From: Alicyclobacillus contaminans DSM 17975
GTDB taxonomy: Bacteria > Bacillota > Bacilli > Alicyclobacillales > Alicyclobacillaceae
Length of the DNA stretch: 51,165 nucleotides
Reading direction: 5' to 3'
NCBI RefSeq assembly: GCF_000429525.1
Contig: NZ_AUCA01000025.1
Span: 1 to 51,165 of the forward strand
Each line of letters starts with the position of its first letter. Position 1 is the stretch's first letter. The position numbers and the translations under genes were made by a program. Under the pieces are notes generated by a model, which did not search any database, was not told the origin of the DNA, and was given only the letters and a program-made list of their open reading frames with translations. Shown one piece after another: positions 1-51,165 of the stretch.

Positions 1-255
1 ATCCACCTGCATCGTGAGTTCACCGATCTTAGCCCGAGCCTCCTGCAACTCTTTCTCCAGCTCCTGCTCCCTCGTAGAGGGTCCGGACTGAAGCCCAGCC
101 CGTCCACCAGTCAGGAACGCTTCACGCCACCTGTAATACAGACTCTGGGCCACGCCATGCCGCCGACATACCTCGCTGATATTCGCACCGGGCATCATGC
201 CCTCGAGCACGATGTTCATCTTCTCGTCCACTGTCCACTTACGTCCCGGCATCAT
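1..255 (-). CDS. IS3-type transposase OrfA, cut by window edge
   Basis: The reading frame starts at an ATG-ATG pair (255) and runs off the left edge of the window. The visible 85 residues hold a helix-turn-helix of the IS3/IS2 OrfA kind: MPGRKWTVDEK, then the segment ISEVCRRHGVAQSLYYRWR, then a Glu/Lys-rich stretch (about residues 58-80) that should form the leucine-zipper-like dimerisation helix. OrfA binds the element's terminal repeats; the catalytic DDE subunit OrfB would lie further left, outside the window. The 160 bases between this start and the next gene should hold the IS end, but I could not place the terminal repeat or a target duplication. Family assignment is firm at the level of IS3; the subgroup is not certain. 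Confidence 0.8.
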   Translation of the reverse strand, partial: MMPGRKWTVDEKMNIVLEGMMPGANISEVCRRHGVAQSLYYRWREAFLTGGRAGLQSGPSTREQELEKELQEARAKIGELTMQVD

Positions 256-415
256 AAACACCTCTACTTCATCTTAACCCATCCCTTCTGTCTGGGTTGA
301 CTCTGGGGCCAGTATACCAGTCCTCCACTCTGTACATGCGCGAGAGGAAATTGGTGATCATAGGATGAGGTCGTATGGAATGGCGTACTGATCCCCGAAG
401 GAGATGCCACACAGG

Positions 416-1414
416 TCATCTTTTTCGCGTCAATAGAAAGAGGAAATACGGTGCACCAATCAGCGCGACCATCACGCCAGCAGGCAATTCCAAATTGTGC
501 CCCACGACATCGGAAACAAGGAGAAGCCAGCCACCCATCAACAACGCGATGGGCATGAACAACTGACTTCTTGGGCCAATCAACGATTTGGCCAAATGTG
601 GCGCCAGGAGTCCGACGAACGCGATGCCGCCTGTAACCGAGACAGCCGAAGCCGCCAATGCGACTGCAGTGAGTAGCAGTATCGCCCGTTCCCTCCGAAG
701 GTGCAGGCCGAGGCCAATCGACACCGCGTCGTGCAACCCAAAGAGGTTCAACCGGTTCGCCTTGTACATGGTGAACGGGATCAGCACCACCAGCCAGGGT
801 AAAATCGCCCAAACGAACGGCCAGCTCGTACCCCAGATCTCTCCGGCGAGCCATTTCGCGATGAAGTCGGCCTTCTCGGGGCCCGCAGAGGATATCAGCA
901 TGACCATCAGACCGGAGAGGGCGATGGAAAAGCCAAAACCGACCAGAATCAAACGCACCGGCTCCAAGCCAACCCTTGGCTGATATGCGAACACGTGGAT
1001 TAGACACGCTGTAATGAGAGCGCCCACGAAGGCCACAACTGGCACTTCGTATGTGAACGTACCTGCGTCCAACGGAAAAAACAGATAGAATACGGCGATG
1101 GCAACACCGGCCCCCGAATTGATGCCCATGATGCCCGGGTCGGCGATGTCGTTTTTGGTAATGCTCTGGAGCACAGCGCCAGACACGGCCAACGCCATTC
1201 CCGCGAGCAACGTCACCATCATGCGCGGCAAGCGGATCCCGAACAGGAGAAATTCGTCGTAGAAATTTCCTCTGCCGAGCAGCGTCGGGATGAGCGCATG
1301 AAAGGAGACAGCGGAACTGCCAATTCCCATTGCCAAGATCATGGTCAGGACAATCAACAGGATGAACGCCGACACCACCATCTTCTGTTTACGCAAGACG
1401 GCCGGATGGATCAT
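416..1414 (-). CDS. Iron-siderophore ABC transporter permease (FecCD family)
   Basis: Polytopic membrane protein of 332 residues, the normal length for FecCD/BtuC permeases, with about nine or ten hydrophobic segments. It carries family signatures: RLPRMMVTLLAGMALAVSGA near residue 60, the NDIADPGIMGI loop (compare NPLADPGLLG in its partner), and GGIAFVGLLAPHLAK near the C-terminus, which is the coupling region that contacts the ATPase. Its ATG overlaps the stop of the upstream permease gene by four bases (ATGA), so the two are translationally coupled. It is the last gene of the leftward four-gene uptake operon. The partner pairs in the plasma membrane to form the ferric-siderophore channel. 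The exact substrate cannot be read from the sequence. Confidence 0.93.
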   Translation of the reverse strand: MIHPAVLRKQKMVVSAFILLIVLTMILAMGIGSSAVSFHALIPTLLGRGNFYDEFLLFGIRLPRMMVTLLAGMALAVSGAVLQSITKNDIADPGIMGINSGAGVAIAVFYLFFPLDAGTFTYEVPVVAFVGALITACLIHVFAYQPRVGLEPVRLILVGFGFSIALSGLMVMLISSAGPEKADFIAKWLAGEIWGTSWPFVWAILPWLVVLIPFTMYKANRLNLFGLHDAVSIGLGLHLRRERAILLLTAVALAASAVSVTGGIAFVGLLAPHLAKSLIGPRSQLFMPIALLMGGWLLLVSDVVGHNLELPAGVMVALIGAPYFLFLLTRKR

Positions 1415-2415
1415 GAGAACGCGTTCACCCCTCTGCGCACGACAAATAGGAAGAATGGCAGGCCAAAGACCGCGATAATGGCGATAACCGGTGTTTCATA
1501 CGGCGCGCTGATGACCCGCCCCAACGTGTCCGCCAGCGACATGAAAGACGCTCCCACAAGAGCGGACATGGGTAAAACATATCGATAGTCCGTCCCTACG
1601 AAGGGCCGCACCAAGTGCGGGATCATCAAACCGAAGAACGCGATGTTCCCCACCAACGCCACAGAAGCGCCGGCCAACAGAGTGACCACGATGTACAAAA
1701 TGAGGCGGATGAGCCCCGTTCGTTGGCCCAGGCCCAACGCAACTTCCTCATCCAAGCTGAGCACAGTCAACTGTCTCGCCAAGACGAGCGCCATCACGAT
1801 CCCTGCGGCGATGAACGGTGCGACCATGCGGACCTGGCTCCAGGTCGTCCCCACCAATCCCCCCGCCGTCCACACGGACACGTCCCTCGCGGTGTTGGAC
1901 GCGATGGAGATCCCCTGTGCCGCCGCGTCCAGAAAGACCGTCACTGCGGCGCCGGCGAGGACGACGTGGAGTGGAGAAAAGCGGCCGCGCCGGGCGGCAC
2001 CAATGCCAACGACCAGCAGAGTACCCAGTGCGGCCCCGACAAAACACACCACAGTCACCGCCAAGTCGCTCGTTCCTGGAAACCAGGCAAGGACGATGGC
2101 AAGCGCCGCGTTCGCCCCGGCGGTCAACCCGAGCAGGCCCGGATCGGCGAGCGGATTCCGGGTGAGTCCTTGCATCACCGCCCCAGCGACCGACAGCGCC
2201 GCACCGACCAATACGGCGCCGACTTCGCGCGGTAGACGAATTTCCCGGATCACATTGGCCGACTCGTTGGTGGTATGAGTGAACAGAGCAAGCCAGACCT
2301 CTCTCAAACTTTCGTTCGCGGCTCCGTACACCATCGTGACGATGAAGGAGACGGTGAGCAGGGCTGCACCGACGAGCATTTTGCTTGCAAACGGCCACGT
2401 TTGTCGATCTCTCAT
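1411..2415 (-). CDS. Iron-siderophore ABC transporter permease (FecCD family)
   Basis: Second FecCD-type permease, 334 residues from the ATG at 2415, which has a GGTGGAG ribosome binding site; an in-frame TTG at 2433 is less likely. Family hallmarks are REIRLPREVGAVLVGAALS, GLTRNPLADPGLLGLTAGA and GNIAFFGLMIPHLVRPFVG (coupling loop). The hydrophobic pattern fits about ten transmembrane helices. It forms the heterodimeric membrane channel with the following gene, whose start overlaps its stop. It lies about 70 bases downstream of the binding-protein gene in the same leftward operon. Two separate permease genes, rather than one fused gene, resemble the Bacillus Feu and Yfi siderophore systems. 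Confidence 0.93.
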   Translation of the reverse strand: MRDRQTWPFASKMLVGAALLTVSFIVTMVYGAANESLREVWLALFTHTTNESANVIREIRLPREVGAVLVGAALSVAGAVMQGLTRNPLADPGLLGLTAGANAALAIVLAWFPGTSDLAVTVVCFVGAALGTLLVVGIGAARRGRFSPLHVVLAGAAVTVFLDAAAQGISIASNTARDVSVWTAGGLVGTTWSQVRMVAPFIAAGIVMALVLARQLTVLSLDEEVALGLGQRTGLIRLILYIVVTLLAGASVALVGNIAFFGLMIPHLVRPFVGTDYRYVLPMSALVGASFMSLADTLGRVISAPYETPVIAIIAVFGLPFFLFVVRRGVNAFS

Positions 2416-2484
2416 CTCATCTTCTCCACCCAAGAATGTTGAAACAGATTGCGCGGACGCCTCCCCAAATCTCCCCCGCGTTAC

Positions 2485-3411
2485 TCAGGTTCCCAGGAAT
2501 GACTTCTTGATGAAGTTCAACTCGTAATCCAAGGAAATGGGATCGTTGAAGCTGAAGACGGACGCATTGACCTCAAACACGTGGTGTTGTTTCACCGCCG
2601 GAATGTTTTTGTAGGTCTCCGTGTTTTGGAACGACGTATCCTCACCGGGCATCTTGCTGAGAATCACATAGTCCCCGAAGAATTCGGGCAATACTTCCGG
2701 TGAAATCTGATAGTAGCCCTGCTTCAACGCCGTCTCCTTCACCTTCTCGGGCATATTCAGTTTCATCGCCTGATAGAGAATTTCCGTGCCCCGTCCCCAG
2801 TTGTCACCAAACACCCACAACTGCTTGGCGGAGGCTTCTATCACGGAAACCGTTGCCTTGGGACCGATTTTCGCCCGGATCTGTTCACCGATGACGGCTG
2901 TCTGCTTCTTGTAATTGGCAACCCAAGCCTTAGCCTCCGCCTCCTTGCCGAGCAATTTTCCGATCTCTTCAAATTGGGTGAGATAATCGAGCTTTCCGTA
3001 GGTGTACGTGACGGTCGGCGCAATTTGCTTCAGCCGGTCCACGTTTTTCGTGCTGGATAAGCCAATGATCAGGTCTGGTTTGAGCGCCATGATTTTGTCC
3101 AAATCGTCATCAGAGACAACCGTGGCGTCCTTCAGGCGGTCCTTGAACAACGGGTCCGCCTTCGCGTAGGGATCCACCCCGACGAGGTGCACCCCCAGCG
3201 CCAACACATCGCCGTCGAACGTCGACAGCACCACCACCCGCTTCGGATGCGCCGGCACTTGGACGGGACCGTTCTCAGACTGATAGGTGACCATCTGCGA
3301 TGAACTGCCCTGTTCCGCCGGCTGGGTGGCATTGGGTGTCACTCCGCAGGCACTCACCAGTAACATGGGCAACAAAACCAGGGACACGAGCGGTTTAAAT
3401 CGTTTGAGCAC
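2485..3411 (-). CDS. Siderophore-binding lipoprotein (periplasmic-binding-protein-like)
   Basis: Extracellular solute-binding lipoprotein for a ferric siderophore, about 308 residues. I chose the GTG at 3411 because it is preceded by AAAGGAG and begins a lipoprotein signal peptide (VLKRFKPLVSLVLLPMLLVSACG) whose lipobox ends in Cys; longer in-frame starts would bury that signal. The mature protein shows the FepB/FeuA two-lobe pattern: PVQVPAHPKRVVVLS at the start of the first domain, LKPDLIIGL in the middle, and a C-terminal lobe with the FSFNDPISLDYEL segment. The start lies inside the 3' end of the ATPase gene, which ends at 3395, so the two are translationally linked. It delivers ligand to the two FecCD permeases encoded downstream. 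Confidence 0.92.
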   Translation of the reverse strand: MLKRFKPLVSLVLLPMLLVSACGVTPNATQPAEQGSSSQMVTYQSENGPVQVPAHPKRVVVLSTFDGDVLALGVHLVGVDPYAKADPLFKDRLKDATVVSDDDLDKIMALKPDLIIGLSSTKNVDRLKQIAPTVTYTYGKLDYLTQFEEIGKLLGKEAEAKAWVANYKKQTAVIGEQIRAKIGPKATVSVIEASAKQLWVFGDNWGRGTEILYQAMKLNMPEKVKETALKQGYYQISPEVLPEFFGDYVILSKMPGEDTSFQNTETYKNIPAVKQHHVFEVNASVFSFNDPISLDYELNFIKKSFLGT

Positions 3412-4207
3412 AATCGTCTTCTCCTTTGACCAATTGATAGGTGACGCACATCGGTTTGTGGGTGTATGGGTCGCGACCAACGACTGCGTCAATTTGAAAT
3501 ACTTCCTTCAGAACTTCCTGGCAGATGACTTCTTCGCTCGGACCCGCGCGGACAATTCGTCCGTTCTTGAGGGCGATGATATGGTCGGCAAACCGGGCAG
3601 CGTGGTTCACGTCGTGCAGCACCATCACGATGGTTCTCCCCTGCGTTCGGTTCAAGGTCTGGAGCAACTCCAGCACTTCCAGTTGGTGGGCCAGATCCAA
3701 GTACGTGGTCGGCTCGTCGAGAAAGATGATGTCGGTCTCCTGGGCGAGCGCCATCGCTATCCACACGCGCTGACGCTGACCTCCCGACAATGCGTCGACC
3801 GGATGATGTTGATAGGCGAGCATCCCTGTCTCAGTCAATGCCCAGCGGATGATATCGATATCCCGTTCCGTCAATCGTCCAAATCCCCGCTGATATGGAA
3901 AGCGTCCGTACGAGACCAGTTCCCCGACGCTCAGCCCCGTCACACTGTCCGGCGTTTGTGGCAGAATCGCCATCTTTTTGGCAAGTTCCCTGGTGTTTTC
4001 TTGTGTGATGCTTCTGCCATCCAGCAGCACAGAGCCGGAACGGTGCGAGATGATCCGGGTGAGGGCCTTGAGCAATGTGGACTTCCCGCAACCGTTCGCT
4101 CCGATGATGGCCGTGATTTTCTTGTCGGGAATGGCGAGCGTCAGGTCCTGTACCACAACGCGATCACCGTACCCAATATGTAGTCGCTCCGTTTGCAGGC
4201 GCGCCAT
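3395..4207 (-). CDS. Iron-siderophore ABC transporter ATP-binding protein (FepC/FhuC type)
   Basis: Cytoplasmic ATPase of 270 residues that powers ferric-siderophore import. Visible motifs are Walker A GANGCGKST, the Q-loop (ILPQTPDSVTGLSV), the ABC signature LSGGQRQR, Walker B DIIFLDEPTTYLD and the H-loop (VLHDVNHAARF). These are typical of the FepC/FhuC/BtuD class. The ATG at 4207 follows AAGGAGGGG; a longer reading frame upstream lacks such a site. It is the first gene of the leftward operon, followed by the binding protein and two permeases, and it is driven by the promoter at 4315-4343. Having the ATPase gene first differs from the Bacillus feuABC order, where it is encoded elsewhere. 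Confidence 0.94.
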   Translation of the reverse strand: MARLQTERLHIGYGDRVVVQDLTLAIPDKKITAIIGANGCGKSTLLKALTRIISHRSGSVLLDGRSITQENTRELAKKMAILPQTPDSVTGLSVGELVSYGRFPYQRGFGRLTERDIDIIRWALTETGMLAYQHHPVDALSGGQRQRVWIAMALAQETDIIFLDEPTTYLDLAHQLEVLELLQTLNRTQGRTIVMVLHDVNHAARFADHIIALKNGRIVRAGPSEEVICQEVLKEVFQIDAVVGRDPYTHKPMCVTYQLVKGEDDCAQTI

Positions 4208-4282
4208 CCTTGTTCCCCTCCTTGACACACCGATTTCCTGTTTCCTCCCCCGACTCCACGGCAGCAACGTGGGCCAACCACA

Positions 4283-4307
4283 AAACATGACTAAATTAGT
4301 CATGTTT
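4283..4307. promoter_or_regulatory. Perfect 12-1-12 palindrome, likely metal-regulator operator
   Basis: The half-sites AAACATGACTAA and TTAGTCATGTTT are exact reverse complements around one central A. The palindrome covers the expected transcription start of the leftward siderophore operon, so a bound repressor would block initiation. It shares the ACTAA/TTAGT core with the second palindrome at 4323-4338. It does not match the classical Bacillus Fur box and only loosely resembles DtxR-type sites, so the regulator is unnamed. Confidence 0.7.
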
Positions 4308-4314
4308 CACTTGC

Positions 4315-4343
4315 ATCATATGATTAGTTTTGACTAATGTCAA
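4315..4343 (-). promoter_or_regulatory. Promoter of the siderophore-uptake operon
   Basis: Read on the minus strand: TTGACA (4343-4338), a 17-base spacer, then TATGAT (4320-4315), close to the sigma-A consensus. Transcription would start near 4308, about 100 bases before the ATPase start codon. The spacer contains the palindrome at 4323-4338, and the start site lies in the larger palindrome at 4283-4307. Confidence 0.75.
4323..4338. promoter_or_regulatory. Palindrome shared by two divergent promoters
   Basis: ATTAGT-TTTG-ACTAAT, a perfect 6-4-6 inverted repeat. It occupies the spacer of the leftward promoter and contains the -35 hexamer of the rightward promoter. One bound regulator could therefore shut both genes at once. 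Its half-site matches the core of the palindrome at 4283-4307. Confidence 0.65.
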
Positions 4344-4358
4344 CGGTTAGTGAATAAT
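4330..4358 (+). promoter_or_regulatory. Promoter of the ferredoxin-NADP-reductase-like gene
   Basis: TTGACT (4330-4335), a 17-base spacer and AATAAT (4353-4358). The expected start is near 4365, about 40 bases before the GTG start. The -35 hexamer lies inside the palindrome at 4323-4338, so the promoter overlaps the leftward siderophore promoter face to face. Confidence 0.65.
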
Positions 4359-4404
4359 AATCCGGTGAAATCACAGATGCAAATGGATTGCAGGGGTGGA
4401 CTGT

Positions 4405-5466
4405 GTGCATACGGAGGAATGTTTTGACGTCACCATCGTCGGCGGCGGACCCGCTGGTTTATTTTCCGCGTTCTACAGCGGACTTCGCGAAATGAAAACG
4501 AAGATTATCGAATTCCAAGATGTCCTCGGCGGGAAGATTCATATTTACCCTGAAAAGATGATCTGGGACATCGGCGGCCTCAGACCACTGACCGGCGCTC
4601 AACTGATTGAACAACTCACGAAGCAGGGACTGACTTTTGAACCCGAGGTGGTTCTGGGTGAAAAAGTGGTGCAAATTTCGCGGCGAGCGGACGGTACCTT
4701 TGTCCTTCAGTGCGCATCTGGACAGGAACACTTTTCAAGAACCGTGATTCTCGCCGTGGGCAGCGGCATCCTGCAGCATCAGAAGCTGGAAGTGGAAGGC
4801 GCATCGCGTTATGAGGTCGCCAACCTGCATTACACGGTGCAATCTTTGCAAAGATTTCAGGACAAAGTGGTGCTCATTTCGGGAGGAGGCAACTCTGCGG
4901 TCGATTGGGCGAATGAACTGGAACGCATCGCGAAAAAGGTGTATCTGGTGTATCGCGGCAACCGACTGAACGGTCTCGAATCACACGTCAGCCAGCTCTT
5001 GAACAGTTCCGTCGAATGTCATTTTCAATCTTCCATCACCAAACTGCTGGCCGGCCCGTACCGCGACGCCATTGAAGCGGTGGAACTGACGAATCTGGTC
5101 ACGGGCATTCGCACCGTTGTTGCTGTGGATGAGGTCATTGTGAATCACGGCTTCACCCAGGATACATCCCTGTTGCGAAACAGCAATTTGAACATCCGCT
5201 TGGATCAGGACGGCTATGTTGACGGCACCGCTCGCAGCGAAACGTCTGTCCCTGGTCTCTACGCCGCGGGTGATATTCTCCGCCATCCCGGGAAGTTGCA
5301 ATTGATTGCAGGGGCGTTTCAGGATGCGGCCAACGCGGTCAACCAAGCCAAGCAATATATCGAACCGGGCGCGGCGGCGCAAGCCATGGTGTCTTCCCAC
5401 AACGAAATCTTCCGCGAACGGAACCGAGCGATGTTTCGCCGGATGTTCCAGCTCCGTGAGCACTGA
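4405..5466 (+). CDS. Ferredoxin/flavodoxin-NADP reductase-like flavoprotein (YumC type)
   Basis: FAD- and NADPH-binding oxidoreductase of the thioredoxin-reductase fold, about 353 residues. Motifs: FAD-binding VTIVGGGPAGL at the N-terminus, NADPH-binding GGGNSAVDWANEL in the middle, and the C-terminal FAD motif PGLYAAGDI. The CxxC redox pair of true thioredoxin reductase is absent, which places it with the YumC-type ferredoxin-NADP reductases that pass electrons from NADPH to ferredoxin, flavodoxin or ferric chelates. I prefer the GTG at 4405 because AGGGGTGG precedes it at good spacing; a GTG at 4396 is the alternative. It diverges from the siderophore operon and shares its operators, which suggests a role in releasing iron from imported siderophore. 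That role is inference. Confidence 0.85.
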   Translation: MHTEECFDVTIVGGGPAGLFSAFYSGLREMKTKIIEFQDVLGGKIHIYPEKMIWDIGGLRPLTGAQLIEQLTKQGLTFEPEVVLGEKVVQISRRADGTFVLQCASGQEHFSRTVILAVGSGILQHQKLEVEGASRYEVANLHYTVQSLQRFQDKVVLISGGGNSAVDWANELERIAKKVYLVYRGNRLNGLESHVSQLLNSSVECHFQSSITKLLAGPYRDAIEAVELTNLVTGIRTVVAVDEVIVNHGFTQDTSLLRNSNLNIRLDQDGYVDGTARSETSVPGLYAAGDILRHPGKLQLIAGAFQDAANAVNQAKQYIEPGAAAQAMVSSHNEIFRERNRAMFRRMFQLREH

Positions 5467-5499
5467 GGCCTGGAGACTTCGCGCCACGCTCACCCGCGA

Positions 5500-5527
5500 G
5501 CAGAGGGGGCCGTGCCCCCTTCTCTGC
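5500..5527. terminator. GC-rich hairpin between convergent genes
   Basis: GCAGAGGGGGC followed by GCCCCCT and TCTCTGC can fold into a strong stem with a small bulge. It sits between two convergent genes, where a bidirectional terminator is expected. No clear T-run follows on either strand, so the call is tentative. Confidence 0.4.
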
Positions 5528-5582
5528 GTTGTAGATGGACCGTGTCTGCCCGGATGAACGCGCGCCCATGGCGACGAGCTGT

Positions 5583-6134
5583 TTATGAATCCGTGACAAT
5601 CTCCCATTCACTGCCATAGGTCTGCACGATCCCGTCGTCATCCACTGTCAGCTCAGCCTTGTAGCCACTTTCCAAGGATTCGTAGAGATACGTATTGTCA
5701 CCGATTCGCGTGTACCGCTGTCTCATTGCAGTTAGTTTGAACTCAGGAAACCGCAGCCAAGCGACGGTCAACGCACGAGATTCGCCGAGCTGCAATCTCA
5801 ATCGCCGAATCGCCATGGCATTGGTGGAAGGAGTCACTCCGATATCCACATCCAAGCAGTTCGCAAGATCCGCTCTCTGTTCCCCACGAACCTTCCAGAT
5901 TCCATTCGTCTCCCGCTGTAGTTCGAGCTCCGATTCTGTACGCAGGGTGCTGAACTGGACGGCCACCCCTTGCGTCGAACCATCCTGTGCGCAACGAACC
6001 TCGTAGTTTACGCGGCCGAGGGTGCCGGACATGTCCCCGATGACCTGCCCACAAACTTTCGTTTCACCTGTCAATTGAAACGTGCAGTATTCCAAGGACA
6101 ATCCATCCAATCCTCGCCAGACAACTCGCTTCAC
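5583..6134 (-). CDS. Putative glycolipid-binding protein (DUF1089)
   Basis: Protein of 183 residues that fits the putative glycolipid-binding family (PF06475, formerly DUF1089), whose known members have a beta-sheet fold with a lipid-like cavity. Supporting features are an N-terminal WRGLDGLSLEY, the middle segment LANCLDVDIGVTPSTNAMAIRRL (Cys, DVDI, TP-TN and RRL are typical) and a C-terminal LTVDDDGIVQTYGSEW. There is no signal peptide or membrane helix, so it is predicted cytoplasmic. The GTG start at 6134 follows GGGGGTGAGG. It lies 19 bases after the P-loop gene in the same direction, so the two are probably cotranscribed. The physiological ligand is unknown. Confidence 0.75.
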   Translation of the reverse strand: MKRVVWRGLDGLSLEYCTFQLTGETKVCGQVIGDMSGTLGRVNYEVRCAQDGSTQGVAVQFSTLRTESELELQRETNGIWKVRGEQRADLANCLDVDIGVTPSTNAMAIRRLRLQLGESRALTVAWLRFPEFKLTAMRQRYTRIGDNTYLYESLESGYKAELTVDDDGIVQTYGSEWEIVTDS

Positions 6135-6153
6135 AAGGCCTCACCCCCAAACT

Positions 6154-6702
6154 CTAATCGATGCCGCGGCCCCCGCTCCGAGAGCAATCACCTCCTTGCA
6201 CAGCGGAAAGGTAGGCGTTCACCTGCGACACGGTGCACAGGCTAACCACTTGTTTTCCTTGCCGGGCCGCTTCTTCCAAACGCTGAACAATGGCTGCCTG
6301 CTCCCGCCGCCGGAACGCCCAAGTGTACCGAAAGAACGCCCAATCCATCTTTTCCGGGCACCCTTGGGCCATGTCCGGCCTCGTGCGTCCCCGGTAGCGG
6401 ATCCATCGCTTGACAATCCGCCACAGGCACACGCGCCGCGGGAAATCCAAATGGATGACGGTGTCCGCAGCCTGAACGCGGATGTCCATCGTGGCTCCGT
6501 AATTGCCGTCGATAATCCACGCTTCATTTTGGACCAAGCGCTCTTGAAGAGTGATCCATTCGTCTCTTGGCGTCTCCACCCATCCCGGCTTCCAAAACAG
6601 GCGGTCAAGATGGAAGACCTGAATCCCCGTAATTGCACCCAGTCGTTGCGCGAACGTGGATTTTCCGGCTCCCGGCGCCCCAATGATGGCCACTCTTTGC
6701 AT
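6154..6702 (-). CDS. P-loop kinase-like protein (FlaR / topology-modulation family)
   Basis: Small nucleotide-binding protein of 182 residues. It opens with a Walker A motif (RVAIIGAPGAGKST), followed by VFHLDRLFWKPGW and a long helical C-terminal half. This matches proteins annotated as DNA topology modulation protein FlaR, which are adenylate-kinase-like P-loop proteins with little direct biochemical evidence for a topology role. The segment WIIDGNYGATMDIR is typical of the family. The ATG at 6702 is preceded by AAAGGGCGG. It is followed after 19 bases by the glycolipid-binding-fold gene. No substrate can be named. Confidence 0.78.
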   Translation of the reverse strand: MQRVAIIGAPGAGKSTFAQRLGAITGIQVFHLDRLFWKPGWVETPRDEWITLQERLVQNEAWIIDGNYGATMDIRVQAADTVIHLDFPRRVCLWRIVKRWIRYRGRTRPDMAQGCPEKMDWAFFRYTWAFRRREQAAIVQRLEEAARQGKQVVSLCTVSQVNAYLSAVQGGDCSRSGGRGID

Positions 6703-6801
6703 GCAGTACCGCCCTTTCGCCTTGGTATGAGCGATTCAAACGTCTTGTCTGACACTCACGCCAAGACAAGCTGATCTGTGGATTCGGTGACGTCTATTGC
6801 C

Positions 6802-7086
6802 TTAGTTGGGACGATCCGTCTGGTCCTTCAAAACACTTCGAAGATGCCTGTACTCCTCTTCCGTGATTTCGCCCATGGCCAACCGCCGTTTCAGGATGGC
6901 CTCCGCGTCGCGAACTTGGTTCCAAGGGCCGTCCATGAGTCCACAGCCTGCGCCCCCGCGACGCCGACACCAGCGGAAGAACATGATACGAACCAAGGTG
7001 AAACACAGAACCGCAATCAGAAAGAATCCCAGCGGAAACAAGAAGAACGGAAGTACACCGAATCCATGATGATTATTACACCACAT
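6802..7086 (-). CDS. Small membrane protein with C-terminal SHOCT domain
   Basis: Protein of 94 residues if it starts at the ATG at 7086, which follows a strong GAAGGAGGG at seven bases; longer in-frame starts lack such a site. It has one hydrophobic segment (VLPFFLFPLGFFLIAVLCFTL), a basic Arg/Cys-rich patch, and a C-terminal SHOCT motif (AEAILKRRLAMGEITEEEY), a short helical hairpin often found at the end of small membrane proteins. The N-terminus carries a His/Cys cluster (CNNHH). It diverges from the two-component system at 7307, which is typical for membrane-stress or metal-linked modules, but no function is established. Confidence 0.75.
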   Translation of the reverse strand: MWCNNHHGFGVLPFFLFPLGFFLIAVLCFTLVRIMFFRWCRRRGGAGCGLMDGPWNQVRDAEAILKRRLAMGEITEEEYRHLRSVLKDQTDRPN

Positions 7087-7306
7087 TTGAAATCCCTCCT
7101 TCACGTTGTGCCACATTTGTGGCATGGCGTGAGGATACCGAGTCAATGTCTCCAATTCATGAGGCAAGGTGTCACGAAAGGATCAACAATGCGTCACGGT
7201 TAAAGCACAGTCATCGTCGGAGAAACAGATGGCGTACGGAACATGCTACACTTGCCGTGAATCCCATATTCGATGCCCATCGAATCCTGACAAGTGAGGG
7301 ACTGCC

Positions 7307-7999
7307 ATGGACGGAACACAGACCGTGTTGGTCGTCGACGATGATCTGTCGATTGTGGAACTGATGACCGATTTTCTGGAGTACGAAGGGTTTCGGGTGG
7401 AAACCGCAACCTGTGCGGAAGACGCAAGAAATTTGTTGTCGCGCGTTCCCGTGGACTGCATGATCCTCGATGTGATGATGCCGGGGCAGAACGGGTTTGA
7501 GTTGTGTAAGCAAATTCGTGCAGGCCATGACCTGCCCATCCTCTTCCTGAGTGCCCGGGATGACGATGCAGATAAGATACGAGGCCTTGGCATCGGCGGA
7601 GATGATTACATTGTCAAATCCGCTTCGCCGGCGGAAGTGGTGGCGAGAGTGAAAGCCGTATTGCGCAGAGTTCGTTCGAAGGAACCCAGGCGTCCCCCCA
7701 CTTTCGATTACGGAAGACTCGTGCTGAATCCATCGGCGCGCGAGGTTCGCGTGGCTGGCAAAACCGTTCCTTTCACCCCGAAAGAATTTGATTTACTCTG
7801 CCTGCTGGCGGAACACCCCCGCCAGGTATTCACATATGAGTCTCTTCTCGACCAGTTCTGGGATGGAGTTGGCGACAAACATACGGTCCGGGTTCACATT
7901 GCCCGGATACGGGAGAAGATTGAACGCGATCCCAACAAGCCGCAATACATTGTCAATGTATGGGGCGTTGGGTACCGATTCGAGGGGAAGCCAAAATGA
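7307..7999 (+). CDS. OmpR/PhoB-family response regulator
   Basis: Transcription factor of 230 residues: receiver domain (about 5-118) and winged-helix DNA-binding domain (about 135-226). The acidic pocket is Asp11-Asp12, the phosphate acceptor Asp55 lies in ILDVMMPG, and the C-terminal HTH ends in the usual VWGVGYRF. The conserved Lys is followed by Ser-Ala-Ser (DYIVKSAS) where most members have Lys-Pro, an uncommon change next to the active site. It overlaps the histidine kinase start by four bases, so the pair is coupled. Target genes are unknown; the DUF2249 cassette downstream is one possibility. Confidence 0.93.
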   Translation: MDGTQTVLVVDDDLSIVELMTDFLEYEGFRVETATCAEDARNLLSRVPVDCMILDVMMPGQNGFELCKQIRAGHDLPILFLSARDDDADKIRGLGIGGDDYIVKSASPAEVVARVKAVLRRVRSKEPRRPPTFDYGRLVLNPSAREVRVAGKTVPFTPKEFDLLCLLAEHPRQVFTYESLLDQFWDGVGDKHTVRVHIARIREKIERDPNKPQYIVNVWGVGYRFEGKPK

Positions 8000-9357
8000 G
8001 GATTAGAAAATACATGGTCATCGGCGTTCTATCCATTGTTGTGTTTCCCTGGGTTGTGTATCTCATCATACACTTGGCCAGCACACAGCCGTGGAGAACA
8101 GTGAACCGCGATGAACAGACGAACCTCTCGCAGATGATGCAAGCCATCACCGAGAACGAGCGTAATTGGACGAATCCCCGTTGGCAGGCACAGATAACAC
8201 TGGAATTACAGCGTGAGGGCGTGGCGGCGGCAATCCTGTCTCCATCGAATCAGGTGATTTTTGCAACCTCACAGCATGGCCACCATCACTGGATGTCGAC
8301 GCAGCAAGCGCTGGTGATGGTGAACGGGAAATGGGTTGGAACCGTGGAGCTATCCCAACCGGGAAAGGCCGACCCACCGGCGGCGATAGGCGCCGTCCTC
8401 GCAGTCATCCTCGCGATTGTCTTTGTCAGTTTTCAAATGGGAAGAAATGTGGTTCAACCCTTGGAATCGATGAGTCGCGCCGCGCTAAAAATCGCGGACG
8501 GAGATCTGGACTTTGAACTTGCACCGTCCAACACGGTCGAGATCAAACAGGTCCGCACGGCCTTTCAGGTGATGGTGAAAGGGCTTCGAGATTCGTTCGC
8601 AAAGCAGCAAAAGTTAGAAGAGGAGCGCAGGTTTTTTATCGGCGCCATCGCACATGATCTGAGAACCCCCCTGTTTGCATTGCGCGGATATCTCGACGGC
8701 ATAGAACAGGGCATTGCTTCATCTCCGGACAAGCTCGCGCACTATGTGAACGTCTGCAAAGAGAAGGCGGCTCATCTGGAACGGTTGGTTTCCGATTTGT
8801 TCGCATTTACTCGATTGGAATATATGGAGCAGACACTGCAGAGGGAGTCCTTTCATTTCTCTGACGTAGTGAAGGCAACGGTCACAAGCATGATTCATAA
8901 GGCACGGGAAAAACGGATCTCACTGGACACAACCATCCGCCCCGGCGAAGGTTGGGTTTCAGGGGACCCTCATCTTTTGCAGCGAGCCATCACCAATCTG
9001 TTGGATAACGCAATCAGACACACGCCTCAGGCGGGCAAGATCACGGTTGAAGTGAAGAGCGATCCAGAGAAGATTGTCCTCGTGATCCACGACACCGGCC
9101 CCGGCTTTTCACCGAAGGATTTGGCGCACATCTTTGAACCCATGTATCGAGGGGACGCATCCAGAAACCTCGCCACCGGAGGCGCCGGACTCGGACTCAC
9201 CATCGCACGGCGCATTTTTCGCAGTCATGGCGGGGAGTTGTACGCAGAGAATTCCCCCGAAGGCGGCGCTGTCCTATCTGGTTGGATGCCTTTGAAAGCC
9301 GACGTCTGCGATTTCGATGGTCACACCGAGAAGCGAGAGACCGACCAACCTATGTGA
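7996..9357 (+). CDS. HAMP-domain sensor histidine kinase
   Basis: Membrane sensor kinase of about 453 residues starting at the ATG that overlaps the regulator's stop. Order: TM1 (about 7-30), an extracellular loop of roughly 95 residues, TM2 (about 127-150), HAMP linker (MGRNVVQPLESMSRAAL), the phosphoacceptor H-box IAHDLRTPL, then the ATPase domain with N-box LLDNAIRHTP, G1 DTGPGF and G2 GGAGLGL. All catalytic motifs look intact. The extracellular part resembles no domain I recognise, and it holds a His-rich patch (HGHHHWM). It pairs with the OmpR-type regulator. An FNR-like box overlaps the last codons and serves the next transcription unit. Confidence 0.93.
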   Translation: MRIRKYMVIGVLSIVVFPWVVYLIIHLASTQPWRTVNRDEQTNLSQMMQAITENERNWTNPRWQAQITLELQREGVAAAILSPSNQVIFATSQHGHHHWMSTQQALVMVNGKWVGTVELSQPGKADPPAAIGAVLAVILAIVFVSFQMGRNVVQPLESMSRAALKIADGDLDFELAPSNTVEIKQVRTAFQVMVKGLRDSFAKQQKLEEERRFFIGAIAHDLRTPLFALRGYLDGIEQGIASSPDKLAHYVNVCKEKAAHLERLVSDLFAFTRLEYMEQTLQRESFHFSDVVKATVTSMIHKAREKRISLDTTIRPGEGWVSGDPHLLQRAITNLLDNAIRHTPQAGKITVEVKSDPEKIVLVIHDTGPGFSPKDLAHIFEPMYRGDASRNLATGGAGLGLTIARRIFRSHGGELYAENSPEGGAVLSGWMPLKADVCDFDGHTEKRETDQPM

Positions 9358-9395
9358 TTTTCATCACCACCGAGAAGGCGCAGGGCACGTACAGT
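9353..9395 (+). promoter_or_regulatory. FNR/CRP-like box upstream of the DUF2249 cassette
   Basis: TGTGA-TTTTCA-TCACC at 9353-9368 matches the Bacillus FNR/CRP pattern TGTGA-N6-TCACA in nine of ten half-site positions. A -10-like TACAGT lies at 9390-9395. With a start near 9402 the box would be centred about -41.5, the position used by class II activators. There is no good -35 hexamer, as expected of an activated promoter. The regulator itself is not in the window. Confidence 0.5.
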
Positions 9396-9434
9396 TTCAT
9401 GTGCAGCCATCAACCTTACTCGGAGGGATGAATC

Positions 9435-9674
9435 ATGAGTGAATTCACGAAGACCGTGAATGCCACGGAATATCCGCCGCACCTGAAGCACAAGGTCATC
9501 TTCGACACATTCGACCAACTAAATCCCGGCGAGGCGATGCTCTTGATCAACGACCATGATCCAAAACCTCTCCGCCATCAGTTCGATCTGGAGCGACCAG
9601 GCATGTTCACGTGGGATTACGTGGAACGCGGCCCGGAACAGTTCCGGATCAAAATTGGATGCATTGAGGCGTGA
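9435..9674 (+). CDS. DUF2249 protein
   Basis: Small cytoplasmic protein of 79 residues that fits DUF2249, a TusA-like fold often encoded beside hemerythrin, NnrS or nitric-oxide-related genes. The diagnostic stretch is FDTFDQLNPGEAMLLINDHDPKPL, followed by QFDLERPGMFTWDYVERGPE. The ATG follows GGAGGG closely. It is the first gene of a three-gene cassette that ends at a terminator near 10490. The FNR-like box upstream suggests induction under low oxygen or by nitrogen oxides. The biochemical role of DUF2249 is unproven. Confidence 0.85.
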   Translation: MSEFTKTVNATEYPPHLKHKVIFDTFDQLNPGEAMLLINDHDPKPLRHQFDLERPGMFTWDYVERGPEQFRIKIGCIEA

Positions 9675-9769
9675 CGCCACACCGCGTCCATCGAGACGAC
9701 TCTGGTGGTCTTCGATTGGGCTTGACCCTTTGGTCGGAGGGAGGGCCTTCTGAAGAAGGGAGGCTGGTC

Positions 9770-10185
9770 ATGGCCAGCATCGAAGTTATGGATGAAAAAC
9801 GCTTCGCATTTCCGTTGCTTTGGAAGATGCGATCCGGATGGTACAAGTGGCTGCGGAGGACGTTCCAACGTACGCTCAAGAAATTTTAACCATCGTCGAC
9901 AAGATGCCGGCGTTCGAGTACACCAATTTCTGCTTCTACGCGTACGACAGCGCACGATTGTTTGAGCATGTGCTCGGGATGGATCCGCGGAACTACCGAT
10001 CGTTCTCTCTCCATGCGCCCGACGCGTTCTTCTATGCCCTGTATGGCGGCCTGAGTGCGCTGTACGACGACGCGAAACACAGTCTGGAATCCCCAATGAG
10101 CAGGACAGTATCTTTGTCCGTCAGCGCAGAAAGCATGCATTCGGAGGGAGGCGGGGATGTCTGTGAACGAGTTGTTAAGGATTGA
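9770..10185 (+). pseudogene. Conserved-looking unknown protein broken by a -1 shift
   Basis: Translation begins at ATG 9770 behind an excellent GAAGGGAGG site (MASIEVMDEK...), but that frame has no sensible continuation. The -1 frame after the A5 run at 9795-9799 gives TLRISVALEDAIRMVQVAAED and continues as a well-structured protein (FEYTNFCFYAYDSARLF, LHAPDAFFYALYGG) to 10185. One extra A would join them. In the downstream frame the only local starts are a TTG at 9820 and an ATT, both without a ribosome binding site. It may be a true frameshift mutation, a sequencing error, or recoding, since a Lys-tRNA could slip on AAA. The end overlaps the next gene by 29 bases. I do not recognise the family; its place between two DUF2249 genes suggests a shared pathway. 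Confidence 0.65.
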
Positions 10186-10417
10186 AATGGACGGACCGCG
10201 ACTCATCATTGATGCGCGCAGCGCCATTCAATCCGGACGCCAACCGAGGAACGAAATCCTGACGCTTGTCGGCGATGCTCCCATCGGCACGTTGTGTGAG
10301 GTTCACGTTCCTAATCGAGCAAGTCATCTGATTGCCGCGCTGGAGAGCATGGGCATGAATGTCGTCATTTCTGAGGTGGAGCCTGGACACTGGCGACTTC
10401 GGATGATGAAATTGTGA
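10157..10417 (+). CDS. DUF2249/TusA-like small protein
   Basis: Protein of 86 residues with a predicted alpha/beta TusA-like fold: LIIDARSAIQSG, then EVHVPNRASHLIAALESMGMNVVISEVEPGHWRL. The pattern of a beta strand, a long helix and a C-terminal strand ending in a W-x-L segment is like the C-terminal portion of DUF2249 proteins. The usual TusA Cys-Pro pair is absent. The ATG at 10157 follows GGAGGGAGGCGGG. It overlaps the end of the preceding broken gene and closes the cassette before the hairpin at 10420-10490. Confidence 0.65.
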   Translation: MSVNELLRIEMDGPRLIIDARSAIQSGRQPRNEILTLVGDAPIGTLCEVHVPNRASHLIAALESMGMNVVISEVEPGHWRLRMMKL

Positions 10418-10419
10418 GT

Positions 10420-10490
10420 AGAGGGGGCCTGCCGCCGCGCACGACATGGTATCATCCGACCTCCGTGCGCCGACCGGAGGCCCCTCTTTG
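10420..10490 (+). terminator. Terminator of the DUF2249 cassette
   Basis: AGAGGGGGCCT (10420-10430) pairs with AGGCCCCTCT (10478-10487), followed by TTTG. The loop is long, with a possible inner hairpin. It comes directly after the last cassette gene and before the convergent copper operon. Confidence 0.6.
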
Positions 10491-10569
10491 TCTCGCCGCG
10501 TGTCAATCCTGAAGTCTTCGGGCCAGTCCCGGATGACGGAACTGACCATCACTGCATGCCCATTCGGCG

Positions 10570-10776
10570 TCAGTGGGTGTCGTAACCCGCCTCTTCCACC
10601 GCTGCTTTCAATGCTTCCACACTGGTTTTTGCCTCATCAAACGTCACAGTCGCCGTTTGACCTTCCAGGTCCACCTTGGCCTCCTGCACGCCGTCCACGT
10701 TCTGCAGCGCCTTTGTCACAGCGTTCACGCATCCCCCGCAGGTCATGCCTTTGACAACAATGGTGGTCGTGGTCAT
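10570..10776 (-). CDS. copZ: Copper chaperone CopZ
   Basis: Cytoplasmic copper-binding protein of 68 residues with a single heavy-metal-associated domain. The metal site is GMTCGGCVNAV near the N-terminus, and the rest follows the ferredoxin-like beta-alpha-beta pattern (VDGVQEAKVDLEGQTATVTF). It carries Cu(I) to the CopA ATPase encoded just upstream in the same operon. The ATG at 10776 follows GAAGGAG; a longer open frame upstream overlaps the copA end and is not favoured. It is the last gene of csoR-copA-copZ. The middle Gly-Gly of the Cys-x-x-Cys differs from the Ala-Ala of the CopA domains. Confidence 0.93.
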   Translation of the reverse strand: MTTTTIVVKGMTCGGCVNAVTKALQNVDGVQEAKVDLEGQTATVTFDEAKTSVEALKAAVEEAGYDTH

Positions 10777-10843
10777 GTTGCATACATCTCCTTCATCTAT
10801 ACTGGACCAGTAAACGCATCCACGTCGAATTCCATGCAGTGCT

Positions 10844-13234
10844 TTAGCGTGCGGCATGCACCTCCCTTCCAAGCCGGAGCCTCCGCAAAAACAGACTGTT
10901 CGTGACCACACTGACGGAGCTCAGTGCCATGGCCGCCCCCGCAATGATGGGACTGAGGATACCGAGGGCAGCCAGCGGAATCCCGAGTACATTGTAGATG
11001 AACGCCCAGAACAGGTTTTGGCGAATTTTTCGCATCGTGGCTTTGGACAGTCGGATGGCATCCACCACCGACATCGTGCTGCTCTTCATCAACACAATGT
11101 CCGCAGCCTCCATCGCCACATCGGTCCCTGTCCCCATGGCCATTCCAATGTCTGCCGCGGCAAGCGCTGGCGCATCATTCATGCCATCCCCCACCATGGC
11201 CACCACGCGTCCGCGTGCACGCAGTGCTTCGACCTGGGCAGCTTTGTCCGCGGGCAGGACGTCGGCCATCACGTGTTCAATGCCCACCTGAGCCGCGATG
11301 GCGGTCGACGTTCGCTCATTGTCTCCGGAAATCAACCACACATCCACGTCCAGTTGTTTGAGCTGTCGGACCGTCTCCGGCGCGTCCGGTTTGATGGTAT
11401 CCGCCAAAGCGATGACGCCGAGCAGCGTCCGCTCGCGTGCCACCAGCACCGCCGTTTTCCCCGCTTGCTCGTACGCGAGCAGCGTCGATTCGGGAAATTC
11501 CTTCATCCCGCTTTCCACCATCCACCGCCGATTGCCAACGCGAACCCGGACACCATCCACCACGCCTTCAATCCCCTTGCCGGGTATTGCCCGCACCTGC
11601 ACCGCTTTTCGAAGGGAGAGCCCCCGGTCCTTCGCATGCTGCGCAATCGCCGCGCCCAACGGATGTTCACTCTGCGCTTCCAGCGCCGAAGCGGCCAACA
11701 ACAAGTCGTCCACCGAAATGCCATCCGGCGTCCACACGTCTGTCACCTGGGGGTTGCCAGTCGTAATCGTTCCCGTCTTGTCAAAGATGACGGTGTTCAC
11801 TTCATGCGCTCGTTCCAGGTGTTCCCCGCCTTTAATCAGGATGCCCGCTTCCGCCCCCACTCCGGTCCCCACCATCACGGCCGTTGGCGTGGCGAGCCCG
11901 AGAGAACACGGGCACGCAACCACCAACACGGCCACAGCTGACAGCAGCCCGGCCGACCAGTTGCCGAGCCACCCCCACCCAATCAGCGTCAGCAACGCAA
12001 TCAGAAGGACGACGGGGACGAAAATACCTGCAATTTGGTCAGCGAGGCGCTGTACGGGCGCTTTCGATCCCTGCGCCTGATCCACCAAGCGGATCACCTG
12101 CGCGAGGACGGTATCCGCGCCCACCTTCGTGATCTCCAGGGTGACCGCGTGCGTCTGATTCACGGTAGCACCCACCACGGCATCTCCGGGCCCCTTAACA
12201 ACGGGCAGCAGCTCCCCGGTCAACAGAGATTCGTCTACCGCGGTGGTGCCTTCCCGGATAATCCCATCGCTCGGAATTTTTTCTCCAGGGCGTACTCGAA
12301 CCACGTCGCCCACGCGCAGCTCGTCCACTGGAACGTCCACCTCTTCACCATCCCGCAGGCGATGCGCGACTTTTGCCCTCATGTTGGCGAGCGTCGCAAT
12401 GGCAGAACTGGATTTTGCCTTCGCGCGGGTTTCCAACAGCTTCCCCATGAAAATGAGCGTGATAACAGTGGCTGAGCTGTCAAAATACACATCCCACCGA
12501 CCTTGTACCGTGAGAATGGCACTGTACACGTAGGCGACGGAGGTACCGAGCGCCACCAACACATCCATGTTGGCTGCGCCACCCCGCAGCGCATGATATG
12601 CGCCTTGGTAGAACCGCCAGCCGACATAAAACTGAACGGGCGTGGCCAGCAGCCAGCTCACCCAATTTGGCAAGAATCCCATACCGCCGAACAGCATGTA
12701 CACCATTTGCACAACCAGCGGCGCTGTCATGACCACGGATGCCCAAAACTTGAGGACGTCGCGCCGATACGCTTGTTGTTTGCGAAGCCGCTCTTCTTCC
12801 GCAGCGGTCTCGGATGCCAATCTGGCGCCGTACCCGGCCTTCTCAATCGTCCGAATCAGATCCGACTCCTGAACCACGCCTGGCACAAACGTGACCTGTG
12901 CTGAGTCTGACGCCAAATTCACCTGAACGGACTGAACGCCACGCACTCGTCCGACCACTTTTTCGATGCGGGCGGCGCAAGCGGCGCACGTCATCCCGTC
13001 AATCCGAAACATCACCTGGCTGGTTGGGACATGGTATCCCGTTTTTTCAATTTTCTCGACCACCGCCGCCCAGGAGGCCACGTCATCGAGCAGCACCCGC
13101 GCCCGCTCCGAAGCCAAATTTACGTGCACGTCTCTCACGCCCGGCACCTTGGAAACCTGTTTCTCAATGCGTGCCGCACACGCGGCGCAGGTCATTCCGT
13201 CTATTGGGAACGTCAGTTCACACGTATCCGACAT
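10844..13234 (-). CDS. copA: Copper-exporting P1B-type ATPase CopA
   Basis: Membrane Cu(I) exporter of 796 residues. Two N-terminal metal-binding domains each carry [13 protein letters not shown] (about residues 13 and 81), then eight predicted helices, with the actuator TGE (LLTGELLP), the intramembrane copper site CPC ([13 protein letters not shown]), the phosphorylated Asp in [10 protein letters not shown], the nucleotide-domain HP motif (SEHPLG) and the hinge [13 protein letters not shown]. All P1B-1 residues for Cu(I) are present. It lies between csoR and copZ in a leftward operon; the upstream gap to csoR is about 25 bases, so they are cotranscribed from the CsoR-controlled promoter at 13589-13617. 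Confidence 0.96.
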
Positions 13235-13259
13235 GCTGACATCTCCTCACCGACCGTCG

Positions 13260-13556
13260 TTACGACTTGGCGAATTGACGAATCACATCCATCAATTCCT
13301 CAATTTTGGCTTCCCCGTCCTTGTGATTAGCTATGGCATCCGCGACACAGCCTCGGGTATGCGATTCCAATATCGACAGGCCAACCTGATGCATTGCACT
13401 CTTGATGGCCGCAATTTGAATCAGAATGTCCACGCAGTACCGTTCCTCATCAATCATCTTTTGGATTCCACGCACTTGCCCTTCAATCCGTTTCAAACGT
13501 CTCAGGAGGTCGTCCTTTTTCGGGGTATAACTGTGATGATGAAGTTCGGGACACAT
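13260..13556 (-). CDS. csoR: Copper-sensing transcriptional repressor CsoR
   Basis: DNA-binding repressor of 98 residues, all-helical CsoR/RcnR fold. The Cu(I) ligands are visible as Cys41 (RYCVDIL), His66 and Cys70 (SHTRGC); Tyr and Glu residues of the second shell also occur. The N-terminal extension has a His cluster (ELHHHSY) seen in several Bacilli members. I chose the ATG at 13556; a GTG five codons upstream is possible. When copper binds, repression of the operon is relieved. It is the first gene of csoR-copA-copZ and controls its own promoter, whose operator is at 13592-13608. Confidence 0.94.
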   Translation of the reverse strand: MCPELHHHSYTPKKDDLLRRLKRIEGQVRGIQKMIDEERYCVDILIQIAAIKSAMHQVGLSILESHTRGCVADAIANHKDGEAKIEELMDVIRQFAKS

Positions 13557-13588
13557 CGGAGAGCACCTCACCTTGGGTTTTCGAAAAA

Positions 13589-13617
13589 ACCATACCCCTG
13601 TAGGGCATTACTGTCAA
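13589..13617 (-). promoter_or_regulatory. csoR-copA-copZ promoter with CsoR operator
   Basis: On the minus strand TTGACA (13617-13612), 17 bases, TATGGT (13594-13589). The spacer and -10 overlap ATACCCCTGTAGGGCAT (13592-13608), an imperfect dyad with the CCC/GGG arms and ATR/YAT ends of known CsoR sites. Bound CsoR would exclude RNA polymerase. Confidence 0.8.
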
Positions 13618-13720
13618 ACGCGACACCGCCGCGACCGTCGAGAGATGACAGAAAGAACAGATTCCAAAACTTAGTTTTCAGACGCAAATATCTATCGAGG
13701 TTTCTTCGGCGGACGGCGTC

Positions 13721-14710
13721 ATGCAGATTCAAATGGAAATATTGAAGGGCTTGGTTACGGAAACCTCCCTCCAGGACATGTTGTCGTTGCTCATCACGGG
13801 GGTCGAACGGCGTTTCGGGGATTGCATCGCAGCCATCTGGGTGCTGGAAACAAAACCGGAGTCGGTGTCCTTTACACTGCGCGCCAGCGTCAATCTTCCG
13901 GAATCCATCATGATGGAGACGAGCATGCGTCCCGTTCGCAGTTCCGGTGCGGATGAGACATGAGATATCGAAGATTTCATGCATCACCTATCCGACGCGT
14001 ACCGAGCATCCGGCGTGCATGTGGCGTAGATGCAGCCCATCCGGAATTCGAAAGAAATAAGCATTGGCCTGTTTTTGCTCGGCTCTCAGAAACCGCGGCC
14101 ATTGTCCACATTCGAGACGGAGATCGTCAGGCTTTGGACCCTGACGGCCGGTTTCGTCATCGAAAAAGAGCGTCTGAACCGGGAAAACCATTTTCTCGCC
14201 TACTATGATTATCTCACGCGGATTCCCAACCGTCGATTGTTTCACGAACGCTTGACACGCGAGTTGTCGCTCGCACAGTCCATGCTGACGGGACGGTGCG
14301 TTGCGCTGCTCGACCTCAATGACTTCAAGGAGATCAATGACCGGTGGGGACATGATCAAGGCGATTTGGTGCTCGTCATCGTGGCGGATCGAATGACGCA
14401 AGTCATACGCAGGATGGATACGGTCGCCCGTATGGGCGGAGACGAGTTTGCCTTCATCTTTCCCGCGTTACCTCCAGTGGAAGTGAACGTCATGGTGGAG
14501 AACATACTACGCGCTGTCCGTCAGCCCATAGTCACCCAAGCGGTCACCTTGGAGATCTCGGCGTCCATTGGAATCGCAAGCTATCCTGCGGATGGAACCG
14601 ACGGGAGTACACTGCTTCGCAAAGCGGACATCGCATTGTACGCGGCCAAAAGAGCAAGACTGGCGGGCACATCCGACGGCATGAAGTGGGCAGGTTCAGA
14701 CGCACCGTGA
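13721..14710 (+). pseudogene. GAF-GGDEF diguanylate cyclase with two in-frame stops
   Basis: A single reading frame runs from ATG 13721 to 14710 but is interrupted by TGA at 13961-13963 and TAG at 14027-14029. Before the first stop, residues resemble the start of a GAF sensor domain (ETSLQDMLSLLITGVERRFGD). Between the stops the frame reads DIEDFMHHLSDAYRASG, and after the TAG it continues MQPIRNSKEISIG; GAF domains usually have Trp-x-Gln-Pro-Ile here, so the TAG probably replaces a Trp TGG. The C-terminal GGDEF domain is intact. The two stops imply recent loss of the full sensor enzyme, unless the downstream part is made alone. Confidence 0.7.
14030..14710 (+). CDS. GGDEF domain, possible separate product of the broken gene
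   Basis: This open stretch of 226 residues is the intact 3' part of the interrupted cyclase. It holds the GAF end, a short helix (FVIEKERLNRENHFLAYYDYL) and a complete GGDEF domain: LTRIPNRRLF, LDLNDFKEINDRWGH and the active-site loop RMGGDEFAFIF. Catalytic residues for making cyclic di-GMP from two GTP are present. No RxxD inhibitory site is seen ahead of the loop. The ATG directly follows the TAG and has no ribosome binding site, so independent translation is uncertain; stop-restart coupling is conceivable. Confidence 0.5.
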   Translation: MQPIRNSKEISIGLFLLGSQKPRPLSTFETEIVRLWTLTAGFVIEKERLNRENHFLAYYDYLTRIPNRRLFHERLTRELSLAQSMLTGRCVALLDLNDFKEINDRWGHDQGDLVLVIVADRMTQVIRRMDTVARMGGDEFAFIFPALPPVEVNVMVENILRAVRQPIVTQAVTLEISASIGIASYPADGTDGSTLLRKADIALYAAKRARLAGTSDGMKWAGSDAP

Positions 14711-14733
14711 ATCCGTGCGGCCACCTGTCCTTG

Positions 14734-15303
14734 TCACCGAAGATCTTTGTCCAACGATACCCCTTCCCGAGCGATGGCGCGATACGTCGTCGGACTCATT
14801 CCAACCACCTTTTGAAACACGGTAGAAAAATATCCGCCATTGCCAAACCCCAGGCGTTCGGCCAACTCGACCATCGAAATCTCAGATTCCCGAAGCCACC
14901 GCTGCGCTTCAGATATTCGCTTGTACCGCACATAAGTCGCCGGCGTCACCTGCATCACTCGCTTAAACGTACGGTGAAGGTGGTACGGGCTCATGTGCAC
15001 GGCGTCTGCAATGATCTCCAGGGTGAGCGGTTCTGAGAAGTGAGCATCCAAATACTGAACCGTGCGTCGAACCAAATCGTCGTCGGGCAGCTGCTCTGCT
15101 TGGGGACGGCAGCGTTTGCACGGCCGGAATTGAGCGGCGAGCGCAGCTGCGGCCGTGGGAAACACCAACACATGACTGCGTTTCGGCGTCCGGGACCTGC
15201 ACGACGGCCGACAAAAGACGCCCGTGGTCCGGACTGCGTACACAAATTGCCCATCGTATGCGCGGTCGCACCGCACGATAGCCTGCCATTGCTCCTCCCG
15301 CAT
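14734..15303 (-). CDS. adaA: AdaA-type methylphosphotriester-DNA methyltransferase and AraC regulator
   Basis: Adaptive-response regulator of about 189 residues. The N-terminal Ada zinc domain has the four cysteines in FCRPSC and CKRC; one accepts the methyl group from DNA methylphosphotriesters, turning the protein into an activator. The C-terminal half is an AraC double helix-turn-helix (MSPYHLHRTFKRVMQVTP and LGFGNGGYFSTVFQKVVGMSP). There is no O6-methylguanine domain, so this is Bacillus AdaA-like rather than E. coli Ada. The ATG at 15303 follows GAGGGGGG. No adaB or alkylation-repair gene is adjacent; an alkA-like remnant lies 24 kb away. Confidence 0.88.
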   Translation of the reverse strand: MREEQWQAIVRCDRAYDGQFVYAVRTTGVFCRPSCRSRTPKRSHVLVFPTAAAALAAQFRPCKRCRPQAEQLPDDDLVRRTVQYLDAHFSEPLTLEIIADAVHMSPYHLHRTFKRVMQVTPATYVRYKRISEAQRWLRESEISMVELAERLGFGNGGYFSTVFQKVVGMSPTTYRAIAREGVSLDKDLR

Positions 15304-15384
15304 GTTGCGTCCCCCCTCATTCACTCAAAGTATAGCCGGCTTGTCGGCGGGGTGAACAGAGGAGGGAGATGAGAGGGCAAGAAT

Positions 15385-16488
15385 TCAAATCGGCGATCCG
15401 TCTGAACGACCGGCCAACCGTTCCAGGACCGCTACGGCTTGGTCCATCGTCTCCCGGACAACGTCCCGAGCGGCCCGGCGCTTCGCCAAGCGCAGACCCT
15501 GACCGGACCACATCGACATGAATTCCGCATTCTGTTGCTGAGCGGCCGCGCGTCGAATGTCTTGCGTCAACTGATTCTGAACAGGATACTCGGGGATGGT
15601 CCCGGCATACTGCGCCATTCGGTTCATGAACTCTGTTCGAATGCCTCTCGCCAGTTTTCCGGAGTATGCACTCGTAACCTCCGTCTCATCCTCGCGGCTT
15701 GTCAACACGCGCTGCTGGTACAGCGGATGCGCACCGCTTTCTGGGCACGACAGAAACGCCGTTCCCATCTGAACGCCGGCAGCCCCAAGCGCCAGACAGG
15801 CGGCCAGTCCTCGTCCATCCATGATGCCGCCCGCGGCGATGACCGGGATGGATACCGCGTCCACCACCTGTGGAACTAGGGCCAGTGTGCCAATCAGTGC
15901 CCGGGACGGATGCGACAGAAATGTTCCGCGATGTCCGCCTGCCTCGCTGCCCTGCACAACCACACAATCCACGCCCGCGGTCTCCAACGCCACAGCTTCC
16001 TCCACCGTGGTTGCCGTACCGAGAATCCTTACCCCTCGCCGTTGCAACGCCTGCATCACATGAGGTTCGGGAATGCCGAAGGTAAAGCTGAACACAGGAA
16101 CCTGTTCGTCCAAGATCACCTGAATCTGTTCCTCAAACACGTAACGCTGCTCATCCACCGCCCCGTCGGCGGAGCAGGTGCCCGAGATGCCCAATTCGCG
16201 GCGAATGGGCTCCAAGTATTCGTTCATCTGCTGGATATCCACCTCAGAGACGGTGACCGCTTTCGGAACGAACAAGTTGACCGCGAACGGTTTGTCGGTC
16301 CGGTCTCGAACCTCACGGATGGCAGTCCGCAATTGCGCGGAAGACAGATATCCTGCGCCAATCGTCCCAAGCGCGCCCGCGTTGGCGACGGCGGCCACCA
16401 GTGTCGGCGTGGTGATGCCGCCCGCCATGCCGGCCTGGATGATGGGATATTGAATGCCGAGGCATTTCGTGAATACGGTTTCCAACAT
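15385..16488 (-). CDS. Nitronate monooxygenase (FMN-dependent)
   Basis: TIM-barrel flavoprotein of 367 residues in the nitronate monooxygenase / 2-nitropropane dioxygenase class. Signatures are PIIQAGMAGGITTPTLVAAV at the N-terminus, VVVQGSEAGGHRG in the middle (phosphate and catalytic His region) and IAAGGIMDGRGLAACLALGA, the FMN phosphate site. It oxidises alkyl nitronates such as propionate-3-nitronate and protects against them. The ATG at 16488 follows GGGAGGAGG; a longer frame upstream has no good site. It stands alone on the minus strand between AdaA and DUF1284. Confidence 0.88.
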   Translation of the reverse strand: MLETVFTKCLGIQYPIIQAGMAGGITTPTLVAAVANAGALGTIGAGYLSSAQLRTAIREVRDRTDKPFAVNLFVPKAVTVSEVDIQQMNEYLEPIRRELGISGTCSADGAVDEQRYVFEEQIQVILDEQVPVFSFTFGIPEPHVMQALQRRGVRILGTATTVEEAVALETAGVDCVVVQGSEAGGHRGTFLSHPSRALIGTLALVPQVVDAVSIPVIAAGGIMDGRGLAACLALGAAGVQMGTAFLSCPESGAHPLYQQRVLTSREDETEVTSAYSGKLARGIRTEFMNRMAQYAGTIPEYPVQNQLTQDIRRAAAQQQNAEFMSMWSGQGLRLAKRRAARDVVRETMDQAVAVLERLAGRSDGSPI

Positions 16489-16686
16489 ACGCGGTCCTCC
16501 TCCCTGAGGATGTTGATGACCACGGCGGGCCACTGTGCTCAGCATAGCACAAGCGTCGAATCGTCGTCCCATCAGTGGATGCACATTTACACCTCGGCGG
16601 CGCCTGTGACCCATTCGCTTTCCCCCTCATCCGCCGGGCATGGTACCATGTCGATATCCCATCTGAAAGGCTTGGAGGGTTGATCC

Positions 16687-17103
16687 GTGTTCCAATTGCG
16701 CGGCCACCACCTGTTGTGTCTCGTTGGATACCGCGGCATGGGCTATTCCAATGAATATGTTTCCAACATGACGCACGTCCATCAAACGTTGCGGTCGTAC
16801 CCCGATACCCCGTTGCTGCTGGTGAGCGGACCGGATGATCTGTGCGCGAAATTCCCACCATCACAGCCCCGCCATTGTGAGGACGACCACATCTTCCAGC
16901 GCGATACCGCCGTTCTCGAACAATTGCATCTGCGCATTGGGCAACAGATACCCTGGCGAACCGTGGAAGACCGCATTCGACACCACGTCGTGCCTCACGA
17001 CATTCATTCGCTCTGCAGTACCTGCTTCTGGCGCGCCTATGGCGTATGTGAAGAAGGGATTCAAGATATCCGCACCGGCAGAGGACTGCGTCACATCCCA
17101 TAA
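16687..17103 (+). CDS. DUF1284 protein
   Basis: Protein of 138 residues that fits DUF1284, beginning LRGHHLLCLVGYRGMGYSNE. It contains conserved cysteines and histidines (HCEDD, LCSTCFWRAYGVCEEG) that suggest metal or iron-sulfur binding. The GTG start follows GGAGGG. The C-terminus (TGRGLRHIP) is abrupt; a neighbouring frame continues with WNFEEVADRYKKV, a plausible helix, so a late frameshift is possible. Nothing in the context points to a function. Confidence 0.72.
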   Translation: MFQLRGHHLLCLVGYRGMGYSNEYVSNMTHVHQTLRSYPDTPLLLVSGPDDLCAKFPPSQPRHCEDDHIFQRDTAVLEQLHLRIGQQIPWRTVEDRIRHHVVPHDIHSLCSTCFWRAYGVCEEGIQDIRTGRGLRHIP

Positions 17104-17216
17104 TTCGTGGAACTTTGAAGAAGTCGCGGATCGTTACAAAAAAGTTGCCAACTTCGTGTGACATTTGCACCTTGACCATCGTCTATCATTTAGAATGGAT
17201 GAGGCGGGTGAATTTC

Positions 17217-17636
17217 GTGGCGCGCACGCCGTTTCGATGGTATCGTCTGACTGGGACCCTGCACATCGGTGACATTGGAAACCGGACGGATCAGGTTTTC
17301 ATCCATTACGTGGAAGCGGCGTCCCGTCACAACGCGGTGAAGTACTATGGCGGCAGACGCACGTTCGTTCATCCGTCCGGTGAGCAACTGAACGTGACGT
17401 TGCCCTCGCGCGAACAGCACGTCGAGCCCATGCCTCACCACTGGTCACCGACGGTACTGACGTCTTCGCCGCCCCTCCCAGGCATTGTCATCTGTGTTTC
17501 AAACGCCATTCGATATCGATGTGATCATTGCGGAAAAGAACGATTCTCGGAGCACCACTACCCTTTCATGTGGTGCAATTGCTCTCACAAAGCGTTTCCC
17601 ACTCCCCTCGAGCGACACTGGATAGGAGAAAGGTGA
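17217..17636 (+). CDS. Hypothetical protein with C-terminal zinc-ribbon-like Cys motif
   Basis: Unrecognised protein of 139 residues. I prefer the GTG at 17217, which has GAGGCGGG eight bases upstream; starts further up lack a clear site. The first 110 residues are beta-rich (RWYRLTGTLHIGDIGNRTD, FIHYVEAASRHNAVKYYGG), and the tail holds CDHCGKERFSEHHY...WCNC, enough Cys and His for a zinc site. There is no signal peptide or membrane segment. Its stop TGA abuts the next start, so it forms a two-gene unit with the following unknown gene. No function can be assigned. Confidence 0.6.
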   Translation: MARTPFRWYRLTGTLHIGDIGNRTDQVFIHYVEAASRHNAVKYYGGRRTFVHPSGEQLNVTLPSREQHVEPMPHHWSPTVLTSSPPLPGIVICVSNAIRYRCDHCGKERFSEHHYPFMWCNCSHKAFPTPLERHWIGER

Positions 17637-18083
17637 GTGCACGTGTCCGTGCATGCAGTCATAGATGTGGAATCTTGGACCAAACGAAAAATCGGCGCAT
17701 TGCTGCGCAAACATTACCAGCCCTGTCTCATGGAATCGGACGGATACCTGTCGGTTTATCTGGTCAATCCGGACATTCTCCACGACCTCCCTCCGGCCTG
17801 CTGGCGGCTGTTTGTGGACGTGTACGATTCGTTCACCGCAGAGTGGCTGCGTCAGTCTGGCATTCATCAGCTGTTGGAAGAACGATTTCTGGGCAAGGCA
17901 TTGACGGAAGACGTGTTGGCAGACATCCTCGATGCCGTCGCGCAGCAACTGCTCGCATTTGAAGAAACCGTAAAGACAACCTACATTGAGCAACTGGAAG
18001 CGCGATTGATCCAGGCGCTCTGTCCGCCGATACTGGCCGTCGGCGCCGACGCGGATCTGCAGCGGAAGGCGGGTGAGCCGTGA
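17637..18083 (+). CDS. Hypothetical protein in a two-gene unit
   Basis: Unrecognised protein of 148 residues, mostly helical from residue 50 onward (ACWRLFVDVYDSFTAEWLRQSG, LADILDAVAQQLLAFEET). The GTG start directly follows the stop of the upstream gene and shares an AGGAGAAAGGTGA site, so translation is coupled. No cofactor or catalytic motif is apparent and it is predicted cytoplasmic. A GTG two codons downstream is an equally good start. Confidence 0.6.
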   Translation: MHVSVHAVIDVESWTKRKIGALLRKHYQPCLMESDGYLSVYLVNPDILHDLPPACWRLFVDVYDSFTAEWLRQSGIHQLLEERFLGKALTEDVLADILDAVAQQLLAFEETVKTTYIEQLEARLIQALCPPILAVGADADLQRKAGEP

Positions 18084-18092
18084 CGTATTGCA

Positions 18093-18418
18093 TCATCCCG
18101 TCCATACCGCTCCATCCCGCCCGTTGGACGAAACCGGCAGGCCATGGCGAATCCGACGGTAGACCTGCTCCAGCCATTTCTGCCGCTTGGACTCAGAACT
18201 GCCCTTGACGCGGGCGAATACAAATCGCCTCACGGGATGAAGTCCACAGAATTTCAACGTGCCGGCCCACACGGCCACCCACTCGGCGCTTCTGCGCCAG
18301 AACCGTGCGTACCACTTGGGAGAATCCATGGTATAAGTAATCCGCGCTCAACCTGTTTGAGAATGGCCGCATTGAAACTGTTTGGATTTGGGTGTGCATA
18401 AATGACCAGCACGTTCAC
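18093..18418 (-). pseudogene. Remnant of a flavodoxin-fold NAD(P)H oxidoreductase
   Basis: A GTG at 18418 with an AGGAGTGA site begins NVLVIYAHPNPNSFNAAIL, the classic N-terminus of KefF/MdaB/YwrO-type quinone reductases. After about 26 residues the frame breaks. A second frame supplies only the family's C-terminal end (AGTLKFCGLHPVRRFVFARV, SSESKRQKWLEQVYRR). Roughly the central 100 residues, including the flavin-binding IYPIWWF-type stretch, are missing. A large internal deletion with frame change therefore inactivated the gene. Confidence 0.75.
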
Positions 18419-18525
18419 TCAAATCACTCCTGACAAAGGTTCGTTGGTCACGTGGTCTTGCAGCGCGATGCCGCTCATGAATCCGGCCCTTCATTCGGAA
18501 CGGAGACCTGCGAAGGCGTTCGGGG

Positions 18526-19329
18526 TCATCGTTTGACTGCGAGTCCCATCCACTCGTCGCCCTCGAAGGATTCCACATGACCATGTTTCTCCACGACGCA
18601 GAAGTACTCCCGGCCTGCAGCGGACGCCTGCAGCATGTACTGTTCAAGGTCCGCAGTCAGCCCGTCCTCATGGACCATGCGGCGAACCCACGTCGTAAAT
18701 GGAAACGCTTTTCTGCGCGTACGCTCCCGGACGATGTCAAATCCGGCGGCATTCAACCACAGCCGCCACTCATCCACCGAGGCACAGCGGACGTGGCTCG
18801 GATCGCGCATTTTTTCGATGGTATTGATGTATTCCGCAGCCTCAGACTCGGGTGGGGCCACATTGTCTATGATGAGCAATCGGCCTTGAGGCCGCAGAAC
18901 CCTGTGTGATTCGCGCACAAACACGTCAGGACGCAGAAAATGATGCGGGGCAATCCGACACGTCACCACGTCAAACGAGGCGTCCAGAAAGGGCAACTGC
19001 TCTGCGTCCGCAAGCACATAATCGACGTTGTCACAACCGGCCGCCGCCAAGTGTTGGCGAGCCGCCATCAACATGAGTTTGGTGACATCACTCGCCACCA
19101 CACGGGCCACGTGAGGTGATAACGCTTTGGCCACGTGCCCTCCGCCCGTGGCCACATCGAGCACGCGCCACCCCGGTTCCGGCCGAAGCCAGTCCACCAG
19201 TTCCACCAGGTCCCCGCCCTTCGCATGCCCTTCACTGGTCACATACCGATCCGCAACCGGACCGAATTGCGCCTGCACCGTTCGTCGGTGCAGTGCCTGT
19301 TCGTCCACGCGAGGTTCGCGCTCCTGCAT
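18526..19329 (-). CDS. Class I SAM-dependent methyltransferase (UbiE/YcgJ type)
   Basis: Methyltransferase of 267 residues. SAM-binding motif I is VLDVATGGGHVAKAL; motif II DVTKLML, then LADAEQLPFLDASFDVVTCRIAPHHF and the post-motif LRPQGRLLIIDNVAP match the UbiE/COQ5-like group that methylates small molecules. The C-terminal 70 residues resemble YcgJ-type proteins. The ATG at 19329 follows GCAGGAGGTGG. The substrate is unknown. It is a single gene, with the decayed oxidoreductase on its downstream side. Confidence 0.85.
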   Translation of the reverse strand: MQEREPRVDEQALHRRTVQAQFGPVADRYVTSEGHAKGGDLVELVDWLRPEPGWRVLDVATGGGHVAKALSPHVARVVASDVTKLMLMAARQHLAAAGCDNVDYVLADAEQLPFLDASFDVVTCRIAPHHFLRPDVFVRESHRVLRPQGRLLIIDNVAPPESEAAEYINTIEKMRDPSHVRCASVDEWRLWLNAAGFDIVRERTRRKAFPFTTWVRRMVHEDGLTADLEQYMLQASAAGREYFCVVEKHGHVESFEGDEWMGLAVKR

Positions 19330-19608
19330 GCCGACCACCTCCTGCAATGACAATACTCGATACGCAGTCGTTCGCGTCATTGGAGGATACGGTGTCCCCA
19401 TCGCGTTTCCGGATAACCCGGAGCGTGATACCGCATCGTACCGTAATTGGTATACGGAGATGAAAGATAGAGAGAGGAACACGGAGGAATGTCGGGGACT
19501 TGAATCTTGTCATCGCCCGGTCTGCGGCGCCCGGACCCTGTGTCGGGAGGACGCCGCTCACTCGAGCATGAACCCATGTCTCTGCACAAGCGCTTGGGGT
19601 ACCGTTCT

Positions 19609-20169
19609 TCACGCCTGTGCGGCGGACATCTGGATGAAGGCGATAAACTTATCAACCACGGTGTCGAGGAACTCGAGCGTCACCGGGTCCGTCAGTCGGC
19701 CGGTGATTGCGTCAAACTTCTGCCCTGCGAAGTTGATAAGAACTTCATTCCCTCCGGGAGGCAACACCTTCGCCTGCACGCCGGGACTCGCGAGAATCTC
19801 GCGCAGATGCAGCTGTGCCCTGACGGTTCCGAGCATCGCCGGGGAAACGCCAGCCGTCATCACCGGTTTCCCGATGAACACTTTGTCCACACGCGACGCC
19901 CAGTCGATGGCGTTCTTCAGCACGCCCGGCACAGACCAGTTGTATTCCGGCGTGATGATGAGCACGCCGTCGGCATCCGCGATTTGTCGTTTGAACTGAA
20001 CCACGGTCTCGGGTGGATGGTTCTCTTCGTCCTGATCATAGTATGGAAGTTGCCGGATATCCAGAATCTCGATGTCCAACCGATCACGGTACCGCTCCTG
20101 CATGGTGCGCGCCAATTGCATGTTATATGATTCCCGCCGCAAACTTCCGACAATCGCCACAATTTTCAC
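19609..20169 (-). CDS. NADPH-dependent FMN reductase (azoreductase-like)
   Basis: Flavodoxin-fold FMN reductase of 186 residues. The FMN phosphate loop is GSLRRESYN near the N-terminus, and the flavin ring site is TPEYNWSVPGVLKNAIDWASR, both signatures of the NADPH-dependent FMN reductase family that includes chromate and quinone reductases. The GTG start at 20169 follows AAGGGG. It reduces FMN, quinones or azo dyes with NAD(P)H; the natural acceptor is unknown. It is transcribed alone on the minus strand. Confidence 0.88.
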   Translation of the reverse strand: MKIVAIVGSLRRESYNMQLARTMQERYRDRLDIEILDIRQLPYYDQDEENHPPETVVQFKRQIADADGVLIITPEYNWSVPGVLKNAIDWASRVDKVFIGKPVMTAGVSPAMLGTVRAQLHLREILASPGVQAKVLPPGGNEVLINFAGQKFDAITGRLTDPVTLEFLDTVVDKFIAFIQMSAAQA

Positions 20170-20255
20170 GATGGATACCCCTTCTTTGCTCCAGTGTGGT
20201 CTTTCGCTTCAAACGAATATTAATATAGTTGCTTACTTTTTTCAACAATATCATT

Positions 20256-21467
20256 TCATCGCCCCAGCCATCGCAGACCTGCCCAGAGCACGAGCCATAA
20301 GACACCCAGTCCGAGGGCAAATCCCAGTCGCATCCGTTCCGCGGGCAATTTGAGCTGCCACGGATCTACCACCTGCTGCTGTTGGATGGCGGACTCATAC
20401 AGGGGGCGAATGCAAAACCCCCACCACTCGAAGGCCATGAATACCCAGAAAGCCACGCACACCATCTTGATGGCAAACCACGGGGGACCGAACGCACTGG
20501 TGAGCGCGGCCATGGTGAGCAGCCACAGATCACGGAGGGTGCCCTGACGGCGCAGGGAGCGCAGCAGTATCCACCATACCATCGGCTGCAACGGACGATG
20601 CAGAAGCCGCTCCACGCCTCCAACCAGCCACTGCGAGGGGCGCTTCATCCATGGATGCAACTGGCTGCGAGACTCCATGTCGGCGGGCAGCGCCAAGTTC
20701 TTCAACGAGCGCACGGCGCCCATGTCGTAGTATGTCTCCCACGACCGCATCGCCAACATCGGCACCGCCACCGCGAGTCCCGTTCCAATCACCACCGCGA
20801 ACGCCCACAGCCACCGAATATCCTGAGTCAACAGCAGGCGACTCGCAACCATCATTCCCGGCAGCGCGGTCACCACGCGGAACAGCTGGAACACCCCCCA
20901 GCGCAGCCACCCGCCCGCCCCCTGTGGAGAGAGGCCGCGACTGATGATTCGAACCGTGGCGGTGTAGGCTGCCAGCAATAGCATCAACGCGACCCACCGA
21001 ATCGTCGGAACCCCGAGCACCCACATGATGGGGGTTCCCACCACCCCGACAAAGGCAAACCAAGCCAGGCATACACAGAAATTTTCCCCCCACAGTGTTG
21101 TGAGAACGCTCCACCGGCGCACTGGGGACAGCAGTAGAAACAGTCGATCTCCGCTGTTCAGCGGCCATGTCACCCCACCATAGCTGACAAGGTGATAGAG
21201 GAACAAGAGTATCAACAGCAATCCGTCCACCAATACGGCGAGCGGAATGTGCGGAAGGATGATGGTCGCGGGGCTCAGTCCCTTCGTCCACGCGCCGCGG
21301 TAATATTGAACGACACTGTACGTCAGCAGCGCCAGGCCTGGAATCACGATGTAGAGAGCGACGGTCCAGTCCACCACCAGCCTCAGGTACTTGGTCCAAA
21401 ACCGGATGGAGTACCCAATGCGCCGTGCCGACCATTCGGCGAGCAGGCGGGCCTCACGCGTCCTCAT
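20256..21467 (-). CDS. ABC transporter permease, EcsB-like
   Basis: Integral membrane protein of 403 residues with about ten hydrophobic segments and no signal peptide. The N-terminal half (RIGYSIRFWTKYLRLVVDW) and the WPLNSGDRLFLLLSPVRR loop resemble the EcsB family. It overlaps the ATPase gene by 14 bases, so the pair is coupled. EcsAB in Bacillus affects protein secretion and intramembrane proteolysis through RasP. Identification as EcsB rests on layout and size, not on a unique motif. Confidence 0.75.
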   Translation of the reverse strand: MRTREARLLAEWSARRIGYSIRFWTKYLRLVVDWTVALYIVIPGLALLTYSVVQYYRGAWTKGLSPATIILPHIPLAVLVDGLLLILLFLYHLVSYGGVTWPLNSGDRLFLLLSPVRRWSVLTTLWGENFCVCLAWFAFVGVVGTPIMWVLGVPTIRWVALMLLLAAYTATVRIISRGLSPQGAGGWLRWGVFQLFRVVTALPGMMVASRLLLTQDIRWLWAFAVVIGTGLAVAVPMLAMRSWETYYDMGAVRSLKNLALPADMESRSQLHPWMKRPSQWLVGGVERLLHRPLQPMVWWILLRSLRRQGTLRDLWLLTMAALTSAFGPPWFAIKMVCVAFWVFMAFEWWGFCIRPLYESAIQQQQVVDPWQLKLPAERMRLGFALGLGVLWLVLWAGLRWLGR

Positions 21468-22263
21468 GGCCGACCGAATACCCTCCTATCGCTTCAAACA
21501 TGTGGATGAAAATATCCTCCAACGAGGTCCCAACATTGCCCGCCATCGACCGCAGATCGGCCAATGTCCCCTGTGCGAACAACCGTCCGTTCATCATGAA
21601 GCCGAAGCGATGGCACATGCGTTCGGCGGAGTCCAGCACGTGCGTCGATACCAGCAACGCCGCCCCCTCCGCCCGAACGCGTTCCATTCGCTCGCGCAGT
21701 TTCCGAATGGAAATCACGTCGAGGCCGACGAACGGCTCATCGACAATCAGAATGTCGAAGGGAACGAACAGTGCCGATACAATCATCAATTTTTGAAGCG
21801 TCCCCTTGGAACATTCGTGCGGCAGCTTGTCCATGTGCGGAAGCAATTGAAAATCATCCACCAGTTCCTGAATCCGTTGATCCCACTCGCTTCGTTCAAC
21901 CATGTTCCAGAGTCGCTGTTTCCATTCCAGGTGCTCCCTCAGTGTCAAATCTGGATAGTACATCGGCTGCTCAGGAATGTAGGCGATGCGTCTCCGCAAT
22001 GAAACCGGCAGGGTACGCCCACGGCCAAACCGTTGCCCATCCACGATAATGGCGCCATCATCGAGCGGATGCAGCCCGAGCAATCCGCCGATGGTGCTGC
22101 TCTTTCCAGCGCCGTTGGGGCCAATGAGTCCAAACACCTCACCTCGTTTCAGTTGAAAATCAATGCCCTGCACGACTTTCTTGCCGCCGCGTACCACGGT
22201 CAGATTCTCCACCGTGAGCACGGGATCTGGAGCGGGCGGCAGAGCATCCACCAACGTTTCCAT
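21454..22263 (-). CDS. ABC transporter ATP-binding protein, EcsA-like
   Basis: ATPase of 269 residues starting at ATG 22263 behind TTGGAGGTCG. Motifs: Walker A GPNGAGKSS, Q-loop YIPEQPMYYPDLTL, a signature segment LPHECSKGTLQKL (CSKGTLQK replaces the usual LSGGQ), Walker B ILIVDEPFVGLD and the H-loop STHVLDSAER. The signature matches EcsA-like exporters (SKGT form). It is encoded just ahead of the EcsB-like permease, forming a two-gene leftward operon. Confidence 0.82.
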   Translation of the reverse strand: METLVDALPPAPDPVLTVENLTVVRGGKKVVQGIDFQLKRGEVFGLIGPNGAGKSSTIGGLLGLHPLDDGAIIVDGQRFGRGRTLPVSLRRRIAYIPEQPMYYPDLTLREHLEWKQRLWNMVERSEWDQRIQELVDDFQLLPHMDKLPHECSKGTLQKLMIVSALFVPFDILIVDEPFVGLDVISIRKLRERMERVRAEGAALLVSTHVLDSAERMCHRFGFMMNGRLFAQGTLADLRSMAGNVGTSLEDIFIHMFEAIGGYSVGHEDA

Positions 22264-22365
22264 GTCGCAACGACCTCCAAGCCCGTGGTCAAACCGAGAG
22301 ACAGTTCCAGTTTTGTCCATCCAAAGCCATCTGTCAATCCCTGCAGACGTCTGGCGATTCACCAA

Positions 22366-22405
22366 GAACAAACAAAGAGCCGCAGGCATGGAAACCTGCG
22401 GCTCT
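22366..22405 (-). terminator. Terminator of the SDR gene
   Basis: On the minus strand AGAGCCGCAGG pairs perfectly with CCTGCGGCTCT (11 bp stem, 8-base loop), followed by TTTGTTTGTTC. It lies 25 bases past the SDR stop and just upstream of the ecsA-like gene. Confidence 0.85.
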
Positions 22406-22429
22406 GTGGATCTCGCGAAGAATGAAGGA

Positions 22430-23149
22430 TTATTGAGGATTGGTCGTCCAAATGCCCGCCACGTTGACAAACACCCGCGGCGGCAGCTTCAGGATGGACA
22501 CCACCAATTGGGCCACGTCCTCCGGTTGCATCATCCGGTCTTCCGGACCAATCTTGAGTCCGGCCTTCACAGCCAGTTCCGTATTGACCGTGCTCGGAGT
22601 GAGCGCCGTGACCTGAATATTGAACTTGCGGGCTTCCTGCATCAGCGACTCCGTGAAGCCTATCACGCCGAATTTCGAGGCGGAGTAGGCCGAAGTGGTC
22701 GCCGCACCGCGCTGCCCGGCCGTGGAGCTGATGTTGATGATGGCCCCGCTTTGCCGTTTCACCATGTCCGGCAACACAGTGTGCGTCACGTAATAGGTCC
22801 CCAACAAATTCACCCGGATGATGCGTTCCCATTCTTCCGGATCCATCTCCAGAACCGATCCGAACGTTGCCGTACCCGCGTTGTTGATGAGCACATCGGC
22901 CGGGCCCAGGTCTTCCCGCAGCTTCGCGGCTGCGGCAACCACCTGCGCCCGGTCTGACACATCCACCGTGGCCGTCGCGACCCGGACGCCATGCGCGCTG
23001 CGAACAGCGTTGGCCACCTGTTCCAAATCAGAATCTGTACGGGCCATCAGAGCCAGGTTCGCACCCTCTGCGGCCAGTTGTTCTGCGATGGCTTTGCCGA
23101 TGCCTTTCCCCGCGCCCGTGATCCATACGATTTTCCCCTGCAGACTCAT
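22430..23149 (-). CDS. Short-chain dehydrogenase/reductase (FabG-like)
   Basis: Classical SDR of 239 residues. NAD(P)-binding TGAGKGIG at residues 11-18, NNAG at about 89, catalytic Ser in ISSTAGQRG and the Tyr-x-x-x-Lys pair in AYSASKFG are all present. The family includes 3-oxoacyl-ACP reductases and many other ketoreductases; YdaD/YvrD-like Bacillus proteins are similar. The ATG follows CGGAGGG. A strong terminator follows it. It is not linked to fatty-acid synthesis genes here, so a general ketoreductase is more likely than FabG itself. Confidence 0.88.
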   Translation of the reverse strand: MSLQGKIVWITGAGKGIGKAIAEQLAAEGANLALMARTDSDLEQVANAVRSAHGVRVATATVDVSDRAQVVAAAAKLREDLGPADVLINNAGTATFGSVLEMDPEEWERIIRVNLLGTYYVTHTVLPDMVKRQSGAIINISSTAGQRGAATTSAYSASKFGVIGFTESLMQEARKFNIQVTALTPSTVNTELAVKAGLKIGPEDRMMQPEDVAQLVVSILKLPPRVFVNVAGIWTTNPQ

Positions 23150-23207
23150 CGTTGTCCCTCCGTGCTGTGTGATTCAATACACTCGCTGTCTGCCGACTCG
23201 CGCGCCT

Positions 23208-24230
23208 TTAGAACGCCCGCGTGTACTGCTTCGGCACCTCCGGCGTCACCCCAAGGGCTTGCGCGGCGTGGATCGCCCAGTACGGATCGCGAAGCATGCC
23301 CCGAGCTATGGCCACGAGGTCCGCGTCACAGTTTCCGACCACAGATTCCGCGACGTGGAAGTCTTCCAACATCCCCACGGCAATCACGGGGATGTGCAAC
23401 GCTTCCTTGATGGCGCGAGCAAACGGTACCTGATACCCGGGGTAGTTCCCCGGTTTGCGCGCCCCCGGACGGCCTTCGCCACCGGAACTGACGTGGAACA
23501 TATCCACCCCTGCGCGCTGGTATTCACGACAGATCTCAATCATGTGCTCCAACCCGTAACCACCATCCACGTATTCGACCGCAGACACCCGCATCAACAG
23601 CGGCATCTGGCTGGGCAGTTGGCTCTTCACAGCCTGCACGACTTCCACGCCGAAGCGGGCCAGGTCCTGTCCGTACTCGTCGGACCGACGGTTGGTGGAA
23701 GGAGAATGGAATTGGTGAATCAGATAGCCATGCGCACCATGCAGTTCCACCGTGTCCACGCCCGCAGCCACCGCCCGCTTGGCCGCGTCCGCAAACAACT
23801 CGACCATCCGTTTGACTTCATCCGTCGTCATCTCGCGCGGCGTTTTGTATTGACTTCCCTCAAACCGAATCGGAGACGGTGCGACCGGCTGAGCGGCATC
23901 TTCCGCTTTGCGGCCGGCGTGGGCAATTTGGATGCCAATTTTGCTGCCATAGCCATGCACCGCATCAATGATCCGGGCAAAGGCCGGAATTTGGTCGTCA
24001 GACCATAATCCCAGGTCATAATCGGTGATTCGGCCATCCGGATGCACGTCGGTCATTTCCATCAGAATCAATCCCGTGCCGCCGACGGCTCGGCTCGTAT
24101 AATGCGTAAAATGCCAATCGTTCGGTTTGCCATCCTTGGCCGTGACCGAATACTGGCACATGGGGGCCATGACAATTCGATTCTTCAAATCTAGACCTTT
24201 GAGTTGAAACGGTTCGAACAAGTGCGCCAT
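23208..24230 (-). CDS. namA: NADPH dehydrogenase, old yellow enzyme NamA/YqjM
   Basis: FMN-dependent TIM-barrel ene-reductase of 340 residues, very close to B. subtilis YqjM in length. The start LFEPFQLKGLDLKNRIVMAPMCQYS includes the Cys that tunes FMN potential, HGAHGYLIHQFHSPSTNRR is the substrate-binding His pair with the loop, and the C-terminal GMLRDPYW is typical. It reduces the double bond of alpha,beta-unsaturated carbonyls and responds to oxidative and xenobiotic stress. The ATG at 24230 follows AAGGAG. Confidence 0.93.
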   Translation of the reverse strand: MAHLFEPFQLKGLDLKNRIVMAPMCQYSVTAKDGKPNDWHFTHYTSRAVGGTGLILMEMTDVHPDGRITDYDLGLWSDDQIPAFARIIDAVHGYGSKIGIQIAHAGRKAEDAAQPVAPSPIRFEGSQYKTPREMTTDEVKRMVELFADAAKRAVAAGVDTVELHGAHGYLIHQFHSPSTNRRSDEYGQDLARFGVEVVQAVKSQLPSQMPLLMRVSAVEYVDGGYGLEHMIEICREYQRAGVDMFHVSSGGEGRPGARKPGNYPGYQVPFARAIKEALHIPVIAVGMLEDFHVAESVVGNCDADLVAIARGMLRDPYWAIHAAQALGVTPEVPKQYTRAF

Positions 24231-24398
24231 GTCTCCACTCAGCTCCTTGTCTGTAGTGTGCCATTCCCCACTGGAGCGCAGCCTCACCGCAAACCCGCAA
24301 CGTGCAACCTCCGGCGCCTCCCTGGGTACAATCCTAGAGAACAAGCCCGGCCAATGCAAAGTGCCGGACAGCCGACGAATTAGGAGGTATTTCCCCAC

Positions 24399-24536
24399 AT
24401 GACTTCCGTCAAACGCGAGAAACGGCCGGAGGCGGCCATTTGGGCGCTCTATCAGCAAACCTGCAAAGAGGCGGGCAAGCAGCCTTCCCTCGAGGACTTC
24501 AAGGATTGGGCCGCACGACTGGTGAAGCGTATGTAG
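24399..24536 (+). CDS. Small conserved-looking protein (45 residues)
   Basis: A perfect TTAGGAGGT site precedes an ATG at 24399. The product MTSVKREKRPEAAIWALYQQ... has a basic N-terminus and two predicted helices ending SLEDFKDWAARLVKRM, with normal codon use. It lies between namA (divergent) and the NnrS-like gene. The ribosome binding site is the strongest reason to believe it. No family is recognised. Confidence 0.6.
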   Translation: MTSVKREKRPEAAIWALYQQTCKEAGKQPSLEDFKDWAARLVKRM

Positions 24537-24707
24537 CTCTGTCGCAGATGCGGTGGGATCTAAAATGCTAGAACAACGTCAATTTATTACAAAAAGTAAG
24601 CAAAGTCAAATGCAGCCGGTCCCTCCGATGTGATCCATCCCACAGTCCGTGGAACGGACGCCAGGATACAATGGAAGGGGATATCCACCGCTCGGAGGGG
24701 AAGGCGT

Positions 24708-25982
24708 TTGCAAGAACCATTGACGAAAAAGCGATTGTCCGCCACCGTGTATTATTTGCTGACCGGCCTTGCGTTCGGCGCCCTGGCGATGTTCCCCATC
24801 GGCGCGATGCTTGGCGACTGGCAGCGCGGTGGGGTCTTCACCCCCGCCTCTCTGGCGGAGATCCACGCACTCATCCTCGGCTTCATGTTGACCGTTGCTT
24901 TGGGCGTGATGTATCAAATGATTCCGATTGCCTTCCAGGCGCCTGCGGTGCCGCGCCACGTGCTGTATTGGCATCTGCCGTGGCACATGGTGTCCGTACT
25001 GTTCATCACATGGGGGTTCATCCTCGCATCATGGCCCTGGGTGGGCGTGGGCGGTCTTTCGTTGATATGTGCGACCGGCGCATTTCTTGGACACATCCTG
25101 CGCAGTTTTCGACAGGCAAAAAACCGAACCATCGTCCACCGCCACCTGCTTCTCCCCATCGTCGGCCTGTGCCTGGTCCTCTGTATTGGCGTCATACAGG
25201 CACTCGCACCGAGCGCGGCCGGTCCCTCATTGGTTCATTCTCACGTGATCGTCGGTGGGTACGCGTTCTGGGGCAGTTTGGTGATGGTCCTGTCGTACAA
25301 ACTGATTCCCATGTTCAGCCTCAGCCACGAGTACACCGTTTCCCTGCGGCGCACCATGGTGCTGTACACCTGCGGATACGCATGTCTATTGGTGTCGGCG
25401 TGGATGGCGGGGCTTCGCGCCACCCTTGTCCGCGACCTCGGCGCCCTCGGCGTGAGTCTCGGAGCAGCAGCATTCGCCTGGGATCTCACGCAGATTCTCC
25501 GAGCGCGAAAGCGCCGGCGCCTTGTGCGTCCGGTTCGGCATGCATTGGTGGCCTCTTTCCAGTTTACGGCTGCGCAAATTTTGCTCAGTGCGGCTCTGGC
25601 ACTGCATCAGGACGCCCTCGTTTCATCTGCGGCGGTGCTGTACGCGCTCGGCGGCCTTGTGGCCCTGATGTTGGCGTACATGCAAAAGATTGTGCCGTTT
25701 CTTTGGTTCGAATACCGTTTCAGCCGACGCCCCGAACGCAAAAGCGCGCCGTCCATCGATGACATGGTTCCTCACCGGCTGACGGAAACGTCCTTCTGGA
25801 TCTACCTGGCGGGCGTGATGATAGCCGTCGTCGCGCCGTGGCTCGACACTACGCTTGTCCCGTGGCAACCGTTCCTCTGTTGGAGTGCCGGTGTGCTGAT
25901 GGGCGCAGGCATGCTGCTGATGGCTGTTGCGCTCCGCACCGTCCTGACCATCGGAGGGCCGCGTCCGAACGATGAATTCTGA
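24708..25982 (+). CDS. NnrS-like or heme-copper-oxidase-like multispanning membrane protein
   Basis: Integral membrane protein of about 424 residues with roughly 12 hydrophobic helices, starting at TTG 24708 behind GGAGGGGAAGG. Regularly placed histidines (EIHALILGF, HLPWH, HVIVGGYAFWG, SLSHEY) resemble the heme-ligand pattern of NnrS and of cytochrome-oxidase-subunit-I-like proteins. NnrS proteins are linked to nitric oxide and nitrosative stress. No Tyr-His cross-link motif of true oxidases is visible. The only neighbours are a 45-residue gene and gluQRS. The name is a tentative family-level call. Confidence 0.6.
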   Translation: MQEPLTKKRLSATVYYLLTGLAFGALAMFPIGAMLGDWQRGGVFTPASLAEIHALILGFMLTVALGVMYQMIPIAFQAPAVPRHVLYWHLPWHMVSVLFITWGFILASWPWVGVGGLSLICATGAFLGHILRSFRQAKNRTIVHRHLLLPIVGLCLVLCIGVIQALAPSAAGPSLVHSHVIVGGYAFWGSLVMVLSYKLIPMFSLSHEYTVSLRRTMVLYTCGYACLLVSAWMAGLRATLVRDLGALGVSLGAAAFAWDLTQILRARKRRRLVRPVRHALVASFQFTAAQILLSAALALHQDALVSSAAVLYALGGLVALMLAYMQKIVPFLWFEYRFSRRPERKSAPSIDDMVPHRLTETSFWIYLAGVMIAVVAPWLDTTLVPWQPFLCWSAGVLMGAGMLLMAVALRTVLTIGGPRPNDEF

Positions 25983-26058
25983 CCCGTTCTCCTTGCCCTT
26001 GAACCCTCCCCTGCTCTTGCCGTATCATGCGTAAAGAGTTGATACAGGGGGGATGGTC

Positions 26059-27090
26059 ATGCCAGCGTCCACAGTTCGAGGGCGATTCGCACCCACCCCG
26101 TCCGGACGAATGCACCTCGGCAACGCATGGACTGCCCTATGGGCTTGGCTGCAGGTACGCCGTCACAACGGATCCCTGGTGCTCCGCATGGAGGATCTGG
26201 ATCTCGCACGCTGCAAGCCAGCGTATGCGGAGACCATTCCGGCGGACCTTCGCTGGCTCGGGCTGGACTGGGATGAAGGTCCCGGTGTCGGCGGCCCGCA
26301 TGCGCCCTACGTCCAGAGTGAGCGGGTGCACCGCTATGAGCAGGTGTTTCAACAATTGGTGCATAGCGGATGGCTGTACCCCTGCTTCTGCACTCGATCC
26401 GAACGACTCGCCATCGCCAGCGCTCCCCATGCGGACGGTGATTCAGCGCCTGTACGCTGCGCCTGCAGAGACCTGGATGAAGCCAAACGGACGGAGCGCG
26501 CTCGGGACAAAACGCCTTCGTGGCGACTCCGTATACCGGACGAGACAATTCGGTTTCACGATATCCATGCAGGCGTGCAAACGGTGGCCGCGCGGTTTCT
26601 CCCGGATGTGGTGATCAAACGGTCCGACGGGATCATTGGGTATCAACTGGCCGTGGTCGTGGACGATGCGGAGATGGACATTTCCCATGTGCTGAGAGGG
26701 GCCGATTTGCTCACGTCAGCGGCGATTCAAACCGTGCTGTTCAAAGCGCTGCACCGTACCGTTCCGCGATTTGCCCACGTCCCTCTGCTCTGCGACGAGA
26801 ACGGACGGCGCTTGGCGAAGCGGCACGAGGACGCGTCCTTGGCCGCGCTGCGCCACGCGGGTGTCCCGGCACAGCGCGTGTTGGGTGTCTTCGCTCACCT
26901 GGCGGGTCTCCAGGCGCAACCGGATCCAGTGGATGCGCGCGATCTTCTTAACCACACCGGCCCACGCTTCTCGTCGATGGCACCGATTCGAATACCGAGC
27001 GAGTGGTTGTATCGCGTCCTGTACGAAGGAGATACGCGTCCATGCCCAACACGAACGGAGGTCGAAAGCACCGGACGCCCGAACGAATAA
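26059..27090 (+). CDS. gluQ: Glutamyl-Q tRNA(Asp) synthetase
   Basis: GluRS-like paralogue of 343 residues lacking the C-terminal anticodon domain. It holds the HIGH-type PTPSGRMHLGNAWTALWAW, the Rossmann LRMEDLDLARC, a zinc-type cysteine set (CFC and CAC), the glutamate-site YQLAVVVDDAEMDISHVLRG and the KMSKS-type RRLAKRHED. It attaches glutamate to queuosine in tRNA(Asp) rather than to a tRNA 3' end. The ATG at 26059 is preferred over 26053 because of the CAGGGGGG spacing. The last 40 residues (DTRPCPTRTEVEST) exceed the usual length and may be unstructured. Confidence 0.9.
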   Translation: MPASTVRGRFAPTPSGRMHLGNAWTALWAWLQVRRHNGSLVLRMEDLDLARCKPAYAETIPADLRWLGLDWDEGPGVGGPHAPYVQSERVHRYEQVFQQLVHSGWLYPCFCTRSERLAIASAPHADGDSAPVRCACRDLDEAKRTERARDKTPSWRLRIPDETIRFHDIHAGVQTVAARFLPDVVIKRSDGIIGYQLAVVVDDAEMDISHVLRGADLLTSAAIQTVLFKALHRTVPRFAHVPLLCDENGRRLAKRHEDASLAALRHAGVPAQRVLGVFAHLAGLQAQPDPVDARDLLNHTGPRFSSMAPIRIPSEWLYRVLYEGDTRPCPTRTEVESTGRPNE

Positions 27091-27112
27091 AATTCGCCGA
27101 GAGAAAGTGAAG

Positions 27113-27154
27113 GCCCTCTGGTCAGGCGCTCCACCTTGTGGCTGACCAGAGGGC
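27113..27154. terminator. Hairpin between gluQRS and the Dabb gene
   Basis: GCCCTCTGGTCAG and CTGACCAGAGGGC form a perfect 13 bp stem with a 16-base loop. Genes converge here, so it could serve both strands. A U-rich tail is weak on both sides. Confidence 0.6.
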
Positions 27155-27163
27155 GATGTATCG

Positions 27164-27454
27164 TCATTCCGTAAGAAAATCCACAGCCACCGAACTCTCC
27201 ACGGCAGGTGTGAGCACCTGGAGCAACTCTTGGTGTACGGGATGCACCGCATACCGCTCGAGCGCTGATTTGTCGGCAAGTCGCGCAATCAACGCAATGT
27301 CATAGCTGCGTGCCGAGTGCACGACATCCACGCCCACTTCGATATCTTCCAGTTCTGGAATCCGCCCTTTCATGGCGCGGGCCTGCGCCACCAAGGCCGA
27401 TGCTTGGGTCTTGGCTTCCGGCTTGAGTCGGAACAATACCACGTGTGTGAACAT
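27164..27454 (-). CDS. Dabb (stress-responsive alpha/beta barrel) protein
   Basis: Protein of 96 residues with the Dabb signature: MFTHVVLFRLKPEA at the start and HPVHQELLQVLTPAV near the end, plus SYDIALIARLADKSALERYAVHP. Such domains form a dimeric barrel and often bind small aromatic or terpene-like ligands. The ATG at 27454 follows AAGGGG. The stop of the methionine permease lies upstream, so it sits just after the met operon and could be read from it. No function is known. Confidence 0.85.
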   Translation of the reverse strand: MFTHVVLFRLKPEAKTQASALVAQARAMKGRIPELEDIEVGVDVVHSARSYDIALIARLADKSALERYAVHPVHQELLQVLTPAVESSVAVDFLTE

Positions 27455-27458
27455 CCCG

Positions 27459-28127
27459 TCATCCCCTTGACCGTTTTCTCGACACCGAGGCGACGATGCG
27501 GTCGCCAATCCATTGCATCACCTGCACCATCACAATCATGATCACAATGGTAACAAACATCACGTCCGTCTGAAATCGTTCGTATCCGTACCGGATGGCG
27601 AGGTCTCCAAGGCCGCCGCCGCCCACCACACCGGCCATGGCTGAATAACTGATCAGCGCCACCGCCGTGATGGTCACCCCGGAGATGAGCCCCGGCCTGG
27701 CTTCCGGCAACAGGACGTTGTACACAATCTGCCAGGTGGACGCGCCCATGGATTGGGCGGCCTCAATGACGCCTGCGTCCACTTCGCGCAGCGCTGTTTC
27801 CGCTAGGCGCGCGTAGAACGGGGCAGCGCCCACCACCAACGGCACGATGGCTGCGTTGGTCCCAATGGACGTTCCCACCACCCATTCGGTGAACGGGATC
27901 AGAGCGATGAGGAGGATGATGAACGGTACGGATCGGAAAATGTTCACGATGACGGACAACAGTTCATAGACCACTCGATGCTGAACCGATGCCCGCTTGG
28001 AAAACAGATAGAGCAGAACACCGATGGGCAACCCAATCACCACTGCCAGCACAGTGGCGACGGCCACCATGTACAGGGTCGACAGGCTTGCCTGCCAAAC
28101 CTCCGGCCAAACCACATCAGACAACAT
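27459..28127 (-). CDS. metP: Methionine ABC transporter permease
   Basis: Membrane protein of 222 residues with five or six helices. It holds the ABC permease EAA loop (EAAQSMGASTWQIVYNVLLPEARPGLISG) and the N-terminal YMVAVATVLAVVIGLPIGVLL. This is the MetI/MetP permease that imports methionine with MetN and MetQ. It lies four bases after metN, so it is cotranscribed from the riboswitch-controlled promoter. Confidence 0.93.
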   Translation of the reverse strand: MLSDVVWPEVWQASLSTLYMVAVATVLAVVIGLPIGVLLYLFSKRASVQHRVVYELLSVIVNIFRSVPFIILLIALIPFTEWVVGTSIGTNAAIVPLVVGAAPFYARLAETALREVDAGVIEAAQSMGASTWQIVYNVLLPEARPGLISGVTITAVALISYSAMAGVVGGGGLGDLAIRYGYERFQTDVMFVTIVIMIVMVQVMQWIGDRIVASVSRKRSRG

Positions 28128-28130
28128 GTA

Positions 28131-29159
28131 TCACACCTCCACTGCAACAGGGGTCAGGCGACGCTCCTCCACCCCGCAACCCTTGGTACGTAAAGCCGCT
28201 ACGGCCGCAGCCACTGCATCCTCTTCACCTTGCCAAGCCACCAACAGCTTGCCGTACGGCACATCTTTCAACGCCCCGATGCTGCCTTCGAGAATGCTGA
28301 ACGACGCCCCGGTTTCGCGGGCTACCTCCGCCAACACGGGCGCATACGTCATGTCACCCACAAACGTGACTTCGAAGACCGGCGCCGACGTTGCGTGGCT
28401 CGGCAGCACCGTACGTCGATGGCGCCCGTCCACGTTCAGCAGGCGGCGCGTGACCTCGTGCTGCGGTTGCAAAAAGACATCCGCCACGCGCCCCAATTCC
28501 ACCACCTTGCCGTGTTCCATCACCGCCACGCGGTCGCACATCCGTTGAATCACCGACATCTCGTGCGTGACCATGACCATGGTCAAACCGAGGCGGCGGT
28601 GAATATCGAGGAGCAGGTCGAGAATCGCCTGGGTGGTGTCCGGATCGAGCGCGGATGTGGCCTCATCGCACAACAGCACGTCTGGATCATTTGCCAAGGC
28701 GCGCGCAATCGCCACCCGCTGCTTCTGCCCGCCGGAGAGCTGCGCCGGGTAATGTTTTTCAAAGCCGCGCAGCCCCACCAACTCCAGCAATTCATGCACC
28801 TTGTCCATCGCCGCTCGCCGCGGCACGCGCGCCAGCCGCAGGGGAAACGCGACGTTGTCCGCCACAGAGGCGGAATTCAGCAGATGAAAATGTTGAAAAA
28901 TCATGCCAATTTTCTTTCGCGCTTGCTGCAATTCGCGCCGGCCGAGCTGAGTGAGATCAGTTCCATCCACCTCCACCCGGCCTGCGGTCGGACGTTCCAG
29001 CAGGTTGATGCACCGCAGAAGCGTGCTCTTCCCCGCGCCCGAATACCCGATTAAACCAAAAATCTCACCGTCTTCCACGCGCAGCGACACGTCTTGGACC
29101 GCGGTCACGGTCTGATGACGGGATTTGTATGTTTTGGTGATATGGTCGAGAACAATCAC
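28131..29159 (-). CDS. metN: Methionine ABC transporter ATP-binding protein
   Basis: ATPase of 342 residues. Walker A GYSGAGKST, signature LSGGQKQR, Walker B DVLLCDEATSALD and H-loop VTHEMSVIQ are intact. The C-terminal 100 residues form the NIL domain that binds methionine and gives feedback inhibition (VTFVGDMTYAPVLAEVARETGASFSI is the start of it, read across several short blocks). The GTG start at 29159 follows AAAGGGAGGG. It is the first gene of metN-metP and is preceded by its own SAM riboswitch and terminator. Confidence 0.95.
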   Translation of the reverse strand: MIVLDHITKTYKSRHQTVTAVQDVSLRVEDGEIFGLIGYSGAGKSTLLRCINLLERPTAGRVEVDGTDLTQLGRRELQQARKKIGMIFQHFHLLNSASVADNVAFPLRLARVPRRAAMDKVHELLELVGLRGFEKHYPAQLSGGQKQRVAIARALANDPDVLLCDEATSALDPDTTQAILDLLLDIHRRLGLTMVMVTHEMSVIQRMCDRVAVMEHGKVVELGRVADVFLQPQHEVTRRLLNVDGRHRRTVLPSHATSAPVFEVTFVGDMTYAPVLAEVARETGASFSILEGSIGALKDVPYGKLLVAWQGEEDAVAAAVAALRTKGCGVEERRLTPVAVEV

Positions 29160-29231
29160 CGAAATCCCTCCCTTTGTCCACAGATTTCTTCGTCCGACGA
29201 GTCAGGGGCGCTACGGCAGCATCCCTGCACG

Positions 29232-29254
29232 AAAAAAGCGCCCGAGAAGGGCGC
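29232..29254 (-). terminator. Riboswitch-linked terminator of metN-metP
   Basis: On the minus strand GCGCCC-TTCTC-GGGCGC is followed by TTTTTT. It lies between the aptamer and the metN ribosome binding site. With SAM bound, the aptamer should leave this terminator free to form. Confidence 0.85.
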
Positions 29255-29270
29255 ACACCGTCAGCTCTTC

Positions 29271-29380
29271 TCTCATCTTTCGGACGAAACGCATGCGAGC
29301 AACGTCCGCAGGAATTGGCACCGTAAAGATTCGGTTGCCGTGGCTTCGCAGGGCCTGTCCCTCTGCCACTCTGGATGAGA
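29271..29380 (-). ncRNA. SAM-I (S-box) riboswitch upstream of metN-metP
   Basis: On the minus strand the outer stem TCTCATC...GATGAGA encloses the S-box core: GCAGAGGGACAGGCCCTGCGAA, CACGGCAACC and CGGTGCCAATTCCTGCGG (each given in part). Order and spacing of these blocks match known SAM-I aptamers: asymmetric loop AGAGGGAC, kink-turn helix, GGCAACC and GGTGC-AATTCC. It is followed by a terminator and then metN. SAM binding is expected to stop transcription of the operon. Confidence 0.9.
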
Positions 29381-29505
29381 CACCGTTATATTCGATTTCG
29401 ATGGGGTGAACGGTCCAGCCGCCAGCGACGTCCACCGCCGTACCGATATCAGCGCGCAATTCCAGTACGTGAACAATGTTCGGATGCCGCTGACAATGCT
29501 GTTTA

Positions 29506-29532
29506 TTGTATTGCTCAAAAATTTTTTGTCAA
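29506..29532 (-). promoter_or_regulatory. Likely promoter of metN-metP
   Basis: On the minus strand TTGACA (29532-29527) and TACAAT (29511-29506) with a 15-base spacer, or ACAATA with 16. The leader to the aptamer is about 115 bases. It sits four bases from the -35 of the rightward metQ promoter. Confidence 0.5.
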
Positions 29533-29536
29533 GTTG

Positions 29537-29565
29537 TTGACTTTCGTTCCTGGCGCGTCTATCAT
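29537..29565 (+). promoter_or_regulatory. Promoter of metQ
   Basis: TTGACT (29537-29542), 17 bases, TATCAT (29560-29565). The expected start is near 29572, about 45 bases before the SAM-I aptamer. Confidence 0.7.
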
Positions 29566-29617
29566 CGGGTGGTGTAATCGGCGCGATGGATGCGCTACAA
29601 ATATCATAGCACACAAG

Positions 29618-29719
29618 CTCTTATCGAGAGAAGGCTGAGGGACTGGCCCAATGATGCCCGGCAACCGGCAGAAATGCACGGTGCTAACTCCTGCGGAATC
29701 ATGTTCCGGGAGATAAGAG
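29618..29719 (+). ncRNA. SAM-I (S-box) riboswitch upstream of metQ
   Basis: The outer stem CTCTTATC/GATAAGAG encloses the S-box core in order: GAGAAGGCTGAGGGACTGGC, CCGGCAACC and CGGTGCTAACTCCTGCGG. It is an almost textbook SAM-I aptamer. A terminator follows at 29737-29764 and metQ starts at 29814. SAM should lower metQ expression. Confidence 0.95.
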
Positions 29720-29736
29720 GCGGAGACACTCATACG

Positions 29737-29764
29737 CCCTCTTTCCCCTGGAAAGAGGGTTTTG
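29737..29764 (+). terminator. Riboswitch-linked terminator of metQ
   Basis: CCCTCTTTC and GAAAGAGGG form a 9 bp stem around CCCCT, followed by TTTT. It lies between the aptamer and the metQ ribosome binding site, as expected for a transcription-termination riboswitch. Confidence 0.85.
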
Positions 29765-29813
29765 ATATGTCCGGCTCTCTCGAGAGCGAGAAAAGAAAAG
29801 GAGTGGGGAAACC

Positions 29814-30692
29814 ATGAAAATCACATCCTACTTCAAGACGGTGGCAGCTGCGGTGACCAGCGTTGTGCTGTTGGCAGGCTGCGGCGCGTCGGCCGACAAC
29901 AACTCGTCGAACGCGACCGGCGCATCGAATGGCAAGCCGATAGTCCTCAAGGTTGGAGCCAACCCTACGCCGCACGCGGAAATTTTGGATTACGTGAAAC
30001 CGAAGCTGGCGAAGGAAGGCATTGACTTGGAAGTGGTGGTATACCAGGATTACATCCAACCGAACCGCGCCCTGGCCAGCGGGGATCTGGATGCAAACTA
30101 TTTCCAACACGTCCCGTATCTGAATGATTACAACAAAAAGAACGGCACCGACTTGGTACCCACCGTGTCGGTCCACTTTGAGCCGCTCGGACTCTACGCG
30201 GGCCGCAGCAAGTCTCTGACGAACGTGAAGGATGGCGCCACGGTGGCGGTTCCAAATGATACAACCAATGAAGCGCGGGCGCTGCTCCTGCTGCAGGATG
30301 CCGGGTTGATTCAACTGAAAGATCCGAATTCGCTGTCGGAGACCGTCCAGGACATTGTTCAAAATCCGCATCACCTCAAGATTCAGGAGCTGGAAGCAGG
30401 AACTATCCCGCGGGTACTGCGCGATGTGGATTACGCGGTCATCAATGGCAACTATGCGATTGACGCAGGATTGAAGCCGTCCGAAGCGTTGTACTCGGAA
30501 AAGGCGGACTCGCTGGCGGCCAAGACCTACGCGAACTGCGTGGTGGTGCGCAAGGGCGACGAAAACAAGCCCGCCATTCAGGCGCTGGACAAGGCGCTCA
30601 CCTCGCCGGATGTAGCGGCGTACATTAAGTCGCACTTCCAGGGCGCCGTGGTTCCTGTGTTCGATGCTATCCAGCCCACGTCCTCGAAGTAA
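29814..30692 (+). CDS. metQ: Methionine-binding lipoprotein MetQ
   Basis: Extracellular substrate-binding lipoprotein of 292 residues. The signal peptide ends in the lipobox LLAGCG (Cys near residue 23), followed by a Ser/Asn-rich linker. The NlpA/MetQ fold is shown by VLKVGANPTPHAEILDYV, LDANYFQHVPYLNDYN, VAVPNDTTNEARALLLL and NYAIDAGLKPSEALY. It binds methionine and hands it to MetN-MetP. It is encoded separately from metN-metP in the opposite direction, with its own SAM riboswitch. The ATG follows AAAAGGAGTGGGG. Confidence 0.95.
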   Translation: MKITSYFKTVAAAVTSVVLLAGCGASADNNSSNATGASNGKPIVLKVGANPTPHAEILDYVKPKLAKEGIDLEVVVYQDYIQPNRALASGDLDANYFQHVPYLNDYNKKNGTDLVPTVSVHFEPLGLYAGRSKSLTNVKDGATVAVPNDTTNEARALLLLQDAGLIQLKDPNSLSETVQDIVQNPHHLKIQELEAGTIPRVLRDVDYAVINGNYAIDAGLKPSEALYSEKADSLAAKTYANCVVVRKGDENKPAIQALDKALTSPDVAAYIKSHFQGAVVPVFDAIQPTSSK

Positions 30693-30709
30693 TATGCCAT
30701 TCGAAGCAC

Positions 30710-30742
30710 AAACAGGCGTCGAGTCCCGGCGCCTGTTTTTGT
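30710..30742 (+). terminator. Terminator of metQ
   Basis: AACAGGCG pairs with CGCCTGTT across a GC-rich loop, followed by a T5 run and GTTG. It follows the metQ stop by about 20 bases. Confidence 0.8.
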
Positions 30743-30878
30743 TGTATTCGACAGTCGCATTGCGTAGACATGAAAACGGGCTGGATCTTGTCCCTTCTTT
30801 GCGTGCTCGGCGATGCGCACATCCAGCGATGCCACGGCCGGCACGCGAAGCAGAATCGCCAGGAGGGAGGCTGCGCGC

Positions 30879-32465
30879 ATGAACACGGCGTTTCCCGTTC
30901 AAGCGTCCGCTGTGTACAGTCTGTCTGAACTCATCTCACGCGCGCTCGGTCTCTGGTTCCTCGCGCGGTTTGTGGATTTCTACGGTCTCGGATCGAGCGG
31001 CCTCCTTCGCACGGTGTTGCCGGTGCTCGGCGTGGCTTCCGCCCTGGGCACCGTCGGCATTCCGCAGGCCGTCACGCGCCTGCTATCATCCACTGGACGC
31101 CAGACATCCCGCGCCATTCCGCATGGTCTCGCACGCGCATGCGCATGGACCGCTGGATTCGCCGCGCTGTCCAGTGTTCTGTTCCTGTTTGTCACCGTCG
31201 GGTTGGCACACCCCTTGCAATTGGACAATCCGGACGTCGTACAGCTCTTACTGCTCTCCGTCCCTCTCCTCGTGATGAACAGTCTGTCCGCCACCATCAA
31301 GGCCGCCCTGCTGGGGCTCGGCATGAATATGCCGCCAGCATTGGCGCAGACGTTGGAGATTGCCACACGCGTTGCACTGCTGTTCTTTGTGACGCAAACC
31401 CCCGGTCCTCATCAGGATTTGACCGGTGCTGAAATGGGAATGTTTCTCCTCACCGCGTCCGAACTGTTCGAACTCTTGTTCCTTGTGTCCACACTCCTTT
31501 TCCTGCGGCTGGCTGGACGCCTGAAGACCGGGCCGCGTGGAGAACCTGAGCAACGCCACAGGGCGCTCTACCTGTCTGTTCTCCGCATGGCGCTGTCCCC
31601 GACGCTCCAATCCCTGCTGGCAAGCGCCGGCTACGCGGTGGAGTTGCCGTTGGCGGAACACTACCTCGCCCTTCAGTACGGTTCGCACCAAGCCGAGGTT
31701 ATGATCGCGGAGTACGCGGCGGTCGCCCTCCCACTGTTGTGTGCCCCCATGTTCGTGACGGACGGAATGGCTACGGCCCTGCTGCCAACCCTCACTCACC
31801 AGCGCGTTGAGCAAGGGAGAGAAGTGTTGGGCCATGCACTCCGCAGCACCGTTCGCGTCGTTGCTATGATAGCCATCCCCGCCAGCGCCGCACTCTATGT
31901 CCTGGCACCGGACCTCTGCCGCTGGTTCGGGGCCACGGGAGCCGCACCGCTGTTGGCGTGGTTGGCTCCTATCGCCTTCCCATTGTATCTACAGGCGCCC
32001 CTCGGTGCCGCCCTGCAGGCCCAGGGCCAAAGCAGAGGTCTGTTGTACAGCGGTCTCGTTGCGGACGTCCTGCGGCTCCTGAGCCTCTGGTGGTGTCTTG
32101 GCGTGTGGCACCTGGCGGTGGCCGGCATCCTCATCACCTGCGCACTGGCCGTGTTGGCGCAGACGGCCATCCTGCTCCATATGACAATCCGCACGTCTCC
32201 GTTCGCGTTCCCCTATACGACAGTCTGCCAGGCGTTCCTCTGCGGGGTGGTGGTCTGCGCAATGTGCATGACCGCTCGCCGGGTGCCCGACCACCTGCGG
32301 TTTGACCACCATCCCGTTCTCTGGGCCACATTCATGGTCATGGCGGGCACCACGTATCTGCTGGTAGCAGGAGAGTTGACGCCTGCGGCTTTCGGCCGGC
32401 TGCCCGTGGTGGGACGGCCGCTGCGGCGCGCGGCGGAGGCGCATGTACGCCGCATGCTCGGGTAA
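30879..32465 (+). CDS. Polysaccharide flippase-like membrane protein (SpoVB/MATE-type)
   Basis: Integral membrane protein of 528 residues with about 14 hydrophobic segments, the MOP-superfamily pattern of SpoVB, MurJ and Wzx-type lipid-linked flippases. The N-terminus (SAVYSLSELISRALGLWFLARF) and VGIPQAVTRLLSS near residue 65 resemble SpoVB-like proteins. It moves a lipid-linked glycan, possibly a peptidoglycan or spore-cortex precursor; this is inference from family. The ATG at 30879 follows AGGAGGGAGG. It stands alone between metQ and lplJ. Confidence 0.75.
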   Translation: MNTAFPVQASAVYSLSELISRALGLWFLARFVDFYGLGSSGLLRTVLPVLGVASALGTVGIPQAVTRLLSSTGRQTSRAIPHGLARACAWTAGFAALSSVLFLFVTVGLAHPLQLDNPDVVQLLLLSVPLLVMNSLSATIKAALLGLGMNMPPALAQTLEIATRVALLFFVTQTPGPHQDLTGAEMGMFLLTASELFELLFLVSTLLFLRLAGRLKTGPRGEPEQRHRALYLSVLRMALSPTLQSLLASAGYAVELPLAEHYLALQYGSHQAEVMIAEYAAVALPLLCAPMFVTDGMATALLPTLTHQRVEQGREVLGHALRSTVRVVAMIAIPASAALYVLAPDLCRWFGATGAAPLLAWLAPIAFPLYLQAPLGAALQAQGQSRGLLYSGLVADVLRLLSLWWCLGVWHLAVAGILITCALAVLAQTAILLHMTIRTSPFAFPYTTVCQAFLCGVVVCAMCMTARRVPDHLRFDHHPVLWATFMVMAGTTYLLVAGELTPAAFGRLPVVGRPLRRAAEAHVRRMLG

Positions 32466-32500
32466 CGTCGCACCGCCCGAACGCTGCGACGCGGTCTTTT
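32466..32500 (+). terminator. Terminator of the flippase-like gene
   Basis: CGTCGCA and TGCGACG form a 7 bp stem with a 12-base loop, followed by CGGTCTTTT. It starts directly after the stop codon. Confidence 0.65.
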
Positions 32501-32661
32501 CACCCGCGCTATTCCCGAACCGTGCACGGTGGCAGCAAAACGTTTATACTAGGTGAGATCCCAAATCTCACCCTTCGGTTTGGGCCAAGGCAAACGTGCA
32601 TCCGGCGGCCCCCGCCGAAAACGATGGTTGGACAACCTGTTCCCAACAGGAGGTGGACCGA

Positions 32662-33651
32662 ATGCGATTCATTGACAACCAGGGTATTACAGATCCGCGC
32701 GTGAACCTCGCCATCGAGGAGTACGCCGTCAAGCACCTCGATATCGATGAAACCTATCTGCTGTTTTACATCAATCAACCTTCCATTATCATTGGAAAGA
32801 ATCAGAACACGTTTGAGGAAATCAACGCTGAATACGTTCGGGAGCACGGCATCGTGGTCGTCCGTCGATTGTCCGGCGGCGGCGCCGTGTACCACGACCT
32901 CGGCAACCTGAGCTTCAGCTTTATCACCCGCAACGACGGGAACAGCTTCAATAATTTCCGCAAGTTTACGGAACCCGTCATTGAAGCGCTGCGGGCACTC
33001 GGCGTTCCCGCGGAACTCAGCGGCCGGAACGATATTCTGGCAGGCGGACGGAAAATCTCCGGCAACGCGCAATTCGCCACGCGCGGACGTATGTTCAGCC
33101 ACGGTACGCTCATGCTGAACACGGACATCGACGCGGTCGTTCAAGCGCTCCGCGTGAAGGCGGACAAGATTGAATCGAAGGGCATCAAATCCATTCGCAG
33201 CCGCGTCGCCAACATCTCCGAGTTCCTGGATAAACCCATGGACATTCACCAGTTCCGTCAGTGGTTGCTCGAGTTCATTTTCCGCGGGCAGTCCCCGATT
33301 CCCGAGTACAAGCTCACTGAAGAGGACTGGCGTCAGATTCGGAAAATCTCCGAAGAGCGGTACCAGAATTGGGACTGGAACTACGGAAAGTCGCCTGCCT
33401 TCAACGTTCAACGTTCCCACCGGTTCCCCATCGGATCGATTGATGTGCGCTTATTCGTCGAACGCGGCGTGATTCAGTCGTGCAAAATCTACGGGGATTT
33501 CTTTGGCGTGGGCGACGTGGCCGACCTGGAACAGCGAATCACCGGTGTGCGCTGCGATCACGATGCGTTGGCCGCCGCGCTCGACGGGATTGACCTGACG
33601 CATTACTTTGGCCAGATCACAAAGGATGAGTTCCTCAATCTCATTGTGTAA
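32662..33651 (+). CDS. lplJ: Lipoate-protein ligase LplJ
   Basis: Lipoate ligase of 329 residues: INQPSIIIGKNQNTFEEIN, the catalytic and lipoyl-AMP region VVRRLSGGGAVYHDLGNLSFSF, and the Lys-bearing DILAGGRKISGNAQF. A C-terminal accessory domain (about 250-329) is present. It activates free lipoate with ATP and attaches it to E2 and GcvH proteins. The ATG at 32662 follows CAGGAGGTGG. A DUF1292 gene and a Nudix gene follow closely in the same direction. Confidence 0.93.
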   Translation: MRFIDNQGITDPRVNLAIEEYAVKHLDIDETYLLFYINQPSIIIGKNQNTFEEINAEYVREHGIVVVRRLSGGGAVYHDLGNLSFSFITRNDGNSFNNFRKFTEPVIEALRALGVPAELSGRNDILAGGRKISGNAQFATRGRMFSHGTLMLNTDIDAVVQALRVKADKIESKGIKSIRSRVANISEFLDKPMDIHQFRQWLLEFIFRGQSPIPEYKLTEEDWRQIRKISEERYQNWDWNYGKSPAFNVQRSHRFPIGSIDVRLFVERGVIQSCKIYGDFFGVGDVADLEQRITGVRCDHDALAAALDGIDLTHYFGQITKDEFLNLIV

Positions 33652-33664
33652 GGAGCGATGCGAA

Positions 33665-33937
33665 ATGGCTTGTGCCTGTGGACACGACACCTGCAGCTGT
33701 AAGACCCCGGAAACCATTCACCTGATGGATGAAGCGGGGATTGTTCACCCGTTTTACATTGCCGACGAACTGCAGATTGAAGGGCAGCCGTACGCCTTCG
33801 CGGTGGGTCTCGAGGACACGGAGCAATACGCTTTGCTGCGTGTGGTGATTCATCCAGACGGGCGGCGGACGTACGCCAATATTGAGGATGAAGCGGAGTG
33901 GACCAAAATCCAGGCGTTTTTGGCCTCGGTACAGTGA
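33665..33937 (+). CDS. DUF1292 protein
   Basis: Protein of 90 residues with a Cys-rich N-terminus (MACACGHDTCSCKTP) joined to a DUF1292-like body (IHLMDEAGIVHPFYIADEL, AEWTKIQAFL). Start ATG 33665 follows AAGGAG and is 14 bases after the lplJ stop, so it is likely cotranscribed. The five cysteines at the N-terminus suggest metal or iron-sulfur binding, unusual for this small family. Function unknown. Confidence 0.75.
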   Translation: MACACGHDTCSCKTPETIHLMDEAGIVHPFYIADELQIEGQPYAFAVGLEDTEQYALLRVVIHPDGRRTYANIEDEAEWTKIQAFLASVQ

Positions 33938-33982
33938 CTGCCGCAGTTTCCGGGACAACGGAATGGAAGCGAGGCGCAAAGC

Positions 33983-34495
33983 TTGTCCAGATACAGCAAT
34001 CAAATCACAGCGGCTGCCATCGGCACCGCGCTCAAGGACGGAAACCTTCTTCTGCTTCGCCGGGAGAAGGAGCCGTTCATCGGGAAATGGTGTCTGCCCG
34101 GCGGCAAACTCGAACTCGGTGAGCATCCCTCTGCCGCCATCTGCCGGGAATTCCGAGAAGAAACCGGCTTGCATGCGGCGGTCGAACGGTTTTGCGGTGT
34201 GATTTCGGAAGTCGTCCCCGGCGTGGAGGGAGACAGTCAATTCCTGTTGTTCATGTTTCAACTGCGCATTACCGGCGGTGAGCTGCTGCCGGAAGGCACG
34301 TCGGAGGGCGCACTGGCTTGGTTCCCGCCGCATGGCCTGGAAGGCCGCGTCATTCCGTCGGATGCCTGGATGATTGAGCACATGCTGCTCCGGACCGACG
34401 GCCCAAATCTCGTGGAACTCCGCTCCACCGACGCGGAGTCGACCATTCTGCAAACCTTCCCACTCCGACTGAAATCACTGCATAACGCCCCGTAA
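33983..34495 (+). CDS. Nudix hydrolase
   Basis: Hydrolase of 170 residues with the full Nudix box: GGKLELGEHPSAAI followed by REFREETGL, meeting the G-x5-E-x7-REUxEExGU pattern. It cleaves nucleoside diphosphates linked to another group; WCLPGGKL and the MutT-like core suggest an ADP-ribose or dGTP-type substrate, not decided here. The TTG start at 33983 has a modest GAGG site. The gene's 3' end overlaps the convergent HAD phosphatase by 21 bases. Confidence 0.85.
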   Translation: MSRYSNQITAAAIGTALKDGNLLLLRREKEPFIGKWCLPGGKLELGEHPSAAICREFREETGLHAAVERFCGVISEVVPGVEGDSQFLLFMFQLRITGGELLPEGTSEGALAWFPPHGLEGRVIPSDAWMIEHMLLRTDGPNLVELRSTDAESTILQTFPLRLKSLHNAP

Positions 34496-35131
34496 AAACT
34501 TGGATAACTTGCCCACCGTCCGAACCATGGCGGTGGGCTTCGCTGCACAAAGTTCCTGTTCCGAACCGAAGCCGAACAGCACCCCAATGGCATCCACGTG
34601 ATGTTGCCGGGCGCCGAGAATATCGTATTTTCGATCCCCCACCATCACGACCTGCCCGACATCGGGGCGCCCCAGCGCACTGAGCGCTGCCGCGATGACC
34701 TCCGCCTTGTCCGAGTTCCGCCCATCCAACTCACTGCCGCAGATGGCGGTGAATACGTCCGCCATGTGGAAATGGGTCAAGATTTTCTCCGCGTACACCG
34801 TCGGTTTGGACGTGGCGAGCGCGAGCACATGCCCCTCTTCCTTCAGTGTGCTCAACATTTCCGGAATCCCCGGAATCACTTCATTTTCAAACATTCCCAC
34901 CGCTTCGTACCGTTCGCGGTACGCAAGAACCGCCTCCCGGGCTTGGCCTTCATCCATGCCGTAGCCCTGCTTGAAGGCGTCCAGCAGCGGCGGGCCGATG
35001 AACGACTGCAGTTTTTGTTCGTCCGTTTCGCGAATGCCAAATCGGGCCAGCGCATATTGAATGGACCGCACAATGCCCGTTTTCGGATTGGTCAGCGTTC
35101 CGTCCAAATCAAACAGAATAAATTTGTACAT
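34475..35131 (-). CDS. HAD-family phosphatase (PpaX/phosphoglycolate phosphatase-like)
   Basis: HAD hydrolase of 218 residues: motif I LFDLDGTLTNP, motif II LATSKP, Lys in the motif III region (YAEKIL or nearby) and motif IV MVGDRKYDILGA. The helical cap is of the small C1 type. Members include phosphoglycolate phosphatase and pyrophosphatase PpaX. The exact substrate cannot be read. The 3' end overlaps the Nudix gene. Confidence 0.85.
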   Translation of the reverse strand: MYKFILFDLDGTLTNPKTGIVRSIQYALARFGIRETDEQKLQSFIGPPLLDAFKQGYGMDEGQAREAVLAYRERYEAVGMFENEVIPGIPEMLSTLKEEGHVLALATSKPTVYAEKILTHFHMADVFTAICGSELDGRNSDKAEVIAAALSALGRPDVGQVVMVGDRKYDILGARQHHVDAIGVLFGFGSEQELCAAKPTAMVRTVGKLSKFLRGVMQ

Positions 35132-35176
35132 TCATCAAAAGCCCCGCTTTCTCGCCTTTCCACGGTTGCGGTTCCG

Positions 35177-35205
35177 TTGCCGCCTTGTAGAAATGTCCGT
35201 ATACT
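35177..35205 (+). promoter_or_regulatory. Promoter of the ArsR-family gene
   Basis: TTGCCG (35177-35182), 17 bases, TATACT (35200-35205), about 36 bases before the ATG. A GGAGG site precedes the start. Confidence 0.55.
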
Positions 35206-35240
35206 GGGAAGTGTAATCGATTGAGTTTGGAGGTTGTCTC

Positions 35241-35570
35241 ATGATGAATACCAACCCCGCGGCACCCCTGTGTCCGTCCGGGGGGGAATCGCACGAATTG
35301 AAATTCAAAGCGCTCGCTGACAAGAAGCGATTGCAGATTGTTCAGGTGCTGGCGCGCCGCGGTCGCGTGTGCGTGTGTGATTTGACGGATGTGCTCGACA
35401 TCCCGCAGTCCAGCTTGTCCTATCACTTAAAGATTCTTATGGATGCAAACTTTATTACGCGGGATATCCACGGAACGTGGAACTATTACCGTGTGAACCG
35501 TGACGCGTTTTATGAAATTCTGGCGCCAGATCTGTGCAAACAGCTGCTGGATGGAGCCGAGTCTGAGTAA
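35241..35570 (+). CDS. ArsR-family metal-sensing repressor
   Basis: Winged-helix repressor of 109 residues. The recognition helix region is SSLSYHLKILMDANF. The sequence RVCVCDL in the third helix carries the Cys-x-Cys of ArsR-type arsenic or metal sensors, and a further Cys (DLCKQLL) lies at the C-terminus. Metal binding would release it from DNA. It converges with a CDF metal exporter, which may be a target. Conserved CVCDL favours arsenite or a similar thiophilic metal over zinc, but the neighbour argues for zinc or cobalt. Confidence 0.85.
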   Translation: MMNTNPAAPLCPSGGESHELKFKALADKKRLQIVQVLARRGRVCVCDLTDVLDIPQSSLSYHLKILMDANFITRDIHGTWNYYRVNRDAFYEILAPDLCKQLLDGAESE

Positions 35571-35609
35571 CTCCGCTCCCCCGCAGTGCTCCTGTCCGTG
35601 AAGCGCTTG

Positions 35610-36557
35610 TCAATGTCGATGGCCGGATGTCTGGGCATTGCAGAGCAGTGACGGTTCATGAGGATGCTCCGGATCTTCCACCTGAATCGTCACGTGCCCA
35701 ATGCTCATATGAACCAGACGGTGCTCAATATCGCGCAGAATTTCTTGACTCTGCTGCACTGTCAGGGATCCATCCATCACCACGTGGCAAGACAATGCGT
35801 TCATGCCGCTGGTGAGGCTCCAGACATGGAGATCGTGCACATCGTGCACGCCCGGTACGGCACAGATGACCGCGCTCACCTTATCCACGTCAACCTCTGC
35901 AGGCGTTCCCTCCATCAGGATGATCACCGTTTGACGGACCAGCCGCCATGCCCCAAACGCAATCAACAGTGCAATCAGGATGCTGAGCACCGGGTCCACG
36001 ACGTACCAACCCGTTATCCACATGACGACGCCGCCGACCATGACTCCAGCCGAGGCCACCGCGTCGCCGAGCATGTGAAGAACCGCGCTTTGCACATTGA
36101 GGTTCTCCTCGTACCGCATCCTCAATCCGAGGTACAGATTGACTGACAGACCCGCTCCAGCACTGACAAACACAAAAGGCCCAGTGACGGGTTCCACGTG
36201 CTGCAGCCGCTGCACCGCTTCCCACAAAATCCACACGGTGACGGCAATGAGCGTCATCCCATTGACCAGGGCCGCCAATATTCCCGCGCGATAATAACCG
36301 AATGTCATCCGGCGATTGGACGGTCGTTCGGACTGAACCAGGGCATACCACGACAGGCCAAGCGCTGCCAAATCCGTCAGCACGTGCCCGGCGTCCGACA
36401 GCAACGCCAGACTGTGCGACCACACGCCGCCCAGCAATTCGATCACGAAAATGCACAGAGTGAGAATGAACGCGCTGCGCATCTTGCCAACCGGTGCATG
36501 AGAATGAAACACGTCTTCATGGTGATGGGTATGAGGGTGATGGTGACTGTGTTCCAT
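35610..36557 (-). CDS. Cation diffusion facilitator (CzcD-like zinc/cobalt efflux)
   Basis: Membrane antiporter of 315 residues with six helices. The metal sites appear as DAGHVLTDL in helix 2 and HMLGDAV in helix 5, the HxxxD pairs that bind zinc. The N-terminus is His-rich (HSHHHPHTHHHEDVFHSH in part), a cytoplasmic metal buffer. The C-terminal domain has further His. It exports zinc or cobalt in exchange for protons. The ATG at 36557 follows GAAGGAG. It lies opposite an ArsR-family sensor. Confidence 0.92.
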   Translation of the reverse strand: MEHSHHHPHTHHHEDVFHSHAPVGKMRSAFILTLCIFVIELLGGVWSHSLALLSDAGHVLTDLAALGLSWYALVQSERPSNRRMTFGYYRAGILAALVNGMTLIAVTVWILWEAVQRLQHVEPVTGPFVFVSAGAGLSVNLYLGLRMRYEENLNVQSAVLHMLGDAVASAGVMVGGVVMWITGWYVVDPVLSILIALLIAFGAWRLVRQTVIILMEGTPAEVDVDKVSAVICAVPGVHDVHDLHVWSLTSGMNALSCHVVMDGSLTVQQSQEILRDIEHRLVHMSIGHVTIQVEDPEHPHEPSLLCNAQTSGHRH

Positions 36558-36661
36558 TCCTATGCTCCTTCCCGTATTCCCGGCGTGGTGGTTCTTATGT
36601 ATTGTATCGCCGTGAGACCCGCCATGACAACGTGTGCCGTCCCTGCCCGCGATGTGCCGGA

Positions 36662-37066
36662 TTACCCCCGCTTGTCCCGAATGGCCACTGTACACCGGGA
36701 CACACAGACCAGTTTGTCCTCCTCGTCGACGATTCGAATATCCCAGACCATGGTGGTTCGTCCCCGATGGAGCGGAACCGCCACCGCGGTCACCACGCCG
36801 TCAGCCTTGCTTCGAATGTGGTTCGCATTGATCTCCAACCCCACCGCAATCTGCCGCTCCTGGTCGATGAGATGCCAGGTGCCAATGCTTGCCACGGTCT
36901 CCGCCAACGCCACGGAAGCGCCACCGTGCAAAATTCCGACCGGTTGCCGGGTCGCCGCGTGAACCGGCATGGTGGCAACCACCCGCTCCGCTGTCACCTC
37001 CACAATCTCAATCCCGAGCGCCCCCACAAGCGTATCCTGTCTATCCAACATCTGTCCTTCACTCAT
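36662..37066 (-). CDS. Hotdog-fold thioesterase (PaaI/ComA2 type)
   Basis: Protein of 134 residues with the PaaI-like thioesterase signature: GILHGGASVALAETVAS, with the catalytic Glu in the following helix region. Members hydrolyse acyl-CoA esters such as phenylacetyl- or dihydroxynaphthoyl-CoA. The ATG at 37066 follows GAAGGAGG. It is transcribed alone. Substrate is not known. Confidence 0.85.
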   Translation of the reverse strand: MSEGQMLDRQDTLVGALGIEIVEVTAERVVATMPVHAATRQPVGILHGGASVALAETVASIGTWHLIDQERQIAVGLEINANHIRSKADGVVTAVAVPLHRGRTTMVWDIRIVDEEDKLVCVSRCTVAIRDKRG

Positions 37067-37130
37067 CGCGCAATCCTCCTTCATCTTGTCCTCCAACTTC
37101 GTGGCACAAGGCCGTAATTCCTGCATGAAA

Positions 37131-37168
37131 AGGAAAAGCGGGCCAGGTGCACTTGGCACCTGGTCCGC
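37131..37168 (-). terminator. Terminator of the YceI gene
   Basis: GCGGACCAGGTGC (minus strand) pairs with GCACCTGGCCCGC with one G-U pair, followed by TTTTCCTTTTC. It comes about 25 bases past the yceI stop. Confidence 0.8.
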
Positions 37169-37194
37169 TCACTGCAATCTTTGCCGCACTGACC

Positions 37195-37728
37195 TTAGGC
37201 CTGCTTGGCAGCCTGAATGTCCAGTTCAAACTTCACCTGGTCCGAAACCAGCACACCACCCGTTTCCAGCGCTGCGTTCCATGTCAAACCATAGTCGCTG
37301 CGGTTGAGCTTGCCCTGCGCGCTGAAACCGACTTTCTCGTTGCCCCACGGATCCTTCCCCTGACCTTCGAAAGTCACCTTGAAGGTTTCCGAGCGGGTGA
37401 CGCCGTGCAAGGTCAGGTCGCCGGTGACGTCGTACTGGTCGGCACCCGTTTTCACGATTTGCGTGGCCTGGAAGGTGATCTTCGGAAACTTTTCCACGTC
37501 GAAGAAGTCGGCGGAACGCAGGTGCACGTCACGGTCATTGTTGCCCGTGTCGATGCTCGCAACGTCAATGGTGAATTCGATTTCCGCGCTGGTCAGATCT
37601 TCCGGATCTGCGACCACCGTCGCGTCAAACTGCTTAAAACTGCCACGAACGGTCGAAAACATCATATGCTTGACAGAGAATTCAATGTTGCTGTGCGCAA
37701 CGTCAATTGCCCAATTTGCTTTTGCCAC
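37195..37728 (-). CDS. YceI-family protein
   Basis: Beta-barrel lipocalin-like protein of 177 residues with YceI hallmarks: AIDVAHSNIEFSVKHMMFSTVRG, VASIDTGNNDRDVHLRSADFFD and GDLTLHGVTRS. It binds polyisoprenoid-like molecules such as ubiquinone or menaquinone precursors. No signal peptide is present, so it is cytoplasmic here. The GTG at 37728 follows GGAGGGG. A dyad upstream (37753-37772) may be its operator. Confidence 0.9.
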   Translation of the reverse strand: MAKANWAIDVAHSNIEFSVKHMMFSTVRGSFKQFDATVVADPEDLTSAEIEFTIDVASIDTGNNDRDVHLRSADFFDVEKFPKITFQATQIVKTGADQYDVTGDLTLHGVTRSETFKVTFEGQGKDPWGNEKVGFSAQGKLNRSDYGLTWNAALETGGVLVSDQVKFELDIQAAKQA

Positions 37729-37752
37729 CTACGTTCCCCTCCACAAACTTAC

Positions 37753-37772
37753 TGTTTACAATTCGCTAAACA
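37753..37772. promoter_or_regulatory. TGTTTA-N8-TAAACA dyad upstream of yceI
   Basis: Inverted repeat TGTTTA (37753-37758) and TAAACA (37767-37772) with an 8-base spacer, 25 bases before the yceI start. A MarR-type regulator is a possible binder, but this is only inference. Confidence 0.35.
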
Positions 37773-37908
37773 AATTCAAGCTACAAGTCGAAGTATATCC
37801 TCTTGCCCATCGTTTGTCAACGCGTTGCCGACAGATGTGCGGACTAGTTTGCACAAATTTTAAAAAACTCCCCACTGCAGCACCGCCTCAGCGAGACTGC
37901 GGCGGCGC

Positions 37909-38853
37909 TCACTGCAAGAAATGCTCTGACACGATTGATTTCAGCTTGGCGGAATCAAGCACAATCTGGTCGCTGTAGGCGTGCAGCACATCGTCGTAGG
38001 CACTGACGCTGGCGCCCGGAATCGTGAAGTAATGAACCTGCGCAGGTTGAAAGGACTTCGCAGCCAGCGCGAAGCTCAGCATGTCCGTCTCCGACATGTT
38101 GGTGGCAATCAGATAGTTGGGCACACTTCGAAAAAATGCCGGCAGTTTCGGCAGATTGGCGGGGTGGACCAACGCCTTGGCAATCCCCATCAGCGCCTGT
38201 TCCTGCAACTGCTGCCGACTATAGTCCCCCTGTGGCAGTGAATCGCGCTCGTGCACCACCTCGGCGACCATCTCCCCGTTGAACTCGTACGTCCCCGGTG
38301 GAATGACCTTCCCCTGGTTCTTGGCATACCATGGATGCGTGAGCGTTTCGCGGAACGGGATGGTCATTTGAATTGGACCAATGGCGTCCACCATCGACTG
38401 CAGGCCCCAATAGTTCGTTTCCGCGTAGTAATGGATGGGAACACCGGTCAGGTCGGCCACCTCCGTCACCGTGTCAAGCACCCCCTGCTGGACATTGCCG
38501 TTCGCCTGGCCGAGGTACTGAACATTGGTCAACTTGGTGTAGCCTCGCCCAGGAACATACACCCGGCTGTCGCGCGGAATACTCAGCACATCGTACGCCT
38601 GATGCGCAAAGTCGAGGTGGCAGAGCAGAATGGAGTCGGTATGCGATGCCACGTCGTGTGGACGCGCGTCCGATCCCAGCAGCAACACGTTCACTCCGGT
38701 CGACGGCGCGGCCTGGCGCGGATTCACCACAGGCGTTACGCGTGCGAAGTGATGACGCGGCTGCAACGTATAGTACGCATACCCCACGCCCCCGGCAATC
38801 ACCGCCACCAGGACGGTCATCGCGGTAAGCACTGTCTTGGCGAATCGCTTCAC
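37909..38853 (-). CDS. LytR-CpsA-Psr (LCP) cell-wall glycopolymer ligase
   Basis: Membrane-anchored enzyme of 314 residues: an N-terminal helix (TVLTAMTVLVAVIAGGVGY) then the LCP domain with NVLLLGSDARP, RTDSIL-type HTDSILL, IPRDSRVYVPG and KLTNVQYLG, and the Arg/Asp-rich GDYSRQQLQEQ helix. It transfers teichoic-acid-type polymers from undecaprenyl phosphate to peptidoglycan. The GTG start follows GGGGGATGAACC. It is transcribed alone. Confidence 0.92.
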   Translation of the reverse strand: MKRFAKTVLTAMTVLVAVIAGGVGYAYYTLQPRHHFARVTPVVNPRQAAPSTGVNVLLLGSDARPHDVASHTDSILLCHLDFAHQAYDVLSIPRDSRVYVPGRGYTKLTNVQYLGQANGNVQQGVLDTVTEVADLTGVPIHYYAETNYWGLQSMVDAIGPIQMTIPFRETLTHPWYAKNQGKVIPPGTYEFNGEMVAEVVHERDSLPQGDYSRQQLQEQALMGIAKALVHPANLPKLPAFFRSVPNYLIATNMSETDMLSFALAAKSFQPAQVHYFTIPGASVSAYDDVLHAYSDQIVLDSAKLKSIVSEHFLQ

Positions 38854-38941
38854 GGTTCATCCCCCGATTCGTCATGGATTCCACTAGTATGCGCTGTTTC
38901 ACGGATTTCTTGCACGAAATTTCCATTGTCTGCGGACACGC

Positions 38942-39358
38942 TCATCGGCGTATCTCCAGAGGCGGCAGCAGCGTCTGCCAGAGGTAATAGGCGGCATAAC
39001 GCGCCATGGCGCCCAAGTCGTCGGCGGCGACCAACGGCTTCCATACCGGCTCACGACCTACGGTCCGATAAAAATCATCCATCGAAACGGCCGTTTGAAA
39101 CATGTGTCCCACCGGTCAGGCAACATCTCGCTGTTGAGCTGCGGAAACCCCATCCGGCAATTCCACCACCAGAAACGCGGCATCCACACCGTCTTCGAGT
39201 CGAATGGTCACTGGAATGGACTCCCCTGCGCTGCGCAGCACTCGCGTATATGCCGCACCGTCCGGCGGAATCTGCGCCAGCCGCGTAGGTCGCGACAGCG
39301 GACGTCGCATCGATTGCCGAAAGTCCAACGGTCCTGTGACGGGAATCCGAATGTTCAA
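38942..39358 (-). pseudogene. Remnant of an AlkA-type DNA glycosylase
   Basis: A TTG at 39358 with a CAGGAGA site begins NIRIPVTGPLDFRQSMRRPLSRP, the N-terminal domain typical of AlkA-like 3-methyladenine glycosylases. That frame ends at 39116. The neighbouring frame then offers MFQTAVSMDDFYRTVGREPVWKP (linker and start of the catalytic domain) and, directly, ARYAAYYLWQTLLPP, the family C-terminus. The catalytic helix-hairpin-helix core is missing. Frame shift plus a large internal deletion have destroyed the gene. Confidence 0.65.
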
Positions 39359-39529
39359 GTTTCGTCTCTCCTGCCTGCCGCATCTCGAAACGCGAACGGC
39401 CCCAGAGGATGGCAGGGCGGCGCGGGACGGGACATTCCCTTGCCGAGCCATAATCTCGGACCGTTCTCTTAATGACAGTGTATAATGCGCACAGCCTGTT
39501 CATCACCCATTTGTACGTCGGTACCCAGC

Positions 39530-39700
39530 TCACGCAGAAAACAGCTTTGCCAAGAGAAACGCCGCTCCGGCCGCAAGCCCACCCACTAATGCGGTCTGCA
39601 AGGCGCTTTTGTACGCATTGACGCCTGTGAACTTTCCCTTGACGAATCCGAACGCCGCTCCACATGTTCCATGTCTCTTCCCCCAGAAAACGAATGACAT
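39530..39700 (-). pseudogene. C-terminal remnant of a VIT1/CCC1-family transporter
   Basis: An ATG at 39700 opens 56 residues ending FVKGKFTGVNAYKSALQTAL and VGGLAAGAAFLLAKLF. This matches the last helices of VIT1/CCC1 iron/manganese transporters. The membrane core and metal-binding helices upstream are absent, and there is no ribosome binding site of quality. It is most likely the tail of a deleted gene. Confidence 0.5.
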
Positions 39701-39765
39701 AGTTTTATCCTGACCTGTATAGATTAGTCAATCAAAATCCGGTGATTTAGGAACGGTTGCGGGGT

Positions 39766-39796
39766 TGACTTTCACGTTGCGTCAAGGTTTAAAGTG
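39766..39796 (+). promoter_or_regulatory. MerR-type promoter with 19-base spacer
   Basis: TTGACT (39766-39771) and TAAAGT (39791-39796) are separated by 19 bases, the extended spacing used by MerR activators. The dyad TTGAC...GTCAA (39766-39786) spans the spacer. It sits just ahead of the MerR/TipAS gene, pointing to autoregulation. Confidence 0.5.
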
Positions 39797-39817
39797 ACGG
39801 CAACAGGAGGTGAAACA

Positions 39818-40417
39818 ATGGCGTATACGGTGCACCAACTCAGTGAACTGGCCGGCGTCAGCGCCAGAACGATTCGCTACTATGACCAGATTAGCCTGCT
39901 CCGGCCGGCAACGACCAACAGTGCCGGGTATCGAATGTATGGTCCGAACGAAGTGAATCGCTTGCAACAAATTCTTTTCTATCGAGAACTCGGTATGCCC
40001 TTGGAGTCCATTCGACAGATTTTTCGCAAACAGTTGGTGGAAGACAACGAACGGAAGTACGGGGAAGAAATTCGCGCCAAGTACGGTGACGATATCGTCA
40101 ATCAGTCAAACCAAAAACTGCTGAACATGACTCCAGAGGAATTTCAGCAGGCACAGCAGTTGGAGCAGGCGGTCAAAGTCACATTGGCGACAGCCTTTCG
40201 AACGGGCAATCCCGCGAGTGAAGCCGCACAGCGCGCGGCCTATCTGCACCGCCAATGGCTGTGCCATTTTTGGCCGACCTACAGCAAAGAGGCGCACGCC
40301 CGCCTCGCCCAGACGTATATGGATGACGAGCATTTTCAATCCTATTACGAAGCGGAACCGGGGATGACCGCGTTCCTGCGCGAAGCCATCCGCGTCTACA
40401 CTGGAATGCAACAATGA
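39818..40417 (+). CDS. MerR-family regulator with TipAS domain, shortened
   Basis: Transcription factor of 199 residues from the ATG at 39818, which follows AGGAGGTG. Residues 1-70 are a MerR helix-turn-helix (QLSELAGVSARTIRYYDQISLL, MYGPNEVNRLQQILFYRELGM). Residues from about 75 onward are the TipAS ligand domain (KYGEEIRAKYGDD, QWLCHFWPTYSKEAHARLAQTYMDD), which in TipA/Mta binds drugs or stress molecules. The long coiled coil that normally joins and dimerises them, about 50-60 residues, is missing; the helix LESIRQIF runs straight into the TipAS segment. The frame is open, so this looks like an in-frame deletion, not decay. Confidence 0.85.
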   Translation: MAYTVHQLSELAGVSARTIRYYDQISLLRPATTNSAGYRMYGPNEVNRLQQILFYRELGMPLESIRQIFRKQLVEDNERKYGEEIRAKYGDDIVNQSNQKLLNMTPEEFQQAQQLEQAVKVTLATAFRTGNPASEAAQRAAYLHRQWLCHFWPTYSKEAHARLAQTYMDDEHFQSYYEAEPGMTAFLREAIRVYTGMQQ

Positions 40418-40547
40418 CCGGCCGATGCGGTCGCCGGCACAAAGCGTGGCGACGACCGCACTTCCCCTCCGGTTGAACTTTGTCGTACCATCGAGTTGGA
40501 GACCAAGACGTATCCGGCGGCCCGTCTACCCACTTGGAGTGTTGTGA

Positions 40548-41219
40548 ATGAGAAAAGAAAGAAAGACGATTCCCGAATGGGAGAAGGAACTTCATATCCA
40601 ATTGCTTGATCTGGACGGCTTTCATCCACAGGATGACCAATTGATGCAGCGCAAGTTCACAAGACGTGAATTCGAAATCGCCGCAGCGGAGTGCACCATC
40701 CGTGCGCAGCGCGAGGGATGGACGCAGCAGGCTGCCAGAAGACCGCGTTCGCTTCGACGGGCTTTGGCGCTCTTGATATTGTTTCCACTGCCCACCGCGT
40801 GCGTCTGGATTTTTTCTCTACTGTACGGTCTCATCCGTCGCATGTTTGGACTAAATTGGAAGATTCCAGCCGTCATTCTCCTGTTAGATGCATTGATCTT
40901 CATTATCCAACCGATGGCGGTCCTGGTTTCCGGCCCGCTCTACCCGTGGTACCACATCGCGGACAGCCTGCATCACATCCTCGCGCCGTGGTGGGCACAG
41001 TTCAAGTTTCACGAACTGCACCAGTCGCTCAACCTGGCCGGCGTGAACGATCCGCTATTCCACCAAGTGACCATTTTCCAAACGCCGCTCAATCTCTACT
41101 TTGGCTTGCCGCAGGCCGTCACCAGCGCCCTGTGGTGGGGCTCGTTCCTGGTCTCCCTGCGTGTTGGGCTGTTCGGATCGAAACGAAAACGGCTCCATCG
41201 CCCCGGCTATGATTCATAA
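40548..41219 (+). CDS. Membrane protein of unknown function
   Basis: Protein of 223 residues: a charged N-terminal 65 residues (EWEKELHIQLLDLDGFHPQDD), then three to four hydrophobic segments (ALALLILFPLPTACVWIFSLL, KIPAVILLLDALIFIIQPMAV, and one near residue 190) separated by a His/Trp-rich loop (PWYHIADSLHHILAPWWAQFKFHELHQ). I do not recognise a family. It is single and precedes the secreted peptidase gene. Confidence 0.65.
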   Translation: MRKERKTIPEWEKELHIQLLDLDGFHPQDDQLMQRKFTRREFEIAAAECTIRAQREGWTQQAARRPRSLRRALALLILFPLPTACVWIFSLLYGLIRRMFGLNWKIPAVILLLDALIFIIQPMAVLVSGPLYPWYHIADSLHHILAPWWAQFKFHELHQSLNLAGVNDPLFHQVTIFQTPLNLYFGLPQAVTSALWWGSFLVSLRVGLFGSKRKRLHRPGYDS

Positions 41220-41375
41220 CCCGCGAAGGAGCCTTGCTCCCACCGGCCCCACGCCGCATCCTCGCCCCCTCCACCGCGTATTATTCTGAATATTTCCACA
41301 AGCAGGGACAGGCATTTTCTCGCAGAATGATTTCCTCGCAATAACAATTCATCTGTGAGGAAAGGATGATGTGCC

Positions 41376-42158
41376 ATGTCCCGTTTGCCGTGGAGGACTC
41401 TTTGCGCCATCACTTGTCTTGGAGCCGTTTGCACCACCGCCGCGCCATCCGCCGTGGCCGCAGAACCACCGGTCATCTCCCATGCACCGAGAGTTGCCCT
41501 TCCGTCGCCGAAAACCGCCACCAACGCCTCGTGGTCATCCAGCAACTGGTCTGGCTATGCCATCACCGGCAGCGGTTTTAACAGTATCACGGGCGACTGG
41601 ACGGTGCCCACCGTGCAGCCTTCTACAAAGGCTACCTACTCATCCAGTTGGATTGGTATTGACGGGTTCAACAACAGTAGCCTGATTCAGACAGGGACGG
41701 AACAGGATTACTACAACGGTTCCGCACATTATCAGGCTTGGTGGGAGATTCTCCCCGCTGCGGAGACCGTGATTCCCAGCCTGACCATCCACCCCGGGGA
41801 TCACATGCACGCTTCCATCCAAAATCTCGGCGGTGGAACGTGGTCCATCACTTTGCAGGACGTGACCACAAGTCAATCGTTCACCACCAAGCAAGCTTAT
41901 TCCGGTCCGCAGACATCAGCGGAGTGGATCCAGGAAGCCCCCACGGTCAACGGCAGGGTGGCGACTCTCGCCAATTATGGGGAAGCCACGTTTGATCCAG
42001 ACACCGTCAATGGCGGCAATCCGCACCTGACCAGTACCGAAGGCGGTGTGATGATTCAAAACGGAGTCCAAGTGTCCACGCCTTCGTCACCCGATTCGGA
42101 CACGGATGGGTTCGACGTCGCATACGGTTCCGCCACGCCAGCCCCACCCGCATCATGA
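41376..42158 (+). CDS. Secreted glutamic (G1, eqolisin) peptidase
   Basis: Protein of 260 residues with a signal peptide (LCAITCLGAVCTTAAPSAVA) and a beta-rich G1 fold: SNWSGYAITG, DWTVPTV, SSWIGIDGF, the catalytic Gln near residue 105 in LIQTGTEQD, and the catalytic Glu near 183-187 in SAEWIQEAP. G1 peptidases cut proteins at strongly acid pH and are mostly known from fungi, with bacterial members in acidophiles. The start follows GAGGAAAGG. No separate propeptide is obvious beyond the short segment up to about residue 50. It supports an acidic habitat. Confidence 0.85.
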   Translation: MSRLPWRTLCAITCLGAVCTTAAPSAVAAEPPVISHAPRVALPSPKTATNASWSSSNWSGYAITGSGFNSITGDWTVPTVQPSTKATYSSSWIGIDGFNNSSLIQTGTEQDYYNGSAHYQAWWEILPAAETVIPSLTIHPGDHMHASIQNLGGGTWSITLQDVTTSQSFTTKQAYSGPQTSAEWIQEAPTVNGRVATLANYGEATFDPDTVNGGNPHLTSTEGGVMIQNGVQVSTPSSPDSDTDGFDVAYGSATPAPPAS

Positions 42159-42171
42159 GCATCGCCGCAAC

Positions 42172-42208
42172 GCACAGACGCGCCCACGGGCTTGGTGCGC
42201 CTCTGTGC
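42172..42208 (+). terminator. Hairpin after the G1 peptidase gene
   Basis: GCACAGA-CGCGCC and TGCGC-CTCTGTGC form a long stem just past the stop. No T-run follows, so termination strength is uncertain. Confidence 0.4.
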
Positions 42209-42266
42209 ACGAAATACTGATGTTAGGTGCTTACGGTTCCGCTTGGAGAATATCAAATTCCCCTGG

Positions 42267-42881
42267 TCAGTCGCCAGTATTACCTGAACAATGGCCCGTG
42301 ATGGTCGTCCCACGCAGCGTCGCGTTCCAATGTTCCACCGTCATACTGTAGATGTTGTGATCTTCCCACTTGCCGTTGATTTTGAGATAGTATTCGGCCA
42401 ATCCTTCATACCGGAAGCCGACCTTCTCGACGACTCGAACGGACGCGGCGTTTCTAGGCATGACCGCTGCCTGCACGCGGTGCAGTCCGAGTTGCGTGAA
42501 AGCACCGGCAACAACCAATCCCACAGCCTCGGTCATATATCCCCGGCCGTTCATGGCTTGGTCCAGGAAATATCCGATGGTGCAACTCTCCCAAGCCCCT
42601 CGAACCACATTGCTGAGATTCACTCGCCCTATCAGATGTCCGCCGTTATTCAGAAAGATTCCAAACCCATAGGCGGTTCCCGCCTGCCAGTTCGCCAGGG
42701 CCTTGGTGATTGCCTCTTGTTGCGCCGCACGTGTGAATTGCTCATCCGACTGCGTGGGCTCCCAGGGCTGTAGAAAGGTACGGTTACGCAGACGGAGTTG
42801 GTAAAGATCTTCTGCATCGTCCGGTTGAAACGGCCGCACGTACACATTCGCCCCGTACAGTATCAAGGTCGCCACCTCCAT
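42267..42881 (-). CDS. GNAT N-acetyltransferase (RimJ/RimL-like)
   Basis: Acetyltransferase of 204 residues. The acetyl-CoA binding region is IGYFLDQAMNGRGYMTEAV and the C-terminal part RVVEKVGFRYEGLAEYYLKINGKW is typical of RimJ/RimL proteins that acetylate N-termini or small substrates. The ATG at 42881 follows AGAAGGAGT; a longer frame upstream is not favoured. It is transcribed alone. Confidence 0.87.
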   Translation of the reverse strand: MEVATLILYGANVYVRPFQPDDAEDLYQLRLRNRTFLQPWEPTQSDEQFTRAAQQEAITKALANWQAGTAYGFGIFLNNGGHLIGRVNLSNVVRGAWESCTIGYFLDQAMNGRGYMTEAVGLVVAGAFTQLGLHRVQAAVMPRNAASVRVVEKVGFRYEGLAEYYLKINGKWEDHNIYSMTVEHWNATLRGTTITGHCSGNTGD

Positions 42882-43023
42882 GCACTCAGTACTCCTTCTA
42901 CGATGGGCATCGTACGCGGACAATGCGTGGATGAAAATCCCATCCCGTGTTCGCTCCTGATGTCAACGCCCAATCGCCAGGGACCACGGCCTCACCATAG
43001 CCTCCTTACACACATTCGAGCAG

Positions 43024-43584
43024 TCAGTGGTATATCATGCTGGTGGCATGCCATGCCAAGGGATAAACGATTCCCCCCAAGCTGATCAACCCAAAAAACC
43101 CGGCATACACAGCCCCTTTCCGCTTTCGCCTGACCTCTGGTTCCAGGACATACCGATTTAACCAAATACAGTACATGGGAAACAGAATAGTTGCCGTGGC
43201 GAAGGTGCTGAAAATAAATGAACTCGGCATGTTCACGAGTTGCATCGCCGTTGGATCCGGAGGCGCCGGTCGGTAGCACACCGTGAACACGATGAGCGGG
43301 ATCCACCCAAAGAAAATCCGGGTATAGAGCCATTCCCGTTCGCCGAGTTGTCTCAATGCGTACCAGAACAGAAACCAGCCAATGGCGTAGAGAACATATG
43401 ACAGGATGGCGGAGAGGATGGGTGCGAGAACCACGCCTTCGTTGCCGTCGCCCGTGATCATCCAAATGATGAGTCCGAGGTTAAATCCTCCCACATAGAA
43501 TACACATACGCCCAAAACACCGGTCAATAGGATTTGGAATACACTACTGAACACGTTCAATGCCCACACCCTGAGCACATGCAA
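43024..43584 (-). CDS. Membrane protein of unknown function
   Basis: Protein of 186 residues with four or five hydrophobic segments (LNVFSSVFQILLTGVLGVCVFY, LAPILSAILSYVLYAIGWFLFW, IFFGWIPLIVFTVCY and two near the C-terminus). The first residues (MHVLRVWALNVF) lack a cleavable signal. Basic residues between helices 4 and 5 (EPEVRRKRKGA) place that loop inside. No family recognised. Confidence 0.65.
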   Translation of the reverse strand: MHVLRVWALNVFSSVFQILLTGVLGVCVFYVGGFNLGLIIWMITGDGNEGVVLAPILSAILSYVLYAIGWFLFWYALRQLGEREWLYTRIFFGWIPLIVFTVCYRPAPPDPTAMQLVNMPSSFIFSTFATATILFPMYCIWLNRYVLEPEVRRKRKGAVYAGFFGLISLGGIVYPLAWHATSMIYH

Positions 43585-43722
43585 GGTTCATCGCCTCTCT
43601 GTCATGGAGTTCCACATGCAAAACATCGGCTTCGCCCGCCGAGCCCAGCCTGATGGACGACGTTCTGGTTGGGCATCATGCGCATTTCCTCCCCCCCCTT
43701 CGTCGTACCTCCCGGCGCAAGG

Positions 43723-44052
43723 CTAACGTTCGAAGGCGTACGCCCGTTCCACCTTACTGACTCGGGTGGTGAAACGTTCGTACCAAGTTTCGCGCTCCAG
43801 TTTTTGTGCAATCCGGTGGCGGGCATCCTCCCGCCACTGTCGAATGGCTTCTTCCGACGCCCAATACGAGACCGTAATCCCAAACCCATTGGATTCCCTT
43901 GCACCCTCCACACCCAAGAATCCGGGTTGCGCCTTGGCCAATTCAACCATTTCCTCCGCCATCACACCGTACCCGTTGTCGCCGCGTGTGCGAAGAGACG
44001 TGAAAATCACCGCGTAGTACGGTGGCTCAGGCGTTTTTGCCAGCTCCGTCAT
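43723..44052 (-). CDS. Antibiotic biosynthesis monooxygenase-like protein
   Basis: Protein of 109 residues with the ABM-domain pattern: YYAVIFTSLRT, MVELAKAQPGFLGVEGARES, ITVSYWASEEAIRQWRED. ABM domains form dimeric ferredoxin-like folds and may degrade heme or oxidise polyketides; YqjZ-like Bacillus proteins are close in size. The ATG at 44052 follows AAAAGGGAGGG. No partner gene is adjacent. Confidence 0.8.
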   Translation of the reverse strand: MTELAKTPEPPYYAVIFTSLRTRGDNGYGVMAEEMVELAKAQPGFLGVEGARESNGFGITVSYWASEEAIRQWREDARHRIAQKLERETWYERFTTRVSKVERAYAFER

Positions 44053-44160
44053 GCTTGAATGCCCTCCCTTTTGAATTACAAAATCATTCATTGCAGTTGC
44101 ATTCGTATCCGCTCCGGCGGTGACACCACTTCAACGAGTGCGATGACGCGCAATGTGCGC

Positions 44161-44529
44161 TCAGTGGAAGAAAAGGTTATCGGCATGGATGGCCCCTGAT
44201 TCATCGGTAATGGCCCATGCCTCCGAGCCATCCGCCAGGATTGAGAAAGACAAGTTATCGGACTCAGCTTTGCCGTCGCTGAAATGTCCGCTTAACCATA
44301 CGAAATACATCGGCTTGTGGTCGACTTCGGTCTCATCCTGCATGATCTTCAACACCTTTGGATCCACATCGCCAAAATGTTTCGAAACCTCAATGATGGC
44401 TCATTGCACATTGGGCGAAAGTGCGGTCCATTGTACAGCATGCGGCGTTGTGCTTTGAGTTTGTGAATGCCCGCAGCCCCCCAGTAACAATGGTACGACA
44501 CATAGGATGATGGAGACGACTGATTTCAC
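44161..44529 (-). pseudogene. Lipoprotein gene with one in-frame TGA
   Basis: A GTG at 44529 with a GGAG site begins a lipoprotein signal (SVVSIILCVVPLLLGGCGHSQ, Cys about residue 19). The same frame reads on to SPNVQ, then TGA at 44401-44403, then AIIEVSKHFGDVDPKVLKI and continues openly to 44161 with a beta-rich domain (YFVWLSGHF, AWAITDESGAIHADNLFF). A CGA-to-TGA change would explain the stop. The full product would be about 122 residues. It is the edge of the decaying region. Confidence 0.65.
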
Positions 44530-44631
44530 GTTTCACACTCCGCCGTTCTCAGAATCGGTGGATTTTCCCCGATATCACTCATCATACTATAGCAAACATG
44601 AGCACATCCGGTCGGGGTGTCGATTACCTCA

Positions 44632-44904
44632 TCATCGTGAAGAAAAATGACCCAAAGGGAGTTGGAATACCACGCTCCCAGCGACAAACCCCGCCAACGA
44701 TACGGACACTACATCAAGAGGCATATGGATCTGTTCAGCCATCCAGGGAATCATCAACCCTTGGCTAAACGTTACCGCCATGGCAGCACAGATGAGGGCG
44801 ATGAAGGTTTGACCGTGTGCTTCGGAATCGCGCCGAGGCCAAAACGCGTCTTCATTGGACTGCCTGCTCGGTACCCCCAACCATCTGTCCCCCAGTTCGG
44901 CCAA
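44632..44904 (-). pseudogene. MFS transporter N-terminal fragment
   Basis: Only the first two membrane helices of a major-facilitator permease are present: FIALICAAMAVTFSQGLMIPWM and VVSVSLAGFVAGSVVFQLPLGHF. The frame ends at 44632 and the remaining ten helices are absent. A TTG start at 44904 lacks a good ribosome binding site. Confidence 0.6.
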
Positions 44905-45071
44905 AAATAAGAGGTCTCACATCCGGTAAGGGACGGAGACCGTGGTGCGACCGTTCAAAATTGACATTCATTACAGATTCTCATCCAAACAGCCGTAAAC
45001 AAACGACAGCACTCGCCTCCCGGGAAGCGGGAGCTCAATTTCATCACATCGCAATGATCGATTGCCTCTGG

Positions 45072-45863
45072 TCAATCCCAGAACCCACCATCTGAATGAA
45101 TAATCTGTCCCGTAATCCACTGCGCATCGTCGCTCGCCAAAAAAGCGACCAGTCGTGCGGCATCCTCTGGTTGTCCAATCCTACCCATGGGGAACTTCGG
45201 TCGTAGAAATTCTTTGACTTGAAGTGTCATCCACCCTGAATCTGTTGGACCGGGGTCGATGGCATTGACGGTGACCCCGAGCGAAGCAACCTCTCGGGCC
45301 AGACCACTTTGTGAACGTGGAAATGGCCCCCTTCGTGGTCACATATGCAATATTTCCGGGTTCTGGCGTCTTGTCCTGACCGGAAATAAAATTGATGATT
45401 CGTTGGGCACTGATTGTACCATATCGTTGGACAAAGCCAGCGGACAACAGACATGTTCCGGCCACATTCACGGCATAGTGTCGATGGAGAATTTCTCCTT
45501 CAGTGTCGCGTAGCTGACTTCTTCACAATGTGCAGCGTTGTTCACCAAGATACTGGTAGCACCGAGTATCCTTTCTACCTGGTCGAGCAGGAACTCCGGC
45601 GCATCGGAACTCGCCAGATCTAGACTCAAATGCCCAACCCGAACACCCAAGGCGCGTAACTCATGTTCCAATATGGCTGGCCACGCCTCATTCGAACCTC
45701 CGAGAGTTGTAGCGTCAAATGGAGCCCAGTGCGTAAAGAAAATGTCCGCGCCCTCACATGCCAGTGACCGACAAATCGCGGTGCCAATCCCTCGCTCCCT
45801 GCTGGCTCCCGTCACAATAGCAATGCGGCCGCTAAGCGCTTTGTCATATTCCATCCTCCTCAA
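45072..45863 (-). pseudogene. SDR dehydrogenase gene with two frameshifts
   Basis: Three consecutive frames together give a complete SDR: IAIVTGASRERGIGTAICRS and VNNAA in the first (to about 45480), the middle ([33 protein letters not shown]) in a second, and [10 protein letters not shown]...[17 protein letters not shown] in a third. One base is lost near 45476-45484 and one is gained near 45303-45308. NAD-binding and catalytic Tyr-Lys motifs were therefore once present. The full ancestor resembled YvrD-type reductases. Confidence 0.8.
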
Positions 45864-45947
45864 TATCGGTTTGGGTTTATGTCCGTCCTATCTCCAGCCA
45901 CATGGGCCTCACCTCCCTTTCTCCAAAAGCGGTTCCTCGTAGATAGC

Positions 45948-45978
45948 AAAAAACCGTGAGGCAAACGCGCCCACGGTT
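45948..45978 (-). terminator. Terminator after the VOC gene
   Basis: AACCGTG and CACGGTT form a 7 bp stem with a 13-base loop followed by TTTTTTGC on the minus strand. It lies just past the stop of the VOC gene at 45985. Confidence 0.8.
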
Positions 45979-45984
45979 CCGCTG

Positions 45985-46364
45985 TCAGTCCCGTGAAGTA
46001 ATCCGCAGGTAATACCCATCCGGATCCTGTAACCGAAAATCTTTCAAGCCCCATGGCCGCATCAGTAACGGTTCACTGACTGGATAACCCGAGGCCTGAA
46101 CACGTTCATATAGCTCATCAACATCATCGACTTCCAGGACAATCTCGACGCCAATCCCCTTTCTCTCATCGGGATGATGCAATTGAAGCGGATGATCCGC
46201 CGATAGCTTCGACAAAACCCCCAATCCGATTTGCACTTCGCCATTGCTGACCACGGTGTATTCTGCTGTTCGATGGCGTCCCGGAGAAAATCCGAGAATG
46301 GTCTCATAAAATCAACCGACACTCGCACATCCTGTACGAACATTTCAAATCTGGCAGTCATCAT
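45985..46364 (-). pseudogene. Glyoxalase/VOC-family gene with one frameshift
   Basis: The ATG at 46364 (AAGGGTG site) begins MTARFEMFVQDVRVSVDF. Restoring one T in the T4 run at 46308-46311 joins this to YETILGFSPGRHRTAEYTVV and then to VSNGEVQIGLGVLSKL...GYPVSEPLLMRPWGLKDF and RLQDPDGYYLRITS, a complete vicinal-oxygen-chelate domain. Metal-ligand Glu and Gln positions can be seen in the C-terminal half. A single base loss therefore inactivated it, or is a sequence error. Confidence 0.8.
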
Positions 46365-46390
46365 GAGCATCACCCTTGGATTTCAGGTGC

Positions 46391-46789
46391 CTAACGTGTT
46401 CGGCGAATGATCCATGCATTCTCGGCCTTATCAAATCCAACCTTCGGATAGTAGGACATAGCGGTTGGAGCAGACAAAAGGATTAACGAGACCTGTTCCG
46501 ACAGCTGCTGTCGTGTGCGTTCTATGAGCTCCCGCCCGATGCCACGACCTTGATATTCTTTATCCACGGCTAAATCGGAGAGATAGCAGCAATAACAGAA
46601 GTCTGTGAGGGAACGGGCGATTCCAATCAACTTCTCCCCATCCCACGCTGTCACCATGAGATTCGCGTAATCCAGCATCTGTTGAATCCTCTGGATGTCC
46701 CCCGTTGGTCTATGAATTCCAGAACGCATGAACACATCCGCCGCTTCTTGTGCGGTGACTGGCACGTTCACGCGATATTCAATCGGCAT
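46391..46789 (-). CDS. GNAT N-acetyltransferase
   Basis: Acetyltransferase of 132 residues with the CoA-binding loop YQGRGIGRELIERT preceded by YLSDLAVDKE. The C-terminal part (MSYYPKVGFDKAENAW) is typical of small GNATs. The start follows GGGGAGTGC. It lies beside the broken VOC gene, transcribed in the same direction. Confidence 0.88.
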   Translation of the reverse strand: MPIEYRVNVPVTAQEAADVFMRSGIHRPTGDIQRIQQMLDYANLMVTAWDGEKLIGIARSLTDFCYCCYLSDLAVDKEYQGRGIGRELIERTRQQLSEQVSLILLSAPTAMSYYPKVGFDKAENAWIIRRTR

Positions 46790-46916
46790 GATGCACTCCC
46801 CATTTCTTCAGCGCACCGGATTCCAGAGGATTTCCAGCTTACGTCAAGCTTTCGTATAGCATGTTGAAGAAAGCGCTTCTTCGCATTCGCAAATCGCTCC
46901 GGCGCATCGGCAATGG

Positions 46917-47966
46917 TTATGGTTGCCCCTCCCATCGCGCAACTTCTTCCCGAACCCGCGGTGCAACCTCTGTCCCGAGCAACTCTATGGCCCGCATCAC
47001 ATCATCGTGTGGCATGGTGCCCACCGGAACATGGAGGAAAAACCGGGTGATCCCGACGGTTTTCCGCAGATCGATAATTTTCTGCGCGACCCAGTCCGGA
47101 TCGCCGACGTACAGAGCCCCGTCGAAACGGCGCGCGGCATCGTATCGCGTGCGGGTATACGGTCCCCACCCCCGTTCCTTCCCGAGCACTGTCATCGCCT
47201 GCTGAGTGGAAGGGAAAAATTTCTCCGCCGCGAGGTTCGTCTCCTCGGCTACGAATCCATGCGAATGCGACGCCACCGGCAATTGAGAGACATCGTGTCC
47301 TGCATGAGCGGCAGCTTTCTTGTACAATTCAACGAGCGGCGCGAACTGACGCGGACTCCCACCGATAATCGCCAACACCAAGGGCAAGCCAAGCAGTCCC
47401 GCTCGAATGACGGACTCCGGTGTGCCCCCGCTCGCAATCCACACAGGCAGCGGATCTTGGACCGGCCGCGGATACACGCCAAGATTGTGAATCGGCGGCC
47501 GGAACTTCCCGTGCCACGTGATTTTCTCGGACGCTCGGAGTTTCAGCAGCAGGTCCAACTTCTCTTCAAACAACGCGTCGTAGTCGTTCAAATCATAGCC
47601 AAACAACGGGAACGATTCGATGAACGATCCGCGGCCAGCCATGATTTCCGCGCGCCCATTCGAGATCCCGTCCAGCATGGCAAACTCCTCGAACACGCGC
47701 ACCGGATCGGCCGACGACAGCACAGTGACCGCACTCGTCAACCGGATCCGCTTCGTCCGCGATGCCGCCGCAGCCAACACCACCACCGGCGACGGCGATG
47801 CATAATCTTTACGGTGGTGCTCGCCCACGCCAAAGACGTCCAGCCCCACCTGGTCGGCCAGTTCAATTTCCTCGACCACTTCTCGCAAGCGCTGCGCGTG
47901 GCTGATCACGACCCCTGTCTCAGCGTCCGGGGTGGTTTCCACAAACGTGCTGATCCCGATTTCCAA
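46917..47966 (-). CDS. LLM-class flavin-dependent oxidoreductase
   Basis: Luciferase-like monooxygenase of 349 residues. The TIM-barrel pattern includes LADQVGLDVFGVGEHHRKDYASPSP, IRLTSAVTVLSSADPVRVFEEFAMLDGIS, GRAEIMAGRGS and LPVWIASGGTPESVIRAG. It uses FMNH2 or F420H2 with oxygen or an organic acceptor. The TTG start follows GTGGAGGG and is three bases from the stop of the preceding reductase gene, so the two are coupled. Confidence 0.9.
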   Translation of the reverse strand: MEIGISTFVETTPDAETGVVISHAQRLREVVEEIELADQVGLDVFGVGEHHRKDYASPSPVVVLAAAASRTKRIRLTSAVTVLSSADPVRVFEEFAMLDGISNGRAEIMAGRGSFIESFPLFGYDLNDYDALFEEKLDLLLKLRASEKITWHGKFRPPIHNLGVYPRPVQDPLPVWIASGGTPESVIRAGLLGLPLVLAIIGGSPRQFAPLVELYKKAAAHAGHDVSQLPVASHSHGFVAEETNLAAEKFFPSTQQAMTVLGKERGWGPYTRTRYDAARRFDGALYVGDPDWVAQKIIDLRKTVGITRFFLHVPVGTMPHDDVMRAIELLGTEVAPRVREEVARWEGQP

Positions 47967-47969
47967 CGC

Positions 47970-48629
47970 TCAGGCCCTCCACTCCGCTGTGCGAACCGGG
48001 CTTGCCGCCTGCAGCGCTTTGCGCAGGCCTTCAGCATCGAGATCCGCGCCGTAGCACGGTGTTCCTGGCTGCTGCCGCCAAGATTCGTCCAACCCCCCGG
48101 CATCCACCGGATCAAAGCCGAGTTCATCTACCAACTGCATCACCTTTTGCTTCGCCACCGGGTCATCTCCGGCAACTGGAAGCGCAATTCGCCCGGGCGC
48201 GCCAGCCGGAAGCCCTTTTTCCAGCAGGTGTTGTGCACGGATGTTGTTAAAAACCTTGATGACGGGGCGCCCCAGGTGTTTTTCCACCCAGCGGCTTTCT
48301 GGCATTCCTTCTTCAATCTCCGCGATCTTGCCATCCCGCTGTTTCGGATAGTAGTTCCCGGTGTCTATCACCACCGTTGTCTCCGGCACATCGGCAAACA
48401 AATCCGCGGGCAGATGCGGAATGTTCTTCTGCGGAATGGTCACAATCACGATGTCCGCACCGTGAACAATCTCTTTTGCGGTTCCCGGCTTCGCTCCCGT
48501 TTCCGCGGCCAAATCCTGCAGCGAAGCAGGTCCCCGCGAGTTCGCAATGGACACGTTGTGACCGAGTGTCGTCAAACGGCGGGTCAATGTACCGCCAATG
48601 TTCCCGGTACCAATGATGGCAATGTTCAT
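47970..48629 (-). CDS. NADPH:F420-reductase-like NADP-binding oxidoreductase
   Basis: Rossmann-fold protein of 219 residues: GTGNIGGTLTRRLTTLGHNV at the N-terminus, VVIDTGNYYPKQRDG and KVFNNIRAQHLLEKG. It belongs to the F420-dependent NADP reductase / ketoacid reductoisomerase-like family, many members of which are not proven to use F420. The ATG follows GAAGAGAGGG. It is immediately upstream of the LLM gene. Confidence 0.82.
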   Translation of the reverse strand: MNIAIIGTGNIGGTLTRRLTTLGHNVSIANSRGPASLQDLAAETGAKPGTAKEIVHGADIVIVTIPQKNIPHLPADLFADVPETTVVIDTGNYYPKQRDGKIAEIEEGMPESRWVEKHLGRPVIKVFNNIRAQHLLEKGLPAGAPGRIALPVAGDDPVAKQKVMQLVDELGFDPVDAGGLDESWRQQPGTPCYGADLDAEGLRKALQAASPVRTAEWRA

Positions 48630-48703
48630 GGTTTTTCCCTCTCTTCGCAGCAGGCTTCATTGCCTTGCCCAATGATGTTTCGGATTGAACAATTCTTGCA
48701 TGA

Positions 48704-49420
48704 TTAAGACAGCATGGCGCCGCCCTCGATTTGAATGACGGTACCCGTCGTAAATGTATTTTTCGCCAGGTACACATAGGCCTCAGCGATTTCTTCCGGC
48801 CGGGCAACATGCTTCAGCAAGAGCGACTGCGCGACCGATTGAAACATCGCTTCACGGCTTTCGGCGTCCATCCCGCTGTAAATCGGAGTATCCACCAGTC
48901 CGGGCGACACCACGTTGACTCGAATCGGCGCCACATCCACCGCCAAACCGCGGGCGAGCCCTTCAATGGCCGAGTTGATAGCGGCCAATGTCGCGGCCCC
49001 TCGCGCCGGGCGAACGCCGTACACACCGGAAGTCAGCGTGATGGAGCCGGAATCCTTGATAAAAGGCAACGCACCGTTGACGGTCACGTATTGTCCCCAA
49101 AACTTGCTGTCAAACGCCGCCCTCGCATCACGGATTGGCAACGCATCGAAGGGTCCCATGGCCGCGTCGCCAGCCGTAATGACGAGGTGATGGAACGGGC
49201 CAATGTTTTCGAAAAACTGCTTGGTCTGGATTTCATCCCGGAAATCGAGGACATGCCCGTGGGCTGCCTGTCCAAGCTCCTTCTTTGCCGCATCCACTTT
49301 CTCTTGTGACCGGCTGGCAACGATGACCTCGGCACCCTCCGCCAGAAACGATTTTGCCACCGCCAGGCCAATTCCTGAAGTGCCGCCCACGATGACGACA
49401 CGATGGCTTTGCAACGACAC
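48704..49420 (-). CDS. Atypical SDR-family protein lacking the Tyr-Lys pair
   Basis: SDR of 238 residues. The cofactor loop is VGGTSGIGLAVAKSF and the C-terminal region RVNVVSPGLVDTPIY is normal. Counting from the catalytic Ser in LTSGVYG, the expected Tyr is Thr and the expected Lys is Ile (TLAAIN). Related SDR-like proteins with Ala/Asn there exist, so it may bind NAD(P) without ordinary reductase chemistry. The GTG start at 49420 follows GAGGAGG. It lies 75 bases ahead of the reductase gene in the same direction. Confidence 0.83.
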   Translation of the reverse strand: MSLQSHRVVIVGGTSGIGLAVAKSFLAEGAEVIVASRSQEKVDAAKKELGQAAHGHVLDFRDEIQTKQFFENIGPFHHLVITAGDAAMGPFDALPIRDARAAFDSKFWGQYVTVNGALPFIKDSGSITLTSGVYGVRPARGAATLAAINSAIEGLARGLAVDVAPIRVNVVSPGLVDTPIYSGMDAESREAMFQSVAQSLLLKHVARPEEIAEAYVYLAKNTFTTGTVIQIEGGAMLS

Positions 49421-49617
49421 GGTTCATACCTCCTCACCGATTGCGCGTGTCCAGATTACCGCGCACGATCAGCACGTGTGTACGAGGATTTCCAACTTCC
49501 ATCTTACTCTTATATCTTCTCTTTTTACAGTATCTATTTTTCCGTAATGAAAATGATCCACAACCAAGCACTTCAAAAACTACCATTCCATCACGACACG
49601 TGTCGGCCGTTTGACGC

Positions 49618-50292
49618 TGCGGAATCAATGAGGACGGGTATCGTGAGATTCTGGGTCTCATGGTTGGAGACAGCGAGTCAGAAGCGAGTTGGAGAGAATT
49701 TTTCGCTTGGCTCAAATCACGGGACCTGCGTGGCGTGGACATCGTCGTGTCGGACAGCCATACTGGCCTCGTGCGGGCCCTGCAAACCCAGTTCCAGGGT
49801 TGCACCTGGCAGCGGTGTCAGACGCACTTCATGCGTAACGTGTTAGACGCCTGCCCGAAATCGATGCAGGAAGAAATCTGCAAACGTGTGAGGGCCATCT
49901 TGAATGCACCGGATATGAACACAGCCCGGCTGCTCAGGGATCAGTTCGTTGAGGAATATGCACAGCGGGCTCCAAAGGTCACTCAGGTGTTCGAGGATGG
50001 ATTCGACGATGCCACGGCTGTACTGGCTCTGCCAGAACGCTATCGACGCCGCTTACGGACAACCAACAGTGTAGAGCGGCTGAATGAGGAGATTCGCCGC
50101 AGAGAACGGGTGATTCGCATCTTTCCCAATCGAGAATCCGTGATACGCCTCGTAGGTGCACTGTTGATGGAAATCGACGAAGCATGGATGACAGGACATC
50201 GATACCTAAACATGGAGGCGTTCTTGCAGTGGCGGCAGGAGCAAGAGAATACCCCATATCACGAAGACAAGGTGGCTCGTCTGAGTAGATAG
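49618..50292 (+). mobile_element. IS256-family transposase remnant
   Basis: The frame gives GINEDGYREILGLMVGD, then DIVVSDSHTGLVRALQTQF (second catalytic Asp), CTWQRCQTHFMRNVLD and TTNSVERLNEEIRRRERVIRIFPN with the third acidic residue. This is the C-terminal 60% of an IS256 (mutator-type) transposase. The N-terminal DNA-binding half and first Asp region are gone; the frame is closed upstream at about 49608. No clean terminal repeat was found, so only the transposase remnant is marked. Confidence 0.85.
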
Positions 50293-50450
50293 GTAAATGT
50301 GAACCTTTTATGAATCATGCCGAAGAGGGGATTTTACACAAAATCTCGGACTTGATCCTCAATGTCGCGAAACGTCAAACGCTCTCGACGAGCCATCGTT
50401 ATCGTCTTCCCGTAGCCTTGATTCACACGGCGCCCTTTCTTTATACGTCC

Positions 50451-50747
50451 TCACCCAGTTCCCTGCGTTGGGCCACCAGCATATCCCGATATTCTACTGC
50501 AGCGACCCACCTTGCATTGGCGGTCGTGACTCGTACCGGGCGGGAGTGCCCTGCGCACCTCAGTTGCCCGTTGCGCTACTGTAACAGCCTTGGCATAGCG
50601 CGTTTTCAGTTTCGCAGTCTCGCGTTTTCGCAACGCTTCCTGCGCCACGTGCTCACCCACTGTCACAGCCCACCTTTCGCACAGTTCACAGCCCAACATC
50701 CTCATGCCGGGCGGAATGCGTTCATTGCAGGTCCAGCAAAAATGCAT
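50451..50747 (-). CDS. Small Cys-rich protein, possibly frameshifted
   Basis: The ATG at 50747 follows TGAGGTGAT. The N-terminus reads HFCWTCNERIPPGMRMLGCELCERW, two Cys-x-x-Cys pairs that could form a zinc ribbon, then a helical stretch rich in Lys and Arg. After about residue 75 the frame becomes unlikely (Gly/Arg-rich), while the neighbouring frame offers AVEYRDMLVAQRRELGED and a stop. A frameshift near 50530 is possible. It lies between two IS elements. Function unknown. Confidence 0.4.
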   Translation of the reverse strand: MHFCWTCNERIPPGMRMLGCELCERWAVTVGEHVAQEALRKRETAKLKTRYAKAVTVAQRATEVRRALPPGTSHDRQCKVGRCSRISGYAGGPTQGTG

Positions 50748-50844
50748 CAAATCACCTCATAACCGCAGGAAGCCCTGCAGCACCGCTCCGGTTCGGTGGG
50801 AGGTGTTCGGCCGCACGCCGCCTTGCAGGGCCAGTGTAATAACA

Positions 50845-50870
50845 AGAGCACCGGCCACAGCCAGTGCTCT
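50845..50870 (-). terminator. Hairpin after the IS630 transposase
   Basis: AGAGCAC and GTGCTCT form a 7 bp stem with a 12-base loop, followed by TTGTTATT on the minus strand, just past the transposase stop. Confidence 0.55.
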
Positions 50871-50883
50871 CACTAGTGCCCCT

Positions 50884-51165
50884 TCAGGCAACCTTGATCT
50901 TCTTTTGTTCCCGTAGAAGGCTAGCGTTTCGCCTGTGCTTATTGCGCCAGCGAATATATGCCCGAATTGCGTCAGCAAGTGCCTTGTGGTCCTCATGGTT
51001 GCTGCCACTCAGCACAAACTTGCGCAACGGCCCGAAATGACACTCAATCCGATTGAGCCACGATGCGTGTGTCGGAGTGTAGACCAATTCCACATTGTTC
51101 TCGACCGCCCAGTTTCGGACACGCTCATGCTTGTGCGGCGAAAAGTTGTCCAGGATGATGTACAG
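50884..51165 (-). CDS. IS630-family transposase, cut by window edge
   Basis: C-terminal part of a DDE transposase: LYIILDNFSPHKHERVRNW (second Asp), then VYTPTHASWLNRIECHFGPL with the catalytic Glu, and RAYIRWRNKHRRN. The order D-x34-E fits IS630/Tc1. The N-terminus is beyond the right edge. A hairpin follows the stop. With the IS256 remnant, it marks a second insertion-sequence cluster at this end of the window. Confidence 0.88.
   Translation of the reverse strand: MYIILDNFSPHKHERVRNWAVENNVELVYTPTHASWLNRIECHFGPLRKFVLSGSNHEDHKALADAIRAYIRWRNKHRRNASLLREQKKIKVA

Follow-up and report, generated by a model that had tools for sequence, protein, structure and literature searches.

The genes of what appears to be one methionine importer are split in Alicyclobacillus contaminans DSM 17975 into two divergent units, metN-metI and metQ, and the sequences support the view that the two halves of this transporter stand behind two SAM-I (S-box) riboswitches that have been kept in parallel. 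The divergent layout is a trait of the family Alicyclobacillaceae and represents a real and old regulatory arrangement. In the reading that I favour, and to which I assign a probability of roughly four in five, each unit would have its own sigma-A-type promoter and its own SAM-I OFF switch, the two switches would be old sister copies, and the split would decouple the amounts of the two halves. The stretch analysed, hereafter the window, is the whole of contig NZ_AUCA01000025.1 from position 1 to 51,165 (51,165 nucleotides). Its importer genes are:

27459-28127, minus strand: metI (metP), methionine ABC permease, 222 aa (NCBIfam NF008049, 230.1 bits, cut-off 212; PF00528)
28131-29159, minus strand: metN, methionine ABC ATPase with a C-terminal NIL domain, 342 aa (TIGR02314, PF00005, PF09383)
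29814-30692, plus strand: metQ, methionine-binding lipoprotein, 292 aa (PF03180, MetQ/NlpA lipoprotein, 303.2 bits, cut-off 27)

These are the parts of a MetNIQ importer: a MetI above its curated cut-off, a MetN with a NIL domain (PF09383, 62.4 bits, cut-off 24) and a lipoprotein of the MetQ/NlpA family. The best NCBIfam family for metN is TIGR02314 MetN at 356.7 bits, which is below the equivalog cut-off of 499.7, and metQ lies below the stricter NCBIfam cut-offs (TIGR00363, 188.8 bits against 228.85; NF008285 MetQ, 181.5 against 374). The genes do not form the canonical metNPQ operon, metQ being on the plus strand, metN-metI on the minus strand, and the leaders being two. The initial annotation had metN-metP and metQ running in opposite directions, and the gene coordinates and strands agree with it, the interval that it named being the intergenic gap; it also took them for one split transporter, which is borne out by the single MetI match (E <= 1e-30) and single MetQ match (E <= 1e-20) in the genome, so that the two units should make one importer. 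Directly after metI lies a Dabb (stress-responsive A/B barrel) protein (27164-27508, minus strand); read from an internal ATG, it would start just past the end of metI and may share the SAM-controlled transcript.

The gap between metN and metQ (29,160-29,813) contains two full SAM-I aptamers, one on each strand, and between them a promoter-like site for each unit:

29270-29381, minus strand: SAM-I (S-box) aptamer of metNI (RF00162, 88.1 bits, E 1.2e-19, full length 1-108)
29505-29532, minus strand: predicted metNI promoter TTGACA - 16 - TACAAT (consensus match; 0 of 100 shuffles score as high)
29537-29565, plus strand: predicted metQ promoter TTGACT - 17 - TATCAT (consensus match; 1 of 100 shuffles scores as high)
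29618-29719, plus strand: SAM-I (S-box) aptamer of metQ (RF00162, 82.7 bits, E 4.3e-18, full length 1-108)

Both aptamers exceed the curated cut-off of the covariance model (44.4 bits), and an Rfam scan of the whole window gave nothing else over threshold. An S-box on each unit had been claimed at the outset, as had aptamers that differ in sequence and keep the core, and both claims hold: the two full-length matches are 74% identical over shared columns, and the core strings GAGGGAC, GGCAACC, GGTGC and TCCTGC are present in each. SAM-I aptamers pair L2 with J3/4, and here L2 (CAGG for metN, CTGG for metQ) shows complementarity to CCTG in J3/4. Each aptamer precedes methionine transport genes (metN-metI on one side, metQ on the other), in keeping with the gene context of the SAM-I class, and, with opposite strands and promoter-like sites in between, they do not make up a tandem SAM-I pair. 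Elsewhere in the genome the four remaining S-boxes stand before genes for homoserine dehydrogenase, a cystathionine synthase/lyase-type enzyme, O-acetylhomoserine sulfhydrylase and metH; import is thus tied to the same SAM signal as methionine synthesis.

Each aptamer is followed by a candidate expression platform in which a strand of P1 is shared with an antiterminator and a terminator comes after:

29267-29272, minus strand: metN antiterminator 5' half GAGAAG, overlapping the 3' strand of P1 (by complementarity)
29244-29249, minus strand: metN antiterminator 3' half CTTCTC, inside the terminator (complement of GAGAAG)
29238-29254, minus strand: intrinsic terminator of the metN leader, a GC stem and then T6 (hairpin and T run)
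29715-29720, plus strand: metQ antiterminator 5' half AAGAGG, overlapping the 3' strand of P1 (by complementarity)
29738-29743, plus strand: metQ antiterminator 3' half CCTCTT, inside the terminator (complement of AAGAGG)
29736-29760, plus strand: intrinsic terminator of the metQ leader (hairpin and T run)

A simple terminator scan of the gap found two, and shuffled sequences give 1.0 +/- 1.0; because this barely exceeds the shuffles, conservation is the better evidence. The terminator that the initial annotation placed on each unit is there, as a hairpin and T run after both aptamers, and terminators recur in 27 of 27 related leaders, none of them equalled by more than 2 of 100 mononucleotide shuffles in strength. 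The metN pairing is found in all 12 metN leaders, as CTTCTC facing GAGAAG (10) or GAGGAG with one G-U pair (2), a pairing read from the leader sequences, the scripted strongest helix being another in a few rows. In 12 of 15 metQ leaders CCTCTT has AAGAGG opposite it, or GAGAGG with a G-U pair; this pairing is absent in the three genomes of genus g5, whose metQ antiterminators are weak, being equalled by 65 to 74 of 100 shuffles. Many antiterminators are unremarkable as single helices (0 to 29 of 100 shuffles as strong for metN, 0 to 74 of 100 for metQ), so the case for them rests on conservation. Several metQ leaders also have a GC-rich hairpin near their start (29572-29617, plus strand, in the window), similar in position and different in sequence, which is weak or absent in genomes G020 and G022. 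I rejected it as a conserved element, as 4 to 76 of 200 shuffles were as stable in 12 of 13 leaders and that of G022 was unfolded.

To trace the arrangement, 41 Alicyclobacillaceae genomes from 16 genera were surveyed, as the initial annotation had proposed for related genomes. An S-box match was found in 32 of them, MetQ in 17 and MetI in 17, the MetQ and MetI genomes falling in 7 of the 16 genera. These 17 genomes hold 18 metNI/metQ loci; metNI and metQ are neighbours in every one and divergent in 17. By their S-boxes the divergent loci are:

Two S-boxes: G000, G016, G004, G006, G007, G008, G014, G020, G023, G024, G025, G029
metQ-side S-box only: G021, G022, G035
No S-box: G009, G028

The claim that the aptamers are kept in parallel is therefore upheld within the family, both recurring at the same places in 12 of the 17 divergent loci, from genera g1, g2, g4, g5 and g8. 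A permissive scan (E up to 5) of the five loci with one or no S-box revealed no further S-box, its only hits being to snoRNA and lncRNA families and below threshold. The sole non-divergent locus of the 18, G023:C53, is an ordinary metN-metI-metQ operon with one diverged S-box; its MetQ is 43% identical to that of the window, an identity from which this operon is probably a separate acquisition.

The promoters are called throughout as consensus matches. In the window the divergent -35 boxes lie back to back between the two aptamers, 4 nt apart, and a spacing of 4-5 nt is found in 9 of the 15 loci with an S-box (g1, g2, g8 and g12), whereas the three g4 loci have 16 nt and the three g5 loci 27-67 nt. 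In G014, G004 and G022 the metN promoter does not stand out from chance (11, 12 and 15 of 100 shuffles as high). Where the -35 boxes are so very close, their spacing suggests that a polymerase at one promoter may keep another off its neighbour.

How old the two switches are can be judged from their sequences. Of the 90 family aptamers listed, I compared 75: 15 metQ-side, 12 metN-side, the single one of the ordinary operon and 47 others. The remaining 15 belong to ten genomes that lack the locus (G001, G017-G019, G031-G034, G038 and G039). Between genera, metQ aptamers share a mean identity of 0.88 with one another (176 ordered pairs) and metN aptamers 0.79 (104); for metQ against metN aptamers the mean is 0.76 (138 pairs), and partners at the same locus are likewise 0.76 alike (12). 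The best match outside its own genus is another metQ aptamer for all 15 metQ aptamers and another metN aptamer for 10 of the 12 metN aptamers, those of G007 and G008 matching O_G037_L153 instead. J3/4 reads GGTGCTAACTCC in 15 of 15 metQ aptamers, and GGTGCCAATTCC (6), GGTGCTAAATCC (5) or GGTGCCAAATCC (1) in metN aptamers. GGTGCTAACTCC is not unique to metQ, occurring in 4 of the 47 other aptamers as well, namely L033 (G016), which precedes the methionine salvage gene mtnW, and L137, L139 and L141 (g4).

In the free aptamer tree, built on 106 columns, neither group is one clade, and in 200 bootstrap trees the metQ group is recovered in 12% and the metN group in 10%. When metQ, metN, or metQ and metN together were constrained to one clade, the likelihood was above that of the free tree by 25.2, 23.5 and 28.6 units, with p-AU of 0.98, 0.90 and 0.96, respectively. 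With only 106 columns, the tree is support for a duplication and not proof of it. On these comparisons the aptamers seem to form two lineages, metQ and metN, each passed down separately and with a platform of its own, and the simplest reading would be one duplication of the leader before the carrier genera parted, the two switches then being inherited side by side as old sister copies.

What, then, might the two switches do? Each unit would start at its own sigma-A-type promoter and run into its own SAM-I riboswitch. By the OFF logic of the known SAM-I class, bound SAM would let P1 hold the antiterminator strand, so that the terminator can fold and the unit is shut off; when SAM is scarce, the antiterminator would form and the unit be transcribed through. 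That these aptamers bind SAM I likewise infer from their class. Binding-protein importers usually need their lipoprotein in excess, and a split operon would give the lipoprotein its own promoter and attenuator; its presumed purpose would be to free the amount of binding protein from that of permease with both still under SAM. Most likely each S-box ends its own transcript at high SAM, and the split allows the levels of permease and binding protein to be adjusted separately.

A difference in set-point between the leaders was sought in the strength of the P1 helix, and the means are nearly equal (-8.6 kcal/mol for metN vs -8.3 kcal/mol for metQ), so none is evident. The fifth position of P1 is C in all 12 metN aptamers (TCTCATC...GATGAG) and T in 63 of 63 other aptamers compared, but nearest-neighbour energies are nearly the same, and different set-points from helix strength were discarded as an explanation. 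The mean E(on)-E(off) is +6.3 kcal/mol for 12 metN leaders and +2.5 kcal/mol for 15 metQ leaders, values that leave out SAM and the pseudoknot, include some rows with poorly chosen helices and carry no weight here.

The nearly equal P1 energies, together with mean antiterminator energies that are also alike, lend weight to the strongest alternative, a neutral split in which the leader was copied by an old inversion, the ancestral control was kept, and the switches answer alike without gain. The possibility that the metQ and metN aptamers are sister copies would suit this history as well, as would the five divergent loci without one or both switches. I regard it as a serious contender at a little under even odds; against it, both switches persist in five genera with aptamer and platform sequences specific to each group, and the back-to-back -35 boxes keep their 4-5 nt spacing in nine of the 15 S-box loci.

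The reading of two working switches must also accommodate the loci that lack one. With 5 of 17 divergent loci missing one or both S-boxes, the pair is dispensable. Where a single S-box is missing it is always the one before metN (3 of 3 loci), and these absences probably represent two events, if loss is assumed. Within g4, G020 has both S-boxes and G021 and G022 have none before metN; in the metN leaders of the latter two (L020 and L019, respectively) the aptamer is absent and a terminator-like hairpin stretch remains, most clearly in G022, where GCACGCCTTCTCGAGCGTGTTTT resembles an old terminator, although the terminator scan does not call it. Such a leftover hairpin could act as a fixed attenuator before metN.

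This one-sided pattern could mean that the metQ switch alone matters, MetQ supply setting uptake while the metN-side S-box fades, and the greater likeness of metQ than of metN aptamers across genera (0.88 > 0.79) points the same way. I nevertheless consider this unlikely, since a metN aptamer above the cut-off, with both a terminator and an antiterminator complement, is retained at 12 of 17 loci, and in the window the metN aptamer outscores its metQ partner. Weaker than either alternative is the idea that metQ serves another transporter and that two unrelated SAM-controlled units are merely neighbours, which the opposite strands of metQ and metNI might suggest but which is barely credible given that the genome has a single match each for MetI and MetQ and that the two units adjoin at every family locus, nearly always divergently.

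A further reading is that the locus is a ratio device. Promoters with -35 boxes 4-5 nt apart would be unable to hold a polymerase each at the same moment and would share initiations, and two separately evolved attenuators with different platforms would pass transcripts at different SAM levels. I hold this to be quite unlikely; if true, binding protein and permease would not move together, and their ratio would change with SAM.

The two loci without any S-box, in G009 and G028, belong to different genera and have TTTCATAGTATACCGATATG in common over the metQ -10 region (L022, about 2418-2460, in G028; L023, about 2447-2490, in G009). Its 15-base core TAGTATACCGATATG, allowing at most one mismatch, was found once more in 11 genomes (in G011), and the reversed control was also found once (in G010). 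TTTCATAGTATACCGATATG was therefore rejected as a replacement operator for the S-box, its core being as rare as the reversed control and indicating no regulon. The whole genome of G009 is devoid of S-box matches at E <= 0.001. In its genus, g2, nine of 15 genomes are without a SAM-I match at this threshold (G009, G002, G003, G005, G010-G013 and G015) and the other six have one to four, an apparent loss of the whole S-box set within the genus.

In a single family the same place thus carries two S-boxes, one or none, depending on the locus, and G023 has both the divergent and the ordinary operon form, a ready comparison for asking what is gained by separate regulation of binding protein and permease. 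Nature here offers a recurring example of one protein complex under two riboswitches of the same class on separate transcripts, and the comparison extends to how paired riboswitches stay distinct instead of becoming alike.

Outside the family the divergent layout was looked for in three samples. Among the best 80 of at least 594 confirmed MetQ loci in a scan of named genomes, two are divergent, and both are from species already met in the survey: A. kakegawensis (now Paenalicyclobacillus, family Alicyclobacillaceae; G021) and A. cellulosilyticus (G028). Of the other 78 of these best 80, metI and metQ share a strand in 70 and 8 are without metI in the stretch covered, so that 0 of 78 have a divergent metI and metQ. 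A class sample of 81 genomes, 75 of them from other families, gave 122 MetI matches (E <= 1e-30) in 71 genomes, layout outside the order being judged by MetI and MetQ positions rather than by S-box pairs. MetQ (E <= 1e-40) starts within 10 kb on the same strand in 116 of the 122, five have none, and one (G086:C52) has MetQ on the opposite strand about 7 kb off with no S-box over threshold; G112:C39, one of the 116, carries in addition a further MetQ on the opposite strand. The order's other family gave an S-box in 17 of 18 genomes and MetQ in 0 of 18, with no close opposed S-box pair among the matches listed for these 18. Within these samples the divergent layout is confined to Alicyclobacillaceae. 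The initial annotation's statement that metNPQ is usually one operon agrees with gene orientation in both the named loci (0 of 78 divergent, among the best 80 of at least 594) and the class sample (116 of 122 matches on the same strand).

All the components of this arrangement are known; what is new, as far as could be seen, is their divergent pairing as a trait of a family. A partial literature search, in part on narrow terms, found no divergent SAM-I pair on a methionine transporter in titles and the beginnings of abstracts, which is weak evidence. A parallel in orientation is the ubiG-mccB-mccA operon of Clostridium acetobutylicum, for which an antisense-acting SAM riboswitch is described (PMC9943018). 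There too a SAM-I switch is oriented against a neighbouring operon, but in the window each switch faces its own gene, and with diverging transcripts whose predicted starts fall in the space separating the aptamers, no antisense overlap is expected. Tandem SAM-I riboswitches, of which a review counts 164 doubles and one triple, likewise put two SAM-I aptamers on one function, and the main text of that review does not contain 'divergent', 'opposite strand' or 'bidirectional' (PMC9481103). Tandem aptamers share one transcript and are believed to sharpen one response, whereas here each aptamer has its own strand and transcript.

The metNPQ operon of Bacillus subtilis reportedly carries a single S-box. 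That usually one riboswitch serves metNPQ, as the initial annotation also held, finds an example in Bacillus methanolicus, where '(SAM)-metN-metP-metQ' is described as one operon with a single S-box before metN-metP-metQ (PMC4342826). The Bacillus operon has the same transporter genes, riboswitch class and transcription attenuation but is a single co-directional unit with one aptamer, whereas here there are two divergent units with two diverged aptamers. B. subtilis is also said to have multiple S-boxes of differing SAM sensitivity, controlling different operons. For B. subtilis transcripts under SAM-I leaders, one study describes induction that differs in time and strength (PMC8882085). Several SAM-I switches of differing sequence occur within one genome in both cases; here, unlike the separate B. 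subtilis operons, two of them precede the halves of what should be one protein complex.
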